This document shows, one piece after another, positions 1 through 64,000 of a stretch of 64,000 nt of DNA (position 1 is its first letter; each line of letters opens with the position of its first letter). The notes beneath the pieces are model-generated. The model worked only from the letters and a program-made list of their open reading frames with translations, had not been told where the DNA came from and ran no database searches. This DNA comes from Camillea tinctor (taxonomy: Eukaryota; Ascomycota; Sordariomycetes; Xylariales; Xylariaceae): NCBI GenBank assembly GCA_022578605.1, contig MU394110.1, positions 210,832 through 274,831 on the forward strand, read 5' to 3'. The translations under genes were made by a program, and so were the position numbers.

Positions 1-1
1 C

Positions 2-1987
2 GTTTCTCACAACAGCCGCCTCCTTGCAGAACACCCGTTCGATTCGTCGTGCAAGCGTATGACAGTCGTCTACTCGACGCCCAACGCCGGCTCCAACTCC
101 GTGGATGTGTACACCAAAGGCGCGCTGGAGATGATCCTCCCCCTACTTGACGCCTCGGACGAAGTCAAAGCCGAATTCACCGCCAAGGCGGAGGCCCTCG
201 CCGCCGAGGGCCTGCGCGTGCTCTGCATCGCGTACAAGTCCGCCCCCGCCGATGACCTCCTGCTCAAGGATAACGATGATAACGACAAGGCGCGCGAGGC
301 AGCCGAGAGCAACCTAAAGCCCCTCGGCCTCGCGGGCCTGTACGACCCCCCTCGCCTGGAGACCGCCGAGGCCGTGCGGCGCTGTAAACGCGCCGGCATC
401 TCGGTCCACATGCTCACGGGCGACCACATCAAGACAGCCACCGCGATCGCGCACGAGGTCGGGATCCTCGGCCACGGCGCGGACGCGGATAGCTTGATGA
501 TGACCACAACTACTACCACCACTACTACTGATAACAACAATACCAATCCTAACGACAACAACAACGACAACAACAACTGGGCCACCATGCCAGCATCCAC
601 CTTCGACGCCCTAACCGACTCCCAAGTCGACGCGCTTCCGCGCCTGCCCCTCGTGCTCGCCCGCTGCAGCCCCTCGACCAAGGTGCGCATGGTGGAAGCC
701 GTGCACCGGCGCGGTGGCTTCTGCGCCATGACGGGCGACGGGGTCAACGACTCGCCGGCGCTGCGGAAGGCGGACGTGGGGATCGCGATGGGCGGCGGGG
801 GCGGGAGCGACGTCGCGAAGGAGGCGGCGGATATGGTGCTTACGGATGATAACTTCGCGTCGATCGTGACGGCGGTTAGGGAGGGGAGGAGGTTGTTTGA
901 TAACATACAGAAGGTGGGAATTCTCCCCCCCTTTTTTTTTTCTGCCCCTTTTTTACTTTACTTGCCCCCCCTCTCTCCCCTCCTTTTTTTTTTCTCTTGT
1001 CAATATGGTGTTGCAGTAGAAAAAGAAAAAAGGAAAACAGCATAAGCCATGCTAACCACAAACCCGCAAGCGGCTAACCGCCCACCACTACAATAGTTCC
1101 TGCTGCACCTGCTCATCTCCAACGTAGCCCAAGTGCTGCTGCTCCTCATCGGGCTCTCCTTCCGCGACGCCGACGGCCAATCCGTGTTTCCCCTGTCGCC
1201 CATCGAGATCCTCTGGGCCAACCTCATCACCTCGTCGTTCCTCGCCCTCGGCCTCGGCCTCGAGGACGCCCAGCCCGACATCATGCGCCGCCCCCCGCAC
1301 GACCTGCGCGTCGGCGTCTTCACCCCCGAGCTCGTCGCGGACAAGATGGCCTACGGCGCGTTTATGGGCGTGATCTGCATCGCGGCGTTCGCGGTGGTGG
1401 TGTACGGGCCGGCGGAGCAGGGCCGGGAGGCGGTCACGGGCCGCCTGGGCAGGGAGTGTAATGCTGGGTTTGGGGAGGCCTGCGATCGCGTGTTCCGCGC
1501 GCGCGCGACGACGTACGCGACGCTGAGCTTCCTGCTGCTGGTTACGGCGTGGGAGGTGAAGCACCTCCGGAGGTCGCTGTTTAATATGTACCCCGATGCG
1601 CCTACCGCTACTTCTGCTGCGGAGGCTGTTCATGATGGAAATGGGAACGGAAGTGCAAATAGCAATAGCAATGAAAAGATGGAAGACAACAAGAAAAAGA
1701 AGATAGGATGGTCATCGTGGGGGCTCTCCGTGCTCCCCACGGTCTGGCGGAATAGGTTCCTGTTCTGGGCTGTGGCGGCCGGGTTCTTTGTCACGTTCCC
1801 CGTCGTGTACATTCCGTACGTCAATGAGGAGGTATTCAAGCATAAGGGGATCGGCTGGGAGTGGGGGGTCGTCGCTGCGGGTGTAGTGGTGTACATCGCG
1901 CTCGTGGAGGGGTGGAAGGCTGGGAAGAGGAGAAAGGGGGTAGGCGCATCGGATGGAAAGGGAGAGGGGGGAGTGAGTGGAGTCTAG
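2..1987 (+). CDS. ENA: ENA-type (P-type IID) Na+/K+ efflux ATPase, 5'-truncated by window edge
   Basis: This is the C-terminal part of a plasma-membrane P-type ATPase that exports Na+ (or K+) at the cost of ATP. Two exons, about 2-913 and 1097-1987, are joined in phase 0 across a 183-nt intron; the upstream part lies outside the window, and bases 1-15 may themselves be an intron end. Visible motifs are the nucleotide-domain HPFDSSCKRM segment, MLTGDH, and the P-domain hinge TGDGVNDSPALRKADVGIAMG (read here in pieces). The second exon carries the C-terminal membrane segments with the IID signature SNVAQ, PLSPIEILWAN and RPPHDLRVGVFT, a late VWRNRFLFW segment and FKHKGIGWEWG. These match fungal ENA pumps rather than Ca2+ pumps of the PMR1/SERCA type. 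Odd: a poly-Thr/Asn insertion encoded by ACN/AAC repeats interrupts the region around 502-580. Family assignment is confident; ion preference is not visible. Confidence 0.93.
502..580 (+). repeat. ACN/AAC trinucleotide tract inside the ENA ATPase
   Basis: Nine consecutive Thr codons are followed by Asn-rich codons, making a low-complexity insert in the cytosolic P/N-domain region of the pump. The tract stays in frame and is flanked by conserved sequence, so it is probably a tolerated surface loop expanded by replication slippage. Confidence 0.8.
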
Positions 1988-2827
1988 GTGTTGTAGTTGC
2001 GGTAGTGGAAGTGGCAGTCGAGTGATGGGGAGAATGGAAAAGGAGAGAGAAGGGAGTAAAAGGAGGGGATATGCGAAAATATGAGTTGATGCTACATCTG
2101 GAGATTATGGACAACATAATCGCTAATGGATGATTAAGGGGCTAACAGACTGGCAAGCTAGGAAGCTGATGTATTGGGCTGATTTTTAAGCTTCTTTTTT
2201 TTTCTTCGTCTCTCCTTTTACCCGGTTTGCTATTCTCTTTGAAAGTAGTATGCTTTCAGCCGCTCCTTATATCTGGTCTTGCGATTGCTTGATACAATAG
2301 TATGTATATAAGAAATGAAAGTTTTGGACGAGGGAAAGAAGGAGGAGGAAATAAGGGAGGGAAGCAGTTTATGACTGACCTCAAGATGAATGGATTTGAA
2401 ACTATGAACATGTTTCCATATTTTACAAAGTATAGGATAAAATAATACACACTCGTTTTTTCTATCTATAGTGTGTTGTAACTAATGAGGTCATCATCAA
2501 TCTTGTTTTGGCGATACGATGATATGTTGTGATTGCTGTCATAGCGATGAATATACTCCCTAGCACATGGTTTGAAGGAAGTATTACTACCGGTTCATAT
2601 ATATTATGGCTGCGGGATGGGTAAGTTTGGAAAGCTGGGTACCTGTAAAATATTCACCGTATATGTAGAAGATTTATGATTGTACATATAGAAGGGTGAG
2701 GTAACGAAAATGATACAAATTTGGGATTATATAGGTATGCTTTTTTATATACAGCATGAGAGTTATGTTTATACATGTACATAAGGGCTAAAGGGGAAAG
2801 GGGAAAGGGGAAAGGGGGAAGACAAAC
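1988..2827. other. Intergenic, convergent 3' ends
   Basis: This spacer lies between the 3' ends of the ENA-type ATPase and the amidohydrolase. It is AT-rich with short A/T runs and a GGGGAAA-type repeat just before the amidohydrolase stop (about 2792-2818). No coding exon, RNA gene or mobile element was recognised. Confidence 0.6.
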
Positions 2828-4459
2828 TTAAGAAGACGCATCAAAGACTTTCTTCCCTTCGAACCAAGTCTGCGCAATCTTAGCCTGCAGAAGCTTCTCA
2901 GGGTCCCAGTCCATGTCCACGACCGCAAAGTCAGCCATACGGCCCGCCTCGAGCTTCCCAGCCCACCTCTCAGCAAAGCAGCTGTACGCGGCTCCCTCCG
3001 TAGCCGCAGACACAGCGGCCGCGAACCCAAGCGCGAACTCCGGGTTCATCCTATCCGTCAGTTCCGGCTCCCGCGCCGACCGCCGGGTCGTTGCCGTGTA
3101 CAGGTTCCTTAGCGGCGCATGCGGCGCTGTCGGTGCATCAGACCCTAGCGCCAGCACCGCGCCCCCCTCGGCGAACTCGGAATATGCGAACGCGCGCTTG
3201 CACCGCTTGGGCCCCAGCAACTTAGGCCACGCACGCAGGATCGCCGGGTCGGCATGCACGGGCTGTATCGAGGCCGTTATGCCAAGTGCTCCTAGGCGCT
3301 TCGCATCTTCAGGGGATGCAAGCTCGAGATGTTCGATCCGGTGACGCCGTCCTGGAGTCCCGTGTGCTTCTAGGGCGTCGATGGCGACCCGGACCGTAGC
3401 GTCGCCGATGGCGTGTAGAGCGCACTGCAAACCCGCAGAATCGGCGTGCGCAACAACGGGACTAAGTTGTTCGAGGGACCAGATAGGATCACAAGAGAGT
3501 CCGTTCGATGTGTATGGCTCTGCGAGCCCGGCCGTGCAACCGTCTATGATGCCGTCACCAATAACCTTGATGCCGACTACGCGGCACCCCGGGCTTGTCT
3601 CCGTGCTGAACTGCTTGCTCAGCTCGATCGCGCGATCCACTTGCGCGAGGTTTTCAGCCGTCGTCTTCCGCGGCGTGATGAGCCAGTGCACAGCAAAACG
3701 GATAGGTAAGGAGGCCCCCTCTCCCTCTTCCCGCCGACGTAGCTCCTGCAGTGCCTCCCATCCGTTCTCGTCCATCGCCATCTCCACTAGCCCCGTGTAG
3801 CCCGCCGCGTTGTAAGCCTCCACGGCCCCTCGCAGCGCCGCGAGCTTCTCCTCCATCGGCGCCATACGCGCAAGGTGTGGCCACACGATCGTTACGGCCG
3901 CGGCCTCGGAGAGGAGCCCCGAAGCCCGCCCATCTGCCCCTCGGTGGATCGCCCCGCCCTCGGGGTCCAGCAGGTCGTGCGCTCCCATCTCCTCCAGTGC
4001 TGCACTATTACACCACGTCGAGTGCAGGTCCTTAGAGTCGATGTAGATAGGCCGCGGGTCTATGTCGTCAATCATGCTTGCGAGGGCTTCGCCCCCGGTC
4101 ATCGAGTGCATCCACCCTTTGCACATGATGCGCGCTGCTGTCGGATGCGCGACCGCGTGGGCCCGGATCGCTTCCCGGATGTCCGATAGGTTGCGGCATG
4201 ATTCTAGCCCGGCCTTTTGGAGTGACTGGCCTAGCATCAGGAGGTGCATGTGGCCGTCTACGAAACCCGGTAGAACTACGTGCCCGCCTAGATCATGTCT
4301 GGTAGTGGTAGCAGAGACATTTTTGATTGCCTCATCGCTAAGGGAGCCGACGTGCAAAATGTGCCCCGAGACGTCGACCAGCATGCACTCGGCGAAAGAG
4401 TGGTCCTCACCCTTCGGCCCCGATTGGAAGAAGCGTCCGTTATGAAATAGGGTCGCCAT
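2828..4459 (-). CDS. Amidohydrolase family 3 (YtcJ-like) metal-dependent hydrolase
   Basis: A single-exon gene of 543 residues. The protein belongs to the amidohydrolase superfamily (TIM-barrel, metal-dependent hydrolysis of amide or C-N bonds), most like the bacterial and fungal YtcJ group whose substrates are mostly unknown. What is seen: the N-terminal beta-sandwich lead-in, then VLPGFVDGHMHL with metal-ligand type H70-x-H72, a central HAIGDATVR and RIEHLEL with barrel histidines, and the late GSDAPTAPHAPLRNL segment bearing the expected catalytic aspartate. Length fits the family (about 530-560). There is no signal peptide, so it is probably cytosolic. The start is the first ATG of the frame, in a favourable GGCGACC-side context, with a short AT-rich leader. 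Its 3' end converges with the ENA-type gene. Substrate cannot be inferred. Confidence 0.9.
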   Translation of the reverse strand: MATLFHNGRFFQSGPKGEDHSFAECMLVDVSGHILHVGSLSDEAIKNVSATTTRHDLGGHVVLPGFVDGHMHLLMLGQSLQKAGLESCRNLSDIREAIRAHAVAHPTAARIMCKGWMHSMTGGEALASMIDDIDPRPIYIDSKDLHSTWCNSAALEEMGAHDLLDPEGGAIHRGADGRASGLLSEAAAVTIVWPHLARMAPMEEKLAALRGAVEAYNAAGYTGLVEMAMDENGWEALQELRRREEGEGASLPIRFAVHWLITPRKTTAENLAQVDRAIELSKQFSTETSPGCRVVGIKVIGDGIIDGCTAGLAEPYTSNGLSCDPIWSLEQLSPVVAHADSAGLQCALHAIGDATVRVAIDALEAHGTPGRRHRIEHLELASPEDAKRLGALGITASIQPVHADPAILRAWPKLLGPKRCKRAFAYSEFAEGGAVLALGSDAPTAPHAPLRNLYTATTRRSAREPELTDRMNPEFALGFAAAVSAATEGAAYSCFAERWAGKLEAGRMADFAVVDMDWDPEKLLQAKIAQTWFEGKKVFDASS

Positions 4460-5093
4460 GGTGTTTAGTTGCCCCTGTCAAGATGTATAGGTAGCTAGCC
4501 AAGGTAGGTAGTTATATAGCAGTACATGAATTATTGACGATATGTTATGCTTGTGTATATATATAGACAAGTAAGTCGATCCGGAGTAGGCAGGTCTTAA
4601 CGCCACCACATACCACTCCGATCCGGTTCCATTCCTCCCTCTACACACCACGTTCGCCGATCACGGAATGCCCGCCGAGAGCCAAGATAGTGTCTAAGTT
4701 AGTTCTCTTAGACACAAGCTTTAGATTTTAGTATTATTCCTATAATAGCAGGAGATAAGAGTTACAATAATCTTGTGTTGGGTTTTGAACTGTCATGGAT
4801 ATAAAATGCTTGGGGGGTGGAACTACACATACAGTAAGCATATCATAGCAATATGAGTTCATCACAAGCTTTATATATTCCCAATTTTTTGGTTTCCCTG
4901 GTTTTCAGAAAGCCGAGTTTGAATTGGCGTTCTACAATGTCACATTAACCCCAAATCAGTTTCAATATGCGGTATTTCCTAGTTTACTGCTGATATAATT
5001 TATTCTCCGCCCAGCTATTTTATGATCCTATTTGAAGCCTAATGAGGTACATTCTTTGGTCCCCAAATAAAACTTGAGATCACCCACTGGGTT
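4460..5093. other. Intergenic spacer
   Basis: This is the upstream region of the amidohydrolase and the downstream region of the chitin-binding gene. It is AT-rich with a TATATATATAG stretch near 4556-4566 that could serve as a core promoter element of the amidohydrolase. No gene was recognised. Confidence 0.5.
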
Positions 5094-5600
5094 TCAAGCG
5101 CAAATTCCATAGTTTGCCTGACAACCATTGGCGGCATCGCAGTGAGCCGTCGTGTTCCCGCAGTAGCCCCTGAGCAAGTCAATACTCTGAGATTCATATA
5201 ATTACTGTTCACCAGGGAGCGAATATGAATTAACATGAAAAATGAAGATTACTTACGCAACTGAGCAGCATGTATAACCTTCTCCTGGGCAGACGTAACC
5301 GAATTCTCCAGCGCCCTCCGTTCCACATGTCCCGTCTGGAGAGATCGTGGTCCCGTCTACCGGTTCGACACACGCAGCCGTGTCGTTCGAGTATGTTGCT
5401 TGACATCCCACTGACGTGAGGCAGAACTCGTCTGTAGAGCCGCAGTATCCATTGACGGAGCAGCACTTAAGATCGCCTGGGCAAGTATATCCGTTGTTAG
5501 CGCCGCCGTTCTCCATACCACAGCTTCCGTCGGGGGAGACATCGGACCAGGCCGTTGTAGCCAGGATGGTGACTACAAACTTCGATGCGAGACTCAGCAT
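5094..5600 (-). CDS. Small secreted protein with two hevein-type chitin-binding (CBM18) domains
   Basis: Two exons (5257-5600 and 5094-5169) joined across an 87-nt GTAAGT...CAG intron give 139 residues. The N-terminus is a short hydrophobic signal-peptide-like segment (MLSLASKFVVTILATTAWS). Two hevein-like modules follow: residues about 22-77 with CG, CPGDLKCCS, GYCG, FC and CQ cysteine spacing, and about 88-138 with CGTEG, CPGEGYTCCS, GYCGNTT, CDAANGCQ. The second module is completed only when the intron is removed, which supports the splice model. CBM18 modules bind chitin or chito-oligomers; in fungi such small secreted proteins can coat the fungus's own wall or scavenge chitin fragments, but no role is shown here. 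No catalytic domain is attached. It has short AT-rich flanks and no obvious partner gene. Confidence 0.88.
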
Positions 5601-7562
5601 TTTGGAAATTGATTACGCAGATATAGAAACTGAGTTAAAAGTATTTTAAGATTTATGAAGTTGAGATGCATAAGTCCAGGTGATCAACACTAGACCGATC
5701 TTAGTCTATCTTATATATATCAATCAGTCCGCGCTCGCTACTGTATCTCTTCATCTCTCGGCACATCGAATTTCAATGGAATCTATCCGAGGCGAAAAGC
5801 GACCCTGTCCACCAAATTTAGATCTCTGATCTTGCTGAGATTCAGGGGCATGTTGCAGATCTCCAACGAAATTTCCTCCTGTGGACGGCCTCGACGCTTC
5901 ACCTGCGATTTAGCCGAAGCAGCATTATCAAGGCAAAATGGCCCCCGGGGCGTCGACCGGTCGGTAAAACCTTTATACTCTTACCATTTGGGACTCGCCT
6001 CTCTTAATTAACGTAGCTCCGGGATGAGGAGAATAAGGGTCTCGATCTGATTTGAAGTCTCGGCCAATTTCATGTACGCCACCACGCGGGTCTCAGGGGC
6101 CCCTACTATAATACGCATTCCAGATCCACGCAATACGAGCCTACTTCATCGGACATGTAATAACCTTTCGTTCGGATGACGAGTCCCCATTTATTGATAT
6201 GTCACCGTTGGATTCCCGGTTAGATAGAACTGCTTAATACAAGCACATGTATGGCTAGCTATACATGTGTTGATGTCGGTGGTTGACTTGATGCTTATAT
6301 GGGTTCCATTAACGACATCTTAGAACAGGTCTAGACACTCTTATATGCACTTATAGATAATAAAGGACACATGTGAGTTGGAAGATACATAGGGGACTAA
6401 TAGGGAGAATTGTGATTGAATCCAGCGTTTCATTTCGAGATAGGGATGACGTGCAGAAATTTCGGAATAGGGAAAATCACATGGACTATTCATCTCATTA
6501 TAAAATACTATAACATCTCACTTGTGGTGAAAGCATGTTGCAATCCGTGTTGCGATGCCACCAGTTAATATATTAATACCAAGCGACGGGCTTCATAATG
6601 TATCAACCTCCTCTAGATACCACTCTCGCCATTGGGCTATTTTAAATAATACGCGATAAATCCACCATCCAAGATATTAGAGAGTCATGTACCTAGTATT
6701 ATATTATATATATATTTAACACTACCTAGGTATGTAGTGTTGGCAGTTATGAGTATCATATTATAGTTGCAAACGATTATATCAGGAGGGATTTTAGGTC
6801 ATCACATAATTGTGCATAAAACACTTAGAACCATTTCTCACTATGAATGTCAATCCCTTTTCATCAAGACTCCATTAACCAGCAATATATATATAAGTCA
6901 AAAGCTTCTAGAGGTGAATGCCATACAAATAAAGCATGAGAATGCACCCATGTCGTCCGTATAGCAGCTAGCATTAGTAAGAGTATAAAACATGTTGCAA
7001 CGAAATGTTGACCCCACAAAACGTGATGCCGAAACCATATGACGAGCTCGGGGCCGGCTTCGCACCTTCGTAAACGTATTACACACATTAGGGCAGAATA
7101 TTAATATCTCATCAGCCCCAGGTCCGAAGTGAGTCTGTGGTCAAGGTTCAAAATCACTTCGTGGTTGGCCACCTCGCTCCTTCGGATTGAATTGACAAGG
7201 TAATACACTATCTCGCTATATTTTATACTAGAATAGGTGTCTCGGCAAGTCTGTATAATAATTAGGTGTCGCCTTTACTAATTGACATATTAGTCTAATA
7301 ATCGTCAAAAGCCCATCAGATCTCACAGAACCCAGATATATCATTACTAAAACTTGTAAGCATCAAGTAATCAATATTGTAAGTGTTATGCTCGTGTTCA
7401 CTAAGCTAGAGAATTATATATATACGACAGTTTATCTACTTGGAAATATCTGATTACATTATATCAAGATTATAATTTTCACTTATACCTAGGTACTAAG
7501 GCAGGGTCTAATCTTCAGACAATAAAAAAAACAGATCTCGTGTTACTGTCGCTCCTATCACA
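5601..7562. other. Long AT-rich intergenic region
   Basis: About 2 kb between divergent genes (CBM18 protein on minus, MBL hydrolase on plus). It contains many stop codons in all frames, AT-rich segments and a GC-richer patch around 5780-6130 in which short open stretches may be a decayed coding fragment. No splice-consistent gene could be built. The MBL gene's core promoter is presumably just upstream of 7563. Confidence 0.5.
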
Positions 7563-8366
7563 ATGGCCAGTACCTCGTTCAAGAGCAGCGTGAGCATCAC
7601 GCATATCGGCACCGCAACCGCGATATTGGAGATCGACGGTGTCAATTTCCTAACTGACCCCTATTTCTCACCGAACGGCACCGAATGGGACGTCGGCATT
7701 GCTACATTAGTGAGCCACTACACGCCGGCCCTCGCACTGCAGGACCTGCCCCCTATAGATGCCGTGCTTCTCAGCCACGAGGACCACCCGGACAACCTCG
7801 ACGAGCTAGGCCGCAGACTGCTCGACGGGCGCCGGGTTCTCACCACTATCGATGGCGCTAATAAGTTGGGGCCGCGGCCCGGCGTGAAGGGCCTCAAGCC
7901 GTGGGAGACGAACACGCTTAGCATCGGCGGTAAACGCTTTGAAGTCACTGCTACGCCGTGCCAGCACCTCCCAGGAGGCGAGTGTACGGGGTTCGTCCTC
8001 GCGGCGTCGGAATTTGGCAGCACGGACGGCTTACCGAACGCGATTTACTTCTCTGGCGACACGATCTACCTCGAGGAGTTATCGCGAATCCGCGAGAAGT
8101 GGCATGTGTCGATCGCGTTGCTCAATCTAGGGGCGGCAACGGTCGTGCTGCCTGGGAGCGATGAGCCACTGCTCATCACGATGGACGGTAAGCAGGGCGC
8201 AAGGCTGTTCCGGGATATCGGCGCTGATGTGTTGGTGCCAATGCACTTCGAGAGCTGGGATCACTTCCGAGAGGGGAAGGAGGCTCTGGCAGCTGCATTT
8301 CAGGAGGAGGGTGTCGGGGAGAAGGTTAAGTGGTTGGAGCTAGGAGTACATATGCAGTTATTTTGA
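7563..8366 (+). CDS. Metallo-beta-lactamase-fold hydrolase (UlaG-like), degenerate metal motif
   Basis: A single-exon gene of 267 residues. The protein has the MBL-fold plan of the fungal UlaG-like group: SITHIGTATAILEIDG, then LTDPYFS (strand carrying the typical TDP), the loop LLSHEDHPDNLDELG at residues 69-83, PCQHLPGG, YFSGDTIYLEEL and a late VPMHFESWDHF. Classical enzymes carry HxHxDH in the first loop; here the order is H72-E-D-H75-P-D77-N, so metal ligation must differ from the textbook pattern. There is no signal peptide or TM segment, so it is probably cytosolic. The initiating ATG follows CACA (TATCACAATGG), a good fungal context, and the frame has no introns. The substrate is unknown; lactonase, phosphodiesterase or other hydrolase activity are all possible. 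Confidence 0.87.
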   Translation: MASTSFKSSVSITHIGTATAILEIDGVNFLTDPYFSPNGTEWDVGIATLVSHYTPALALQDLPPIDAVLLSHEDHPDNLDELGRRLLDGRRVLTTIDGANKLGPRPGVKGLKPWETNTLSIGGKRFEVTATPCQHLPGGECTGFVLAASEFGSTDGLPNAIYFSGDTIYLEELSRIREKWHVSIALLNLGAATVVLPGSDEPLLITMDGKQGARLFRDIGADVLVPMHFESWDHFREGKEALAAAFQEEGVGEKVKWLELGVHMQLF

Positions 8367-8719
8367 ACTTGCATGGCCTTCGGGCTAACCTTTCGTATTC
8401 AGGGACGAAGCCAGATAATTAGTGATCATACACTGCATAATACATGGCTACATGCATTATTGTTGTCACACCATAATGTGAACATCAAGTCGCCCAGGGA
8501 TCGTTATATGTGTCTTTTCCCGTGTAACGCATCATGGACAGTTGATTCGTAAAGGGGTGAGCTGAGAAAAGTAGTAAAACGTCACTCAGTTCGTATTCTT
8601 CGTTCCCCTCTTTTCCATAGGCGTTGTTCTACATAAAGGGCTGAAAACATCTTTACAGCCCATGGATCGGCTATTATACAGGACATGGTTCAACTGACTA
8701 GCAGCATATAGTTTAAAGA
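8367..8719. other. Intergenic spacer
   Basis: A 353-bp spacer between two plus-strand genes. It holds the 3' region of the MBL gene and the promoter of the next gene. Nothing else was recognised. Confidence 0.5.
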
Positions 8720-10848
8720 ATGGCTTCCCTGACCGCGAATTTTGATACTACAGACAGACTTAGCTTAGTTGAGCTTTTGGACACAGGGAAAAACAAACCA
8801 CACGATACTTCGGGCATCAACGAGGCTACAGATCAGTTAAACTTAGAACTGCGGAGCAATACAAAGCCCCTTGGTAGAATAAGAGCAGCAATCTCGACAA
8901 GAAAGACTTCAGCGTTATTAGGCTATGGCTCTAAAATGTCTTACACTGTTATTCAACAAGAAAAACGGTTTACGTGGTGGTCGTGGCATGCTGGGTGGAA
9001 GATGTATGGGTTCTTCTTGGCTGGAATCGGCTTCGCTGTTGGGCATCATGCGTATTATAACTTCTATCACGGCAAGCCTGCGAATGATCAAGCAGGGATC
9101 ATGCGATATGGCACTTTATTAGCATTCTTAGCCAAAGCCAACTTAATATGGGCAATTTTGGCTGCCTTCCGACAACGTGCCTGGACAACAATCAAGAAAC
9201 GAACTCTTTCGACTACGGGCCTTGATTCGCTGATTGCTTCTGTGGATGACTACTTAGCTGCTTTGAATTGGGAGACAGCTCGAAAGGCTAAGGTTGCCAT
9301 GCTATTAGCAGTTCTAACATGGTACGTGATGAAAATATAGATTCAAGCGTTAGATATTGCGATGCTCATATGAAAAATTGCTAATATTGATGGAATAGGA
9401 CTGGACCGCTTGTGGTTATTCTATCAAGCCAGGCCCTAACGGTCGAACCCACGATAGATATAACTGAATGCCCTGGTCCTAAGACCCTTAACTTAACTAT
9501 GGAGGAGATCTATGAGGTGAGAGATGCACCTACGATTGATGGCAAAACTAGTTTTTCGCTCATTACGTACAATGCGACTGATATTTATACATCTTCACCC
9601 CACTGGTTCGATTACTACACGATGTACAGCCCAATCCTAGGGATGGTGGCCGATATGGCAATTGGAATGGGTCAGGTGGTTCCGAGATATAACGCTTCAG
9701 ATTTTGCCTGTGGACATGGATGGAGCTGCAAATTTGAAGTCGAGTTCGTGGCCCCAGGGTATAAGTGCACAAATATTACGAATGCTAATCGATCCTCGAT
9801 TCCCGAGCTGAACGGACAAAAGGCCCCGTTTGCAGCTGATATTCTACTTCCAGAAGGATATTATAGTTACTACACTGTAGCAACTAAGGGAGACTATGCA
9901 AGTGAACAGCTTCCAGACATTTGGCCAGGCGGACTACCAAATATGGCGCCACCATATCCGGAGAACTTGGGTGCTTTTCGTACAGAGCCTATCATTTGGA
10001 TTGGCCATAGTGTCTTCCATGGTAGAGGGGCTATGCCATTGGATAGAACTGTAGCAGGGTGGTACGAAGCCTTTAGACCGGAAGTGTTTGCTTGTGAAAA
10101 CTACGAAACCGCATACCAAGCTGAGTTTACATATGATGGCTTCGCTCAGTCAACACGCATTCTAAAACGAGATTACCTGCGACCAATTATGAATACAACC
10201 CTAAGTTCCCAGATAGCAGATGACGGAACAAACGACAACACAACTGCCATACCAACAAGCGGATATGTGTTTCCCAGAGATAAATATAGATATCGTCATG
10301 TTGCAGCTTACCATGCTCTCGGTGCTGTGTTTCGAAAATGGGTTAATGGGACTGTATTCTGTGGCAACATAACTATGGTTATACAGACAACAGATATGAT
10401 CCGTACTAAAGTATTCGACCCTGCAAATTATCTCTTTCCACGCCCGGATGTTCCAGGTCTTATCCGGTCGATATTTGAAGATGTCATGCTATCCATATTT
10501 AGCTATCCCCAGTTTTATGCCGTTGTCTGGGCCAAAAAGCCGGACGAATGGAGTGGAGATGCAGAAGGCAACGAGACCACATTATATCCCTGTACACGAT
10601 ACAAGTCTGAACTCAGATTCAGATATCACCCCAAGGAATTATGGATAGTGTACGTGGTTACATTTGTTCTGTCTGCGGCGGCGGTCGTACTTGGGACTTT
10701 GTCTATACTTCAAAATGACGGAGTCGTGCCCAACATGCACCATTCTACGATAAACTCCTTGATCCAAGAGGCGGAAAATGAGCGGTCTTCTGATCCTGAG
10801 GGGGAAGACAGATCTGATGCACAACACTCTCGATCGAATACTCCTTAA
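8720..10848 (+). CDS. Uncharacterised fungal multi-pass membrane protein
   Basis: Two exons (8720-9321 and 9399-10848) spliced across a 77-nt GTACGT...TAG intron give 683 residues. The join restores a hydrophobic segment ending one exon (AMLLAVLTW) and starting the next (TGPLVVILSSQAL), which supports it. Predicted membrane segments lie at about residues 93-117, 128-153, 190-215 and near the C-terminus (LWIVYVVTFVLSAAAVVLG). Between the third and fourth lies a region of roughly 400 residues with many cysteines and N-x-S/T sequons, expected to face outside or the secretory lumen. The C-terminal tail is short, acidic and Ser-rich. The layout resembles a common class of fungal hypothetical proteins, but I cannot name a family or function. 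Confidence 0.8.
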
Positions 10849-10884
10849 CTGGGGTTTGTGGTATATAGGGGTATCATCTCTCAC

Positions 10885-11010
10885 CATACTGTATTACACT
10901 ACCGCACTATGTACACACATATCAGGACTTCTTCCCTTTTCACAGCACTCCTAGACTAATATACTTCATCCTGTCCCCTCACAGCTCACCATCATCTCGT
11001 ACCAATAAAT
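10885..11010 (+). repeat. Diverged dispersed repeat, copy 1
   Basis: This segment, including CTAGACTAATATACTTCATC and ATCATCTCGTACCAA, matches 19755-19890 with many substitutions, largely transitions. It lies immediately 3' of a gene, like its partner. It may be a relic of a MITE, LTR or other repeat; no terminal repeats could be defined. Confidence 0.5.
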
Positions 11011-11589
11011 ATTATAAGTTGGGACGACAAGAATAAGTCTCTAACAAGAGAAGTCCATGTGCATGGCTCTTCTTAAGTCGAATAAAATACCGCCGGCGTA
11101 CCTAGGCAGTCTAGTTCTGACTTCTATCACTCTACTAATGGTCGTTCCCGGCATGATAATAATAAAAATAATGCAATAGATGAAAATATCGGACGGAAGC
11201 TTTAGTCAAGGTAAGTGTCAGGGGTTAGGAAGGAACAAAGAAAGATACTTGTATATAGGTAACAGTGACATCCATAGTTGTAGTCAGTTCCTCGCACAAC
11301 CTTACAACGTATTGACTACCTAAGTACTTGCTTGGTCCCTCGTGACAGTAAGGCATGAACATATGGATATTGCGGAGTTGCCAGGAAAAAACACTCTATT
11401 GAAGAAAAACAAGTAAAATTATGTGTGTGCTGGAAGGGCTAGTTAAATACAGCTGCATTTGTGGCATATGGGATCCCATACAATCGCCAGGAGTGGTCTA
11501 TCCCATCGCTAATCTCATCTCATTTTCACCGCAATAAACCCCGCGATTCCCAACGATGACTTGAAAACTCGAAGTGAGAAAAAAAAAAA

Positions 11590-11610
11590 GGGGGGGGGGG
11601 GGGGGGGGGG
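11590..11610 (+). repeat. Poly-G tract (21 nt) next to assembly gap
   Basis: An A-run followed by 21 consecutive G leads into a short G-rich stretch 56 nt before the N gap. Together with the poly-C tract on the other side, this looks like read-end artefact more than biology. Confidence 0.85.
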
Positions 11611-11666
11611 AGAGGGGGCGGTAACCGTATATAAATTTAAATATTGTTTAACAGAGGTTTGTTCAA

Positions 11667-11676
11667 NNNNNNNNNN
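11667..11676. other. Assembly gap (10 N)
   Basis: Ten undetermined bases. The sequence on each side contains a copy of a 29-nt segment (11619-11647 and 11774-11802, 26 of 29 identical), so the true distance across the gap may be zero or negative. Confidence 0.98.
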
Positions 11677-11698
11677 ACCCCCCCCACACCCCCCACCC

Positions 11699-11765
<67 letters not shown>
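11677..11765 (+). repeat. Poly-C tract next to assembly gap
   Basis: C-runs broken by single A's lead into 66 uninterrupted C (11700-11765). Seen from the right-hand flank reading leftward this is poly-G, the typical no-signal base of two-colour sequencing. Confidence 0.85.
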
Positions 11766-12371
11766 ACAAGAGTCGGTATCCGTCTATACATTTAAATATT
11801 GTGTATCACTCGTTGGTGAGACGGAGAGGGCAAACGGCGACTATGGATATGAAGCGATTGACAGGACAGCATGGAAAAGGGACGCAGTTGAAGGTTCTGA
11901 GAGCTGAACCTACACTGGACTCAACTATAATGTAGCATGACATTACATATTCTACCCTATAGCTATAAGTGAATCTTTGTACCGGATATGGCTGTCCGAC
12001 TAGTAGTGAACCACATACTCTAGAAAGGGGGAAGGGAAACATAAGTGAGCGAGCCCGTATAACTCGGTGATAGTCAAATGTCTATAGAATGATATTGTAC
12101 CTATAACTCGCTAAAGCGTGACCAGGATCAAGATATTGACTGACAGCAAAAATAAATCATTAGTCCAGATACACCATCATTTCTTCTTCCCCTTTTCCTT
12201 TTTTCTCTTTTTCTCAATTTTTATCACGTACGAACTAAACACTTCGCTGGCAGGACTGGAAAAACCCCCTCACAGGGACCATACCGTTTTTTCGTTTGTT
12301 TTCCGTCTCAGCTACCTTCACGCAGCCTTCGCAAGACCCACAACGCCTCATTGATGCAAGGTTCTCTAGAG

Positions 12372-12390
12372 TCCACACACACACACACAC
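12372..12390 (+). repeat. (CA)n microsatellite
   Basis: Short dinucleotide repeat about 90 bp downstream of the chromodomain gene's stop codon. Confidence 0.8.
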
Positions 12391-12475
12391 ATAAAATTCC
12401 CCAGATCATAAGGAAATAGGCTATGTACAAAGCAAGTAAAATATGGACGCGTGAATAGGCTTGCAAAGTCCATAT

Positions 12476-13837
12476 CTACTCGGTTCTCGCTCTTTTGTTA
12501 CCACGACCACGCTTGGCGACATGTTTCTCGCGCCCGCCGATACTGTCCCAGTACTCCGTCAGCTGCGCAAACGCGATGTTCTTGAGCTTATTCTCGGCCT
12601 CGATCGACGTCTCCCCGCGGGTGGGAGGATGACCAACCCACTGGACCTCAAACTGGAACCCGCCTCTCGTCTTCTTCTCGTGGCGCAACACCTTGAACAC
12701 ATGGTAGATCTCAGGCGGGGGGTTCTTGGGTTTGATAAACAGAGCATTGAGGCGGCCACCTTGGGCCTTCCAGTAGTCGTATAAGGTCTCCTCTGCGCCT
12801 CTCTGGATCTCTTCCTCGATTTCCCAAGTCGCATCTTCCTTTTTCTCGCCAAGCCAGTGCACCAGGATCTCGACGATACCGCTTCCATCGCTGGCCATTC
12901 GGTGTTTGAGGAGGGAATCAATCTCGTGCTCCTCTCGATCGTCGTCCTCGTCAATGTTCCGGTCTGCTTCGCCCTCTTCTTCGGCTTCTTCTTCTTCTTC
13001 TTCTTCTTCACCCTCGGGTTCTGGCTCCGGCTCAGGTTCTGCTTCTGGCTTTGATTGGGCAGCTGACTTTCCTTTGCCTTTCGGGGTAGACTTGCTGACG
13101 GACTTGGGATCAGTTTCGGCCTGAGCTTTATTGATATTTTTCGGGGTGGCGGCGGCGGTGTTGCCGGCCTTTTTGTTTTCTAGTGACCCTGTTGGGGGGA
13201 TATTAGCAGGGGTGCTTATAAGACATTGCAGAACGTGCCGGAAGGGCCGGCCGTGTGGTGGTGTCGACGTACCAGATGCGCCCATATCAGCTACAGGAGC
13301 TGAAGCATTGCCCTGGTCCTCATCTTCGGGATCTGGTTGTTGCTGAGCGGCCTCCGGCTCCTTTGTTCGCGCGGAGTTGGCGGCAGCGTCTCTACGCACA
13401 GGTTGGACGGGACTTTCAGTTCTGGTAGCAATTGAGGACCGACTGCGCCGTTCTGTTTTGTCTTAGGTTAGCTACACGATAACGAGGAACAATATACAAC
13501 GCGTCGCAATGGGGATAAGCATACTGATCTTGCCAGCAGATACTCGGCCGGTGCTAGAGTTGGGGGTTTCAGAGGCAATACGCGATTTGTTGTTGCGCTG
13601 AGAGACGGGGGTTCTCTGGGGCTCGTCGTCTATATATAGGAAAGAAGTTAGCCATCGGCGCATTACGACGAGCAACAAGTATGATGTATCGCATCGCATC
13701 GCATTACCTTCGTCTACAATGTCATAGGGGTCCTGCTTCGACTTTCTCTTGGTACCCCGAAGTCCCGAGCTGTTGTTCTGCTCACCATTGACTCGTGCCG
13801 CGGCCGGTGAGTTGAACATACTGCCGAGGAAATTCAT
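12476..13837 (-). CDS. Tandem-chromodomain chromatin protein (CDP-2/Chp2-like candidate)
   Basis: Four exons (13708-13837, 13525-13629, 13273-13452, 12476-13188) give 375 residues; every junction keeps phase, and introns are 72-84 nt with GTAATG, GTATGC and GTACGT donors. The order is a disordered Ser/Pro/Gln-rich N-terminus, a long Glu-rich acidic tract, a first chromodomain (about 225-284: EHEIDSLLKHR, ILVHWLG, TWEIEEE, DYWKAQGGR) and a second chromodomain-like fold (about 297-358: EIYHVFKVLRH, FEVQWVG, EYWDSIGGR), then a basic tail with NLS character. Chromodomains usually read methylated histone H3. Relative to HP1, the first aromatic cage is H226/W250/E253 and the second Y300/W322/H325, so both are incomplete. 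Overall design recalls heterochromatin partners such as Neurospora CDP-2; that identity is inference. Confidence 0.85.
13189..13272 (-). other. 84-nt intron of length 3n without stop codon
   Basis: GTACGT donor, CTAAT-type branch and CAACAG acceptor mark this as an intron, but it is 28 codons long and open in frame, so retention would add 28 residues to the chromodomain protein instead of truncating it. Confidence 0.65.
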
Positions 13838-15570
13838 AGTTGGATGGGGGATGGAGGAGCGGATGCAGGACGATGGGATGGTAACGACGAAGAGTGTTAA
13901 GATGAATTAATGAGACTCGGGATGATTCTGTTGTTGATGTTGTTGTTTCGGTTTGGTGTATCGGGTTCGGGCTCGTTCCTCAACACGATACAACAACACA
14001 ACACATCGGAGTTACCACAAACGCGATGACCGTCGTTGTCCAGGTAAAAAGTAGGTACCTAGGTATAGGTAGAGAGCACAGACCCAGAATGAGATTGTCG
14101 GGGCAAAGATATAGAATAGATATGTATAACACTGGTCTCGCGAAGGTGCGCAGGTAATAAAATACGCATAGATGGTTGTAAGGAGGAATAATTAGGTTAA
14201 GTGGTTATTAAGAGATAATGAAGTTGGGAGGAGGAGGAGGAGGAGGAAGAAGAGGTAAGGGAGGAGGTAAGATAGATTGAATTGAGTAAGAGATATACCG
14301 GTCAACTCTCCAAATTTAGACCTTATTCTTTTTTTATGGTTTATTCTCAAAGGAACTAGAAATGGGAATGAAATTGGTTATGGAGATAATAGTAGAAATG
14401 AAAAAAAAACACTCTTTTCAGGTTTGGGGGAATAAGAAGAAGAACAGAACGAAGTTTAGAATTTGGATGACGAAGTATATGCAGCAGCAAAAGGGAAAGA
14501 AGAAAAAAAGGTAAAAAGCCCTGGGAAGTTTTACTAAGTACTCCGTACCCAGCTATGCAATGGCAGGGTTGATAGTGTCCCAAGCTTTCTCTCTAGCGTA
14601 AGGTTCAAGCTATCCCCTTCGGATTATCGATGACCCTTGTAAAAACCCCCACTCAGAAGACATCTTCCCATTGTCTGATTGGTTGCATGCTTACATAAGG
14701 CTGGGTCGGTCAGGGATTAGGTACGGTACCCATTTATATATACCATCTCCTGCCTTACGCTAATGCGACCGGAGCTTGCAGAGTAGAGGCAAAGAGGTAA
14801 ATACCTATGAAGTATATTTACGTAACTTACACCTGCATAAGCTTATATCTAACCTACTCATACATGGTGCCAACGCAACAAACTCAAGTCTCCCTTTTCT
14901 CCCCCTTTTTTTTTTTTTCCTATAGTTCTTTTTGATTCTTTCCCCTTTTCCCGGACTTGACCGAATATCAACATTCACACCAACTCCAAGAAAGGTAAAA
15001 GCAAATGAGAAGAAATCATGGAAATCAATCGTGTTCGATATTTATTGGAAGAAATATAAAAAAACAAAGAAAAATCGATAATCCCTAACCACTACCCGAA
15101 TAATGCTAACCCTTCCTTATGTTGCCTTGACTTTCACTTTGTGTTTTTCCCCTTCCTCAAGTCATTTATAACGTACCTATCTAGGTAACCTATATAACCT
15201 ATATGTATATATATCTGTGGTATATATATGAAAAAATGCTTCCATGCCCATGCATCTAGAAAAAAAAAGAGGAGAAAAGAAAATAATAGTAATATTTTAT
15301 ACGCAGAATGAGAGAAATGCGATATGATAAATAAACAAGAAAGAGAAGAATGGGATATAAAAAAAACACACAGAAGAAAACAAATATAGGTAAGGAAACG
15401 TATGTGACATATGTGTATATATGTACAGGTTTGAGTGAATGCTGAGAATGAGCCGAGGACTCGATCGTAAGTATGCATCACTCCCCTTACTACGCAGAAA
15501 ATCAGACACACGAATATCGCACAGACAATACAAAGCGGTGTGTGTGTGTGTCTCTCTCTCTCTCTTTTCC
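13838..15570. other. Intergenic region upstream of chromodomain gene
   Basis: About 1.7 kb holding the chromodomain gene's promoter and the 3' flank of the laccase. It contains GA-rich (GGA)n sequence near 14227-14270, T-runs near 14900 and A/T-rich tracts near 15230-15300. No gene was recognised; open frames here are short and low-complexity. Confidence 0.55.
15539..15564 (+). repeat. Compound (TG)n(TC)n microsatellite at laccase 3' end
   Basis: About six TG units run into about seven TC units, ending within 10 bp of the laccase stop codon, so the repeat is in the 3' UTR of that gene. Confidence 0.85.
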
Positions 15571-17399
15571 TCACAGACCCGAATCGATCTGCTTAAAAGG
15601 GCTGTGGGCATAGTACTCCCGCCAAGCGTGGCAGTTCTCATTAAACGCCTTCGCGTCCTCGCGGCTGATCTGCGCGAGCTGATCGTCCACGCGCTCGAGG
15701 AAGTCGACGGCAAACCCCCCGCTCACATGCCACGCGATGTGGCAGTGGAACAGCCACGCCCCCGGGTTATCCGTCCGGAACGCGAGCACCACCCACCCTC
15801 CCGGCGGCAGCATCGTCACGTCGCGCCTGACCGGGTTATCGCCCCGCAGCCGGCCCCGGTCCGTCCTCGGGTCGAACGGCCCCTCGTTGGGCCCCGACCG
15901 CCCCAGCACCACGAAGTCGTGCCCGTGCAGGTGCACCGGGTGCGGGATCCCCGTCAGGTCCTCGATCACCCAGAACGACCACGCGTCGCGCTCCGACACC
16001 GATACGATGTTCTCCGCCCGCGGGTACGACGTGTTGCCCTCCATCACGTACTCCAGCACCGGCCGCCCCCAGTCCACCCGCATCGACGAGTTGTCCACCT
16101 TCCACGTCACGATCGGCGCCGACGGAGGGAGGTCCACCGTCACGTTGAGGGTGCTGCCGTCGTCGGGCTGGAAGGCCGATAGCGGTGGCGTGCGCCGCAC
16201 CACCGGCGAGAAGCTCTGCGTGTCGAGGCAGTTGGTGTTGGGCGGGGTGACGCCCGGGTCCGTCGGGTTGCTGTGCTCCGGGGCTCCCGCGTAGTGGATG
16301 ATCGCCGCCGGGAAGGGGTTGTTCGATATGCCGCACAGGTTCTCCGCGAACATGGTCACGTTCATCCAGTAGTTGCCCACCCGCTTAGACGCGTCGATGG
16401 TGACGTCGACGCGCTGTCCGATGCCGAGGAACACGTTGTTCGTTGTGAACGAGTTGACCGGGACAAAGTCGGTCGCGATCACGGTCATGTCGTGGTCCAC
16501 GATCGATACTTGGTAGTTGTGCTCGCTGGACGGGTTCACTAGTCGGAGACGGTGTCGCTTTCCGGGCGTCAGCGTCACTCTGGAGTACTGGCCGCCTTGG
16601 CCCTCGGGGTTGATGTTGGACCCGTTGAAAAGGACGTTATCGCTGGGCGGAGGTGCCGGGTTGCTCTGCGTGTCGAGCACGATCCTTTCCGCCGTCTCGA
16701 GATAGTAGTCAAAGATCGGATACGCGCCGAGGTCAATATCGTAAGGGAGCGAGGCTGGCCCGTTGATCACGATGGTGCCAATGACGCCATCGGTATACTG
16801 GGCGGTGAAATGAGAATGATACCACGTTGTACCGTACTGGGTGGCTCTAAAGGTATACGTCTTGGACGACCCAGGGGGCAAGGGACACTCAGTCACCCCG
16901 TTTGCCCCGTCATGGATGTTGGTCCCCAACTGTCGAATTCCGTGCCAGTGGATCGATGTACCATTTGTGCGGAGCTTGTTAGTGACAGTGATCTTGAGGG
17001 TATCACCCCAGTCGGCAACTAGTGTCGGTCCGGGGAACTGGTTGTTGATAAGCATCGCCTTGTCCCTGATTCGGCCATCGGGACCTTTCCAGTGGTCGTG
17101 CTCGGTAATCTCGAGATGGAACTGTTCGATTTTTTGCTTAGCTAAAGTTTCTTATAATAGGAGAGAGGGACAGGGGAACGAACCGTCTTCACTTTACCGG
17201 GTGGCGTCTTGGTCTCATAATCAGTGTGGATATCGAATCCATTGCTCCAGCACGCCCGGTTGGAAGGGGTATTACAGGATCCCGGGTCATGAGTGCTTAG
17301 CTCCGCGAGTGGCGATGGAATGGCTCTGGCATAGCCTAGAAAAAGTATCTTAGATACGGCAGCCACGAGAGGAAGAGATAAGCGCATCTTAGGGGTCAA
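15571..17399 (-). CDS. Secreted ascomycete laccase (multicopper oxidase)
   Basis: Two exons: 17198-17399 (or 17184-17399) and 15571 to about 17141. The single intron can be drawn as 17142-17197 (GTAAAG donor) or 17137-17183 (GTTCGT donor); both keep frame, giving 590 or 593 residues. The protein starts with a signal peptide (second Met, MRLSLPLVAAV, is a plausible start) and has three cupredoxin domains. All four copper signatures are present: HWHGIRQ, WYHSHFTAQ, HPVHLHGHDF and HCHIAWHVSGG. Laccases oxidise phenols, reducing O2 to water. The chain ends exactly at DSGL, the C-terminal plug of asco-laccases. The axial T1 position, ten residues after the copper-ligand Cys, is Phe (VSGGFAVDF), whereas Leu is more usual in asco-laccases. 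Likely extracellular; lignin/phenol attack, pigment or detoxification roles are open. Confidence 0.95.
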
Positions 17400-19991
17400 T
17401 GGCTAAAGAATAGACCGGTCCTAGGGGTATAAAGGAAAAGAGAGGGGATAGGAGCCCACCGCTAGGGCTTCATCAAACGAGCGAGAATACTAAGTCAACA
17501 GTCGGGATAGCGAGAGACAACAAACTTACAAACTTCGTACTACCGAAAATGTGAACCTCTTATAGGACTGGAGTATCGATAGAAGAGAGCGGCTGAATAA
17601 ACTCATGTAGATGCTTGGCGCTCGACGTCTGGTGACCGCGGTCGTGAACATCGCGGTCTTCATAATGATCAACTACCCAAGCCTGATAGAGAAGTTGCTC
17701 GATGAAAGCTACGGTTTGCGGCCCGACATATCACTTCTCAAGAACGACAAGAGAGAGGGAAGACTACTGACGGCATGGCGGGTACACCCGCTAGTGACCA
17801 CCGGTTGGAATATGACCCTGTGTCTCAGTCACGAGCCGTCATCTAAAGAGTTAGTAACTCCAATAGCTTTTCATCCTAAGACTAGGGGAAAGTTCTCCGG
17901 GGGTCTAGAGCGATAACTCATAGCATCAAAAGCATTACGGCCCAGGTGCTCAAGAACAGAAGGAAATTTGTAATGGGTCCGTATAAGGGTCTGCAGAAGA
18001 CATAAGGATAAGGCATCGACGTCATAATATTAGGCGATACAGCCTCGAGAGAAGGGTAGGTTAGACACGTGTGAGTATAGACTATACGGTGCTAAGATAC
18101 CAAAAGTATACGAAAAAGAAAATGCGAACAAACAGTGGCCAAAATTTCGGCCTTAAGATAGTTTATTTACTATGAGCGCATACTAGCAGGCATGTTAGTC
18201 ACACGATATTTCATTTTCGATCAATATTCGAAGGTTTTATAACCTCCAGCTTGGTGAAGCATATTGACCAGGGACCTGGGAGAAGAGTTCCGGATTCCGA
18301 GGTGTGTCAGGAGACATCGGACGAGCGATAGGCGGTTTTATGTTATAGGCCGTCTGAAAATCATTCTAACTATGTAGGGGTGGTTGCCTATGTATGTATG
18401 CTTCGAGACTGTCAAGACGATTCATACAAACATCTGCATAACAACATGATGAATCTTAGGAGAGGATGGCTATAGCCCCCATTTTTAAGTGTGATTCGTT
18501 GTTGGCGCCGCCATCTTTACCATGCGTAGTCATATCTCCGCCCTCGCCTGCAGGAACGGACGGGAAGGTTATGCAGATAATCGAGCTAATCAGATTTCAA
18601 ACAACGTCGATGGAAGATCCACCAAGTCACGGAGCCCTTGCGTACGATCCTCCAGCTGCCCCGTGCACCCATCAGGAACCCCCGGTCCCTAGCTGTATGT
18701 GATGCGAAGAGGTTCACTTAACCTATTTGATCTTCTCTCTCGAATTTCTTTCTACACCGGTAGTATTTTGACAGATGGTCATTTTCTAGCAGATTGATTC
18801 CGAACTTAGACCTGTTGTAACGCTGTGACAGGACATCGTGAGTTCGGAGTTTTTATATTCCCCTCTCACATCGCCAACTATACTTACCCGACCGCCTCAC
18901 TAGCCTCATGCCACGCTGATTCCTGTGAAGATAGGCAACCCGATTCATGTCATGTTCCTCTTTTCTTATCTCTAGTATCTAAGTGAATCTGTATGCGCAC
19001 CAATTGCTTTTCCTTAGCTCGCAAGATGTAAGCTACCTGCTGATTCGAATTCTATGTATGTCTCCTTAAGCGAGGAAAAATGCTCTTGGCAGCCAAACTA
19101 CTAACGTGATAAAAATTGAAGACTGACCTATAAGTGAGGATGACATGAAACTTTGAAGTGCTAAGAAGTGTTATTTAGCAATGAACTCGTGGTTACAATC
19201 AGACTGCAACTGTTAATGCAACTTTAGTCGAGGCTTTGCATCAAACATTCTTGCCACATAGAACGACATAATTCGGCGAAGAAAAAAAAACATGAGACTT
19301 TCTAGATTTCTGACTCAATACTGCGTACATTTTGTTCATAAATGTCGCATGCACACGTTCAATGAATGCATAGTACCTCGTTTTAGAGGAATCAGACCAT
19401 TAAAATCTTATATGCCCAAATATTAACTTATACCACGATAATTTTCTCATAGGAGTGATACTAATAGTTTCAATGTATAAGCAGTGCATACCATATTCAA
19501 CTAACTTAGTTTGGGGTTCTCATATGACTATCTTTAGACATCCCTTTGTCGTGTCATTCAATCTAGTTCCTATTATCAGTCAACAATACATAGACATAAC
19601 CCCCCTAAGTCAATAGCTACTACATATGCCTTACAAATTTATTTAATTACTACTATGGGCTTGTCTTTGCGAGGAAGCAGAACAAGTAAAGCCGAGGATT
19701 ATGTGTTTTAATTTGTTTCTTTTTCTTAGAATATGAGGTAACCATCCCACGATACAATGCTACACTACTACCTCCTATTGGCATATATACCTGGTTATAT
19801 ATATCGGGCTTACACCCTCCTCTAGACTCTCCCCTAGACCAATACACTTCATCCCATTCCCTCACTATCATCTCGTACCAACATCTTTCTTATAAGCCTT
19901 TTAAAACCTGCACCCTTTCTTTCATCCCTTTACATTTGTTTCATTCCCACAAGTATGATCATATTGACATATAGACCTGCTTATCAACGGC
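17400..19991. other. Long intergenic region
   Basis: About 2.6 kb between the laccase (promoter side) and the carboxylesterase (3' side). I see short open frames at 17611-17916 and 18466-18702 without family features or splice partners, AT-rich segments and one copy of the diverged repeat at about 19755-19890. No gene is supported. Confidence 0.5.
19755..19890 (+). repeat. Diverged dispersed repeat, copy 2
   Basis: Partner of the segment at 10885-11010 in the same orientation, sharing ACTTCATCC and ATCTCGTACCAA blocks and the spacing between them. It lies about 100 bp beyond the stop codon of the minus-strand esterase. Confidence 0.5.
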
Positions 19992-21883
19992 TTATACGTG
20001 CCTTCTCCTCGCCCACTGTATGAGATACTCCCGCCCAGCCAACCTATACGTATCGTCCTCTACATAGCTCCCACCCTGCGCCTCGGTCTGCAACACCAGG
20101 TTCTGCCCAGCCACACTCGCATTGTACAACGGCCACCGCGGCAGACCCTCGCCATTCGGATCCCCTCCGTACACGAAGTGTATCCACTGGCTGCTCATCA
20201 TGTCGCTCAGAGCCTGGTACTCAGGCCACGGGCCGACCGTCGTCGGGTTGTTGAACACGAACGCCACCTCGCTGAAGTGCTGGACGCCCACGTACGCGGG
20301 CGCGAGCTCGCCCATCGTCGTGTTGGCGGCGCTCACCCAGGGCCGCGTGTTGAACCGGTAGATGTACGTCGGTGAATGCTGCGCGTAGTGTCGCGCGTCG
20401 TCGAGCCGCGGCGCGTGGTAAAACACGTCCCCGACGATGGCGGCGACTCTCTTGTACTGCCACCCTCTGTCGGCGAAGCGCTCGGTTCCTGTGTTCAACG
20501 GGATGCCTTGCGCTGGGTCGTCCGGGTAGAGATCCATGATGCGCGAGACGGTCGTGTTGGGGAAGTCGAAGCCGGTCTCGTACAGCAGATAGTTGCGTAG
20601 GTCATCGTCGGTGTTGATAACCCCTATCGGGGCATTGTCTGTCCCTTCGTCGGAATTGGTCCCGTAGAGATGCGGGATGTGGGCGAATCTTCCTGAGTGT
20701 AGAAGCTCGGTGGGATAATTAGGAATGATGTCTCCGTCTTTTTTATACTCTTATGTTAGTGAGGAACCACCAACGTGTCTATGTATAATAGTAAGATGCT
20801 GAACTGAATCAACACTGGGTAAATAAATACTTGCCGACAGTTGGGTAAAAGCCTGGACCAGCGATAGCCGAAGAGTTCATGAATGGGTATAGAGTGTCAT
20901 ACTCAACAGTTCGTAGACACTCTAACGTGTCTATAGCTGAGCCACAGTTCACTTGATCGACTATCTTGTCATAAATTGGCTGATACCAGTCTGATCCATT
21001 GTACCATGCTGTTGAGGCGCTCCCGCTTTCCTGGATAGAGCGGTGGTAGAGCCCATCTGTACGCCCACCATAAGACATTAATAGTTGGCCCTGGGCGATA
21101 GTCAGTTTAAGGGTGTCCATTTCAAGCTTCGTCATCCCGGAGGAGGATTTCTGTTAGACGACATACCACTGCAAAGGACCCAGCCGATTCACCCCAGATG
21201 GTCACTGCTGACGAGTTACCGCCAAAGCTGCCGATGTTCTCCTGTATCCACGCAAGCGCCTTTCGCATGTCGCGCAGAGCCAAGTTGGTGTTTCCAGAGC
21301 CCTGTAGTTACTCAACTATATGTCACGAATCTCACCAGGGATGAAGTCGCCTTACCTGGATCTCCCTTGAATACATGTTTCCCCAGCCGCCTTTTCGGTA
21401 ATTGATACTACAACCGACAATAGGCATGTTAATCTCCACAGACTTCTGTACCAGGTAGGTAAGGTTATAGTTAGGCATCCCGCTGCTACCATACTGGTAG
21501 CTGCCCCCATGAATCCACAACATGACAGGCAGTCCGGCCGTATCAGAGAGCCTAGCAGGACGTACGACATTTATGCTTAGACAGTTCTCGCTCATGCCAT
21601 ATTCCAATTCATTGACTATATTTTGGTCGGGACACGCATTGCTGTATACCTTAGCTGGACGTGTACCGTTCCATTCCTCGTTCAGAGACTGCGGGGTGCG
21701 AAAGCGGTTTGGTCCCCCGGTGTCTTGTGCATATGGCATGCCTAAGAAGAGGTCCTGCTCGAACCCTGGCAGAAATAATCCTTCATAGCTGCCGTTCCGT
21801 ACAGTAACTACGGGGTTAGCACGGATGAGCGACGCTTTTGATAAGAACAGTAACCCCAAACCAAAAGTCCGCAAAAATGCCAT
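19992..21883 (-). CDS. Secreted type-B carboxylesterase/lipase
   Basis: Four exons (21356-21883, 21167-21301, 20835-21090, 19992-20737) give 554 residues in continuous phase. The protein has an N-terminal signal peptide ([19 protein letters not shown]) and the alpha/beta-hydrolase plan of the type-B family: [21 protein letters not shown], the oxyanion-hole [10 protein letters not shown], nucleophile elbow GESAG (Ser about 215), the acid-bearing [10 protein letters not shown] and the His-bearing [11 protein letters not shown]. Length fits the family (520-580). Several N-x-S/T sequons agree with secretion. It hydrolyses carboxylic esters; the natural substrate is unknown. The third intron (20738-20834) has a GCAAGT donor, a GC-AG intron with a CTAAC branch site. 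A second, membrane-anchored esterase lies 9 kb away. Promoter is in the AT-rich region right of 21883. Confidence 0.92.
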
Positions 21884-23640
21884 TATCTGTTAATTTTAGG
21901 TAGGTTGCCATAAGGTGTATTAGATTGTTGTAGGAGAGAAGATAGTATGCCTTAAGGGCCTACCAGTAGTTATATCTTATATACAGTATAAGTGTGGGGC
22001 GGACAGACCACCCACTTCAACATTATACTGTGCGCATTCTCCTCCATTGCTTACGATTATCACGAATCGCAAAGCTTCACAGGCTGAATGGATACTAGCT
22101 TGATAATCAGAAATACATAAAGTATATTAGTATTGTTTAGTACGAGAGAAGGACGAGAGAAAGGCATAAAAGAACTATTCAGCTTTTGACAATAATACAA
22201 TGAATCTTCCACGGGAAGATAAGAGTAGGCTCTTGGCTCTTGGGGTTCCGTTGGATTATTGGGAATTTGAAGGCCTATCAGCCAATCATGATAGAGAATA
22301 GTTATCTGGAATCGAATCCCTTTCCCAAAGGCGTTGTGTCCCCGCTCTGCAGCATTCATTGTTATAGTCGATGCTAACCTTGCTTGCGGTCGAAAAAGCT
22401 GCCTAAGGATTGGCTACTATCAAGAACGGGAAGTTTCACGATGGAACGCAATACCTAGTAAGAACTTTAGTAATATGTTACATCGTTATTATTCGAGGAA
22501 CTCAAACTCAGTGTACCTACTTGTAATACCATTACAGATATATAGGAACACGGACTCTCCTTGGTCCATGCATCCGTGATCCATTACCTCTGGCAGGAAG
22601 TGTTACAAGTCAGGCCAAACCTACTTATAAGGATTCTGACTCCCAACAGATGTCTCTTCCACTCCAAATTGGAAATCATGTAAATGGAACAAACCAACCG
22701 TCACACCGTAGAGTAGGGGTCACGGAGATGGGGGTGCGAATATATCGAATGAATGTGCTATTTCGTTAAAAATGTCTATTAAAAGAAATAGGTCATGAAG
22801 TAGACAAAAATACGTGCAGATTCAGAATGAAAAAAGCATCCCTACGTACCTAGGCATATATAACAGTATTACAAGCAATTATGGTTTGAATTGCCCAAGT
22901 AACAACCACGTAATAGCCCAAGCTTACTCCGAGGAGCTATCATTTACACACGATGAAAGAGGAACAAAGGGAGAGAGGGAGAGAACGCCTTTTACTTTGG
23001 TTCATCTGCCAGGATATGAAGTGGTCTCGCATGGCTAAAGATGTCTGGTGACTGACAAAATAATAGAGGCTACCAAGGTCCCTATATAAACTTATTTTTG
23101 TTGAATATTAACTGAGAGGCATCTTAACACGTCAGTGGCTCGGGTTTACCCGCCTAGCCTGAGCAAAAGTAGCTGGCTGGTTGTCTATCTATGTCACTTG
23201 TCTCGGGGGGTGGCTAGCTAGCCACTTTGCTGAAGGCTGTACTACTGTGGCTGGCATGGGTATTTCTAGTCATTTTCTTCAGATAGCTAGCTAGTGAGAA
23301 CTTAGACCAATACACCTTTTCGCCACATACATCATCTGGGGGTGTTAAGGGGTGAATAAACACGAATTGCGTTGGCATACAACAGTGAAGATAAACCGAA
23401 GTTTGCAGCCGAGAGATGACAACGTACAACGAATCCCCCTCCCTTGTACCTCGTATGGAAACTTACGGCTAGCGGGATTATCGATCTCGCTCTACTGTTT
23501 ACTACGATCGATGTAAAAGGGAAGTTGTCGGTATTAAATAGGCAAGGTAGTTGCTAGAAGACTTGATGTTGAATCCCTTCTGAGTTTCAAATGGTGTCAG
23601 TATATGGTATTGAATCATCATCGGAAACTGAGTCATCAAG
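21884..23640. other. Divergent intergenic region
   Basis: About 1.75 kb between the start codons of the minus-strand esterase and the plus-strand amidase, so it holds both promoters. It is AT-rich with a GGCTAGCTAGCC palindrome near 23211-23222. No gene was recognised. Confidence 0.5.
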
Positions 23641-25453
23641 ATGTCGACGGAAACTTGGGAGAAACTGGCCGCAAAAAAGCGCCAGGATCTACTGAACGCC
23701 ATCTCGGACTGGCTCGTCCCTGAAGACCAGCTCCCGCCTCCGAGTCAGGATGCTGTGGCGGACTGGCCAGAGTCGTCGTCCTGGTTCACAAAGGAAGAAC
23801 TAGAGATTACAGGATGGACAGCTTTAGAACTACTTCACAAGCTTTCTTCTGGTGATCTCATGGCCGAGACTGTAACGCGTGCTTTCTTGAAGCGGGCTGT
23901 GGCAGCGCAACAACTGGTATATAATCATATCCCACGCATCATGCATATTAGTATCCTACTGACGTTACGTCCAGACGAAATGTCTTACAGAAACATGTTT
24001 TGAACGCGCTATCTCTACAGCAAAGGAACTAGACAGAAGATTTGCCGAGGACGGGCCAGTTGGGCCGCTGCATGGTCTTCCTATCTCCTTGAAAGACAAC
24101 TTCAACCTACCTGGCCTAGACTCTACTATTGGGCTTACATCACATATAGGTGCTCCATCTAAACAAGAATCTGTACTTGTCGAAATCCTCAGAAAGGCTG
24201 GCGCAGTCTTTTATGTAAAGACAAATATACCTACTGCGATAATGATTGTCGAAACGGTAAACAACATTTTTGGGCGGACTGTTAACCCGCTCAACCGTAA
24301 GCTTACGAGCGGTGGCAGCTCAGGTGGTGAGTCCGCTTTGATTGCCTTCAAAGGGAGTCCTTGTGGTATTGGAACAGACGTTGGAGGTTCGCTTCGCATT
24401 CCGGCGGCTTGCACTGGTATTTTCACTTTAAAGCCGTCTTTTGGACGCTTTCCAACGTCACTCTGCCAATCTTGTATGTCTGGCCAAGAAGCTGTACAGA
24501 CCGTTAATGGGCCTTTGACTCGTACCCTAGCCGACCTCGAGTTGCTTTGTCAAATAATTGTGAAGGCAGAGCCATGGCACAGAGACCCGCATTGCCTGCC
24601 TGTCCCATGGCGGGCAGTCTCGCTGCCGCCAAAGCTTACTATCGCAGTTATGTGGGATGACGGAATGGTGCGCCCAACACCACCAGTGAAGAGAGCGTTG
24701 GAATACACAGTTGGGAAGCTTCAAGGCCTGAAAAGAAGTGGGAATGCTGAAACCATCGTTGAAATTATTGAGTGGTCTCCGGAAGACGAGCCAGCTGGTC
24801 TGGATTTGCTGCATCGCATGTTTGCTGCCGATGGTGGAAGGTCGATCCGGACTGAGCTGGAGCGTACTGGAGAACCATGGCGTCCTGAGATGGCGGTGTA
24901 TAAGAATGCCAACGAGATCGGGGGATACGCTTACTGGCAACTGAACCACGAACGCCAGGTCTTTCAAAAGCGATATTTAGATCGATGGATACGGGCTGGC
25001 ATCGACGCTATCCTATGTCCATCGTCGCCATATAGCAGCGTGGAGAATGGGAAGTTCAAACATGGTGAGTATGCTTTTGGAATATGACTGAATTGTTCTT
25101 GAGGTTGGATTAACCATTATACTAACCGTTGACATTTAGTTTCCTTTACTGGAGTGTCTAATGTTCTCGATTACTCTTGTATATCATTCCCTACGGGAGT
25201 CAACGTCGACAAATCGATTGACAAACCATACGGTGAAGCGTATGAACCACTGACGGAGCTGGATCGCGAAATCCAGTCTGCATGTGAGAGATTTACTCAC
25301 TACTTTCCACTGGATTCGATTTACTAACTCTCATTTTTAGACAACGTAGAAACTGTTAACGGGATGCCTATAAATCTACAATTGGTAGCGCAACGACTAG
25401 AAGAAGAGAAGTGTGTAGAGATGTGTAAGATGGTGTTGAAAGCCCTTGAGTGA
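23641..25453 (+). CDS. Amidase-signature family enzyme (acetamidase-like)
   Basis: Four exons (23641-23916, 23975-25064, 25140-25283, 25341-25453) give 540 residues; introns are 57-75 nt and all junctions preserve phase. The amidase-signature catalytic set is complete: Lys in SLKDNFN, cis-Ser in SGGSSGGE and nucleophile Ser in GTDVGGSLRIPA. The usual N-terminal helical region (DWLVPEDQLPPP) and the C-terminal NLQLVAQRLEEEK segment typical of fungal acetamidases are also present. No signal peptide, so cytosolic. The enzyme would hydrolyse a small or aryl amide to acid and ammonia. It is followed by an ACS-type permease on the same strand and flanked by two esterases, which fits scavenging of amide or ester nitrogen and carbon; that link is inference. 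The start ATG follows ATCAAG and is the first in frame. Confidence 0.93.
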
Positions 25454-26756
25454 GATGTGTACCTCTCAGAGGATGGGAGTTGATTGAAAAGAAAAGAAAA
25501 AAAAATAATCCCTTTCTTTTTACAAGGTATGAGTGAAAACAAGGGTTACTGTATTCTAAATACTTTCTATGAAATCTAGATATAGCTGTTATTCATATTA
25601 ACCACGGTTAAACCTGACTTCCTGACCATATATACCAAAGCCATCACCATCATTACTCTCAACAACAACAATGACTAGATAACTCAAGGTAAATTAATTA
25701 AGTATAATTCGTTACTAATTAAATGTGATACTATATGGATTATAGTCCCCGGTAATAAGACCCCTGTTTCCCCCGCAAAATGCTGTTGCTCAACTAATTG
25801 GTTTTACTAAGCTATACCTGCAAAGAGCGGGGGGGATTGGGCTTTTTTTACGTTATAGATATTAATTAGTGCTGGTTCTAACAGGTAGATCTTACATAGA
25901 CATACATTAGAAACCTGGGGTAAAGGGGAAATGATTGTTGCTCGTTTGGTTGTCGGGTACAAATGCGAGTTTCCTATTATAGAGTTTCGTGTGGTTGAAC
26001 ATAATGTTTATGTATGTCAAAAGGCTATTGTATAAGTGTAGATACATGCTATCTAAACTACGGCTTCTTTTTAGAATACCGTCTTAACTTTGCCACGCGC
26101 CTAGAGATTCCAAGACCATTATCTAACTAGAGATATTTTAGAGGGCCTGTGTCGAACGTTTATTTATATGCCATATATCTACCTAGTGCATTAAAAAAGA
26201 CACTTCATAGGCTTTACCGCGGACAACATATGCCAGCTATCAGTGGAGATGGAGAGACCAAGCTTGGAACCTCCTCATGCTAGACTTATCACGGCATGGC
26301 GCTGTTTACCTATCTTCGCCTCAACCGGATCTATAACCCGGAAATATCACAGGAATCAGATAAGGACTATACTATACTATACTTATCACCCTTCCGTTAT
26401 CCGAAATGTCATAACATAAATCATGTCTAGACACAGACAGACACAACTTCCATACCCTACCCCCCCCTCGCACCCGGTCAGCTCACGATAACGCTAAACC
26501 GGGCCTTGCTATACTACAGCTAGCCTAGGTTATAATCCCGGTGATACGAAGATATGTAAAATAGAACGACCTGTGTCTATGCAGATCACTAGCTGGGTTT
26601 AATAAAGGGCTGGACGCGCAATGGTTTATCTGCGTTGTTGTCGCCTTGCTTTTTTTTTTCAGCCAGTCCCTCTCCCTTGTGAGACTCCTGACTCCGAGCT
26701 CTGTCCTGCATCGTTGTTGTCTTTCTTCTTCTCGCCGTCAACACTCCTAGAACAAC
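25454..26756. other. Intergenic region upstream of the ACS permease
   Basis: About 1.3 kb between two plus-strand genes. It has AT-rich sequence and, at 26285-26387, three GATA-factor core sites. No gene was recognised. Confidence 0.5.
26285..26387 (+). promoter_or_regulatory. Cluster of three GATA-factor core sites
   Basis: CTTATC at 26285-26290, GATAAG at 26359-26364 and CTTATC at 26382-26387 lie 370-470 bp before the permease start. AreA/NIT2-type GATA regulators bind such sites in nitrogen-catabolic promoters, often in pairs. The cluster is suggestive only; single sites are common by chance. Confidence 0.35.
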
Positions 26757-28482
26757 ATGGCCGAAGAAGTTAAAAGGGCGGTGGACCAGCCCGCTACCCA
26801 GTCCCAAGACATCGAGCTAGACAAGAAGGCGAAGAAATTCGACGCGGACAACACCGACCTCGAGGCAGACCTGAAGACCGGGACGGTCGTAGACCTCGAT
26901 GAAGCCGAGCTGTTTTTACAACAACATGATATCCCACACTCCCGCCTGGCTGAGCTCATGGCCGACGAGGCAGCTATGAAGAAGCTCATGCGCAAAGTAA
27001 ACTGGACGCTGATGCCCCTACTCTGTGGGACATACCTGCTGCAATACGTCGACAAGCAGGCGCTGAGCTACTCAGCCGTCTTCGACCTGTTCACCTCGAC
27101 CGGCATGACCAGCGACGAGTACAGCTGGATGGCGTCCATATTCTACATCGCCTACCTCGTCGCCGAGTGGCCGGCGTCCTACCTCGTGCAGCGCCTCCCC
27201 ACGGGCCGCATCGTCGGCTCCTTCGTCGTCACTTGGGGCACCATCATGCTCTGCACTGCGGCGGCGCAGAACTTCGCTGGCCTGGCCGCCTGCCGCTTCC
27301 TTCTCGGCGTGTTCGAGGCCGTCATCACCCCGTCCTTCATGCTTATTGTGTCGCAGTGGTTCACACGTGAGGAGCAGCCTGCCCGTGCCGGCCTGTTCTA
27401 CTGCTTCAACGGTTTCGGCAGCATGTTCGGCGGCATCCTGTTCTATGCCGTCGGGCAGGCGAAAGGGTGGGACGTCTGGCGCATTATTTACGTCTTGTGC
27501 GGCGGTCTGACCGTATGCTGGGGCGTGATGCTGTATTTCTTCCTGCCCGACAACATCATGAGCGCAAACCGTTATACCATCGAGGAGCGCGCTATGCTTA
27601 TCGCGCGCACGTCGCGCAACCGCACCGGCGTCTTCAGCCGTCAGATTAAGTGGGCGCAGATCAAGGAGGTGTTCACTGACGCACAGATCTGGCTGCTGTT
27701 CTTCTACGTCCTGCTCAACGAGTGCGTCAATGGCGGCATCGCCAACTTCTCCAAGCTCATCGTCAAGGGCTTCACTCATGATGCCCTGCTGACGACCGCA
27801 TATGGCATCCCCTACGGCGCCTGCACGGCGCTGTTCATGTTCACGGGTCCCTGGGCCGCGAGTAAACTTAAGAACTTCCGCACAATCGTTATGATGCTGT
27901 GGCTACTGCCCACGCTGGTAGCTGTGTGCTTGTTCTGGAAACTGCCTAGAAGCAACCACGGTGGTCTCCTGACCGGATACTATATCGTAAGCTCCACCCC
28001 CTTTCCCTTTAACATTTCGAGAAGAATTTCTAGCTAATCATAGAAAAAATGCAGTGCGCCTCATTTATCGGCTCCCTGATCGTAGCTCTACAAATGCCCG
28101 CGTCCAACGTGGCCGGCTACACTAAGCGTACCACTGCAACCGCTTTCGTCTTCTTGGCATGTACGTAACCTACCTACATATCCTCATCCCTTTTTTTAAT
28201 CTTCCACTAACACCACGCCTTATAGACTGTGTCGGGAATATTATCGGACCTCACGCCTTCCTTAACGACGAGGCGCCCATCTACCAGACAGGCTGCCAAC
28301 TCATCATCGGCTGTACGGCGGGGCAGTTCACCATTGCCGTTTTCCTGCGACTGCTGCTTATCCGACGGAACAAGATCCGTGACGAGAATGACCGTGCTGC
28401 CGGGGTCGTGGCTGGGGACGACGACGAGATTATGCAGGATCTGACGGACTTTGAGAACCCGAGGTTCAGGTACTCGTACTAA
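26757..28482 (+). CDS. MFS transporter, anion:cation symporter (allantoate/nicotinate-permease-like) family
   Basis: Three exons (26757-27986, 28055-28160, 28226-28482) give 530 residues. After a charged cytosolic N-terminus of about 75 residues, twelve membrane segments are expected. ACS/DAL5-type features are clear: NWTLMPLLCGTYLLQYVDKQALSYS in the first segment region (seen in pieces), YLVAEWPASYLVQRLPTGR, GVFEAVITPSFMLIVSQW, and the late ASNVAGYTKR and GNIIGPHAF with YQTG. These mark fungal carriers for organic anions such as allantoate, nicotinate or related acids. The C-terminal tail is acidic. Located in the plasma membrane by family. It follows the amidase on the same strand, with GATA sites upstream, consistent with nitrogen-source uptake (inference). 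ATG context is AACAACATGG. Confidence 0.94.
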
Positions 28483-28771
28483 GTATAAATGCATATACCA
28501 TATACATGTGTGTGTATAAGTAGTTAGGATGGCTGTTTGTTTGAGCGAAAATTCCATGTTTGATTTGAATTGGTTTATATATCTGCTTTAGCGTTTCCAT
28601 ATATATATTTCAGTCAAGTGTGGTTACCATCTTAGTTTATCCCTTTCTCCTCGTGATTTCACAGCCGTATTCGTGCTCTTGAATGGCACAGGGGTTTCTC
28701 ACATATTTATGTCCCTCGTAAGATAGGCTTTGGTCTCGAATCTAACGGCTTGGTATATCCGTTTCTCCTTC

Positions 28772-30721
28772 TTAATCTTCCCACTTCTCCGTCATCTTCC
28801 ACCAAAACGCGCACTCCTTCTCGGCCCACCTATAATCCTTCAGCGCGGCCGCGACCCCGACCCCGGTGCCTCCAGCCCTCTCATCGTTACCTTCCCCCAA
28901 CACCATTGTAAGTCCCTTCCCCCGGCTCCAGGGCGTCCACTTCGGTCTGTCGGCGAACTTCCCTGAGACGATCGCGTTAGGGTCACCCTTCGTGATGAAG
29001 CTCACACAGTAGGCGTGGAACTTTCCCGCCACTTCGTCCTGCGCAGGTGAGATCTCGCGCACCTCCTTGTTGTACGTCTGGTACCGTGTCTGGTCGCCGT
29101 GGTTCGCCCCGAACAGCGCCGTCTGGTTAAGCGCCCAGTGGTACAGCCACACCGGCGGGTCTGACTTCGAGTGCGACGTCGCCCATATCGCGGTCTGCCG
29201 TACGGGGCATGTGTACGCGTAGTGCCCGTACGAGGCCTCAAGGCGGCGGTACTGGGCACCGACCTCGGGGTTGCCACTGGTGTCGCGATAGGGGGACTTG
29301 GGCTTGGTGGCGGGGTCGGGGTAGAGCGCTTCTAGCTTCGAGATCTCAGACTTAGAGAGATACGGAAGCAGAGTGCGGTAGAAGTCCGTGAAGTCGCTTG
29401 AGACGTTGGCCGTACGTGGTACGTAGAAGGAGCCTTCGTTGTGAGTAGAGCCTGTAAGGATGGGGACTTTCTGCCACTTTCCAGATTTCCAGGCGTCTAG
29501 AGGTCGGCGGGAGATGATATCACCGTCTAGAACGGGCTGCCATGCCCAGCGGACGGACGGGTCGGACCTGGCAAAGACTTCTTTCCCAGCAGCGTCGACG
29601 GTTTCTGAGGGCAGGCCACGCAAGCACGTGAGAATTTCCGGGTCTAGTAGATCGGTGAAGTGAGCACAAGGCGTGAGATCCAGGAACTCGCGGAAATGCT
29701 GAGTGTTCAGCGCTGAGTGGGGTGGATGTACTGCTCTCGCTGTGTGGGCACCACTATCCATAATCGCTTTATGGAAAAGCTTCTTGGGCTGGTTGATGTC
29801 CATTATGAGATGCCCAATCTGTTTGATCAGCATCAGCACGATATTCCGCTAAAGAGAGAAAGGGTTCACGGCTGTTGATACTCACTCCGTGTGCAGCAGC
29901 GCTCAGACCCATAATGGTAACATCGTTAGGGTCACCTCCAAACGCGGCAATGTTCTCCTGTATCCATTCTAAGGCGACGTACATGTCCTTCAAGCCTAGG
30001 TTCAGGAGGCCCTCTTTAGCGGTCAGTTCCGTATTCAGACCCCCGAAGACACCAATACGGTACTGCATGCTGACCCCGATGAACGGCTCTGGCGAGTGAG
30101 CCAACATGCCGTGAGTATTGTGCATGCGTGCGGCACCTCGATTAAAGGCGCCCCCAGGGATAAGTACAGCAACGGGAAGCGACTTGTTAGCAGAGGTATG
30201 ACCGGCGGGCCGCCAAATGTTCAGCGTAAGGCAATCTTCAGACTCATGGTCAGGCCCGAGTCCATCATCGTCTAGAAACGGAACTAGCTGTTTCCCAGGG
30301 CATCTTTCGAGTGTTTAGTATATGTAAATTAAGACTCACTCACTAGTGCCGGCTTTTGCGAAAATACTCACCTTGGGCCCAAGAAAAACGCTTTGAGAGT
30401 CCCGTCTCCCTCAGGGACCGGTACAGCTGGCCGAAACCTTAGGCTGTCAACCGGAGGCAACGCATACGGAATACCCATAAATCCTTCCAGAGGCTCGGGA
30501 AACGATCCATCATCTACCATGCGGCCGAGAATTGTTCCCTGTTTAATGACCACCGACGGGTGCTTCTGTTGCTCCCATGCCAGCTCTACCAGTGTGTTCC
30601 GAACATCAGGCAAGTACATCAAAAGTGATCCGATGAGTATAGGAATAGCAGCGAACCACACCCATTTCGAGCCGGACTTCTGTGTTCCCGCAGGCTTCGG
30701 GGTTTCTGCAGTTTCCGCCAT
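28772..30721 (-). CDS. Membrane-anchored type-B carboxylesterase-like protein
   Basis: Three exons (30372-30721, 29886-30303, 28772-29818) give 604 residues. The second intron is best drawn as 29819-29885 (67 nt, GTGAGT donor, CTGAT branch, AACAG acceptor), which yields AHGIGHLIMDINQP; a nearer acceptor would leave a 37-nt intron. An N-terminal cytosolic tail precedes one TM anchor (about residues 21-42, VWFAAIPILIGSLLMYLPDV). The hydrolase domain follows: FMGIPYALPP, SEDCLTLNIWRPAG, oxyanion region IPGGAFNRG, nucleophile elbow GLSAAA, acid region GSTHNEGSF and a later ANHGDQ segment. The elbow is G-x-S-x-A instead of the usual G-x-S-x-G, and the oxyanion HGG is PGG, so activity may be altered. 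It may act at the plasma membrane or ER; substrate unknown. Converges on the ACS permease gene. Confidence 0.88.
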
Positions 30722-31856
30722 CGGTGCCGGTGCTGGCGATTACATATATAGCTATTTTTTCTGTCTTTCTCTTTCTCTTCTACGCCGATCCTTTATTCCG
30801 TAGTCTGTATCGTTGAAGCAACTTCTACCTATATAACTCCCTACTGCCGAAACATACCTATGTGTATAAAATAAGAATAACCAGTATCTGTGCCTTACAG
30901 AGCTAATAGTAGTGGGAACTAGCACCGGCGACATCGCTCAAAACGGCGGAGACCACCGCGGGGAAGGCTCGCGAGGGGTTCGAGCCCAAATGATGCCGAT
31001 GCGACCTCCACGATCGGCTTGAGCGTGCCGCCCTATCAGCCCAGGTCCCTGGTCAGGGCATTACGAACGCGCACCAACAGTCGCAATCGGATTATGAGCT
31101 TATCAATTGCATTCGATTCCCGCGGAAAAGTCATGTGTTTTATGGAGTTTGCCAGCATACAAGTTCTATTTGTAGGGGAGTCGGGTGTACATTAGTATCC
31201 GAAGTCAGCAAAGGCTTTGTTGAATATATCCGAAGCAGCATATTCTAACCCCTACCGAAATCTTCCTAAATTCTTCAAGGGATAAAGCATTGACGATTAC
31301 CACTCAACGGCCAACAAGATTACCATAGAGATACTCAACACGAAGTCATTGATATAGATATTAACAGTTTCTTAAAGAGAGATGAGACTTCTTAAACAGC
31401 TCAAGGGTCTAGACGTGCATTCTTCAATAAAGGCAAAACATCAAAAGACTATGTTGCAAATCGCATTCTCTGTATTACTACATAGCAACTAATAGAAAAC
31501 ATAAAAATAAGCATTCTAAGTGCCAGGAAAACGATATGTACCTTAAGGCTATATAGTAGCAGAAAAAACAGCCCCCGCCGAATATGCATATGTGATTTTG
31601 AATCGTATCAGTATAGGTCAATCATGTAAGTTATAACGCTTCTTAGCAATCCGCCAGCAAAATTCTCAGACCTTAGCATAACATGTTTGCTGTTTTCTCG
31701 ATGTCTCAGTAATAAGAAAAGTAGCTTTTCTTTATAAGAGTCTCAGCACTGCCCGAGAACGTTCTCAAATGCTTTTTCTGCTTTTTCTTTTCTCCTTTTT
31801 ACCGCAATTGCGATAGTCATAATAATGGTGATAATCCAACAAGTGTCTCCCTACAT
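30722..31856. other. Intergenic spacer with GC-rich patch
   Basis: About 1.1 kb between two minus-strand genes. A GC-rich stretch around 30925-31090 contains a TTCGAGCC-like motif but no tRNA fold; the rest is AT-rich. No gene was recognised. Confidence 0.5.
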
Positions 31857-33365
31857 CTAACGTTGTATATCGTGAGAAGAACGCAATGATTCGAGCGATT
31901 CCGTATCCGCAATATCCTCTTCATCGTTGGCCCTTCGTGGTTCACTGCCTAGTCGATCATCCGGCTCGTGAGTGTGCAGTTTCATATTAACAAACATGAC
32001 AAACAGGCCTAAGTCATATGCAATTCTAAGGGATCCAGCGACAACATAGGCAATCCAAAACCTGTCGTTCCCAGCAAGGATACCAGTAACACTAGGCCCG
32101 ATGGTGGCTGCCAAGGTCCTAAGCGTGCTGGTAATGCCGTTAACGGCCGTACGTTCCTCGGGTTTCACGACTGCAGCGATGAACGCAGCTCTTGGTGCTT
32201 GGTCCATATTATTCAATGCCATGCGAACGAAAAGTAATACCACCGTGAGAGAAATACTGTTCGGCAAAGGAAATAATACGACGGCAGTGGAAGAGGGAAG
32301 ATGCGTGAAAACCATGGTCTTGATGAGACCGATCTTTCGAGCGAGGGGGCTAGCTAGGATAGTGGAGAGGAATGAAAAGAAATAGCTTGTAGAGGCGATA
32401 TCCCCGAGGAATGATTTGGATACATGAAATTTTCGGTCCAAATAGTAATTCGTTAAAGAGAACGAGACCATGCCATCCGCCAGGGAATCAACGGCCAAGA
32501 GAAACCATAGCCCGTACATGATAGAGCGGGTCGGTGCCGATATTTGTGCAAGGCGGCTCTTCTTCTCGGTGATAGGGGGATTCAGACTCGTTGCTGGACG
32601 TGAGACGTTACTGCGTTCATCGCTGGTCCTATCCGTAATTTCATCGCTTTCTCGTGTCTCGTCTAGGAGCATCTCCGACTCTTCTATCTTCGCCTTCTCA
32701 TTTAACAGTTCACACTTCTTGCTCATTAAAAGGACGGATAGAACGTTCAACAACCCCATGATTATATAGAGGTAGAAAATGCCATGGTAAGCATCGACGA
32801 GTTCCCAGCCGTCACGATTCCGCAGGAATTCAACGATACGCCCGGAGGCTTCGGTGCCGGCTGCCGAGCCAAGAATTGAGATGCCCACATACCAAGACAG
32901 CACATCGGAGCGCGTCTTCGGAGTGGTAAGGTGGGATAAAGTGGACTCTTCAATAGCTCGGAATGGACCGAAATCGCTGCCGGTGGCGCTAATGACTCCA
33001 ACCACAGCAGCTAGGAGCAAGATCCAGAAATTTTCGAAATAGGTGAAAACTGCGCCCGAGATAATCATGAGGGTGGCGCCAGCGAGAAGCACACGACGAC
33101 GACCAACCCTATCAGCGACCAGAGTCAGGCCAAGTGATAGAAGAACATCGCCAATCAGAGTCAGGGTCATGAATAAGCCAATATAATAATCAGAAAATTC
33201 GAGAGCAGCAAAGAAAAGTGCAATTATGAGAGCAGCGGCACCGTAGGCGAACATCCGACATGCTCGGCTAAAGATGATAAGCCAAGCATCACGACCTGTA
33301 TTGTAGACGGAAGCGATGCCGAACTCATCATATATCCAACGGAATGTCTTGGAAACCTTAGGCAT
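31857..33365 (-). CDS. MFS transporter, 12 TM (sugar/drug-efflux-like)
   Basis: A single-exon gene of 502 residues. It has two six-helix halves separated by a hydrophilic loop (about residues 215-275, rich in Glu, Ser and Arg). The N-terminal half shows the MFS motif-A equivalent ADRVGRRRVLLAG between TM2 and TM3, and the C-terminal half has RMALNNMDQAPRAAFIAAVV and GITSTLRTLAATIGPSVTG, typical of arabinose-efflux/drug-resistance-like carriers. The C-terminal tail is acidic and Ser-rich. Substrate cannot be read from the sequence. It is intronless, unlike most neighbours. The start ATG is followed by PKVSKTFRWIYDEFG, a conserved-looking amphipathic lead. Neighbours are an esterase and an amino-acid permease; no functional link is evident. 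Confidence 0.9.
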   Translation of the reverse strand: MPKVSKTFRWIYDEFGIASVYNTGRDAWLIIFSRACRMFAYGAAALIIALFFAALEFSDYYIGLFMTLTLIGDVLLSLGLTLVADRVGRRRVLLAGATLMIISGAVFTYFENFWILLLAAVVGVISATGSDFGPFRAIEESTLSHLTTPKTRSDVLSWYVGISILGSAAGTEASGRIVEFLRNRDGWELVDAYHGIFYLYIIMGLLNVLSVLLMSKKCELLNEKAKIEESEMLLDETRESDEITDRTSDERSNVSRPATSLNPPITEKKSRLAQISAPTRSIMYGLWFLLAVDSLADGMVSFSLTNYYLDRKFHVSKSFLGDIASTSYFFSFLSTILASPLARKIGLIKTMVFTHLPSSTAVVLFPLPNSISLTVVLLFVRMALNNMDQAPRAAFIAAVVKPEERTAVNGITSTLRTLAATIGPSVTGILAGNDRFWIAYVVAGSLRIAYDLGLFVMFVNMKLHTHEPDDRLGSEPRRANDEEDIADTESLESLRSSHDIQR

Positions 33366-35950
33366 TGTGATAAAAGACAGAATGGTGATTTGGGGGAGTT
33401 CGGAGCTTCAGAATATGACACATGGGAAGAATAAGAATATATCATTGGGTTGGTTCCTCCAAGTTCGGAAAACAAATCGGCGTTTTCGGATCTCAGCACC
33501 GGACTCGGAGGGGGGCGAGTACATAAGTCAGGAGATGGAATAACTTACCTGCTGCAGGCGAGACACAAGAGACACGTGAAATACTGGAGAAACTAGCTGC
33601 ATAATCTGTATACTAAAGTGACACTTATCTGGGTAACATTTCCCGAAAGACACAATGTGAACGCAATGTATACTCAAGATGACGATTGTGAGCATTTAGC
33701 CTAACATAGGCACAGATAGGTTAATAGTAAATAGGGGCCTAGCTAACCTATACATCTGCCTGCACTATATACAATAATACCCATTGCAGATAGATTTATT
33801 TCATCTTGATCCAGGTAGGAGTGTAATAGATATAAGTCAAGTGCATAAAATACCTGGTTTAACCTAGCATAAGATTATATGTGAGCTCTCACTCTTTCAG
33901 AAATATATATCAATTTCACGGCTACTTAAGCGTCGTATGTAAAGGTTACGCTCGTTTCGAACATGACATAGAATAATACAAGATAACAATCAACTCTGAC
34001 GCTTTCGATTTTCAGAATGTATGTTACTCGTGTATAAACGTCTAAGTGCGGCAATACTATGGGAATGAGAACTTATGAATCTTGCGATAACAGATCTATT
34101 AACATTACTGGTATTATCCTGGCCCTCAAACAGACAGCACCTCGATTCGCACTAGGTTAAGTGAAAATGTTAGAATGAATTTGAAGCATTCGTTGGCTCT
34201 CAGTCTCTAAAATTCGTATCGGTTTTAATATCATTCTTAGAAAACTAAATGACACCTAGGCTACTCCAATGCACCTCACTTTCCAGTTTATTACCTAGTA
34301 TCCATTGATAGTGTTTTGGTTTCTCAAAACCCCGAGCAGCCAGTATGGTGATAACATTTCGCGTCGTTTCTATAGGTCCCGGTGCAATGACGTGCTCGCA
34401 TTTGGAGGACGTGCATGACGACGATTATAGAGCTGTTGCCTCATAACCACAAATTCGTCTTGGGGATAGGTGGCTACTTAGATGTTAGAGTCGAGCTTAA
34501 CCCTATGTGATGTGCATTGTCGCCTGAGGAATCTATATACGTTACGAGCTTGTAGGTAGTAAGAAAATAGAGAAACTGTGAGGAACTCAAGAGCTGAACC
34601 CTTAGTCTAGAAAACAGATCAAAGAAGCTGTTTGAGTGTAAACAAGCCACGCTGATCATGCACTTAGACGTCGTGAACTAGGTGTTTGTGTTCTACTACC
34701 GCTCCGATACGTGATATGGTGACAGACAGCTGGCTATGCAGACAGTCGCGCAGCGTAGAGTGTCGCGCAACACTATATTACATGTCGTATCACGTTATTA
34801 GCTTGGACTTCGAAATATTCACCCATCGCCACATTGCCATCCAGCGGTGAGGTTGAGCGACATATCATATCAATGCTCGCCTAAGAACTTATACGGGTAG
34901 CATCGGGTCAAGCTGGACGGGGAGGCATGTGCATGAGAACATGGGTACTTTAACGAGAAGAAATATTTTCAGCTCAGAACAAGGCGAATGTCATATTTCA
35001 CAGGCTGTTACAACTAGTTCGCATCATGCGCCGGAAGTGTAAATGAATTACACCTTGGCGAGAAGGATCCGAGAAAGCAGACAAGAAGAAAATTGAGAAG
35101 AGAAAACAAAAGAACAATGGCAAACACGCGATGCTGGCCAACCACGTCAACGCGTAGAGTCTTATATAACATTGCGTTAGAATGGCGTTTACCCCCCTAG
35201 CCCGGAATCCTCACGAACGATGTCAGGTGGTTGGGGCTCAAGTCTTATGCTCCTGCTCGACTAAGACTAGATCAAGAAGTTTAAGAAGTTCGAGAAGGGG
35301 GTCTACTATAACTATGTGGGCTGGATCCATGAGGTCGGGACGAGGCGAAGTCTAAATAAATAGAAATAAGAAAAAGGAGGTAGGTAACTTTGGTAGTGTG
35401 GTAGTGTAAACATCTAGATTAGAATTTCATATGCAAAAAGACCAAAAGCGACCGATGCTAAGCCAAAGAATGAGCGCCGAGCTGGTCGAATAGGCTCGTC
35501 CCGGTTTGCGTCAGGTTTGGCTGATATGGCGTGCAGCTCGCCAAGCGGCCACTGGACGAGCAGATCCTACGTAACAGAAACTCGATCGCGCCATTGGCTA
35601 CCAGGGTGGGATTCTATTTTCCCTATGTTTGGTGCTTCGTCTCTAATCAGAAAGGAATAGGGAAAGGCCTTGGTTGGTTACATTGTCTCGCCGAGTTAAA
35701 CCTTTTTTCTGTTCAAATAGGCAGGTTGTTGTTGTTTGTCTTGGTTACAGGACCCGCGGCGGCGAATGGGAGAAGGCAAGAATTTCATATATCTATCTTG
35801 AGATCTGCATATACTCACACACTCTCTCCCCTCTTCCTTTCTCCTCTCTTATAATGTTCGTGGGTTAGTCTAGATTAGTAGGTCAGGTTAGGTGGATTCC
35901 TGTTACTCGATCGATCGTTCGTTCCCTCGACAAATTGTCGCATACGGACC
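33366..35950. other. Long divergent intergenic region
   Basis: About 2.6 kb between the start codons of the MFS transporter (-) and the MUP1-like permease (+). AT-rich overall; a GCCATTGGCT element (inverted CCAAT core) at about 35591-35600 and a TC-rich leader before 35880 probably belong to the permease promoter. No gene was recognised. Confidence 0.5.
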
Positions 35951-37732
35951 ATGGCCTCCGACAGGACAAAGAAAGACCCCGAGGTCGCGGACGCGCGCGC
36001 GCTCGCGGCGGCGTCTGACGAGGAGTACACTCCACAGACGGAGGCAGTGGAGCAGTACGCATACGATGACTCGCGCAAGATCGGGATCACGGGAGCCGTG
36101 TTCCTCATATTGAACAAGATGATCGGCACAGGAAGTAAGTTCGAATGGCATACTAACTAACTACATACCCCCAAAAAATACCTCCCATATACTTCATCAA
36201 CCAAGATACAGCCAACTAATGAAAGGGCCTTGTCCATGATAATTAGTATTCTCGACGCCTTCGACTATCTTCGCCTCGACGGGCTCGGTGGGCGTATCCA
36301 TCATCTTATGGATCGTGGGCGGCATCTTGACCTTCTGCGGTCTGAGCGTGTTCCTCGAGTTTGGGCTGGCCATCCCGCGATCCGGCGGCGAGAAGAACTA
36401 CCTCGAGCGGGTCTACCGCCACCCGCGCTACCTCGCGACCTGCGTGCTAGCGTCGCAGATGATCCTCCTGGGCTTCTCGTCGGGGAACTCCCTCGCCTTC
36501 GGGCGGTACGTGCTCGCCGCGTCGGGCAGCACCTTGGGTGACGGCTGGGAGGCCCGCGGCATCGCCATCGCCTGCATCACCTTCGCCGTGGTCTTGCACT
36601 CGACGCTGCCAAAGTGGGGGCTGCGGCTCGTCAACGCGCTCGGCATCTTCAAGGTTGTGGTCCTCCTGTTCATCGTGTTCTCCGGCTTCGCCGCCCTCGA
36701 CGGCCGCCTGCTGGTCCCGCCCCCGGGCAACTTCCGCAACGCCTTCGCCATCGAGACCACCGAGAACTACGGCGGCCAGGGTGCCTACGGATATGCTACT
36801 GCCCTGCTACAGATTATCTATAGTTATAAGGGCTGGGAGAACGCGAACTATGTCATCGGCGAGCTGAAGCACCCTAAGAAGACGCTCTCGATTGCGGCAC
36901 CTATCGCTGTCGGCGGTGTTACCATCTTGTACGTGCTTGCTAATGTCGCCTACTTCGCAGCGATTACCAAGGACGATTTGGCTACGTCGGAGGTTCTGGT
37001 TGCGGGCCTGTTCTTTCGCAATGTTTTTGGCGATAGCGCTGGAGCGCGAAGTCTACCCGCATTCGTTGCCCTCAGCAATCTGGGGAACGTTCTGGCTGTG
37101 AGTTTTGCGCACTCCCGGCTGAACCAGGAGTTCGGAAAGGAGGCGCTATTGCCGTTCAGTCGCTTCTGGGGATCGAATAAGCCGTTCAACTCACCGGCAG
37201 CTGCGGTAAGTTAAAAATCTCCTTTGAAGAAAATCTAGTTGTGCCCGTTCAAGGAGCTGATGAATTGGTCTTATATGTATAGCTCTTCCTGCACTGGATC
37301 GTCACCGTCATCATCCTAGTCGCACCCCCAGCGGGACCTGCGTACAATTTCATTGTCAACCTGTACACGTACCCCGGAGCGTGGATCAACGCATTCGTTG
37401 GCGCCGGGCTGATATACCTGCAATGGAAGAAATCGGAGAATTGGTCGTCGCCGTGGCACACATTCCTGCCCATCAGCGTGGTCTATCTTCTCGCCAACAT
37501 CTTCCTCGCGGCCGTCCCTTTCGTCCCGCCGAACGGGGACTGGAACTCGGACGGGTACCCGTACTACGTATTTCCTGTGGTCGGCGTGGGTGTTCTTATT
37601 CTCGGTGGTATCTACTGGCTGTGCTGGTCCAAGATATGGCCAGCCATTGGAGGATACAAGATCGTGGCTTCTAGAGCGGTTGATGAGACGGGAGCAGAAG
37701 TCATAAGGTATATGAAGATCAAGACCCGGTGA
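35951..37732 (+). CDS. MUP1: High-affinity methionine permease-like transporter (APC/LAT family)
   Basis: Three exons (35951-36134, 36247-37205, 37283-37732) give 530 residues; the first junction rebuilds MIGTGIFSTPSTIFASTGSV, the TM1 signature of the family. The protein has a hydrophilic N-terminus of about 50 residues and twelve expected TM segments. It matches the yeast MUP1 plan throughout: IPRSGGEKNYLERVYRHPR, TLPKWGLRLVNALGIFK, GYATALLQIIYSYKGWENAN, IGELKHPKKTL, LPFSRFWGSNKPFNSP and VAPPAGPAYNF. MUP1-type carriers import methionine and some other amino acids at the plasma membrane. The ATG has a good context (GGACCATGGCC). An upstream inverted CCAAT core is present. Substrate range beyond methionine-type amino acids is not visible. 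Confidence 0.93.
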
Positions 37733-38383
37733 AGTTGAATATATTCTACCTAAACAGTCCATATTTAGTGAATTAATTATACACCTAATTTCCATGTTAA
37801 TGTAAATATTGCTCTGTAGTTCTTTATGGATATATATATCAGATAAAAGGTACCTGGTGAGGGACTAACACGACAACCAACTCAGATGTCATGAAACTTT
37901 TTGTAAGTACTTCGTGGGAACCAGTAATAATGGATATAACACGGCTTTAATATTCAATATTTCATGAGCTTATCCCACGCCTATGTCCTACTTCAGCAGA
38001 TTTCCGGATACCACTAAACACGCATTGTGCAGTTCACATGCATCTTCACGTGAAGGAAGAATCATGCAAGCATATTAGAGAAAATAACTATTACAGCAAA
38101 GGTTAGTGGGGTATTGTAAATTAGAGGGGCATCAATATTGCCGAGAACACAAACAAATACGAAAATAATTGAGCAGATATAAATAAGAGGAGACTTGGGA
38201 TTTGTGGTTTTTTTTTAATGAAAAAAAAACAATAGGTAAAGTATTTGAAACCGAATAACTAATTTAATGTGAGAAAAAATTGGATGACCCAAGTAAAATA
38301 GAATCGAATAAAAAAAGAAAGAAAGAAAGAGACAGAAAAAAAATTGGTTGCAATCTCAGTTGTCTGAGAAGCATCAGGAATTG
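37733..38383. other. Intergenic, A-rich
   Basis: Spacer between the permease and the tRNA gene. It holds poly-A tracts near 38219-38229 and 38308-38343; the last one is the likely Pol III terminator of the tRNA. No gene was recognised. Confidence 0.5.
38336..38343 (-). terminator. Likely Pol III terminator (T8)
   Basis: Eight A on the plus strand, hence eight T on the tRNA's coding strand, about 41 nt past the tRNA 3' end. A run of at least four to five T is the normal Pol III stop signal in fungi. Confidence 0.6.
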
Positions 38384-38519
38384 AGCCCAATGCGGGGGTC
38401 GAACCTATGAATTAAATCGTCAGGATTACTGAACTCGAAGCCGGGAATTGCTTTAGTATAAACTCACCCGCAACCTTGAGATTAAGAGTCTCACGCTCTA
38501 CCGATTGAGCTAACCGGGC
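38384..38519 (-). tRNA. tRNA-Lys(CTT) with a 63-nt insertion in the T arm
   Basis: Removing 38405-38467 leaves an exact 73-nt cloverleaf. The acceptor stem is GCCCGGT/ATTGGGC, the D arm GCTC-AATCGGTA-GAGC, the anticodon arm TGAGA-CTCTTAA-TCTCA (anticodon CTT, Lys), the variable loop AGGTT and the T arm GCGGG-TTCGACC-CCCGC, with T at position 73. The internal A box (TAGCTCAATCGG) and B box (GGTTCGACCCC) are both intact in the DNA; the insertion only lengthens the distance between them. No canonical intron is present at position 37/38. A T-run lies downstream on the coding strand. All stems pair, which argues against old pseudogene decay. Whether the insertion is removed, and by which machinery, is unknown. 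Confidence 0.9.
38405..38467 (-). other. Non-canonical, spliceosomal-looking intron in tRNA-Lys T arm
   Basis: A 63-nt insertion between positions 52/53 (or 53/54, since a G is shared). On the tRNA strand it starts GTGAGT, has CTGAC 15 nt before the end and finishes TTCATAG, matching donor, branch and acceptor of the protein-gene introns in this window. The ends can also pair weakly (TGAGTT with AATTCA). Confidence 0.75.
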
Positions 38520-41500
38520 AAACGGTCGGATCAACGATCTTGCGATCGCTGAAGTTTTTTCATGTTAAGCATTGTTATGGATGGAGACGGAGAGCTTGGA
38601 CTAACAAATGGACTAGTTTACGAAGAACAGAGAAGAAAATTTCTTTCCTAGGTTGCTTTTTGATACCTAAGCTAAACATCTACAACATAGTGGACCTAGA
38701 CTTATTAACAAACAACTACCTATATAACCCAAGTTATTCCCTTCCTTTTAGACTCAAGCCACTTCATCATTATCTACAGTATTCTACAATATATGACCCA
38801 CCCCACTTCTAAATGTTATAGCAGTGCTAAAGTCCAGCCAATTTCTTGCTACAGGAACTTATACTCAACCCATATCATGCAGAACCTGCCTATATACACA
38901 CGAAAACCTGCAATGTAACCGCAGACATAAGACATTAGACCTGATATATGTTTGCTAGTCATGTATATTCCAAGACCGGTGAAGACTCTGATTTTGGCTA
39001 GAGCGTAACAGTGCATAGTCAAGAGCTATATGATATGACGTTTGGCACCATTTCATGACTCATTTTTTCAACTAATGGGCTGTTTCATGACATTGTATAT
39101 GGCGTGAGGGTGAGTTTACTACGGCAAGTCTAAATACTACAAGACAAAAGTATATGCCGGGTTACAGGGTGAGCGATGTCTCTATTCCCGACCTATAACT
39201 CTAGTTTTGTAAGTGATAGCACCCTTGTACTACATACGTAGTTGATATTATACGACGAAAAAAGAAGGGAACTACGTATCTACCTACCTGATTGGCCCTT
39301 CGGTGGAAAAACTCTCGCGTATGATAGACTGGGGAGTTCATGACCAGGGCCCTTGCGTCATGTATGCCAGGGTAGTATCTCGGGAATCTAAGGTTATCTG
39401 CGTCCAGCGGGAGTAGTTCTATGCTCTCAACAAGGCTGATCAAAGCGAAAAGTGAAGACAGGCGGATGAGGAGGAGAAGGAGGAGAAAGAGGATGAGGGG
39501 TGGATGGCGATGCCGAGGCTACGGCCGGTAATAGACATAACTAACCTACCTTGAATGTTATACCCTAGGGAATGTTTAATCACGATATCACCACCGCTTC
39601 ATAAATTGGGATTTGATATATGATTCGTCACTAGGTTAACTAGTAGGTAGTAGGAGGTATAAGAGAAGACTCTGGCGGCGATAATGCCTTATCGCCGAAT
39701 CAGAATAACATGACCTATATAATATAGTATCTAGGGTAGGTTAGATAGGTCCATAGAAAGGAATCATATCTATCTAACCTAGGTTAGGTAATAAGTTGAT
39801 CGTTGATAGATAGTCATTGCAAGGTAGGTAAGTAGATGTTATTAGGTTTACGTGATGTATTTTGTTGATACGGTCTTTCTTTTGGAGCCGAATACCCCAT
39901 CATATCTTCTCTCTTTCTCTTTATTCTTCAAATATTCAGCAATATCCAAGACTCTACCAATAGAAGGTTGTCAGTAACTGTATAACCATACGTCTAGAAA
40001 TAGAAAACTATTGTGTTACTCGGATATCCATACAGATATTCGAAGACTGGAAGGGAAACAATTAAAATGAAATCTAAAAAGCCTCTAAAGACTACGTATA
40101 TAACCTGACAGGTTCTTATTCTTCAAGTCCGTGATCTTCACGTTAATATCCCTCGCTCGGTAAAATTTACCTAATTCGACATTAACACTTCAACAGTTCT
40201 TTCTGAAACATAGCGGCTCGGTATTCGGGTCTTTTGTAGATCTCCCGAACCATGGATCCGTTTAACTTCCTAGGTTAGGTTAGTAGTGGATTTTGATATG
40301 TACCGGCATCAAGGCTTGCTCATGTCTACATAGTTCATAATAGCGAACTTCATACCTACTACCTAAGTATGTACATGAACTATTGCGTTATATAGATTGT
40401 TACTTAGGTATTCGTCATCCCCTGCTATAATCAAGTCCCCGGAAACCACCCACATTCCTTTGTTCTTATTCCTTCTTTCTTATCTGATCCTTTTAACATG
40501 GTAACTTTTATGATATCTTTTTTTCTTCTCATTTCTATTGAAGAATGGAATTGAAAAAAAAACCCCTATAATTAAAAAAAAAGTTTTCTTATGTTTGCTT
40601 ATTTGCTTATATTATGGTTTTATATTACATGTCGTATTAAGTATGTATGTTTTATGTTTTCATTAAAAAATATTTTCGACACGAAATAGAATAGAAAATG
40701 TGTGAACATAATATTAACGTATATGCATAATTCCGAATTCGATCGTGGTTGTAACCAACAACTATCTAGCCTACATCCATTATGCCTAGGCAGCTAGGTA
40801 AGCAGGGTAGATTGAATGATTTTTTACCATCAACATGTGAGACGTGTATAAGAAAAAAAAGCCCATAATTACCTATTAAGTACATATGGTACCTTTTATA
40901 GGCAGATGGATTTTATTTTATGTATCGTTAATGAGAGGGAAGGATAGACTCTACCGAGTGGGAATGGATACCTAACCGTATTATTTGCCAGAAATGGTGA
41001 GGTGCATTGGCGTTTGCATACCCGACTCCATCTTTCCTAAGCAATCTCCAACGCTGAAGTGACCTCTTAGGTGACATGCTCACGTTACACGTGCATATAT
41101 AGTCTGTTGGAGATCAGATCCGGTAGCCGCTATTTCCCCATCTTTCTCGTACAGAGAACAGCAGTTGGGCTTTTTCATTCCTTCCCTCATCGCCAGCTAA
41201 GCTTCGCTTAAACGATATATGTATGCACTTACTTGATAGCTACTTACCAACCAGCCAGTTAAGTCTTTCTTTGCTCCTACCTTCCTTGCACACCTTCTCG
41301 TGTGTCTTTTTTTTTCCTCTTTCCTTTCTTTATAGGTAATTTTTGATTTATTTTGTAATTAGTCCCAAACCTTCTTGAGTAAGTAGTAGGTACCTAAGTA
41401 TTTCTTTTTTTTTTTCCCTTCTTTTCTCTCGGACCGAGCCCTGATAAATTTCGTTCACCTTCAAATTCTTCAACCCACATCATCATCACTTATCACCATC

Positions 41501-42139
41501 ACCACACTTCTCCCGTCCTTCCTATATTTCCAATCGTCACAACTACTATAACTACAACATGAATAGCTTTCATTGTTAATTCTTATTGTTGCCCTCCCTC
41601 CCTCATACGCATAAGTCTATACATATCACCTTATGCATTTGTTATTTTAGAGATAAATTGAAATATTCCAGCTCCATCTCTTCATATGCGTGCGAGTTAG
41701 AACCTCGTCCCTTCAGCAGCTCCTACAGCAGCCTCTTTCTCCTTTTATCATTTTCTTCTTTTCTTTTCGTATTTTAAGGATTTCCCTTCGCTTGACTCTT
41801 ATGGTCCAATGCAAGCAGATCCCTGCCCCGACCTATATGGTATCGTTCTTAGCAAGGAAGCAAAAGCGACAGGTCGTAAGTGACAAGCAATTGTTACTAC
41901 TCAGTATCGGGTGCGGAGAAAAGAGAGAGAAAACCGGATGCCACGCCACATGTAGGTATCTCCCGAACCAGTTAACCTAGATTAAACGGGCCGACGCATA
42001 TCTGTTTGGTTTTATTTACCAATTCCGCCTCTGCGTCCTCCTTCAAACCTGGTCTCTGGTATATCTACTCCGGGTTACAACTTGGAGCAGGATCCTCGAC
42101 GAGACTCACCATTCGTCGTCGGTATTATCCCCCCCCAAC
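38520..42139. other. Long intergenic region
   Basis: About 3.6 kb of AT-rich sequence between the tRNA and the next gene. I see a GA-rich patch near 39459-39500, a TAACCTAGGTTA palindrome near 39776-39787 and a pyrimidine-rich leader from about 41280, probably the 5' UTR of the downstream gene. Short open frames in the leader (for example 41690-41980) have no family features. No gene was recognised. Confidence 0.5.
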
Positions 42140-43856
42140 ATGGCTGCTGAACCAAACCCTATGGACCACGCCAGCCCTGGAGGCAAGCTAAGCAGTGCCA
42201 TGTCGGATTTTGCCCTGTCTTTCGTCAAGCAGGAGCTGCTTCAGCTAGCCCGCGAACGAGATGACATTCTGGGTCGTACCTATGTCCCTAAGCTGCGCGC
42301 ACTTTTAAGAGAGGTGGATCAGGAACGAGAAGCCTTTGAAAGTGACAAAGAAAGATTGGTCCGAGGACTGCGTGAAAAGCTCGAGTTACTTCAAGTTGAT
42401 GTAGGTATCATTGACCATGTGGTGTCTCAGCTTCATCCCATGACGCCCAAGTACCTGAGCGTGATCCCTAGCGCCTCAATATTGACTATACGTCCCCCTA
42501 CGCCTGTAATCACATCGCCTTCCCGCGATAACAACTATTTCAGCACCGTGCTCGGTGCAGACACTCGATCGAGTAGACCATCACCTGTTACACCACAGCA
42601 GAACCAATTGTCTCCCGATTTGGGAACAATCCGGCACCGATCTCCCAAAACAGAACTTCATTCATCTCCCCGAGCAGCTCCCTATGTTGATCGCCCAGTC
42701 CAGCCTCAGATCACAGCTCAGAGCCCAATAGTGACCCCAATAGCAACCCCAAACCCTAAGCGCCCTAGAACTGGGGGTAAAACTAGTCATGGGCACTCAT
42801 CCCCTAAACGCCAAAGGACGGATGGTAGAAAGGTGAATTTGGCAGAATCATTAGCAAGATCCCCTTTAGCTTACAGTCACGCAGGCCTCGCAAGAAACAG
42901 TCCGCCCTGAAATTGCTCGTAAAATCGCTTTCCCTAACTTGGAAACAACGGAATGTATTTTCCGGCATTCGGATAGGAAAGGTTACTTCGTCATACGCTG
43001 CAATCGACCAGACTGCAAATCTGGCTTTTTCTCGGAGCCGCCACTTGTGTATAATCGTGCCATAAAACATTTCCAGAAGCATGGAGAGACCGGTCCGAAC
43101 GGAGAGGAGCTGACGAACGACTACATTTTCGACAATTTTGCTTGCCAAAGTAAGAATTCAGCAAGAACAAAGCCTGCATTTTTCCATGCTGACAGTGTTT
43201 CTTAATATAGTTGACGGATATGACATGGCCAGCAAATACTGGATTAAAGAACACCTAGGTTCTTCGCCGCACACGTGTAAGCCGTTGCATCCTTGAGATT
43301 TTACAGGAACAGATCTGCATCTCGACATACGGAGGAGTTGATGGGTGGTATCACTAAAGCACTATAGTTACCCCTGGAAGGACCCCAAGGACCAAACCCA
43401 GCCACATAGATATACAGACAATCCTACACAAGCAAGAGGAGTTGGAAAAGCTGGACAAGGACTTTGTACCAGCTATCAAGGCACGAGAATCAACATCAAG
43501 TCGAGAGTCGGATGACGATGAGCCCCAACCCGAGAAAACACGCCGCCCAGCTCGCAACGTCCCACGGCCTGACTATGCCGAATTAGTAGCTAACAAGGAT
43601 CCTTGGAATACCTCCGATGCGGACAGCGAGGTGAGATCCTTCTCCACATTTGTAGATCTAGATGTAGATGATGGAGGGTGTGATTATCTAACGTGGTCCC
43701 TAGAGAACGTCCCTAACGGGCAAAGTGTCTCGCGCCAGTTCCGTCAGCAAGCGCAAGTCGACCAAACCTAACGGCACCGCATCGCCCGCCACGTCGAACA
43801 CGGTGACTCCTATATCTTCGACAAGCAAGGCCCATGCTACAGAACCCGTCAAGTAA
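42140..43856 (+). CDS. Uncharacterised nuclear-type protein with coiled coil and CX4C-X17-HX3H finger
   Basis: Five exons (42140-42832, 42885-43149, 43211-43276, 43368-43630, 43704-43856) keep phase and give 479 residues; a GTAAGT overlapping the stop leaves open a further short exon. In order: a charged helical region likely to form a coiled coil (about 25-90: ELLQLARERDDILG, REVDQEREAFESDKERL), a Ser/Pro-rich linker, two basic NLS-like clusters (PKRPRTGG, SPKRQRTDGRK), a finger-like domain with C270/C275 and H293/H297 spaced CX4C-X17-HX3H, an acidic segment (ESDDDEPQPEKTRR) and a Ser/Thr/Lys-rich tail. This suggests a DNA- or chromatin-associated protein. I do not recognise the family. The ATG follows CCCCCCAAC, typical of fungal starts. 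Confidence 0.78.
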
Positions 43857-44393
43857 GTCTGCAAACAACTCTACCCATAAAAAAAGCCCAATTTGCTCAC
43901 AGAATTAGGCCTTTTGGCTATACAGAACAGTGGCCTAGACGATCAGCGCCTCGTTAGGTAGGACTGCAACCGCTCGTCACCACTATATAACCACTCGGAC
44001 ACTCCTATCCTACCCATCCACACCAACCTATATTGAATTTTCGAGGAGGGTCGCGCGTTGATATTTGCGCATTATCACACTAGCTTCGCGAGCTACAGGG
44101 GTTCTCACGAATAAGAAACACATCATACCATAGATATCAGTGTTTATATCCTCGCAGATTACGTTTACCAGGCACTTGGCGGTTGTTTTCGTGGCAATTT
44201 CATGCTATCTATTCTTCGGCGCTATGGTCTTACATAATGCAGAACTAAATGCATCGGTCGGGTATATGTGACGTTTATCTATACCTATACAAAATACCTA
44301 TCGCATCTCTTCCCGTTATTGGTCTCTATCCCCTGCTGTTTGTTGTATGTGCTATCGGTTTTCATGCGCTCAAATGAGTTCTCATCCCTTCTA
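43857..44393. other. Convergent 3' spacer
   Basis: A 537-bp spacer between converging genes. It could include a terminal exon of the upstream gene (about 43912-43957) if GTAAGT at 43853 is used as a donor. Otherwise nothing was recognised. Confidence 0.45.
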
Positions 44394-47142
44394 CTATAAC
44401 TTCGCCCTACCACCTTTCAACCCCTCCAGATCACTCTCCGTGAATGGGATGTATGCATCGCCCTTCCCTAAGTCACTAATCCAGAAAACAGGATCGGTGC
44501 CCGTCTGCGCTGGATCTATACCGGCACGTTTCAGGGGCACCTTGTCTTGCTTGTTGTTATGCGTCGCCGAGCGCTCCTTGATCTGACGGATGAAAATGGG
44601 AACCGCGTACTTAGGGAGATGTGTGCGGGCGTGTCTATCGTGATGAAAAGGTTAGCATGCCAAGAGGAAAGCAATGGTGCTTAGAATGAAGGGCAAGGGG
44701 ATAGGAAAAGAGGGAAAGTGGTAAAAGAAAAGAATAACTCAAACGTACTTCAACAAACCATTATAGTCGAATTTCCCCTCCGCCGCAGCCTGGTCTATGT
44801 ATATAGCCGCCATCCCCGCCTTGCCGTCGTGCCCAGGCAGCGAGACGCCATACACCGTCGCCTCGCCGACACCGGGGTAGCGGCCCAAAACCTCGGAGAC
44901 CTCAGCTGTGGACACATTCTCGCCCTTCCAGCGGAAGGTGTCGCCAAGGCGGTCGAGGAAGAACCAGCGACCATCATCGTCGCGGCGCAGCGCATCGCCC
45001 GTGCGGTAGTACAAGTCGCCCTTCTGGAATACGTCGCGCACGTACTTGCCCTCGGTCGCCTCGGGGTTCTTGTAGTAGCCCGGGAAAGCGGGGGTGACGG
45101 TCGGGGGCTGGCGCACGAGGATCTCGCCGCCGACGCGGTGGGGCACCTTGCGCGCGAAGCCGGTGCGCGGGTCCCGCGCGATATCCCCCGTGTCGGGGTC
45201 CACGGCGACAGGGACGAGAGCGCCCCAGTGGCGGTACCGCTCCAGCAGGCCGTGGTGACCCACCGAGTGGGCGCGGAAGTCGCCGCGCGCCGAGTTGTCG
45301 AGGGGCAGGATGCCTTCAGTCGAGTTGAAGAACTCGTGGATGATCTCGATGCCGAAGCGCTCGCGGAAGGGGATCCAGACGTCGGGTCGCAGGCCGTTGC
45401 CGTAGATGCCGCGGACATTGTGCCGCTTGTCTAGGGGCGAGGGCGGGGCCGCGAGGAGGTAACGCAGCGTCTCGCCCACGTAGACGAACCACGTCGCGCG
45501 GCTCGCGCGCACGTCGTCCCAGAAGGCGGACACGCTGAACTTGGGTGCGATGCAGAGCGTGTTGCCGGTCAGGAGCTGGGTCATGCCGCTGATGCCGCCC
45601 GTGCCGTGGTACAGCGGCATGCAGTCGTAGTATCGCTGGTCCTCGTCGGTGTTGCCGCCCTTGACGTAGGAGAAGCCGCAGGCGCGGCTACACCCGTGCA
45701 TGAACCCCGCTACGGCGGGGATGATGCACGCCTTGGGCATGCCAGTGGTGCCGCTCGTGTAGAAGAGCCCGAAGGGCGAGTCGGGCTGCACGCCCTCGCG
45801 CAGGTGGTCGGGCGGGCGGTCCTCGCTCGCCCCATCGACGGCGGCCCGGACGGACTCGTCGCCCAGCTGCGCCACGGATATGCCCCGCGCGGCGAGATCG
45901 TCGGCGACGGCGTCGAGGCGCTCGAGGAGCGCGGGAGGGCCGTCGGCGAGGATGAGGCTCGACCCGGCGATGCCCAGGCAGTGCAGCAGCGCCTGGCGCG
46001 TGAGGTTGTGGTTGATGAGGGCGGGGGCGGCGCCGATGGCCCAGAGGCCCATCCAGGCGAGCACGAACTCGGGGCTGTTGGCCATGAACAGTGCGACGAG
46101 GTCGCCCGGCCGCACGCCCTGCGAGAGGAAGAAGTGCGCGTACTGGTTGGCGCGGCTATAGGCCTGCGCGCGGGCGTAGCTGCGGGTCCGCGTCCAGATG
46201 CATTCCCGCGCCGGGGCGGCGAGGGCGTTGGATTCGAAGAAGTAGTACGGGGACAGGCGCTTTTGCTTTACTGTCTTTTTGTGAGTAGGCGAACAGGGAG
46301 AGGGAGGGAGAAAAAGAAGAAGGAAAAAACTCACGGGCTTCTTGCATGAGCTTATAGCCCTTTTTCTTGGCGCGAATGAGCTGCCAGTCCTGCCGCAGGT
46401 GGTATTTGCCGTCGAGGTAGGTGAGGCCTGCTGCGGCGGCGGCGGCAGCGGCGGCGAGGGAGGGTATTGATGCTGAGGCTGTTGCGCCATGGGCTTGGGG
46501 TTAGCTATAGGTGTACTTAGGTATAGGGTGTGTGTTATAGATAGACATGGGTAAGGGGAATTCTTTTTTTTGGATTTGGATTTGGAATACTTGTGATAAG
46601 ACAGGTAATAATGGGATATAAAAGGCTTTTTTTGTCTCCCCTTCTTGTTTGGGGGGTTAGGGAAGTGATATCATTTGGGATTTCAGATTTCATCGTTTCA
46701 CACCCTCTCTCTTTCTTCTTTTATATGAATTGGGTATATGTATGTCTGTGTGTTCTTTCTTCTTTTTGGAGGGGATGTCGCAGACGCAACGCACGGTGTT
46801 TTCGTGCAGGGGACGAGATGTGATGAGATGCGATGCAATGCGCATGTCGTGATGCCCCAAGCTCTCTTTCGTGAACCTTTTCCGACATGATAAAAAAAGA
46901 TACAAGAGGTCAGAAAACAATAAAAAGAAAGCGAAAATAGTGGTAGGTTTGGGTTCAATGTTAATGTGTACCAACGGACGAGATGAAATGGTTAATGGGC
47001 TTTTGCATTAGCGCCCGCGGATGTTGGGTTATTGGAAGAGGAAGGGGAACGGATGGGGAAATAAGAAGAGAGAAAAGAAAACAGAGGGAAATAGGAATTT
47101 ACTAATTGGGAATTGTTCGTGTTACTTACCGAGTGCTTCCAT
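44394..47142 (-). CDS. FAT1: Very-long-chain acyl-CoA synthetase / fatty-acid transport protein (FAT1/FATP-like)
   Basis: Four exons (47130-47142, 46335-46493, 44749-46270, 44394-44634) give 644 residues, the usual FAT1 size. The first exon encodes only MEAL plus one base; joining it across a 636-nt intron to the frame reading GATASASIPSLAAAA then LTYLDGKYHLRQDWQL gives a coherent hydrophobic N-terminus. The AMP-forming core has LFYTSGTTGMPKA (P-loop), CMPLYHGTGG, the NSTEG region and the FATP/VLACS motif RTGDALRRDDDGRWFFLDRLG plus DTFRWKGENVSTAEV. The last exon ends PKYAVPIFIR and DAYIPFTESDLEGL, as in FAT1 proteins. It activates and helps import long or very long fatty acids at ER, peroxisome, lipid body or plasma membrane. 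The tiny first exon is inferred from phase and a GTAAGT donor. Confidence 0.88.
46494..47129 (-). other. Large 5'-proximal intron of the FAT1-like gene
   Basis: Donor GTAAGT at 47129 and acceptor CCAAG at 46494 on the minus strand. At 636 nt it is the longest intron in the window; the alternative acceptor CTATAG nearby gives the wrong frame for the conserved LTYLDGKYH region. Confidence 0.6.
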
Positions 47143-49534
47143 CGTGTTACGAAATTTCTATTTTATACACAGTACAAGACAACAATAACAACAACAACTC
47201 AACACCAAAAGAAAAAAATAAATAAGAAATAAAAGAAAACGTGGCGTGGAAGGGATGGGTATGGGTTTTCACTATAACCCCTGTTAAAGATTGAAATCGA
47301 GGTCGTAATCAACTCCCCACCCTTTCTTCTCCAGGTTTTGAGCTATTCCTTGCCGTAATCTTTTCCCTTCCCGTTCCCTTTTCCCGGAATTTAGTGGTAG
47401 TGTCTTATTTCTTTTTTCTTTTTTATCTTTTCTGATATATGCTACTCCTTCCTCCTCCAATCGGAATGAGACAGGGGGGAGAGAGAGGAGCTTGCGAGGT
47501 TTAGGTTTATAGGAGGATGGGATGCAAGGGGAGGTTCCAACGTTCCGTGTGGGGGAGGGGCTCGTTTTCGGATTTCGGGTTCGGCCTTTTTTAATGTCCT
47601 TGGAGTAGGTAGGTAGGCAAGTGATGTAAGTAAGCAATGGGTGATATAATCTAGTGGTGTACCTGGTGTTTAAGTTAAAAAACCATATAAATAAGAGAGC
47701 GACAGGGTAAAGATAGAGAGAGAGAGAGAGAGGAGAAAATATCTATGCCATACCAAAGGTGTAAGTAATGCGACGTGATGCGCCAGGGAAGGGTATCGAA
47801 GGACAAGTCTAAGGGGAAGACGAAATATGGTATCAATTGGAAGTTTTTGAATATAATAATAAGAAAGAGAAGGAAAAAGTCAAGGGTCTTATATCAATGC
47901 ATCTAAGAAAAAAAAAAGTAGAACTTCACGTTTAGGTAGTTCTATTCTGTGTGTGAAGTATGCAAATGCGCCCGTTGTGTGCATGTGTATATATGTGTAT
48001 TGAAGAATATCAAGTATCAATTGATCCCATCTATACATTCATTCATTCATTCATCAATTGAAAAAAAAAAGGGGGTGGGAAGAAAAGAAGTCAAAAGTGA
48101 AGTAAGTATGTATGTAGTTAACCTTAGGTTTGTTAGTCGTTTCCCTCCCCCCCTGGAGCTTGTTAACCGAAAAGTAAACAACCTTGTCCCTAAAGAACCT
48201 CGGGAAAATCAAAACGTCTATTATTTTTTCGAATAGCCTGCTTATTAGTTACGGCAGTTACATTTTTTTTAGTTTTAGTTTTTTTTTCTTTTTCATTTTT
48301 AATGTGGATTGGCGGGTTCTCCCTCCCCATGCTGGTGTGGATGGGAGTTGGCAGAAGTGGATGATGGGTGGAGAAAGACGGTTACATATGTAGGTTGGTT
48401 AGTGTAGCGCAGGTGTAGTAGAACACGCAATGGTAGTAGTAATGTTGAGGTTGCAGGGTAAGTTAATCCTAGTGATGGGGTGTGTTGTAGGCCAAGAAAT
48501 GATAGGAAATATGCATTTACCGAGTAAGAAATCATGTATAATTCGCCAATATATACCTAGTTATAGATTACACAGCTTACGGGGGACGTTATGAAAATAC
48601 GGGATGAAACGCCATATCGTAGCTCTGGAACTACACTAACTAAAACTAAAAGCTTAGTGCACCACAAAGAGAGGATCCGACACGTATGTCCATATATGTA
48701 TGGTGGTTCCCTTCAGATTATTAATATAGCTAAAGACCTCATGGCCAAGGTTTTATGTAGGTAGACTTAGCCGTCAAGTCATGGCATGGATCAAGGGGGT
48801 GAATGTGGAGCTGAGCTACATACCTAGATTACCTACATCGTTGTAGTGTAGGTACGTACAGTACATATTAGCCGCAGCCGCGGGTTTTTGCTTTCCCTCG
48901 TTTTCCCATGAGAAGGACCGGCAATTATAAGTTAGATTGATAAGGTGGCTGACCAGCTAGCTCTCCTTTCTCACCTATTTATCATTAATCGCTTCTTTAG
49001 TCTGGTGGTTTGGATCAAATCAACCTATCGATGAACTTGAGATGCTCTAGTTATTACGTGGATACCCTCTATACAAACATGCGACGATGATCTTTTAGTT
49101 GCTTATGTAACCGATACTATATAAAAAAGGGGCAGCTGTTTCATCAGGGCCATCCGTCCGTTCAACTGTTTACTCTCGGCTCTGGCGTGCGGAGGTGTGA
49201 AGTGCGGCTAAGGATCAGATCATTCCTCGGGATCCAGAAGACTAGTTCATGTACGACTTGGCTTATTTATAACCCTATAGTTGCACCTTTATCGATGGGG
49301 GCCCAATGATGGTACTCTCTAAGAATATACTGCGATGAGTTTTGTTCTATGTGCATATCTATATATATATTTATCTCCTTCCCCCGTTCCGCTCTACACT
49401 ACTCCCTACAAAGCTCTACTCTCCATCCTCATCTGCGATATGAGCCCCTTCGGGGGGGACAAAGGGGGTTTCCTGCGCCTTAACAGCATGTGTAACATAT
49501 CTACAATAAATGTCGGGATTTTGGTTTTATCAGC
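47143..49534. other. Intergenic region upstream of the FAT1-like gene
   Basis: About 2.4 kb. It contains A/T and GA-rich runs (for example (GA)n near 47717-47733), an ATTC repeat near 48036-48051 and T-runs near 48267-48300. A 117-codon minus-strand open frame at 47284-47637 is low-complexity and unsupported. No gene was recognised. Confidence 0.5.
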
Positions 49535-50522
49535 TCATGAACGTTTTGTACAGCAGAAAGACAAGGACTGGGTAGCGATAAAGAAAGGGGTTACTGACTT
49601 GGTGTGGCTTCCTCTAGCTGCGAGCTCGCCTTGACTATTTTTGAAGGTAACTGATGTATAGGCTAGAGTTTTGCCGACTAAACACAAACAAAGCGATGCC
49701 CTATTAGCAATGCCAATTTGAAGTCATTATGACCGGGGCATAGGTACTAAAGTAGGGAGGATTGGTCTGAGAATAGAGCTCTTACTTTTATCGCATATAG
49801 CTGTTGCCGAGATCTTATTGCCTATCTTGCCACCGCTGCTTAGATACGTGACTGAGAGTGGTCAGTACGGCAAAGACTCTTTTTAATTTCACTTGAGGTT
49901 TGTATTTACCGCTAAGGTCGGTAGAAACACCAGTGGCGTAGAGCCCTGTAGAGGCAACAGCAAGCGAGCCGCCGAGATCTACCATGCTGGCGATCGTGCC
50001 TCCATGGAGGATTTTTAATCGGTTCTTAGGGGACAAAGAACATGTAAGCTTTCGATACGATATTCGCCTTTCAATCTTTTTTTCCAATTCGTTTTTTCTT
50101 TTACTCACGGTATGATCTTTTGTGATGTCCAATTCAAAGTCAACTTTGCCATGGACAGCGTTGGTAATCCTTAACTGAGAATTAAGAAGAAAGAGCAAAA
50201 GTAGATTAGAATAAGATCATCTGTATATAATCCATTAATTAGGCAGTTAAGCAGATAGGTTACTTACATGGGGGCCGAAGAGTCTGTGGCAAGAGTCAAG
50301 ACAATTAGATCAGCCACGTTCCAACTTCCAAGTAGTTTTTATTTCTTCGTACAGACCTTGGTTCTAGACCAGATTCAGCCATAAATGACTTTAACACCTT
50401 TGATTAAACATTACTTATGAGCATGGGCTTTTCCTGAGTCTATGTATATGGTGTAGGTAGGCTAGATATTGTACAACACCTACCGATTTAACAAATCGCG
50501 CTGGGGGTAACTTGGCGGACAT
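49535..50522 (-). CDS. Hotdog-fold acyl-CoA thioesterase (PaaI/ACOT13-like), seven exons
   Basis: Seven exons (50484-50522, 50357-50397, 50268-50283, 50109-50174, 49910-50024, 49786-49851, 49535-49677) give about 161 residues; all junctions keep phase. The third exon is only 16 nt. The assembled chain reads MSAKLPPARFVKSVLKSF, then SGLEPRLFGPHLRITNA, VDFELDITKDHTNRLKILHG, GTIASMVDLGGSLAVAS, TGVSTDLSVTYLSSGGKIG and GKTLAYTSVTFKNSQGELAA, the classic hotdog thioesterase layout with HGG followed by the catalytic-type Asp of MVDLGG. Such enzymes hydrolyse acyl-CoA to free acid and CoA, often in mitochondria or cytosol. The last exon after RGSHTK is uncertain: a GTCAGT there could be a donor to a different short terminus. 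Confidence 0.87.
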
Positions 50523-51410
50523 GGTGATGGTGATGGTGACAAGCTTTGGACCAATGGATAATATATAGATAGGTACAAGGATATTTGGTTGTTGATCAAT
50601 CTAGTTGTATAAGCTATGCGAACATGAAGCTTAATTCTAGGTTATATACCTAGGTGCATACCGACATAGTATGGTAAGTAGGTAGATAGATAGATATTCT
50701 GTAAGTAGTAGCAGCCAGTGGATAGATCTATGTATGTACCGAACTGTAACCGATAAGACGGGTTAACCGAATGTCCATTAGTAGCTCAAGCAGCCAAGGC
50801 TAGATAAGATAAGACGGGAACAAGATAATGTATGTAATACACTAGGTCAGCACCAGGTATGTACCTAGGTTATTGCTGCCGGTGTAGTATGGATACATGT
50901 ATGATGTTTCTTGCCTGCAGGTGTAGTCTTCACTTTTCTCTGCTTCTGCAGTTGGTGAATAAAGCGGGGAACCAACCCCGAATGTGGTACATACGCCATA
51001 CGCTACCTAGTAATGTAGTGTAACCTAACTTAGTAAGAGTTCATGCCTATCTTTGGTCAAAGCTCTTTTCTTTTCTTTTTTTTTTCTTATCATCCTTTCT
51101 TTTTTATCAACTTTATTTTATTTTATTTTTATTTTCATTTTTAGCCGCCCAGACAAATCCAGTCCTATTGGAACCTTTTCCATCTTATTCGCAACAAACC
51201 TCATTCCCTACATAGGTAAATACAATCAAAAAATATATATATTTACATCTATGTTTACATTTCACCAATCAGTCCAAAGAGTTTGCGCATATTGTTTTTA
51301 GTATGCTCTTCATCTTGTACCAGTTCTCGTCATCTCAGCCTTGATCCCAGCCTCAAGTTCAAGTTCAAGTTCAAGCTCAAGCTCAAAGCTCAAAGCTCAA
51401 GCTTCCCCCC
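50523..51410. other. Divergent promoter region
   Basis: About 890 bp between two divergent starts. It has T-rich sequence at 51067-51140 and the CAAGTT/CAAGCT leader repeat just before the next ATG. A GTGATGGTGATGGTGAC repeat at 50523-50539 lies in the thioesterase leader. Confidence 0.55.
51353..51403 (+). repeat. CAAGTT/CAAGCT hexamer repeat in 5' leader
   Basis: About eight short units of CAAGTT, CAAGCT or CAAAGCT run up to the start codon of the nucleolar-type gene. They are probably transcribed as 5' UTR; function unknown. Confidence 0.75.
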
Positions 51411-53234
51411 ATGACCACCGCTGCCATAGCCGCCGCCTCCGCGCCACCTCCAGATAACCCCGAGTACACGAGGCTGCACATCACACCCCTCGACCAATCT
51501 CTGCTCGACGTTGTTATCCCCTTCTCCGTATTACCACACGCGCGAAATATTTCATACCACACCGTCGAAACTTTCCCTGAGAAGCGCTACGGTTTCGTCG
51601 ATCTGCCCATCGCCCATGCAGACAAGCTCAAGAAGAAACTAAACGGAGCTATACTGAAGGGAGTCAAGATGCGTGTCGAAAAAGCACGTCCCGAAACTAT
51701 ACCCGAGCCCAGGACGGCTGCCGCGGAGGATGACGCCAAGATAAAGAAGGAAAAAAAGAAATCAAAGAAGAGAAAGAGGGAGGAAGGGGTGGTTCCAGGA
51801 GTTGAGCTGGAGGACCGGAAGATCAAGCGGGGATGGACTACCTCGGAACAGGAATTAATCGAAAAGAAGCGCAAGAAGTCTAAGGAGGCCAAGAAGGAAA
51901 AGAAGTCCAAGGAAGAAGAAAAGAGGGGCAAGAAGGACAAGAAGGACAAAAAGAAACAGAGGGACATCAAATCCAAGTACACCGATGCACCCGAATGTCT
52001 ATTCAAAACAAGGCTACCAGATACCACTACTACTACTACCACTCCTAACACCTCAAAAGATGCCAACGATGATGACGACTCCGGGCACAAGAGGAAGAAG
52101 CGCAAGAGCGGTCGAGAAGTCGTAATACATGAATTTGAGAAGACCGTCAAGTACCCCTCATTCTTGAAGTCCAAAGACGACAAGGCGAACCCCGAAGCGG
52201 TTACCTTCGAAGATGGTGTCGGCTGGGTCGATACCCAGGGGAACATTGTCGAACCCCTAGTTTCCAATAGACGAGCAACTCGATCATCAAAGGCAGCTCC
52301 CTCCAAGTCAGAACGGCCTGAAACTATACCACCACCAAATCACGAGGATGACGACAATGACGACAATGACGACGACGACGACGGAGTCGAAGATGACGAT
52401 GACGAGACAAGCAGTAGCGGGACTTCATCCGACGAGGACGATGCTGCCGAGGAAGATTCCGATGAGGAGGTCGAAAGTTCGCACGGGGAGCTGCATAAGA
52501 CAGGGATGACAAGTCCGGTACGGAGTCTTAAGGTTGATACCCAAGCCATGAGCAGTCCCACTTCAGCAGCCAAGCCAGAGTCCGCGAGACCCAAGTCTTC
52601 CGGCTCCATCAACAGTCTAACAATCAAGATACCCCCCGTGACACCGGCTGCTGCCAAGGTCCATCCCCTCGAGGCACTGTACAAGCGTCCGAAGGGGGAT
52701 ACGGATGCTTCTAACGGCGCCGGCCCACAGTCAAAGCCCTTCAGTTTCTTCAACGATGATGATATCGAAGAGGATGACGATGAAGCAGCCCCCGCAACCC
52801 AACCCCCTATGACTCCCTACACCAAGCAGGACTTTGAGTTCAGGAATATCCGGAGTGCTGCCCCGACACCTGACACAGCCCACCCGAGCCGCTCATTTAA
52901 CTTCTGGTCTCGGCAAGAGACTGTTGACGAGGAGAGTGAGAATGATGAAGATGAAGAGGAAGAGGGTAACAATAATCATGATGATGCAGAAGAACATGAC
53001 GATGACGAGGAGGAGGAAGAGGATGATGATGAGGACGACGTAGCTATGGGAAACGCCCCCGCACCTAACGAGACGCCTACTCGGAGCAATAAACACGCGC
53101 CTGTCAGTGACTTCCAGAAACATTTCTGGGAGAATCGGGGTGAGCTCAACCGGAAGTGGAGGAAGCGGAGAAGGGAGGCTTCCAAGGAGAAGCGGTATCG
53201 CGAGAATCGTGCGCGCGCCGCGCGTGCCATCTAA
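51411..53234 (+). CDS. Nucleolar-type protein with N-terminal RRM-like domain and acidic/basic tracts
   Basis: A single-exon gene of 607 residues. The N-terminus (about 18-95) reads like a compact RRM fold: TRLHITPLDQSLLDVVIPFS, RNISYHTVETFPEKRYGFVD, then KKKLNGAILKGVKMRVEKAR. It is followed by a Lys/Glu-rich region (KKKSKKRKREEG and repeated KKSKEEEK-type units), a conserved-looking VIHEFEKTVKYPSFLK segment, long Asp/Glu-rich acidic tracts, a NSLTIKIPP to ALYKRP linker and a basic C-terminus (HFWENRGELNRKWRKRRREA). Alternating acidic and basic low-complexity blocks are usual in ribosome-biogenesis and nucleolar proteins; fungal relatives have been labelled SRP40-like or NOP8-like. Exact orthology is not established here. 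The start is in CCCCCCATGACC context right after a hexamer repeat. Confidence 0.82.
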   Translation: MTTAAIAAASAPPPDNPEYTRLHITPLDQSLLDVVIPFSVLPHARNISYHTVETFPEKRYGFVDLPIAHADKLKKKLNGAILKGVKMRVEKARPETIPEPRTAAAEDDAKIKKEKKKSKKRKREEGVVPGVELEDRKIKRGWTTSEQELIEKKRKKSKEAKKEKKSKEEEKRGKKDKKDKKKQRDIKSKYTDAPECLFKTRLPDTTTTTTTPNTSKDANDDDDSGHKRKKRKSGREVVIHEFEKTVKYPSFLKSKDDKANPEAVTFEDGVGWVDTQGNIVEPLVSNRRATRSSKAAPSKSERPETIPPPNHEDDDNDDNDDDDDGVEDDDDETSSSGTSSDEDDAAEEDSDEEVESSHGELHKTGMTSPVRSLKVDTQAMSSPTSAAKPESARPKSSGSINSLTIKIPPVTPAAAKVHPLEALYKRPKGDTDASNGAGPQSKPFSFFNDDDIEEDDDEAAPATQPPMTPYTKQDFEFRNIRSAAPTPDTAHPSRSFNFWSRQETVDEESENDEDEEEEGNNNHDDAEEHDDDEEEEEDDDEDDVAMGNAPAPNETPTRSNKHAPVSDFQKHFWENRGELNRKWRKRRREASKEKRYRENRARAARAI

Positions 53235-55038
53235 TCCAGTTAGGTTAAATCAATTAGGGGTCAAAGGCTAGACATGTGTCCGCATATACAAGTCTGTTTT
53301 CTACGCACTCATCATGCACATTATTTGGGACGTGTATATCGTTTGCTGTGACTCGGTTCTGTGTCCGATTATTGTATTCCTTTCTCATGACGCCTCAGGT
53401 TCTGACTGATCCTTCCAGCTGCGAGATGTATCAAGAAGAAGAAAAAAAAGAAATATGGCATAGCCGTAAAGACGGTCTATCCGGGTATATATTCCAACAC
53501 AAGTTGCACCACCAAATCAACCCATCCAGCTGACCAACTAGTCAACCCCCATCTCTCATCTTTCTAATCTCCTGGCTCAGGTTCCTATATGCTTGCGTAT
53601 GAGTGCCTCCTATACTGCGAAGTCGAGAATACCAAAGAGAACTAGTTCAGGGAAAAAGAAATTCGTGGCTATGCTCCCCCCAGTCAATCGTAGTGCAACC
53701 AATATTTCGTACAAAACCAACAAAGTGTCCACGGCAAGATTCTTCTCCTGCTTTATTCCTCTGTGCCAGATGATGGTTGTGGAGTACATATTCAAACATG
53801 TGTGACTTGCCAGAAATCTACTGACTTGTCGAAGGTTTTTTTTTTTTTGGTGTTTTCTTTTTCTTTTCTCCATTTCATCATGCGTCAATATCAAGTTCGT
53901 TTCTTCAATCCATACGATGGACTCATTTATGCTCTTCGCGTCGTACAACATTATTCGTATCGTCATTCGGGGAAGATTTCGTTCGTAGGTTCATGTTTTT
54001 TCGTATGCTTCGTCTCGGTGTACAATCATTCAAGTGTGATTTCGTGTGATGCTTCATCAAAACGTCTTTCGTTGCGCATGCCAGCAGAACACTATAGTAC
54101 CTTTCAATACCAATAGAAAGGGATTGTACCATGTTCGTATTGTGCAGACTTTCAAGAAAAGACGGGAAAAGAAAGCGTATGTGTGCTGTCAAAAACTTAG
54201 GAAAACTTGTTCTTCGCCCCCCTCCTCAAAGTTGCGAAGAATAGCCTCCTAGTCAGGACCATGCAAAATAATCAAGAGAAAAAAGAACTGTATGTGTACC
54301 TGTGTGTATATGTTCTGTGCTGGCTCAAAACTGGCAAAGCTTCATCTTCGTCACCCTCCTCAAAGATCTGAAGAATAGGCTTGCCTGCTTGTCGAGAGAC
54401 AACATGAAGAACAAAAGTGTGTAAGGTGAAAATGTGCAACCAAGTAAGGCCAATGCAGGTCATTATATCATCAGTGACTCATAATGCAAAGACTGGTATA
54501 GTATAGTGTGCAGGAAATTTGGTGGTGGTTGTTCTGTGGTCTGGTACCCCTTAATTTTTCCAACGGTGCAAAACGTTGTCGCCGATCCTGCTATTATTTT
54601 TCGTTGCAAAATGGGGGCAGGTGTATATAGGTTATGCGTCGAAACTATATGTCTTAACCAGAAAAGGTCAAAGTCATATATGACAACCAAACACATTGAA
54701 AATGATTATCAAAAGTTCATTTCAACCCCATTTGTGTGGATGATGCATGTGAATGCTTGGAATGAAAACAAAAGGGGGAACCAAAGAGAGTCAGGGGCAA
54801 AAATGAAAATAGGGGTAAAAAGGGCAGTAGACTAAACCAACTAACTAGCCTGCAAGCATGCATATATAACCTTTTATCGTGAAAAGGACAGACGAAGAGG
54901 GCTATTTCTCTGGTCAAGAGAATATCAAGTGCTGCAACAGACAAGAAGAAGCTTTGGGACTGTTCGGTTCAGTTAATCTCCTGTCGTATATACGTTGGTT
55001 TTATGTTTTCGTTGCAGCATGTAAAGAAACCACGGTCT
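53235..55038. other. Convergent spacer with direct repeat
   Basis: About 1.8 kb between converging genes. It contains a diverged direct repeat (54181-54258 and 54314-54394). No coding exon was recognised. Confidence 0.5.
54181..54394 (+). repeat. Diverged direct repeat, two ~80-bp copies
   Basis: Copy 1 at 54181-54258 and copy 2 at 54314-54394 share CCTCCTCAAAG and GAAGAATAG blocks in the same order and spacing, offset by about 133 bp. Both are open on the minus strand for a short FEEG-containing peptide, but no gene model could be built. Confidence 0.6.
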
Positions 55039-57723
55039 TTACATAAACATCTCGGACTGAGGTGAAGGCTCGGTGCACTCTGTAATGGGAGTCACTATGA
55101 TAACATGGAGTTAGTAATTGCAAGACAGGTTATTAGAAGGGGGGGAGTCAAATAGGGAGAGTAAATGATCAACTTACTATCGCGACCGTCTCTGAAGAAC
55201 AACCGCGAGGGCGTGTTAGTAGCCGTGGGACCGACTGCGTTGGAGACAGGGAGGACTCTTCCATTTCCTAGAGAACCATAGGAGTGCTGGTGACTGCGTT
55301 GAGGCGTAGATACTGGTGCGGAAGCAGGTTCGAAATCAGCAGCAGCAGATGCAGATGCAGTATCACGAGACGTAGACGCATAAGCTGACTCAGAATTGTA
55401 TTGAGGGCCAGGTCCTGAACCGGAAGCATACGCAGACACGGGCATAGGTCCAGACGATGATGCAGAAGAAGACTCATAAATCGGCGCAGAGTACGTGACA
55501 TCAGCAGGTTCGTGAGACGGTGCAGACGGCCAATCGTAACTTGCATCAGAAGCAGACTCAGCCACAGGAACAGGCTCATGCAAGGGAGTAGGTAGTTCAC
55601 GGAAGAAGCGACTTAGACTGGTCTTTCTAGCTTCCCAGATTACATCCATAGGGATCTGACTTGCGCGAACATTAACAGGGACTCGGCCATGCAACATGTC
55701 TAGAGCCAGTTGGCGGTGGTACTGAATATGAGAACGTCGGCGAGCTGAAGCTGTTCTCGAAATTGGGGCCGGGATACGAGACGGTGCAGGAACAAAAGGC
55801 TGTTGCTCGGTTTCAGGTTCAGACTCTGGCTCAAGGATCATCTCTGTTGTAGGCAGGGCAGAAGTCGGCGCATAAACAGAAGCAGACCCATCAGTGATAG
55901 TGTGGTCCTTGTTATCAACCCCCTCCTCAGACGGCTCTGCTTTTTCCTTGCCTTTGCCTTTTCCTTTGTTCTCTTGGGCCTCTGGTTGACCCGGTTCCTT
56001 TCTGTAAGACCACACAGGCAGACGAGAGCGAGAATGGGCACGACCAGTGTTACTGCTTCTAGCATCGATACGAGAACAGGCTTGATCACCTATCTTCTGG
56101 GCCTCAGGGGTTCCAACTTCAGTAGCCATCTTGTATGAACGTAGGGGTGGATGCTGTTGCTGTAGCTGGGGTATCATAGACTGGTACGAGGTACGGTTAC
56201 TCTGGCACAGGGGACTGTACGGCTCAAAGGGCTCAGGAGACAAGTCTTCGGGCAACGAGTTGTCCGACAGAGACTTGTTCAGCGAGTAGACAGACGAAGC
56301 CTGGGGACTAGGTGGTGCAGCAATAACTTCATCTGAGCCAGTTCGGATAGCATCGACCACATCAGGAACCGCAGCATAGAGACCTGAATCGACGCCAGAC
56401 ACAACAGGGACAGAGGCAGAATCGGTAGCAGCAGCAGCAGTAGCAGCAGAGTCGGCGTCCACAACAGACCCCCCACACCCCGACTCCTCGATCAACCTTC
56501 TTACTGGCGCCACCTGCGCCTCCACCCGGGCCCTCGCCAGCGCCCTCCGCTGGATCTCAGAGGTGCGACGCGAGGTGGTCCTGGCAACTCCGATCTGTGA
56601 GTCCTCAACTAGAGGCTCACAGACTGGAGTTGGAAGGGCCACATCGTGACGCACCTCCGAGATGATGGCCGGCGGAGGGAGCTGAAGGGGACCCTGGCCA
56701 GCCTCCAAGGATCCCGCTACCGTGAAGCTCTGACTGTCGGGACCCTACTCCGACAAGCCACTTCGCTGGGATCTGTAGACAAGAAAGGAGTGGTTAGTTA
56801 AATTCTGTAGATGTAGAGTGTCTGTTGAATCGAAACCGAAAAAGAAAACACAAGACAAGAAGAGGAAGAAGAGGAAGAAAGAAAAAAGCTTACCCATGGA
56901 TTCGGCCCATCTGGATCCATTCTCCAACCATCTGCTGTTGTTGCTGCTGCTGCGCGACACTCCGTCGTCGCAGGGATACCAACAACATCACCGCCATCAC
57001 CACATGGTGGGCCACGTACACCACCATGACTGCTGCCCCAACAGCCACGGCCACCACGTCTCCCGCAACCGCAAAGCGGTGCGTCCTCTGGTCGTACTGG
57101 AACACGCAGACCAGCACCACCGTGCTAAGGGCGATGCCGGCCCCTGCGTGCTCCCCCGCTCTCAAGGTGCTGCGCCACCACGTCCGCTGGTTGATGGGAC
57201 GGAGAGGGGTTGAGGAGGGTGAGGAAGGTGAGGAGAGTGAGGAGGGAGGAGGGTTGGTGTTGGGGGGGAGTACCGGGGATTCTTCCAGCGGCACGGCCTC
57301 CATGGCCTCTTGTTGTTGCTGTTGTTGTGGTTGGTGCTGTCGCACCAGCGACAGGTTCGCATCCTGATTGATGCGGGAGGAGGAGGAGGGGGGGTGATGG
57401 AGAGAGCGGAGGGTTGGGGCCGCAATCTCTCGGCTGGTGTGATACCTGGAGTGCCCAGGTTCACGGACCTGTCGCAGCAGATTTTCTGTGCGGGCTGCAC
57501 TCTCGCCCGCACGCGCACCGTATCTGTGGAAGCTTGGCTCCATCATGTTGCTATCATCGATGGGCCTGCTGTGGCCGGAGCGGGGAGAGTGGTTGTTGTT
57601 GTTGTTGTTATTATTGTTATTGTTGATGTTTTGGTGGTGGTGAGGAGTGGAGGAGAAGGTGGAGGGTGTGGAGGAATAGGGGGAGGAGGGATAGATGTTG
57701 CCCTGGCTGGCGTGGCGATACAT
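55039..57723 (-). CDS. Large disordered membrane protein with poly-Q, poly-N and Ser/Ala-rich repeats
   Basis: Three exons (56894-57723, 55178-56733, 55039-55094) give 813 residues with phase kept at both junctions. The N-terminus is disordered and rich in Ser, Pro, His and Asn (poly-N run around residues 35-45), then a poly-Q run, a Pro/Ser segment, and two to three hydrophobic stretches (GIALSTVVLVCVF, VVAVAVGAAVMVVYVAHHVV, VMAVMLLVSL), followed by another poly-Q run. Exon 2 is a long Ser/Pro/Glu-rich tail with SAS/ASA repeats and basic patches (KGKGKGKEK). The join at 56734-56893 is the weak point: a nearer acceptor (CTACAG, about 56775) would end the protein ten codons later, making exon 2 a separate gene without a clear ATG. 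No family recognised. Confidence 0.65.
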
Positions 57724-60697
57724 CTTTTTTTAGGATTATTATGATTTTTTTTTTTTTCAAATTGAACCTGCAAGCAAACAATCAATTAGAATTGAAAATT
57801 TGCTGAAAATGTGAATGCGAATGATGAAGAATGCAACAGGGTGTAATCTTTGATTTCAGAGGAGATGGAAGTGAGAGGTGGGAGATGGGAGATGTGTGTG
57901 CAGGTATGTGTGGGGATGGGTAAGATGGAAAAGGGAGAGTGTGCACAAAATAGGTCACAACAATAAAATAAAATAATATTAAAAAAAATCATGGACAAAA
58001 GAAAAAAAAAAACAAAAGCAAACTGTTGTGATGTACGTACCTTTTCACCCCTCTATATTAGGAAACCATCCCATGTGCAAGCAGCAAGTAGGGTGGTTAT
58101 TATGATGTGGTGGTGCCTGTAAAGAATGTGTGAGCTTTTGGGAAAGATGGTATGTACATAAACGACAAAGCGGGGAGCAAACAGAATGACCAAAAATACC
58201 TTATCTCTTAGCATGACACCTTATTGGTCTCTTATCTCTTTGTAGACAAGAGAGATTTAGATTAGATGGCGAACCATCTAGGAAAGGTGAGGGGGGTTCG
58301 TAGGTGGGAGGTTGGTTAGGAAATTATGTTTTCTTGCTTTGCCTTTGTGGTCAAAGATATTCCATCGATGACCTACAAGCTTTACCAAGGAAAAAAATAT
58401 TAGTTGTGATTAACGAAGTTTCTTATGAAAAGGGGTAATTCAAAATAATTGAACAGTGTATAATGAAGATTGCACAAGTAGAGAAAATAGGGTGGTGGTA
58501 GGAATGGTTAAAGATTAAGTGGGTGAAGGAGTGAGGTGAAGAAGTAAAAGAGTAGGAGGTGAGGAGAACAAGATTGATAAATAAAAAGATGTAGAGGTAG
58601 GGCAGACAAATTCACAATGGATCAGTGTCGACAGGCTGAAAATTCGACTAGCAGAAAGTACCTAGGTATGGTACTTGTATGTCGACAGGCAACAATGTGA
58701 AGGATAGGTGGTTTTGGCAACAGAAGCAGCATGAAATGGTAGGAATAACGGAATTTGTAGGACCAAGAGGAGACATGAGACTTACCAGATTATAAGGCCA
58801 GAAATTTGTTCGTGACCGTTATGAGTTTTGTTTGGTAACTGAAAGACTAGAGAAGGGGCTTCTTCTCGTGCCTGTGGCCAAATGTAGATATTAGGGAGAG
58901 AAAATGACGGAAATGTTAGAATTATGAAGTCTTGTGATGATGAAAATGTTCGAAATCATGTCTTCGAACTATTGAAAGGTATGTACTGAAAATATTGAAT
59001 ACAACAAGAGGATTTTATTGGAAAGAAAATAATTATAGGATGGATTGTAAAAGACGTAGTGGGGATGAAGAAGGGTAGGATGTAGGTGAAAGTGGAAGAA
59101 GATTAGGACCAGAGGTGGATGGGAAGTGTGAGTGGTGATAAACAACAAAAACGTGCTACCACGCAACGTACGAATAACCACGGGCTGATTGTTTCTAATT
59201 AATAATAGAAGAAAGGAAGAATCCACGTGAAAAAAATACGGAGAGCGGCGTGGTTACCGGGTCCATGTATCTCACCCCCCTATTCACGACTGTCCCGAAG
59301 TACTCAGATCGTAACTTGGCTCTATATCCCATATAAAATCAAGCTGCGTGATAAGTTCTGTACTTCTCTAACAAGAAACTTTATTTAGAATCCCGGAATA
59401 AAGTACATTTGTAGTTAAAGCGTGGGACATTTTGTTGGATGTGTTACCCCTATCCCCCCCTTTTGTCGACTTCAGACACGGAAAGCTATAGAAACATCAC
59501 CCCTCCCCGTCAGTTTGTACTTATACATAGGTATCAATGTACCTTGTATCTTATTTTCTGTTTCTGGCCCTCCTGCTTAAATGATGAACCGATCTGAAAA
59601 TGCGGTATAACTCCTTCCCCCTTATCAACATTACTGCCTTGTTCTCCGGTGATCAGAGGTAACCCAGTGGGGGGAAACCACATAGTATAAGGAAGCTAGT
59701 TATCCACTAGTATTTGTTCCTTCCCTGTTCATGGTATTAATTCATGGCCTTCTGAGTAATGAAAGCAAAGTAGGAATTGATGGTGGCTCCTTTTTTAGTA
59801 CAAAATATATGTTCTCTCCTTTTCATACCTATCTTCTGTATCTAAAGGCTTTTCAGTAAAAACAAGCACACTGACTAAATATGATAGAAGCGTATAGACA
59901 GTTCCCAATATGATAATAAGGACAGTCTTTAGAGAGTCTCTTCAGAATAAATACAATCCACATAATCATTTGATATCCTGAGTTTTTTCTTTCTTATTTA
60001 CTTTCAGTATTTCTGGTTCTGTAGCTCAGAATCTTCCAATTCTGGCCTTTTATATTCTTATCATGATTTTCGCTAACGGAGGTGGAAGCATAGGTAAATT
60101 ATTGGCCACATATAGACATCAATATCGATTTATTGTACCGTATGAATTTCATTCTCTAGTATCATATTATACTCTATTTAATAATCAACTTATTCGAATA
60201 TTCTTCATAAACACCATAACCAATACCTAACCCCCTAGAAACCGTAAAATCTCGTTACTGTAAATATTGGTATGAGGAACCCGTGGGAGAATAGAAGGAA
60301 TTATGATAGTCTAGAAGTGAATCTAAGAGGAGAACAGAAGCCCTAATATACATGTACGTATTAGGGCAGTTAGTGTAGTATCGTATAGTAGGGTAGTAAT
60401 CCATATTTCAACTGTAATTTATGACACCTATACCTGCGAGCAGAGAATATTTATATACTATGCCTGTCAGATCTTTACTAATGCTCATTCAAGACTCTTA
60501 AAAGGTTTACTATTTCAAGTGACCCTGTCAGAGAGTGTACTATGTGGCTAGACCTCGAGACGCTGGGTAAACAAACTAAGAACTATACTATAGGCTTATG
60601 TGTGCAAGGAGACTGTCCCGTGTACATTTAGTTGTAGGTTCCTCTAGGTCAACATCAAAATAATCGCTAAGCTAGTGTCCTAACCCACATAAATACC
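57724..60697. other. Long intergenic region, A/T-rich
   Basis: About 3 kb that includes the 5' leader and promoter of the disordered membrane protein gene. A GT-rich stretch (57890-57920), a GA-rich strand (58500-58570) and a C-run near 59455 are seen. No open frame with family features was found. Confidence 0.5.
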
Positions 60698-63140
60698 TTA
60701 GTATATGTATATATTCGTGGTGGAATCATGCTTAAGGCAGACCCAACACACTTTGTCTGGCAACAGCGTGATTCTGGGCCCTGTTTCGCCAATTTTATCA
60801 GCCTGTCGAGCTAAGTAGGCCGTCACGGCGAGCCGTGCCAACCAATTCCTATGAACCCTGACCACTGCTGACCACCCCCACTGATATTTTTGAAGCTCAT
60901 CCCAGCACTCGATAGACCGCAACGATTTGTCTGATGGCTGTGAATGTTCTGTGTGATCGCAAGGAGCTTGGGCTGGGAACGTATAAATGTAAGGACTTCT
61001 CAACCTCTGCATGACACCGTAATCGCCGATCCAACGACCTGAATCGCGGATGGAAATAACCGACTCCTTTCTTGTGAACTGGACATCCTGCTTTCCTTGA
61101 GAGCTGACCGTGTATAATGACCTCTCCCACTGCGTAAAGCCGAGGTGCATTGAGGTTGAACTAAAGTAGTCCTCTGCACGGCCATCGAATCGATATTTAT
61201 TGTTGATCCTCCAATTGCTGTCGTCAACCGGTGCGACGATGGGATCGCTAATCGAGGAGAAAATTACTAGGCCTGGCTGGCCAATATTACCTAAGATTCG
61301 AGTGAGGCCACAATGACCTTTTTTTGAGAGGAGAGGGTCGTGCAACAGCTGTAGAATGATTAGCATCATGTAAAGAAAGAGATGTAGGGACTATATACCC
61401 ACCTCGGTAGGTACGAAGATAGAATTGCCGTAAGATATTCCGGTGGTGCTATTTGTCAGTTCCGACGGTCCAATATCGCAATCTGCCAGGAAATATGCGA
61501 TAATGGATAGCTTTTCCGACGCCGTAGGTTGCCAAGTAGGAAACGATTCTGTATATTCATTCAACCTTGATTTCATCTCGGCTAGCCACTTAGGATCACG
61601 ACGGCTCTCTCTAAGAATTTGAGTGGTGATGATAGGTCCGGAAAGCTCCTCGAGGCGTACAAATGCATACTCTAATTGTGATAACCAAGGGATCATGGGA
61701 TCGATTGCGACTGAATCATACCCCTTGTACATGAATATGTCACGCTCTAAGGCCCACAAGATGTCTTCGGGCGTAAAGGAGGGCGAGGTCATATCATGAT
61801 GTCCTACAGGAGAAAGAATGGCAGCAATATCTGCATCGCCAAGATAGAACCGATAATCTCCAGCTAGAAGTCCACACCCAAGGAGAGGCAAGGAGGTGGA
61901 GTTCTCTTCATCTTCGTAGTTATCATATTCGTCATCGTCCTGATCGCCACTGTCATCTTCAAGGTTGATGGAACCGAAAGCAGCGTAAAGAATACTATCG
62001 TCATCGCTAGGGTCATCGACATCTCTAGGGTCATCGACATCTCTATGGTTGCCATTGTTGCCTTCACTGCAGTCTCTGTATATAGAAAAGCCTATCGAAT
62101 CTGATGCTGGAACTGTGACGGTACTATCAGTCAGGGGCGTATAACCGATCGTGTTATCACGTGTCTTGTATCGAATAATGGCGGTATCACTGCGAAAATT
62201 ATCAAACCGGGAACTGCAGTGGCGCAATGCCATAATTCTATCCTCTACTTTTCAAACGCTTAAGAAAGATGTTTGTATCAAGAAAGCCGAAGAATAGTCG
62301 AGAAGCAACTAATTTGCCATTATCTATTTCCGTCGGTCGAAACTTCGGACGATTTCTTCCTAGATCGATAAAGACATTAGGATCCGATCCATGATTCTAG
62401 TAGGATGTCTGGGCCTTTTCAATTAAAACGAAGGCCTTGTGATAGTCAAGAAGCTTTCCGTTCTTCCGGTAAGACTGCCGGATCCATTCTTCGGACTGAT
62501 GCTGAAATTTAATCGACAACGCTGCCAAAAGCTTGATAGTTGTCGACTCATCGGTTGGCGTGATATTCCACATGCGTAGAATAGATCCAAGCAAAACTAT
62601 TCGGAACTCGCTGACTGTGAGCTTCGAAAAATCTGCTTGCATTATAGCAGTGGTTTCAATTGGATTGCCGTAGAACTTCAGGTTGGAAAAAGAAAGAGAC
62701 CATGTGATGCCTGATTTAGGTGACGTGGTAGATGGAGAGCACCCGAGGGATAGGACGGCACTCTTTGGAATTAAGGGGTCGTTCATCTTAACTTCAACAT
62801 TCCTTTGACCAAAGACATAGATGTCGGGATACAGATGCCATGCAGAAAGTCCAATGATTGTTGATCCTATGTGACTTTCTTGTGCTATACCTGAAACTAG
62901 ATTATCCATTGTAGTGATTGCTATTATCCAAACTTCGATGACGTTCTCCCAGAGGGATTGTTCTTGAGTGACCGAGGTTTCGATGCTCTCTAAAATAATA
63001 CGGAGCTGAGTCTGTTCCTTCTTTTTCACTTCATTTGCAGTTTCAAGCCAAGATCGAGCGCTTGCGTCCCACTCAGCAAGCTGGGTCCGCGGTATCTCTT
63101 GCTGTGTAGCAGCGGCAGTGGTGGCGATGTGATTCTTAGC
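60698..63140 (-). pseudogene. Decayed member of a large fungal-specific protein family
   Basis: A family-like reading spans about 63140 down to 60698 on the minus strand: TQLAEWDASARSWLETANEV, WNITPTDESTTIKLLAALS, YHKAFVLIEKAQTSY, NHGSDPNVFIDLGRNRPKF, EKLSIIAYFLADCDIGPSEL, ILGNIGQPGL, INNKYRFDGRAEDYFSSTSM and SVISIRDSGRWIGDYGVM. It is broken by an in-frame TAG at 62397-62399 with 55 well-formed codons continuing beyond it, then a TAG at 62238-62240 and a frame change. The last intron (61349-61402, GTGGGT...CTACAG) is intact. The TAG codons could come from CAG by C-to-T change, as repeat-induced point mutation produces. The 5' end (before YAKNHIATTAA) could not be found. Function of the family is unknown to me. 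Confidence 0.6.
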
Positions 63141-64000
63141 ATACTAGCTTAACGTATAAGCGGTATAATAAGACTGAAGTTGGAATAGCTGTCAAAGGGC
63201 TATTGGGCAAAACCCATACCCATTCAGTAAAGTATGGCATTTTCAATATCATCTTCATACACCATGCATATAAAATCAGCTATCTGGGATTATTAGTTGT
63301 CATAGCCTCTCTCCTTCCACCCCCTTGCTGAAATATTATGCATGAAAGCCGCCGTAAACATTGATAATATTCATTTCGTTAGGCAACTGTTTATAAAAAT
63401 GAATGGAAAAAGAGAAAAGAAAAAGAAAAGACTCTTCCATGTTTAGGCCTTGTTGCATTAACGGATTGTAGGAGGGGCTGTCGGGGACAGCAGGGTAGAA
63501 GTCACATAGAACAAGGAGAGTGTTTCTATATATATATTAGTATCGCATGTAGTTACTGTTCTGATTCCTCACACAATATCGTGATTACCTAATATCTTGC
63601 TAGTTCCATAGTGACAGGAAATAAGCTGATACACAACTGGCAGGTAACCCTTTAGGGGTAAAGTAGGAAACAGGTTGGCAAGGGGCATTGGGAGGGTGCC
63701 TAGATACGTGGGCGTATTTCTGCATGGTTTAGGAACTTTTGCTTCCTGTGAGAGCATTGCCGCACTTACCTTCGGACATAAAAGCCATCTATTAAATAGT
63801 AAGTAAGTTTTTATTTGTACTATTACGCTACCTATCCTTGAACTTAACATGAGGCGCACTTAGCGGGTGTGAGGAGACTGCCAAAGGTCTGTGGCTATGA
63901 TCTGCTACAGTGGGGGGAAATTAGAAACGACCAATTTTTTTTCACTTAACATTACTAGTTTTCTCACATTTATAAACAGTTAAAAAAATAGAAAAAATTA
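63141..64000. other. Window-end region
   Basis: AT-rich sequence with T/A runs at the edge. A first exon of the decayed gene may lie here. The 96-codon minus-strand open frame at 63569-63859 has no recognisable features. Confidence 0.45.

Follow-up and report, generated by a model that had tools for sequence, protein, structure and literature searches.

Three tRNA-Lys(CTT) genes of the fungus Camillea tinctor are interrupted in the T arm, at tRNA position 52/53, by inserts that carry the signals of spliceosomal introns. We consider it likely that these genes give rise to Pol III transcripts from which the 61-66-nt T-arm intron is removed by the major spliceosome. A sequence-only reading had proposed a spliceosome-type intron for one gene, and this proposal is now supported by two more loci, in which diverged inserts occupy the same nucleotide and show the same signals while the exons are unchanged. 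From these features and from an mRNA-type insert in the U6 gene of the same genome, we infer that the genes are transcribed by Pol III and that their transcripts are spliced, with the spliceosome as the agent.

Anatomy of an interrupted tRNA-Lys(CTT) gene

The first of the three genes lies at 38384..38519 of the window, i.e., the stretch of 64,000 nt that was analysed, on the minus strand, as do all its parts given below. Including the insert, it spans 136 nt. It matches Rfam RF00005 at 49.6 bits (gathering score, 29), and nothing else in the window matches Rfam at the gathering score. The RF00005 alignment has 69 nt in place of 6 T-loop positions of the model. When 38405-38467 were taken out, a 73-nt tRNA-Lys(CTT) cloverleaf resulted, which bears out the earlier description of a lysine tRNA with a 63-nt T-arm insert. 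The window yielded no tRNA in ARAGORN (bacterial code, linear), for which the insert is presumably responsible. The 5' exon (38468..38519, tRNA positions 1-52) is the same in seven loci of the genome, barring an 8-nt intron at 37/38 in four of them, and the 3' exon (38384..38404) supplies the remaining T arm and the acceptor strand with one change, at position 68. No open reading frame of at least 250 codons lies over the tRNA in the window, and none of at least 80 codons over the tRNA in the stretches around the two further interrupted loci (C18 and C66). To judge from this, all three look like stand-alone genes.

The 63-nt insert (38405..38467), a putative U2-type intron with counterparts in C18 and C66, begins with GTGAGT as its candidate 5' splice site (38462..38467). 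It contains the branch-point-like CTGAC (38419..38423), whose branch A at 38420 lies 16 nt (inclusive) from the insert end, and finishes with ATAG, of which TAG (38405..38407) would be the 3' splice site. At the level of sequence, the exon-insert junction could lie equally well at 52/53, 53/54 or 54/55; the GT-AG rules pick 52/53, the first of the two positions considered before (52/53 or 53/54).

Pol III is directed to tRNA genes by internal A and B boxes, each with its own consensus. Both boxes of the window gene are whole, as had been claimed: the A box region TAGCTCAATCGG lies at 38501..38512 and the B box GGTTCGACCCC at 38395..38405, with the final G of the insert replacing G52 as the first base of the B box. 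The promoter is undamaged by the insert because this last base completes the B box. The T8 run, also pointed out before and likely the Pol III terminator, is real (38336..38343) but lies 40 nt past the tRNA end, behind a 3' trailer (38344..38383) that is common to the seven tRNA-Lys(CTT) loci. Intact boxes would equally be expected if the loci were kept as TFIIIC/Pol III binding sites, i.e., as boundary elements and not as tRNA genes. We regard this as very unlikely, given that the whole tRNA including anticodon and acceptor is kept, plus the splice signals, and not the boxes alone.

Over 45 nt, the trailers of the seven loci share 0.51-0.98 identity. Two hairpins are possible in the 40-nt trailer, the first of which pairs with the tRNA 3' end and competes with the acceptor stem; the predicted minimum alternates between acceptor stem and first hairpin from copy to copy, sometimes even after splicing. 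Pair statistics were computed on seven rows of related loci, one of them slipped by one column. Pairing was kept in 97.1% of cells compared to 90.4% in shuffled alignments (0/500 shuffles as high), and six cells were changed on both sides compared to 2.0 (2/500 as high). Two other counts did not exceed the shuffles, namely pairs with a change on either side (3 vs 1.7, 100/500 as high; both sides changed in each) and further pair types (9 vs 8.1, 188/500 as high), and the first hairpin, which overlaps the tRNA, showed no two-sided change. Similar to all seven tRNA-Lys(CTT) genes, three tRNA-Tyr genes (L081, L082, L083) have long trailers with a hairpin (by eye) before the T run, whereas in many other tRNA genes of this genome T4 follows after no more than about 20 nt.

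Two designs among seven tRNA-Lys(CTT) loci

The assembly of C. tinctor (Xylariales; 44.7 Mb, 154 contigs) was searched at the DNA level with the interrupted gene and with a canonical gene as queries. Of the proteins encoded in the window, two match C. tinctor proteins at 100% and 99% identity, and another shares 86% identity with a protein of Biscogniauxia mediterranea. Although not exhaustive, both searches returned the same seven tRNA-Lys(CTT) loci. In four of them (C48, C47, C22, C1), the T arm is unbroken and an 8-nt intron, CTTAAGTA, lies at 37/38. The other three, which sit on different contigs, have no 37/38 intron and carry inserts of 63 nt (C60, the window gene), 61 nt (C18) and 66 nt (C66) at 52/53. 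Compared to the canonical nuclear tRNA introns of their four sister genes, the interrupted genes differ in intron position, length and signals. Exactly one intron, at 37/38 or 52/53, was present in each of the seven genes found, and no intron-free tRNA-Lys(CTT) gene was among the matches of the two non-exhaustive searches.

With the introns removed, six of the seven genes are identical over 73 nt. C18 and C66 match the four canonical genes at 73/73 nt. The window copy does so at 72/73; its lone change, C to T at position 68, replaces the G-C pair 5:68 by a G-U pair, so that pairing is kept. At 0, 0 and 1 exon changes in 73 nt per interrupted copy, no pseudogene-type decay of the exons was found, and removal of the insert leaves the complete cloverleaf and conserved sequence that a functional tRNA-Lys(CUU) would have. 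Within the 60 nt upstream, the three interrupted genes share 0.28-0.38 identity with one another, while canonical genes share up to 0.67. Between 60 and 200 nt downstream, identity was 0.19-0.45 over all pairs, with figures that stand without a shuffle control. Canonical pairs are about equally unlike there, so that the downstream flanks speak neither for nor against retroposition.

The sequence-only reading had held that many intact copies elsewhere together with a lack of RNA from this locus would mark a dead copy. At most half of this applies: there are four other genes, each with a 37/38 intron of its own. The two further loci are strong evidence that the window gene is neither a lone dead copy nor an assembly error. 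Assembly error was set aside because three contigs carry different inserts. More elaborately, one old disrupting insertion could have been followed by duplication, leaving three dead copies. Eukaryotic D- and T-arm insertions are described as occurring mostly in one of many synonymous genes and as supposed pseudogenes (PMC4090602), and four other isodecoder genes do exist here. However, the 219 exon nucleotides of the three copies contain one change, with its pair kept, while the insert cores are near shuffle level; the splice signals are kept and trailer pairing is largely kept. We therefore rate three dead copies as unlikely. Diverged inserts with kept signals and unchanged exons are in keeping with genes under selection that contain a real intron, and not with one dead copy. 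Concerted evolution could keep the exons alike, but it must then spare the inserts with their signals. The three interrupted genes may nevertheless be dispensable, because the four others can supply the tRNA.

Among at least 59 matches of a tRNA search of the genome (63 of 1531 candidates scored), the interrupted ones were C60 and C18; C66 was absent from these matches and came from the DNA search alone. ARAGORN read most of the other 57 as intron-free or with an intron that lies in the anticodon loop or close to it; one is unnamed and a few look doubtful.

Splice signals of the inserts and the probable removing machinery

Introns of the U2 type start with a GTRNGT-like 5' splice site, and their branch site, YTRAY, precedes the 3' end by 10-25 nt. 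In all three inserts, GTNAGT at the start and YAG at the end are kept, and so is YTRAC, whose branch A lies at 14-16 nt from the insert end. Their 5' splice sites (GTGAGT, GTAAGT, GTTAGT) are GTRNGT-like, with GTTAGT departing from R at +3. The branch motifs are CTGAC (C60), TTAAC (C18) and CTAAC (C66), the latter two at a like place to that of the window copy, and the ends of C18 and C66 are TAG and CAG. Once these signals were trimmed, the insert cores shared 0.40 identity in each of the three pairs, whereas shuffles gave means of 0.31-0.34 (sd 0.08). For the whole inserts, identity was 0.41, 0.48 and 0.55 compared to 0.30-0.34 in shuffles.

Under an i.i.d. model of the same composition, the chance of the signal set at fixed boundaries is ~1e-6 per insert (4 of 4,000,000 directly), a figure that serves only as a guide, given that the pattern was written post hoc and that the inserts are non-independent if they have a common ancestor. 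With free boundaries, the window shows no enrichment of the strict set (10 occurrences, this insert included, vs 6.3 +/- 2.9 in Markov shuffles and 4 in the reversed sequence). The set derives its weight here from the fixed boundaries and from recurrence in three loci. As a lone query against the genome, each insert matched only itself in a DNA search that is not very sensitive (a query of the last 42 nt of the C18 insert plus the 3' exon missed the 3' exons of the other loci). As each of these not very sensitive searches gave the insert itself alone, the idea that the inserts are copies of a mobile intron was rejected.

For comparison with mRNA introns, annotated C. tinctor proteins were used to map four introns in two genes of the window, namely three in an amidase gene (58, 75 and 57 nt) and one in a laccase gene (62 nt). 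They start with GTGAGT, GTGAGA, GTATAT and GTTCGT, all end in CAG or TAG, and have branch-like motifs (CTAAC twice, CTGAC, CTAAG) 13-17 nt from the end. The earlier statement that the tRNA insert has the same signals as the mRNA introns of the window is thus broadly fair.

The sole U6 match above the Rfam cut-off in the genome (47 of 2662 candidates scored) has a 60-nt insert, GTAAGT...CTAAC...CAG. A Pol III transcript in C. tinctor therefore very likely needs the spliceosome already. In length and branch distance, the tRNA inserts resemble the mapped amidase, laccase and U6 introns; they end in YAG and measure 61-66 nt, compared to 57-75 nt for these five mapped or inferred introns. We do not claim that the inserts originated from the U6 intron, as their core identities to it are inconsistent across the three (C18, 0.50 vs 0.34 +/- 0.07 in shuffles; C60, 0.44 vs 0.32 +/- 0.09; C66, 0.17 vs 0.31 +/- 0.07). 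The U6 insert (L118:1501-1660) also contains GTTCGAATC, which is B-box-like.

Introns of fungal U6 snRNA and U3 snoRNA genes are the known system in which, like here, GT...branch...AG interrupts a small structured RNA gene, and U6 is likewise a Pol III gene. In contrast, the host here is a tRNA, whose introns another machine normally removes. U3 and U6 are described as the only small structured RNAs so far known to be often interrupted by introns (PMC5832005), and the mRNA-type U6 intron of fission yeast is spliced and thought to derive from reverse splicing (PMC10484740).

A different agent would be at work if the insert were an ectopic tRNA intron like those of red algae or archaea; the tRNA-splicing endonuclease would then excise it and tRNA ligase would seal the exons. 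The position would suit such an intron: in Cyanidioschyzon merolae, nucleomorphs and archaea, ectopic tRNA introns likewise lie in the T arm, at or adjoining 53/54, as reported at 53/54 for C. merolae (PMC9602550) and archaea (PMC4090602). The C. merolae introns are tied to the splicing endonuclease and bulge-helix-bulge motifs, and for the nucleomorph introns (3-24 nt, Guillardia theta) no known mechanism is given in the account consulted (PMC4090602). In a crude bulge-helix-bulge check, C60 formed 4/4 central pairs if G-U counts. However, C18 and C66 formed 3/4, each of the three loci did so in another register, and outer pairs numbered 1-2/4. The canonical genes scored 3 and 3 of 4, so that the check hardly discriminates and is too weak to exclude the endonuclease. 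Apart from the T stem and a hairpin of 3 pairs that lies entirely within the 3' side, the consensus fold shows no junction pairing common to all three. Unlike known ectopic tRNA introns, the inserts have U2-type signals and, by crude check and consensus fold, no bulge-helix-bulge shared by the three loci was seen. Removal by the endonuclease would leave GTNAGT, YTRAC and YAG in 3/3 inserts unexplained, and we consider it unlikely.

The RNA could also be functional unspliced, with a giant T loop, for which the structure allows because the T stem is predicted to be able to form with the insert in place. A cloverleaf of this shape is the predicted minimum for the C60 and C18 bodies, but the predicted minimum of C66 differs from it, and the insert sequences are hardly conserved outside the splice signals. 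A giant T loop would, moreover, lose the T loop-D loop contact, which counts against function without splicing. We regard such an RNA as highly improbable.

Candidate processing route, origin and wider search

If the inserts are spliceosomal introns, Pol III would transcribe from the internal A and B boxes to the T run some 40 nt past the tRNA. GTNAGT, YTRAC and YAG would then be recognised by the major (U2-type) spliceosome, which would remove the intron as a lariat and join the exons. As the T stem is predicted to be able to form in the unspliced RNA, with the first G of the insert as position 53, end processing may come first; end processing and modification would be as usual. The product would be a tRNA-Lys(CUU) identical (for the window copy, nearly identical) to that of the four sister genes, whose 37/38 intron would be handled by the tRNA-splicing endonuclease.

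The genes with the T-arm intron are exactly those without the 37/38 intron. One isodecoder may be served by two unrelated splicing machines, with four genes dependent on the endonuclease and three on the spliceosome. Tentatively, the intron could have arrived by reverse splicing into a pre-tRNA already spliced at 37/38, followed by reverse transcription and gene conversion. This scenario as a whole is rather doubtful, yet its single route through reverse splicing and reverse transcription would account for the absence of the canonical intron from all three interrupted genes. Separate loss and gain is possible, as are three independent gains at one site, because the inserts are not similar enough to demonstrate common descent.

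C. tinctor belongs to the same order as the Hypoxylaceae. Proliferating (stw)introns of that family are likewise a case of recent fungal intron gain; they are highly alike in sequence (PMC8469720), whereas the three tRNA inserts are hardly alike and each was unique in the genome search. Among titles and abstract starts of open-licence literature, no report of a spliceosomal intron in a nuclear tRNA gene was found, and the string 'spliceosom' does not occur in the main text of a tRNA intron review as consulted (PMC4090602). Nuclear tRNA introns are taught as a class apart from mRNA introns, with a different enzyme. If our interpretation is true, a tRNA family matured by the spliceosome joins two pathways held apart, and the spliceosome is able to act on a very short Pol III transcript. 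The seven genes, with one intron of either kind in each, would also be a natural test bed for intron gain. The position-68 base of the window copy would mark its mature tRNA, which gives a definite prediction.

A genome-wide search for further interrupted tRNAs used the motif YAGGTTCGANYCC, which occurred at 67 places compared to 17 in the control. Retrieval of 65 places gave 63 distinct contexts, and the remaining two places were C60 and C66. A loose rule assigned 43 of the 63 contexts, not individually read, to a dispersed hairpin element. Of the other 20, nine contexts had no visible tRNA; the rest were C18, one tRNA-like hairpin and three each of element variants, Leu/Ser tRNAs and tRNA-like repeats. 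No further interrupted tRNA was found among the 20 contexts read, the 43 sorted by rule, and C60 and C66. Wider motifs gave 452 places compared to 369 in the control and 220 compared to 145. In viral and prokaryote contigs, the tRNA-Lys 5' exon plus splice-site pattern had 0 matches, as expected.

The dispersed element (43 contexts plus the three variants; e.g., L035, L051) is near-palindromic, about 75-80 bp long, has a T-arm-like centre and occurs genome-wide. One copy has a predicted hairpin of -26 kcal/mol, and no relation of the element to the window tRNA was seen. At L049:1131-1524, tRNA-like 5' and 3' ends, with acceptor and T arm pairable by eye, enclose about 320 nt with self-complementary stretches. 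Two small sets of tRNA-like repeats (L105, L114, L115 and L099, L102, L103) share bodies or flanks and are possibly tRNA-derived.
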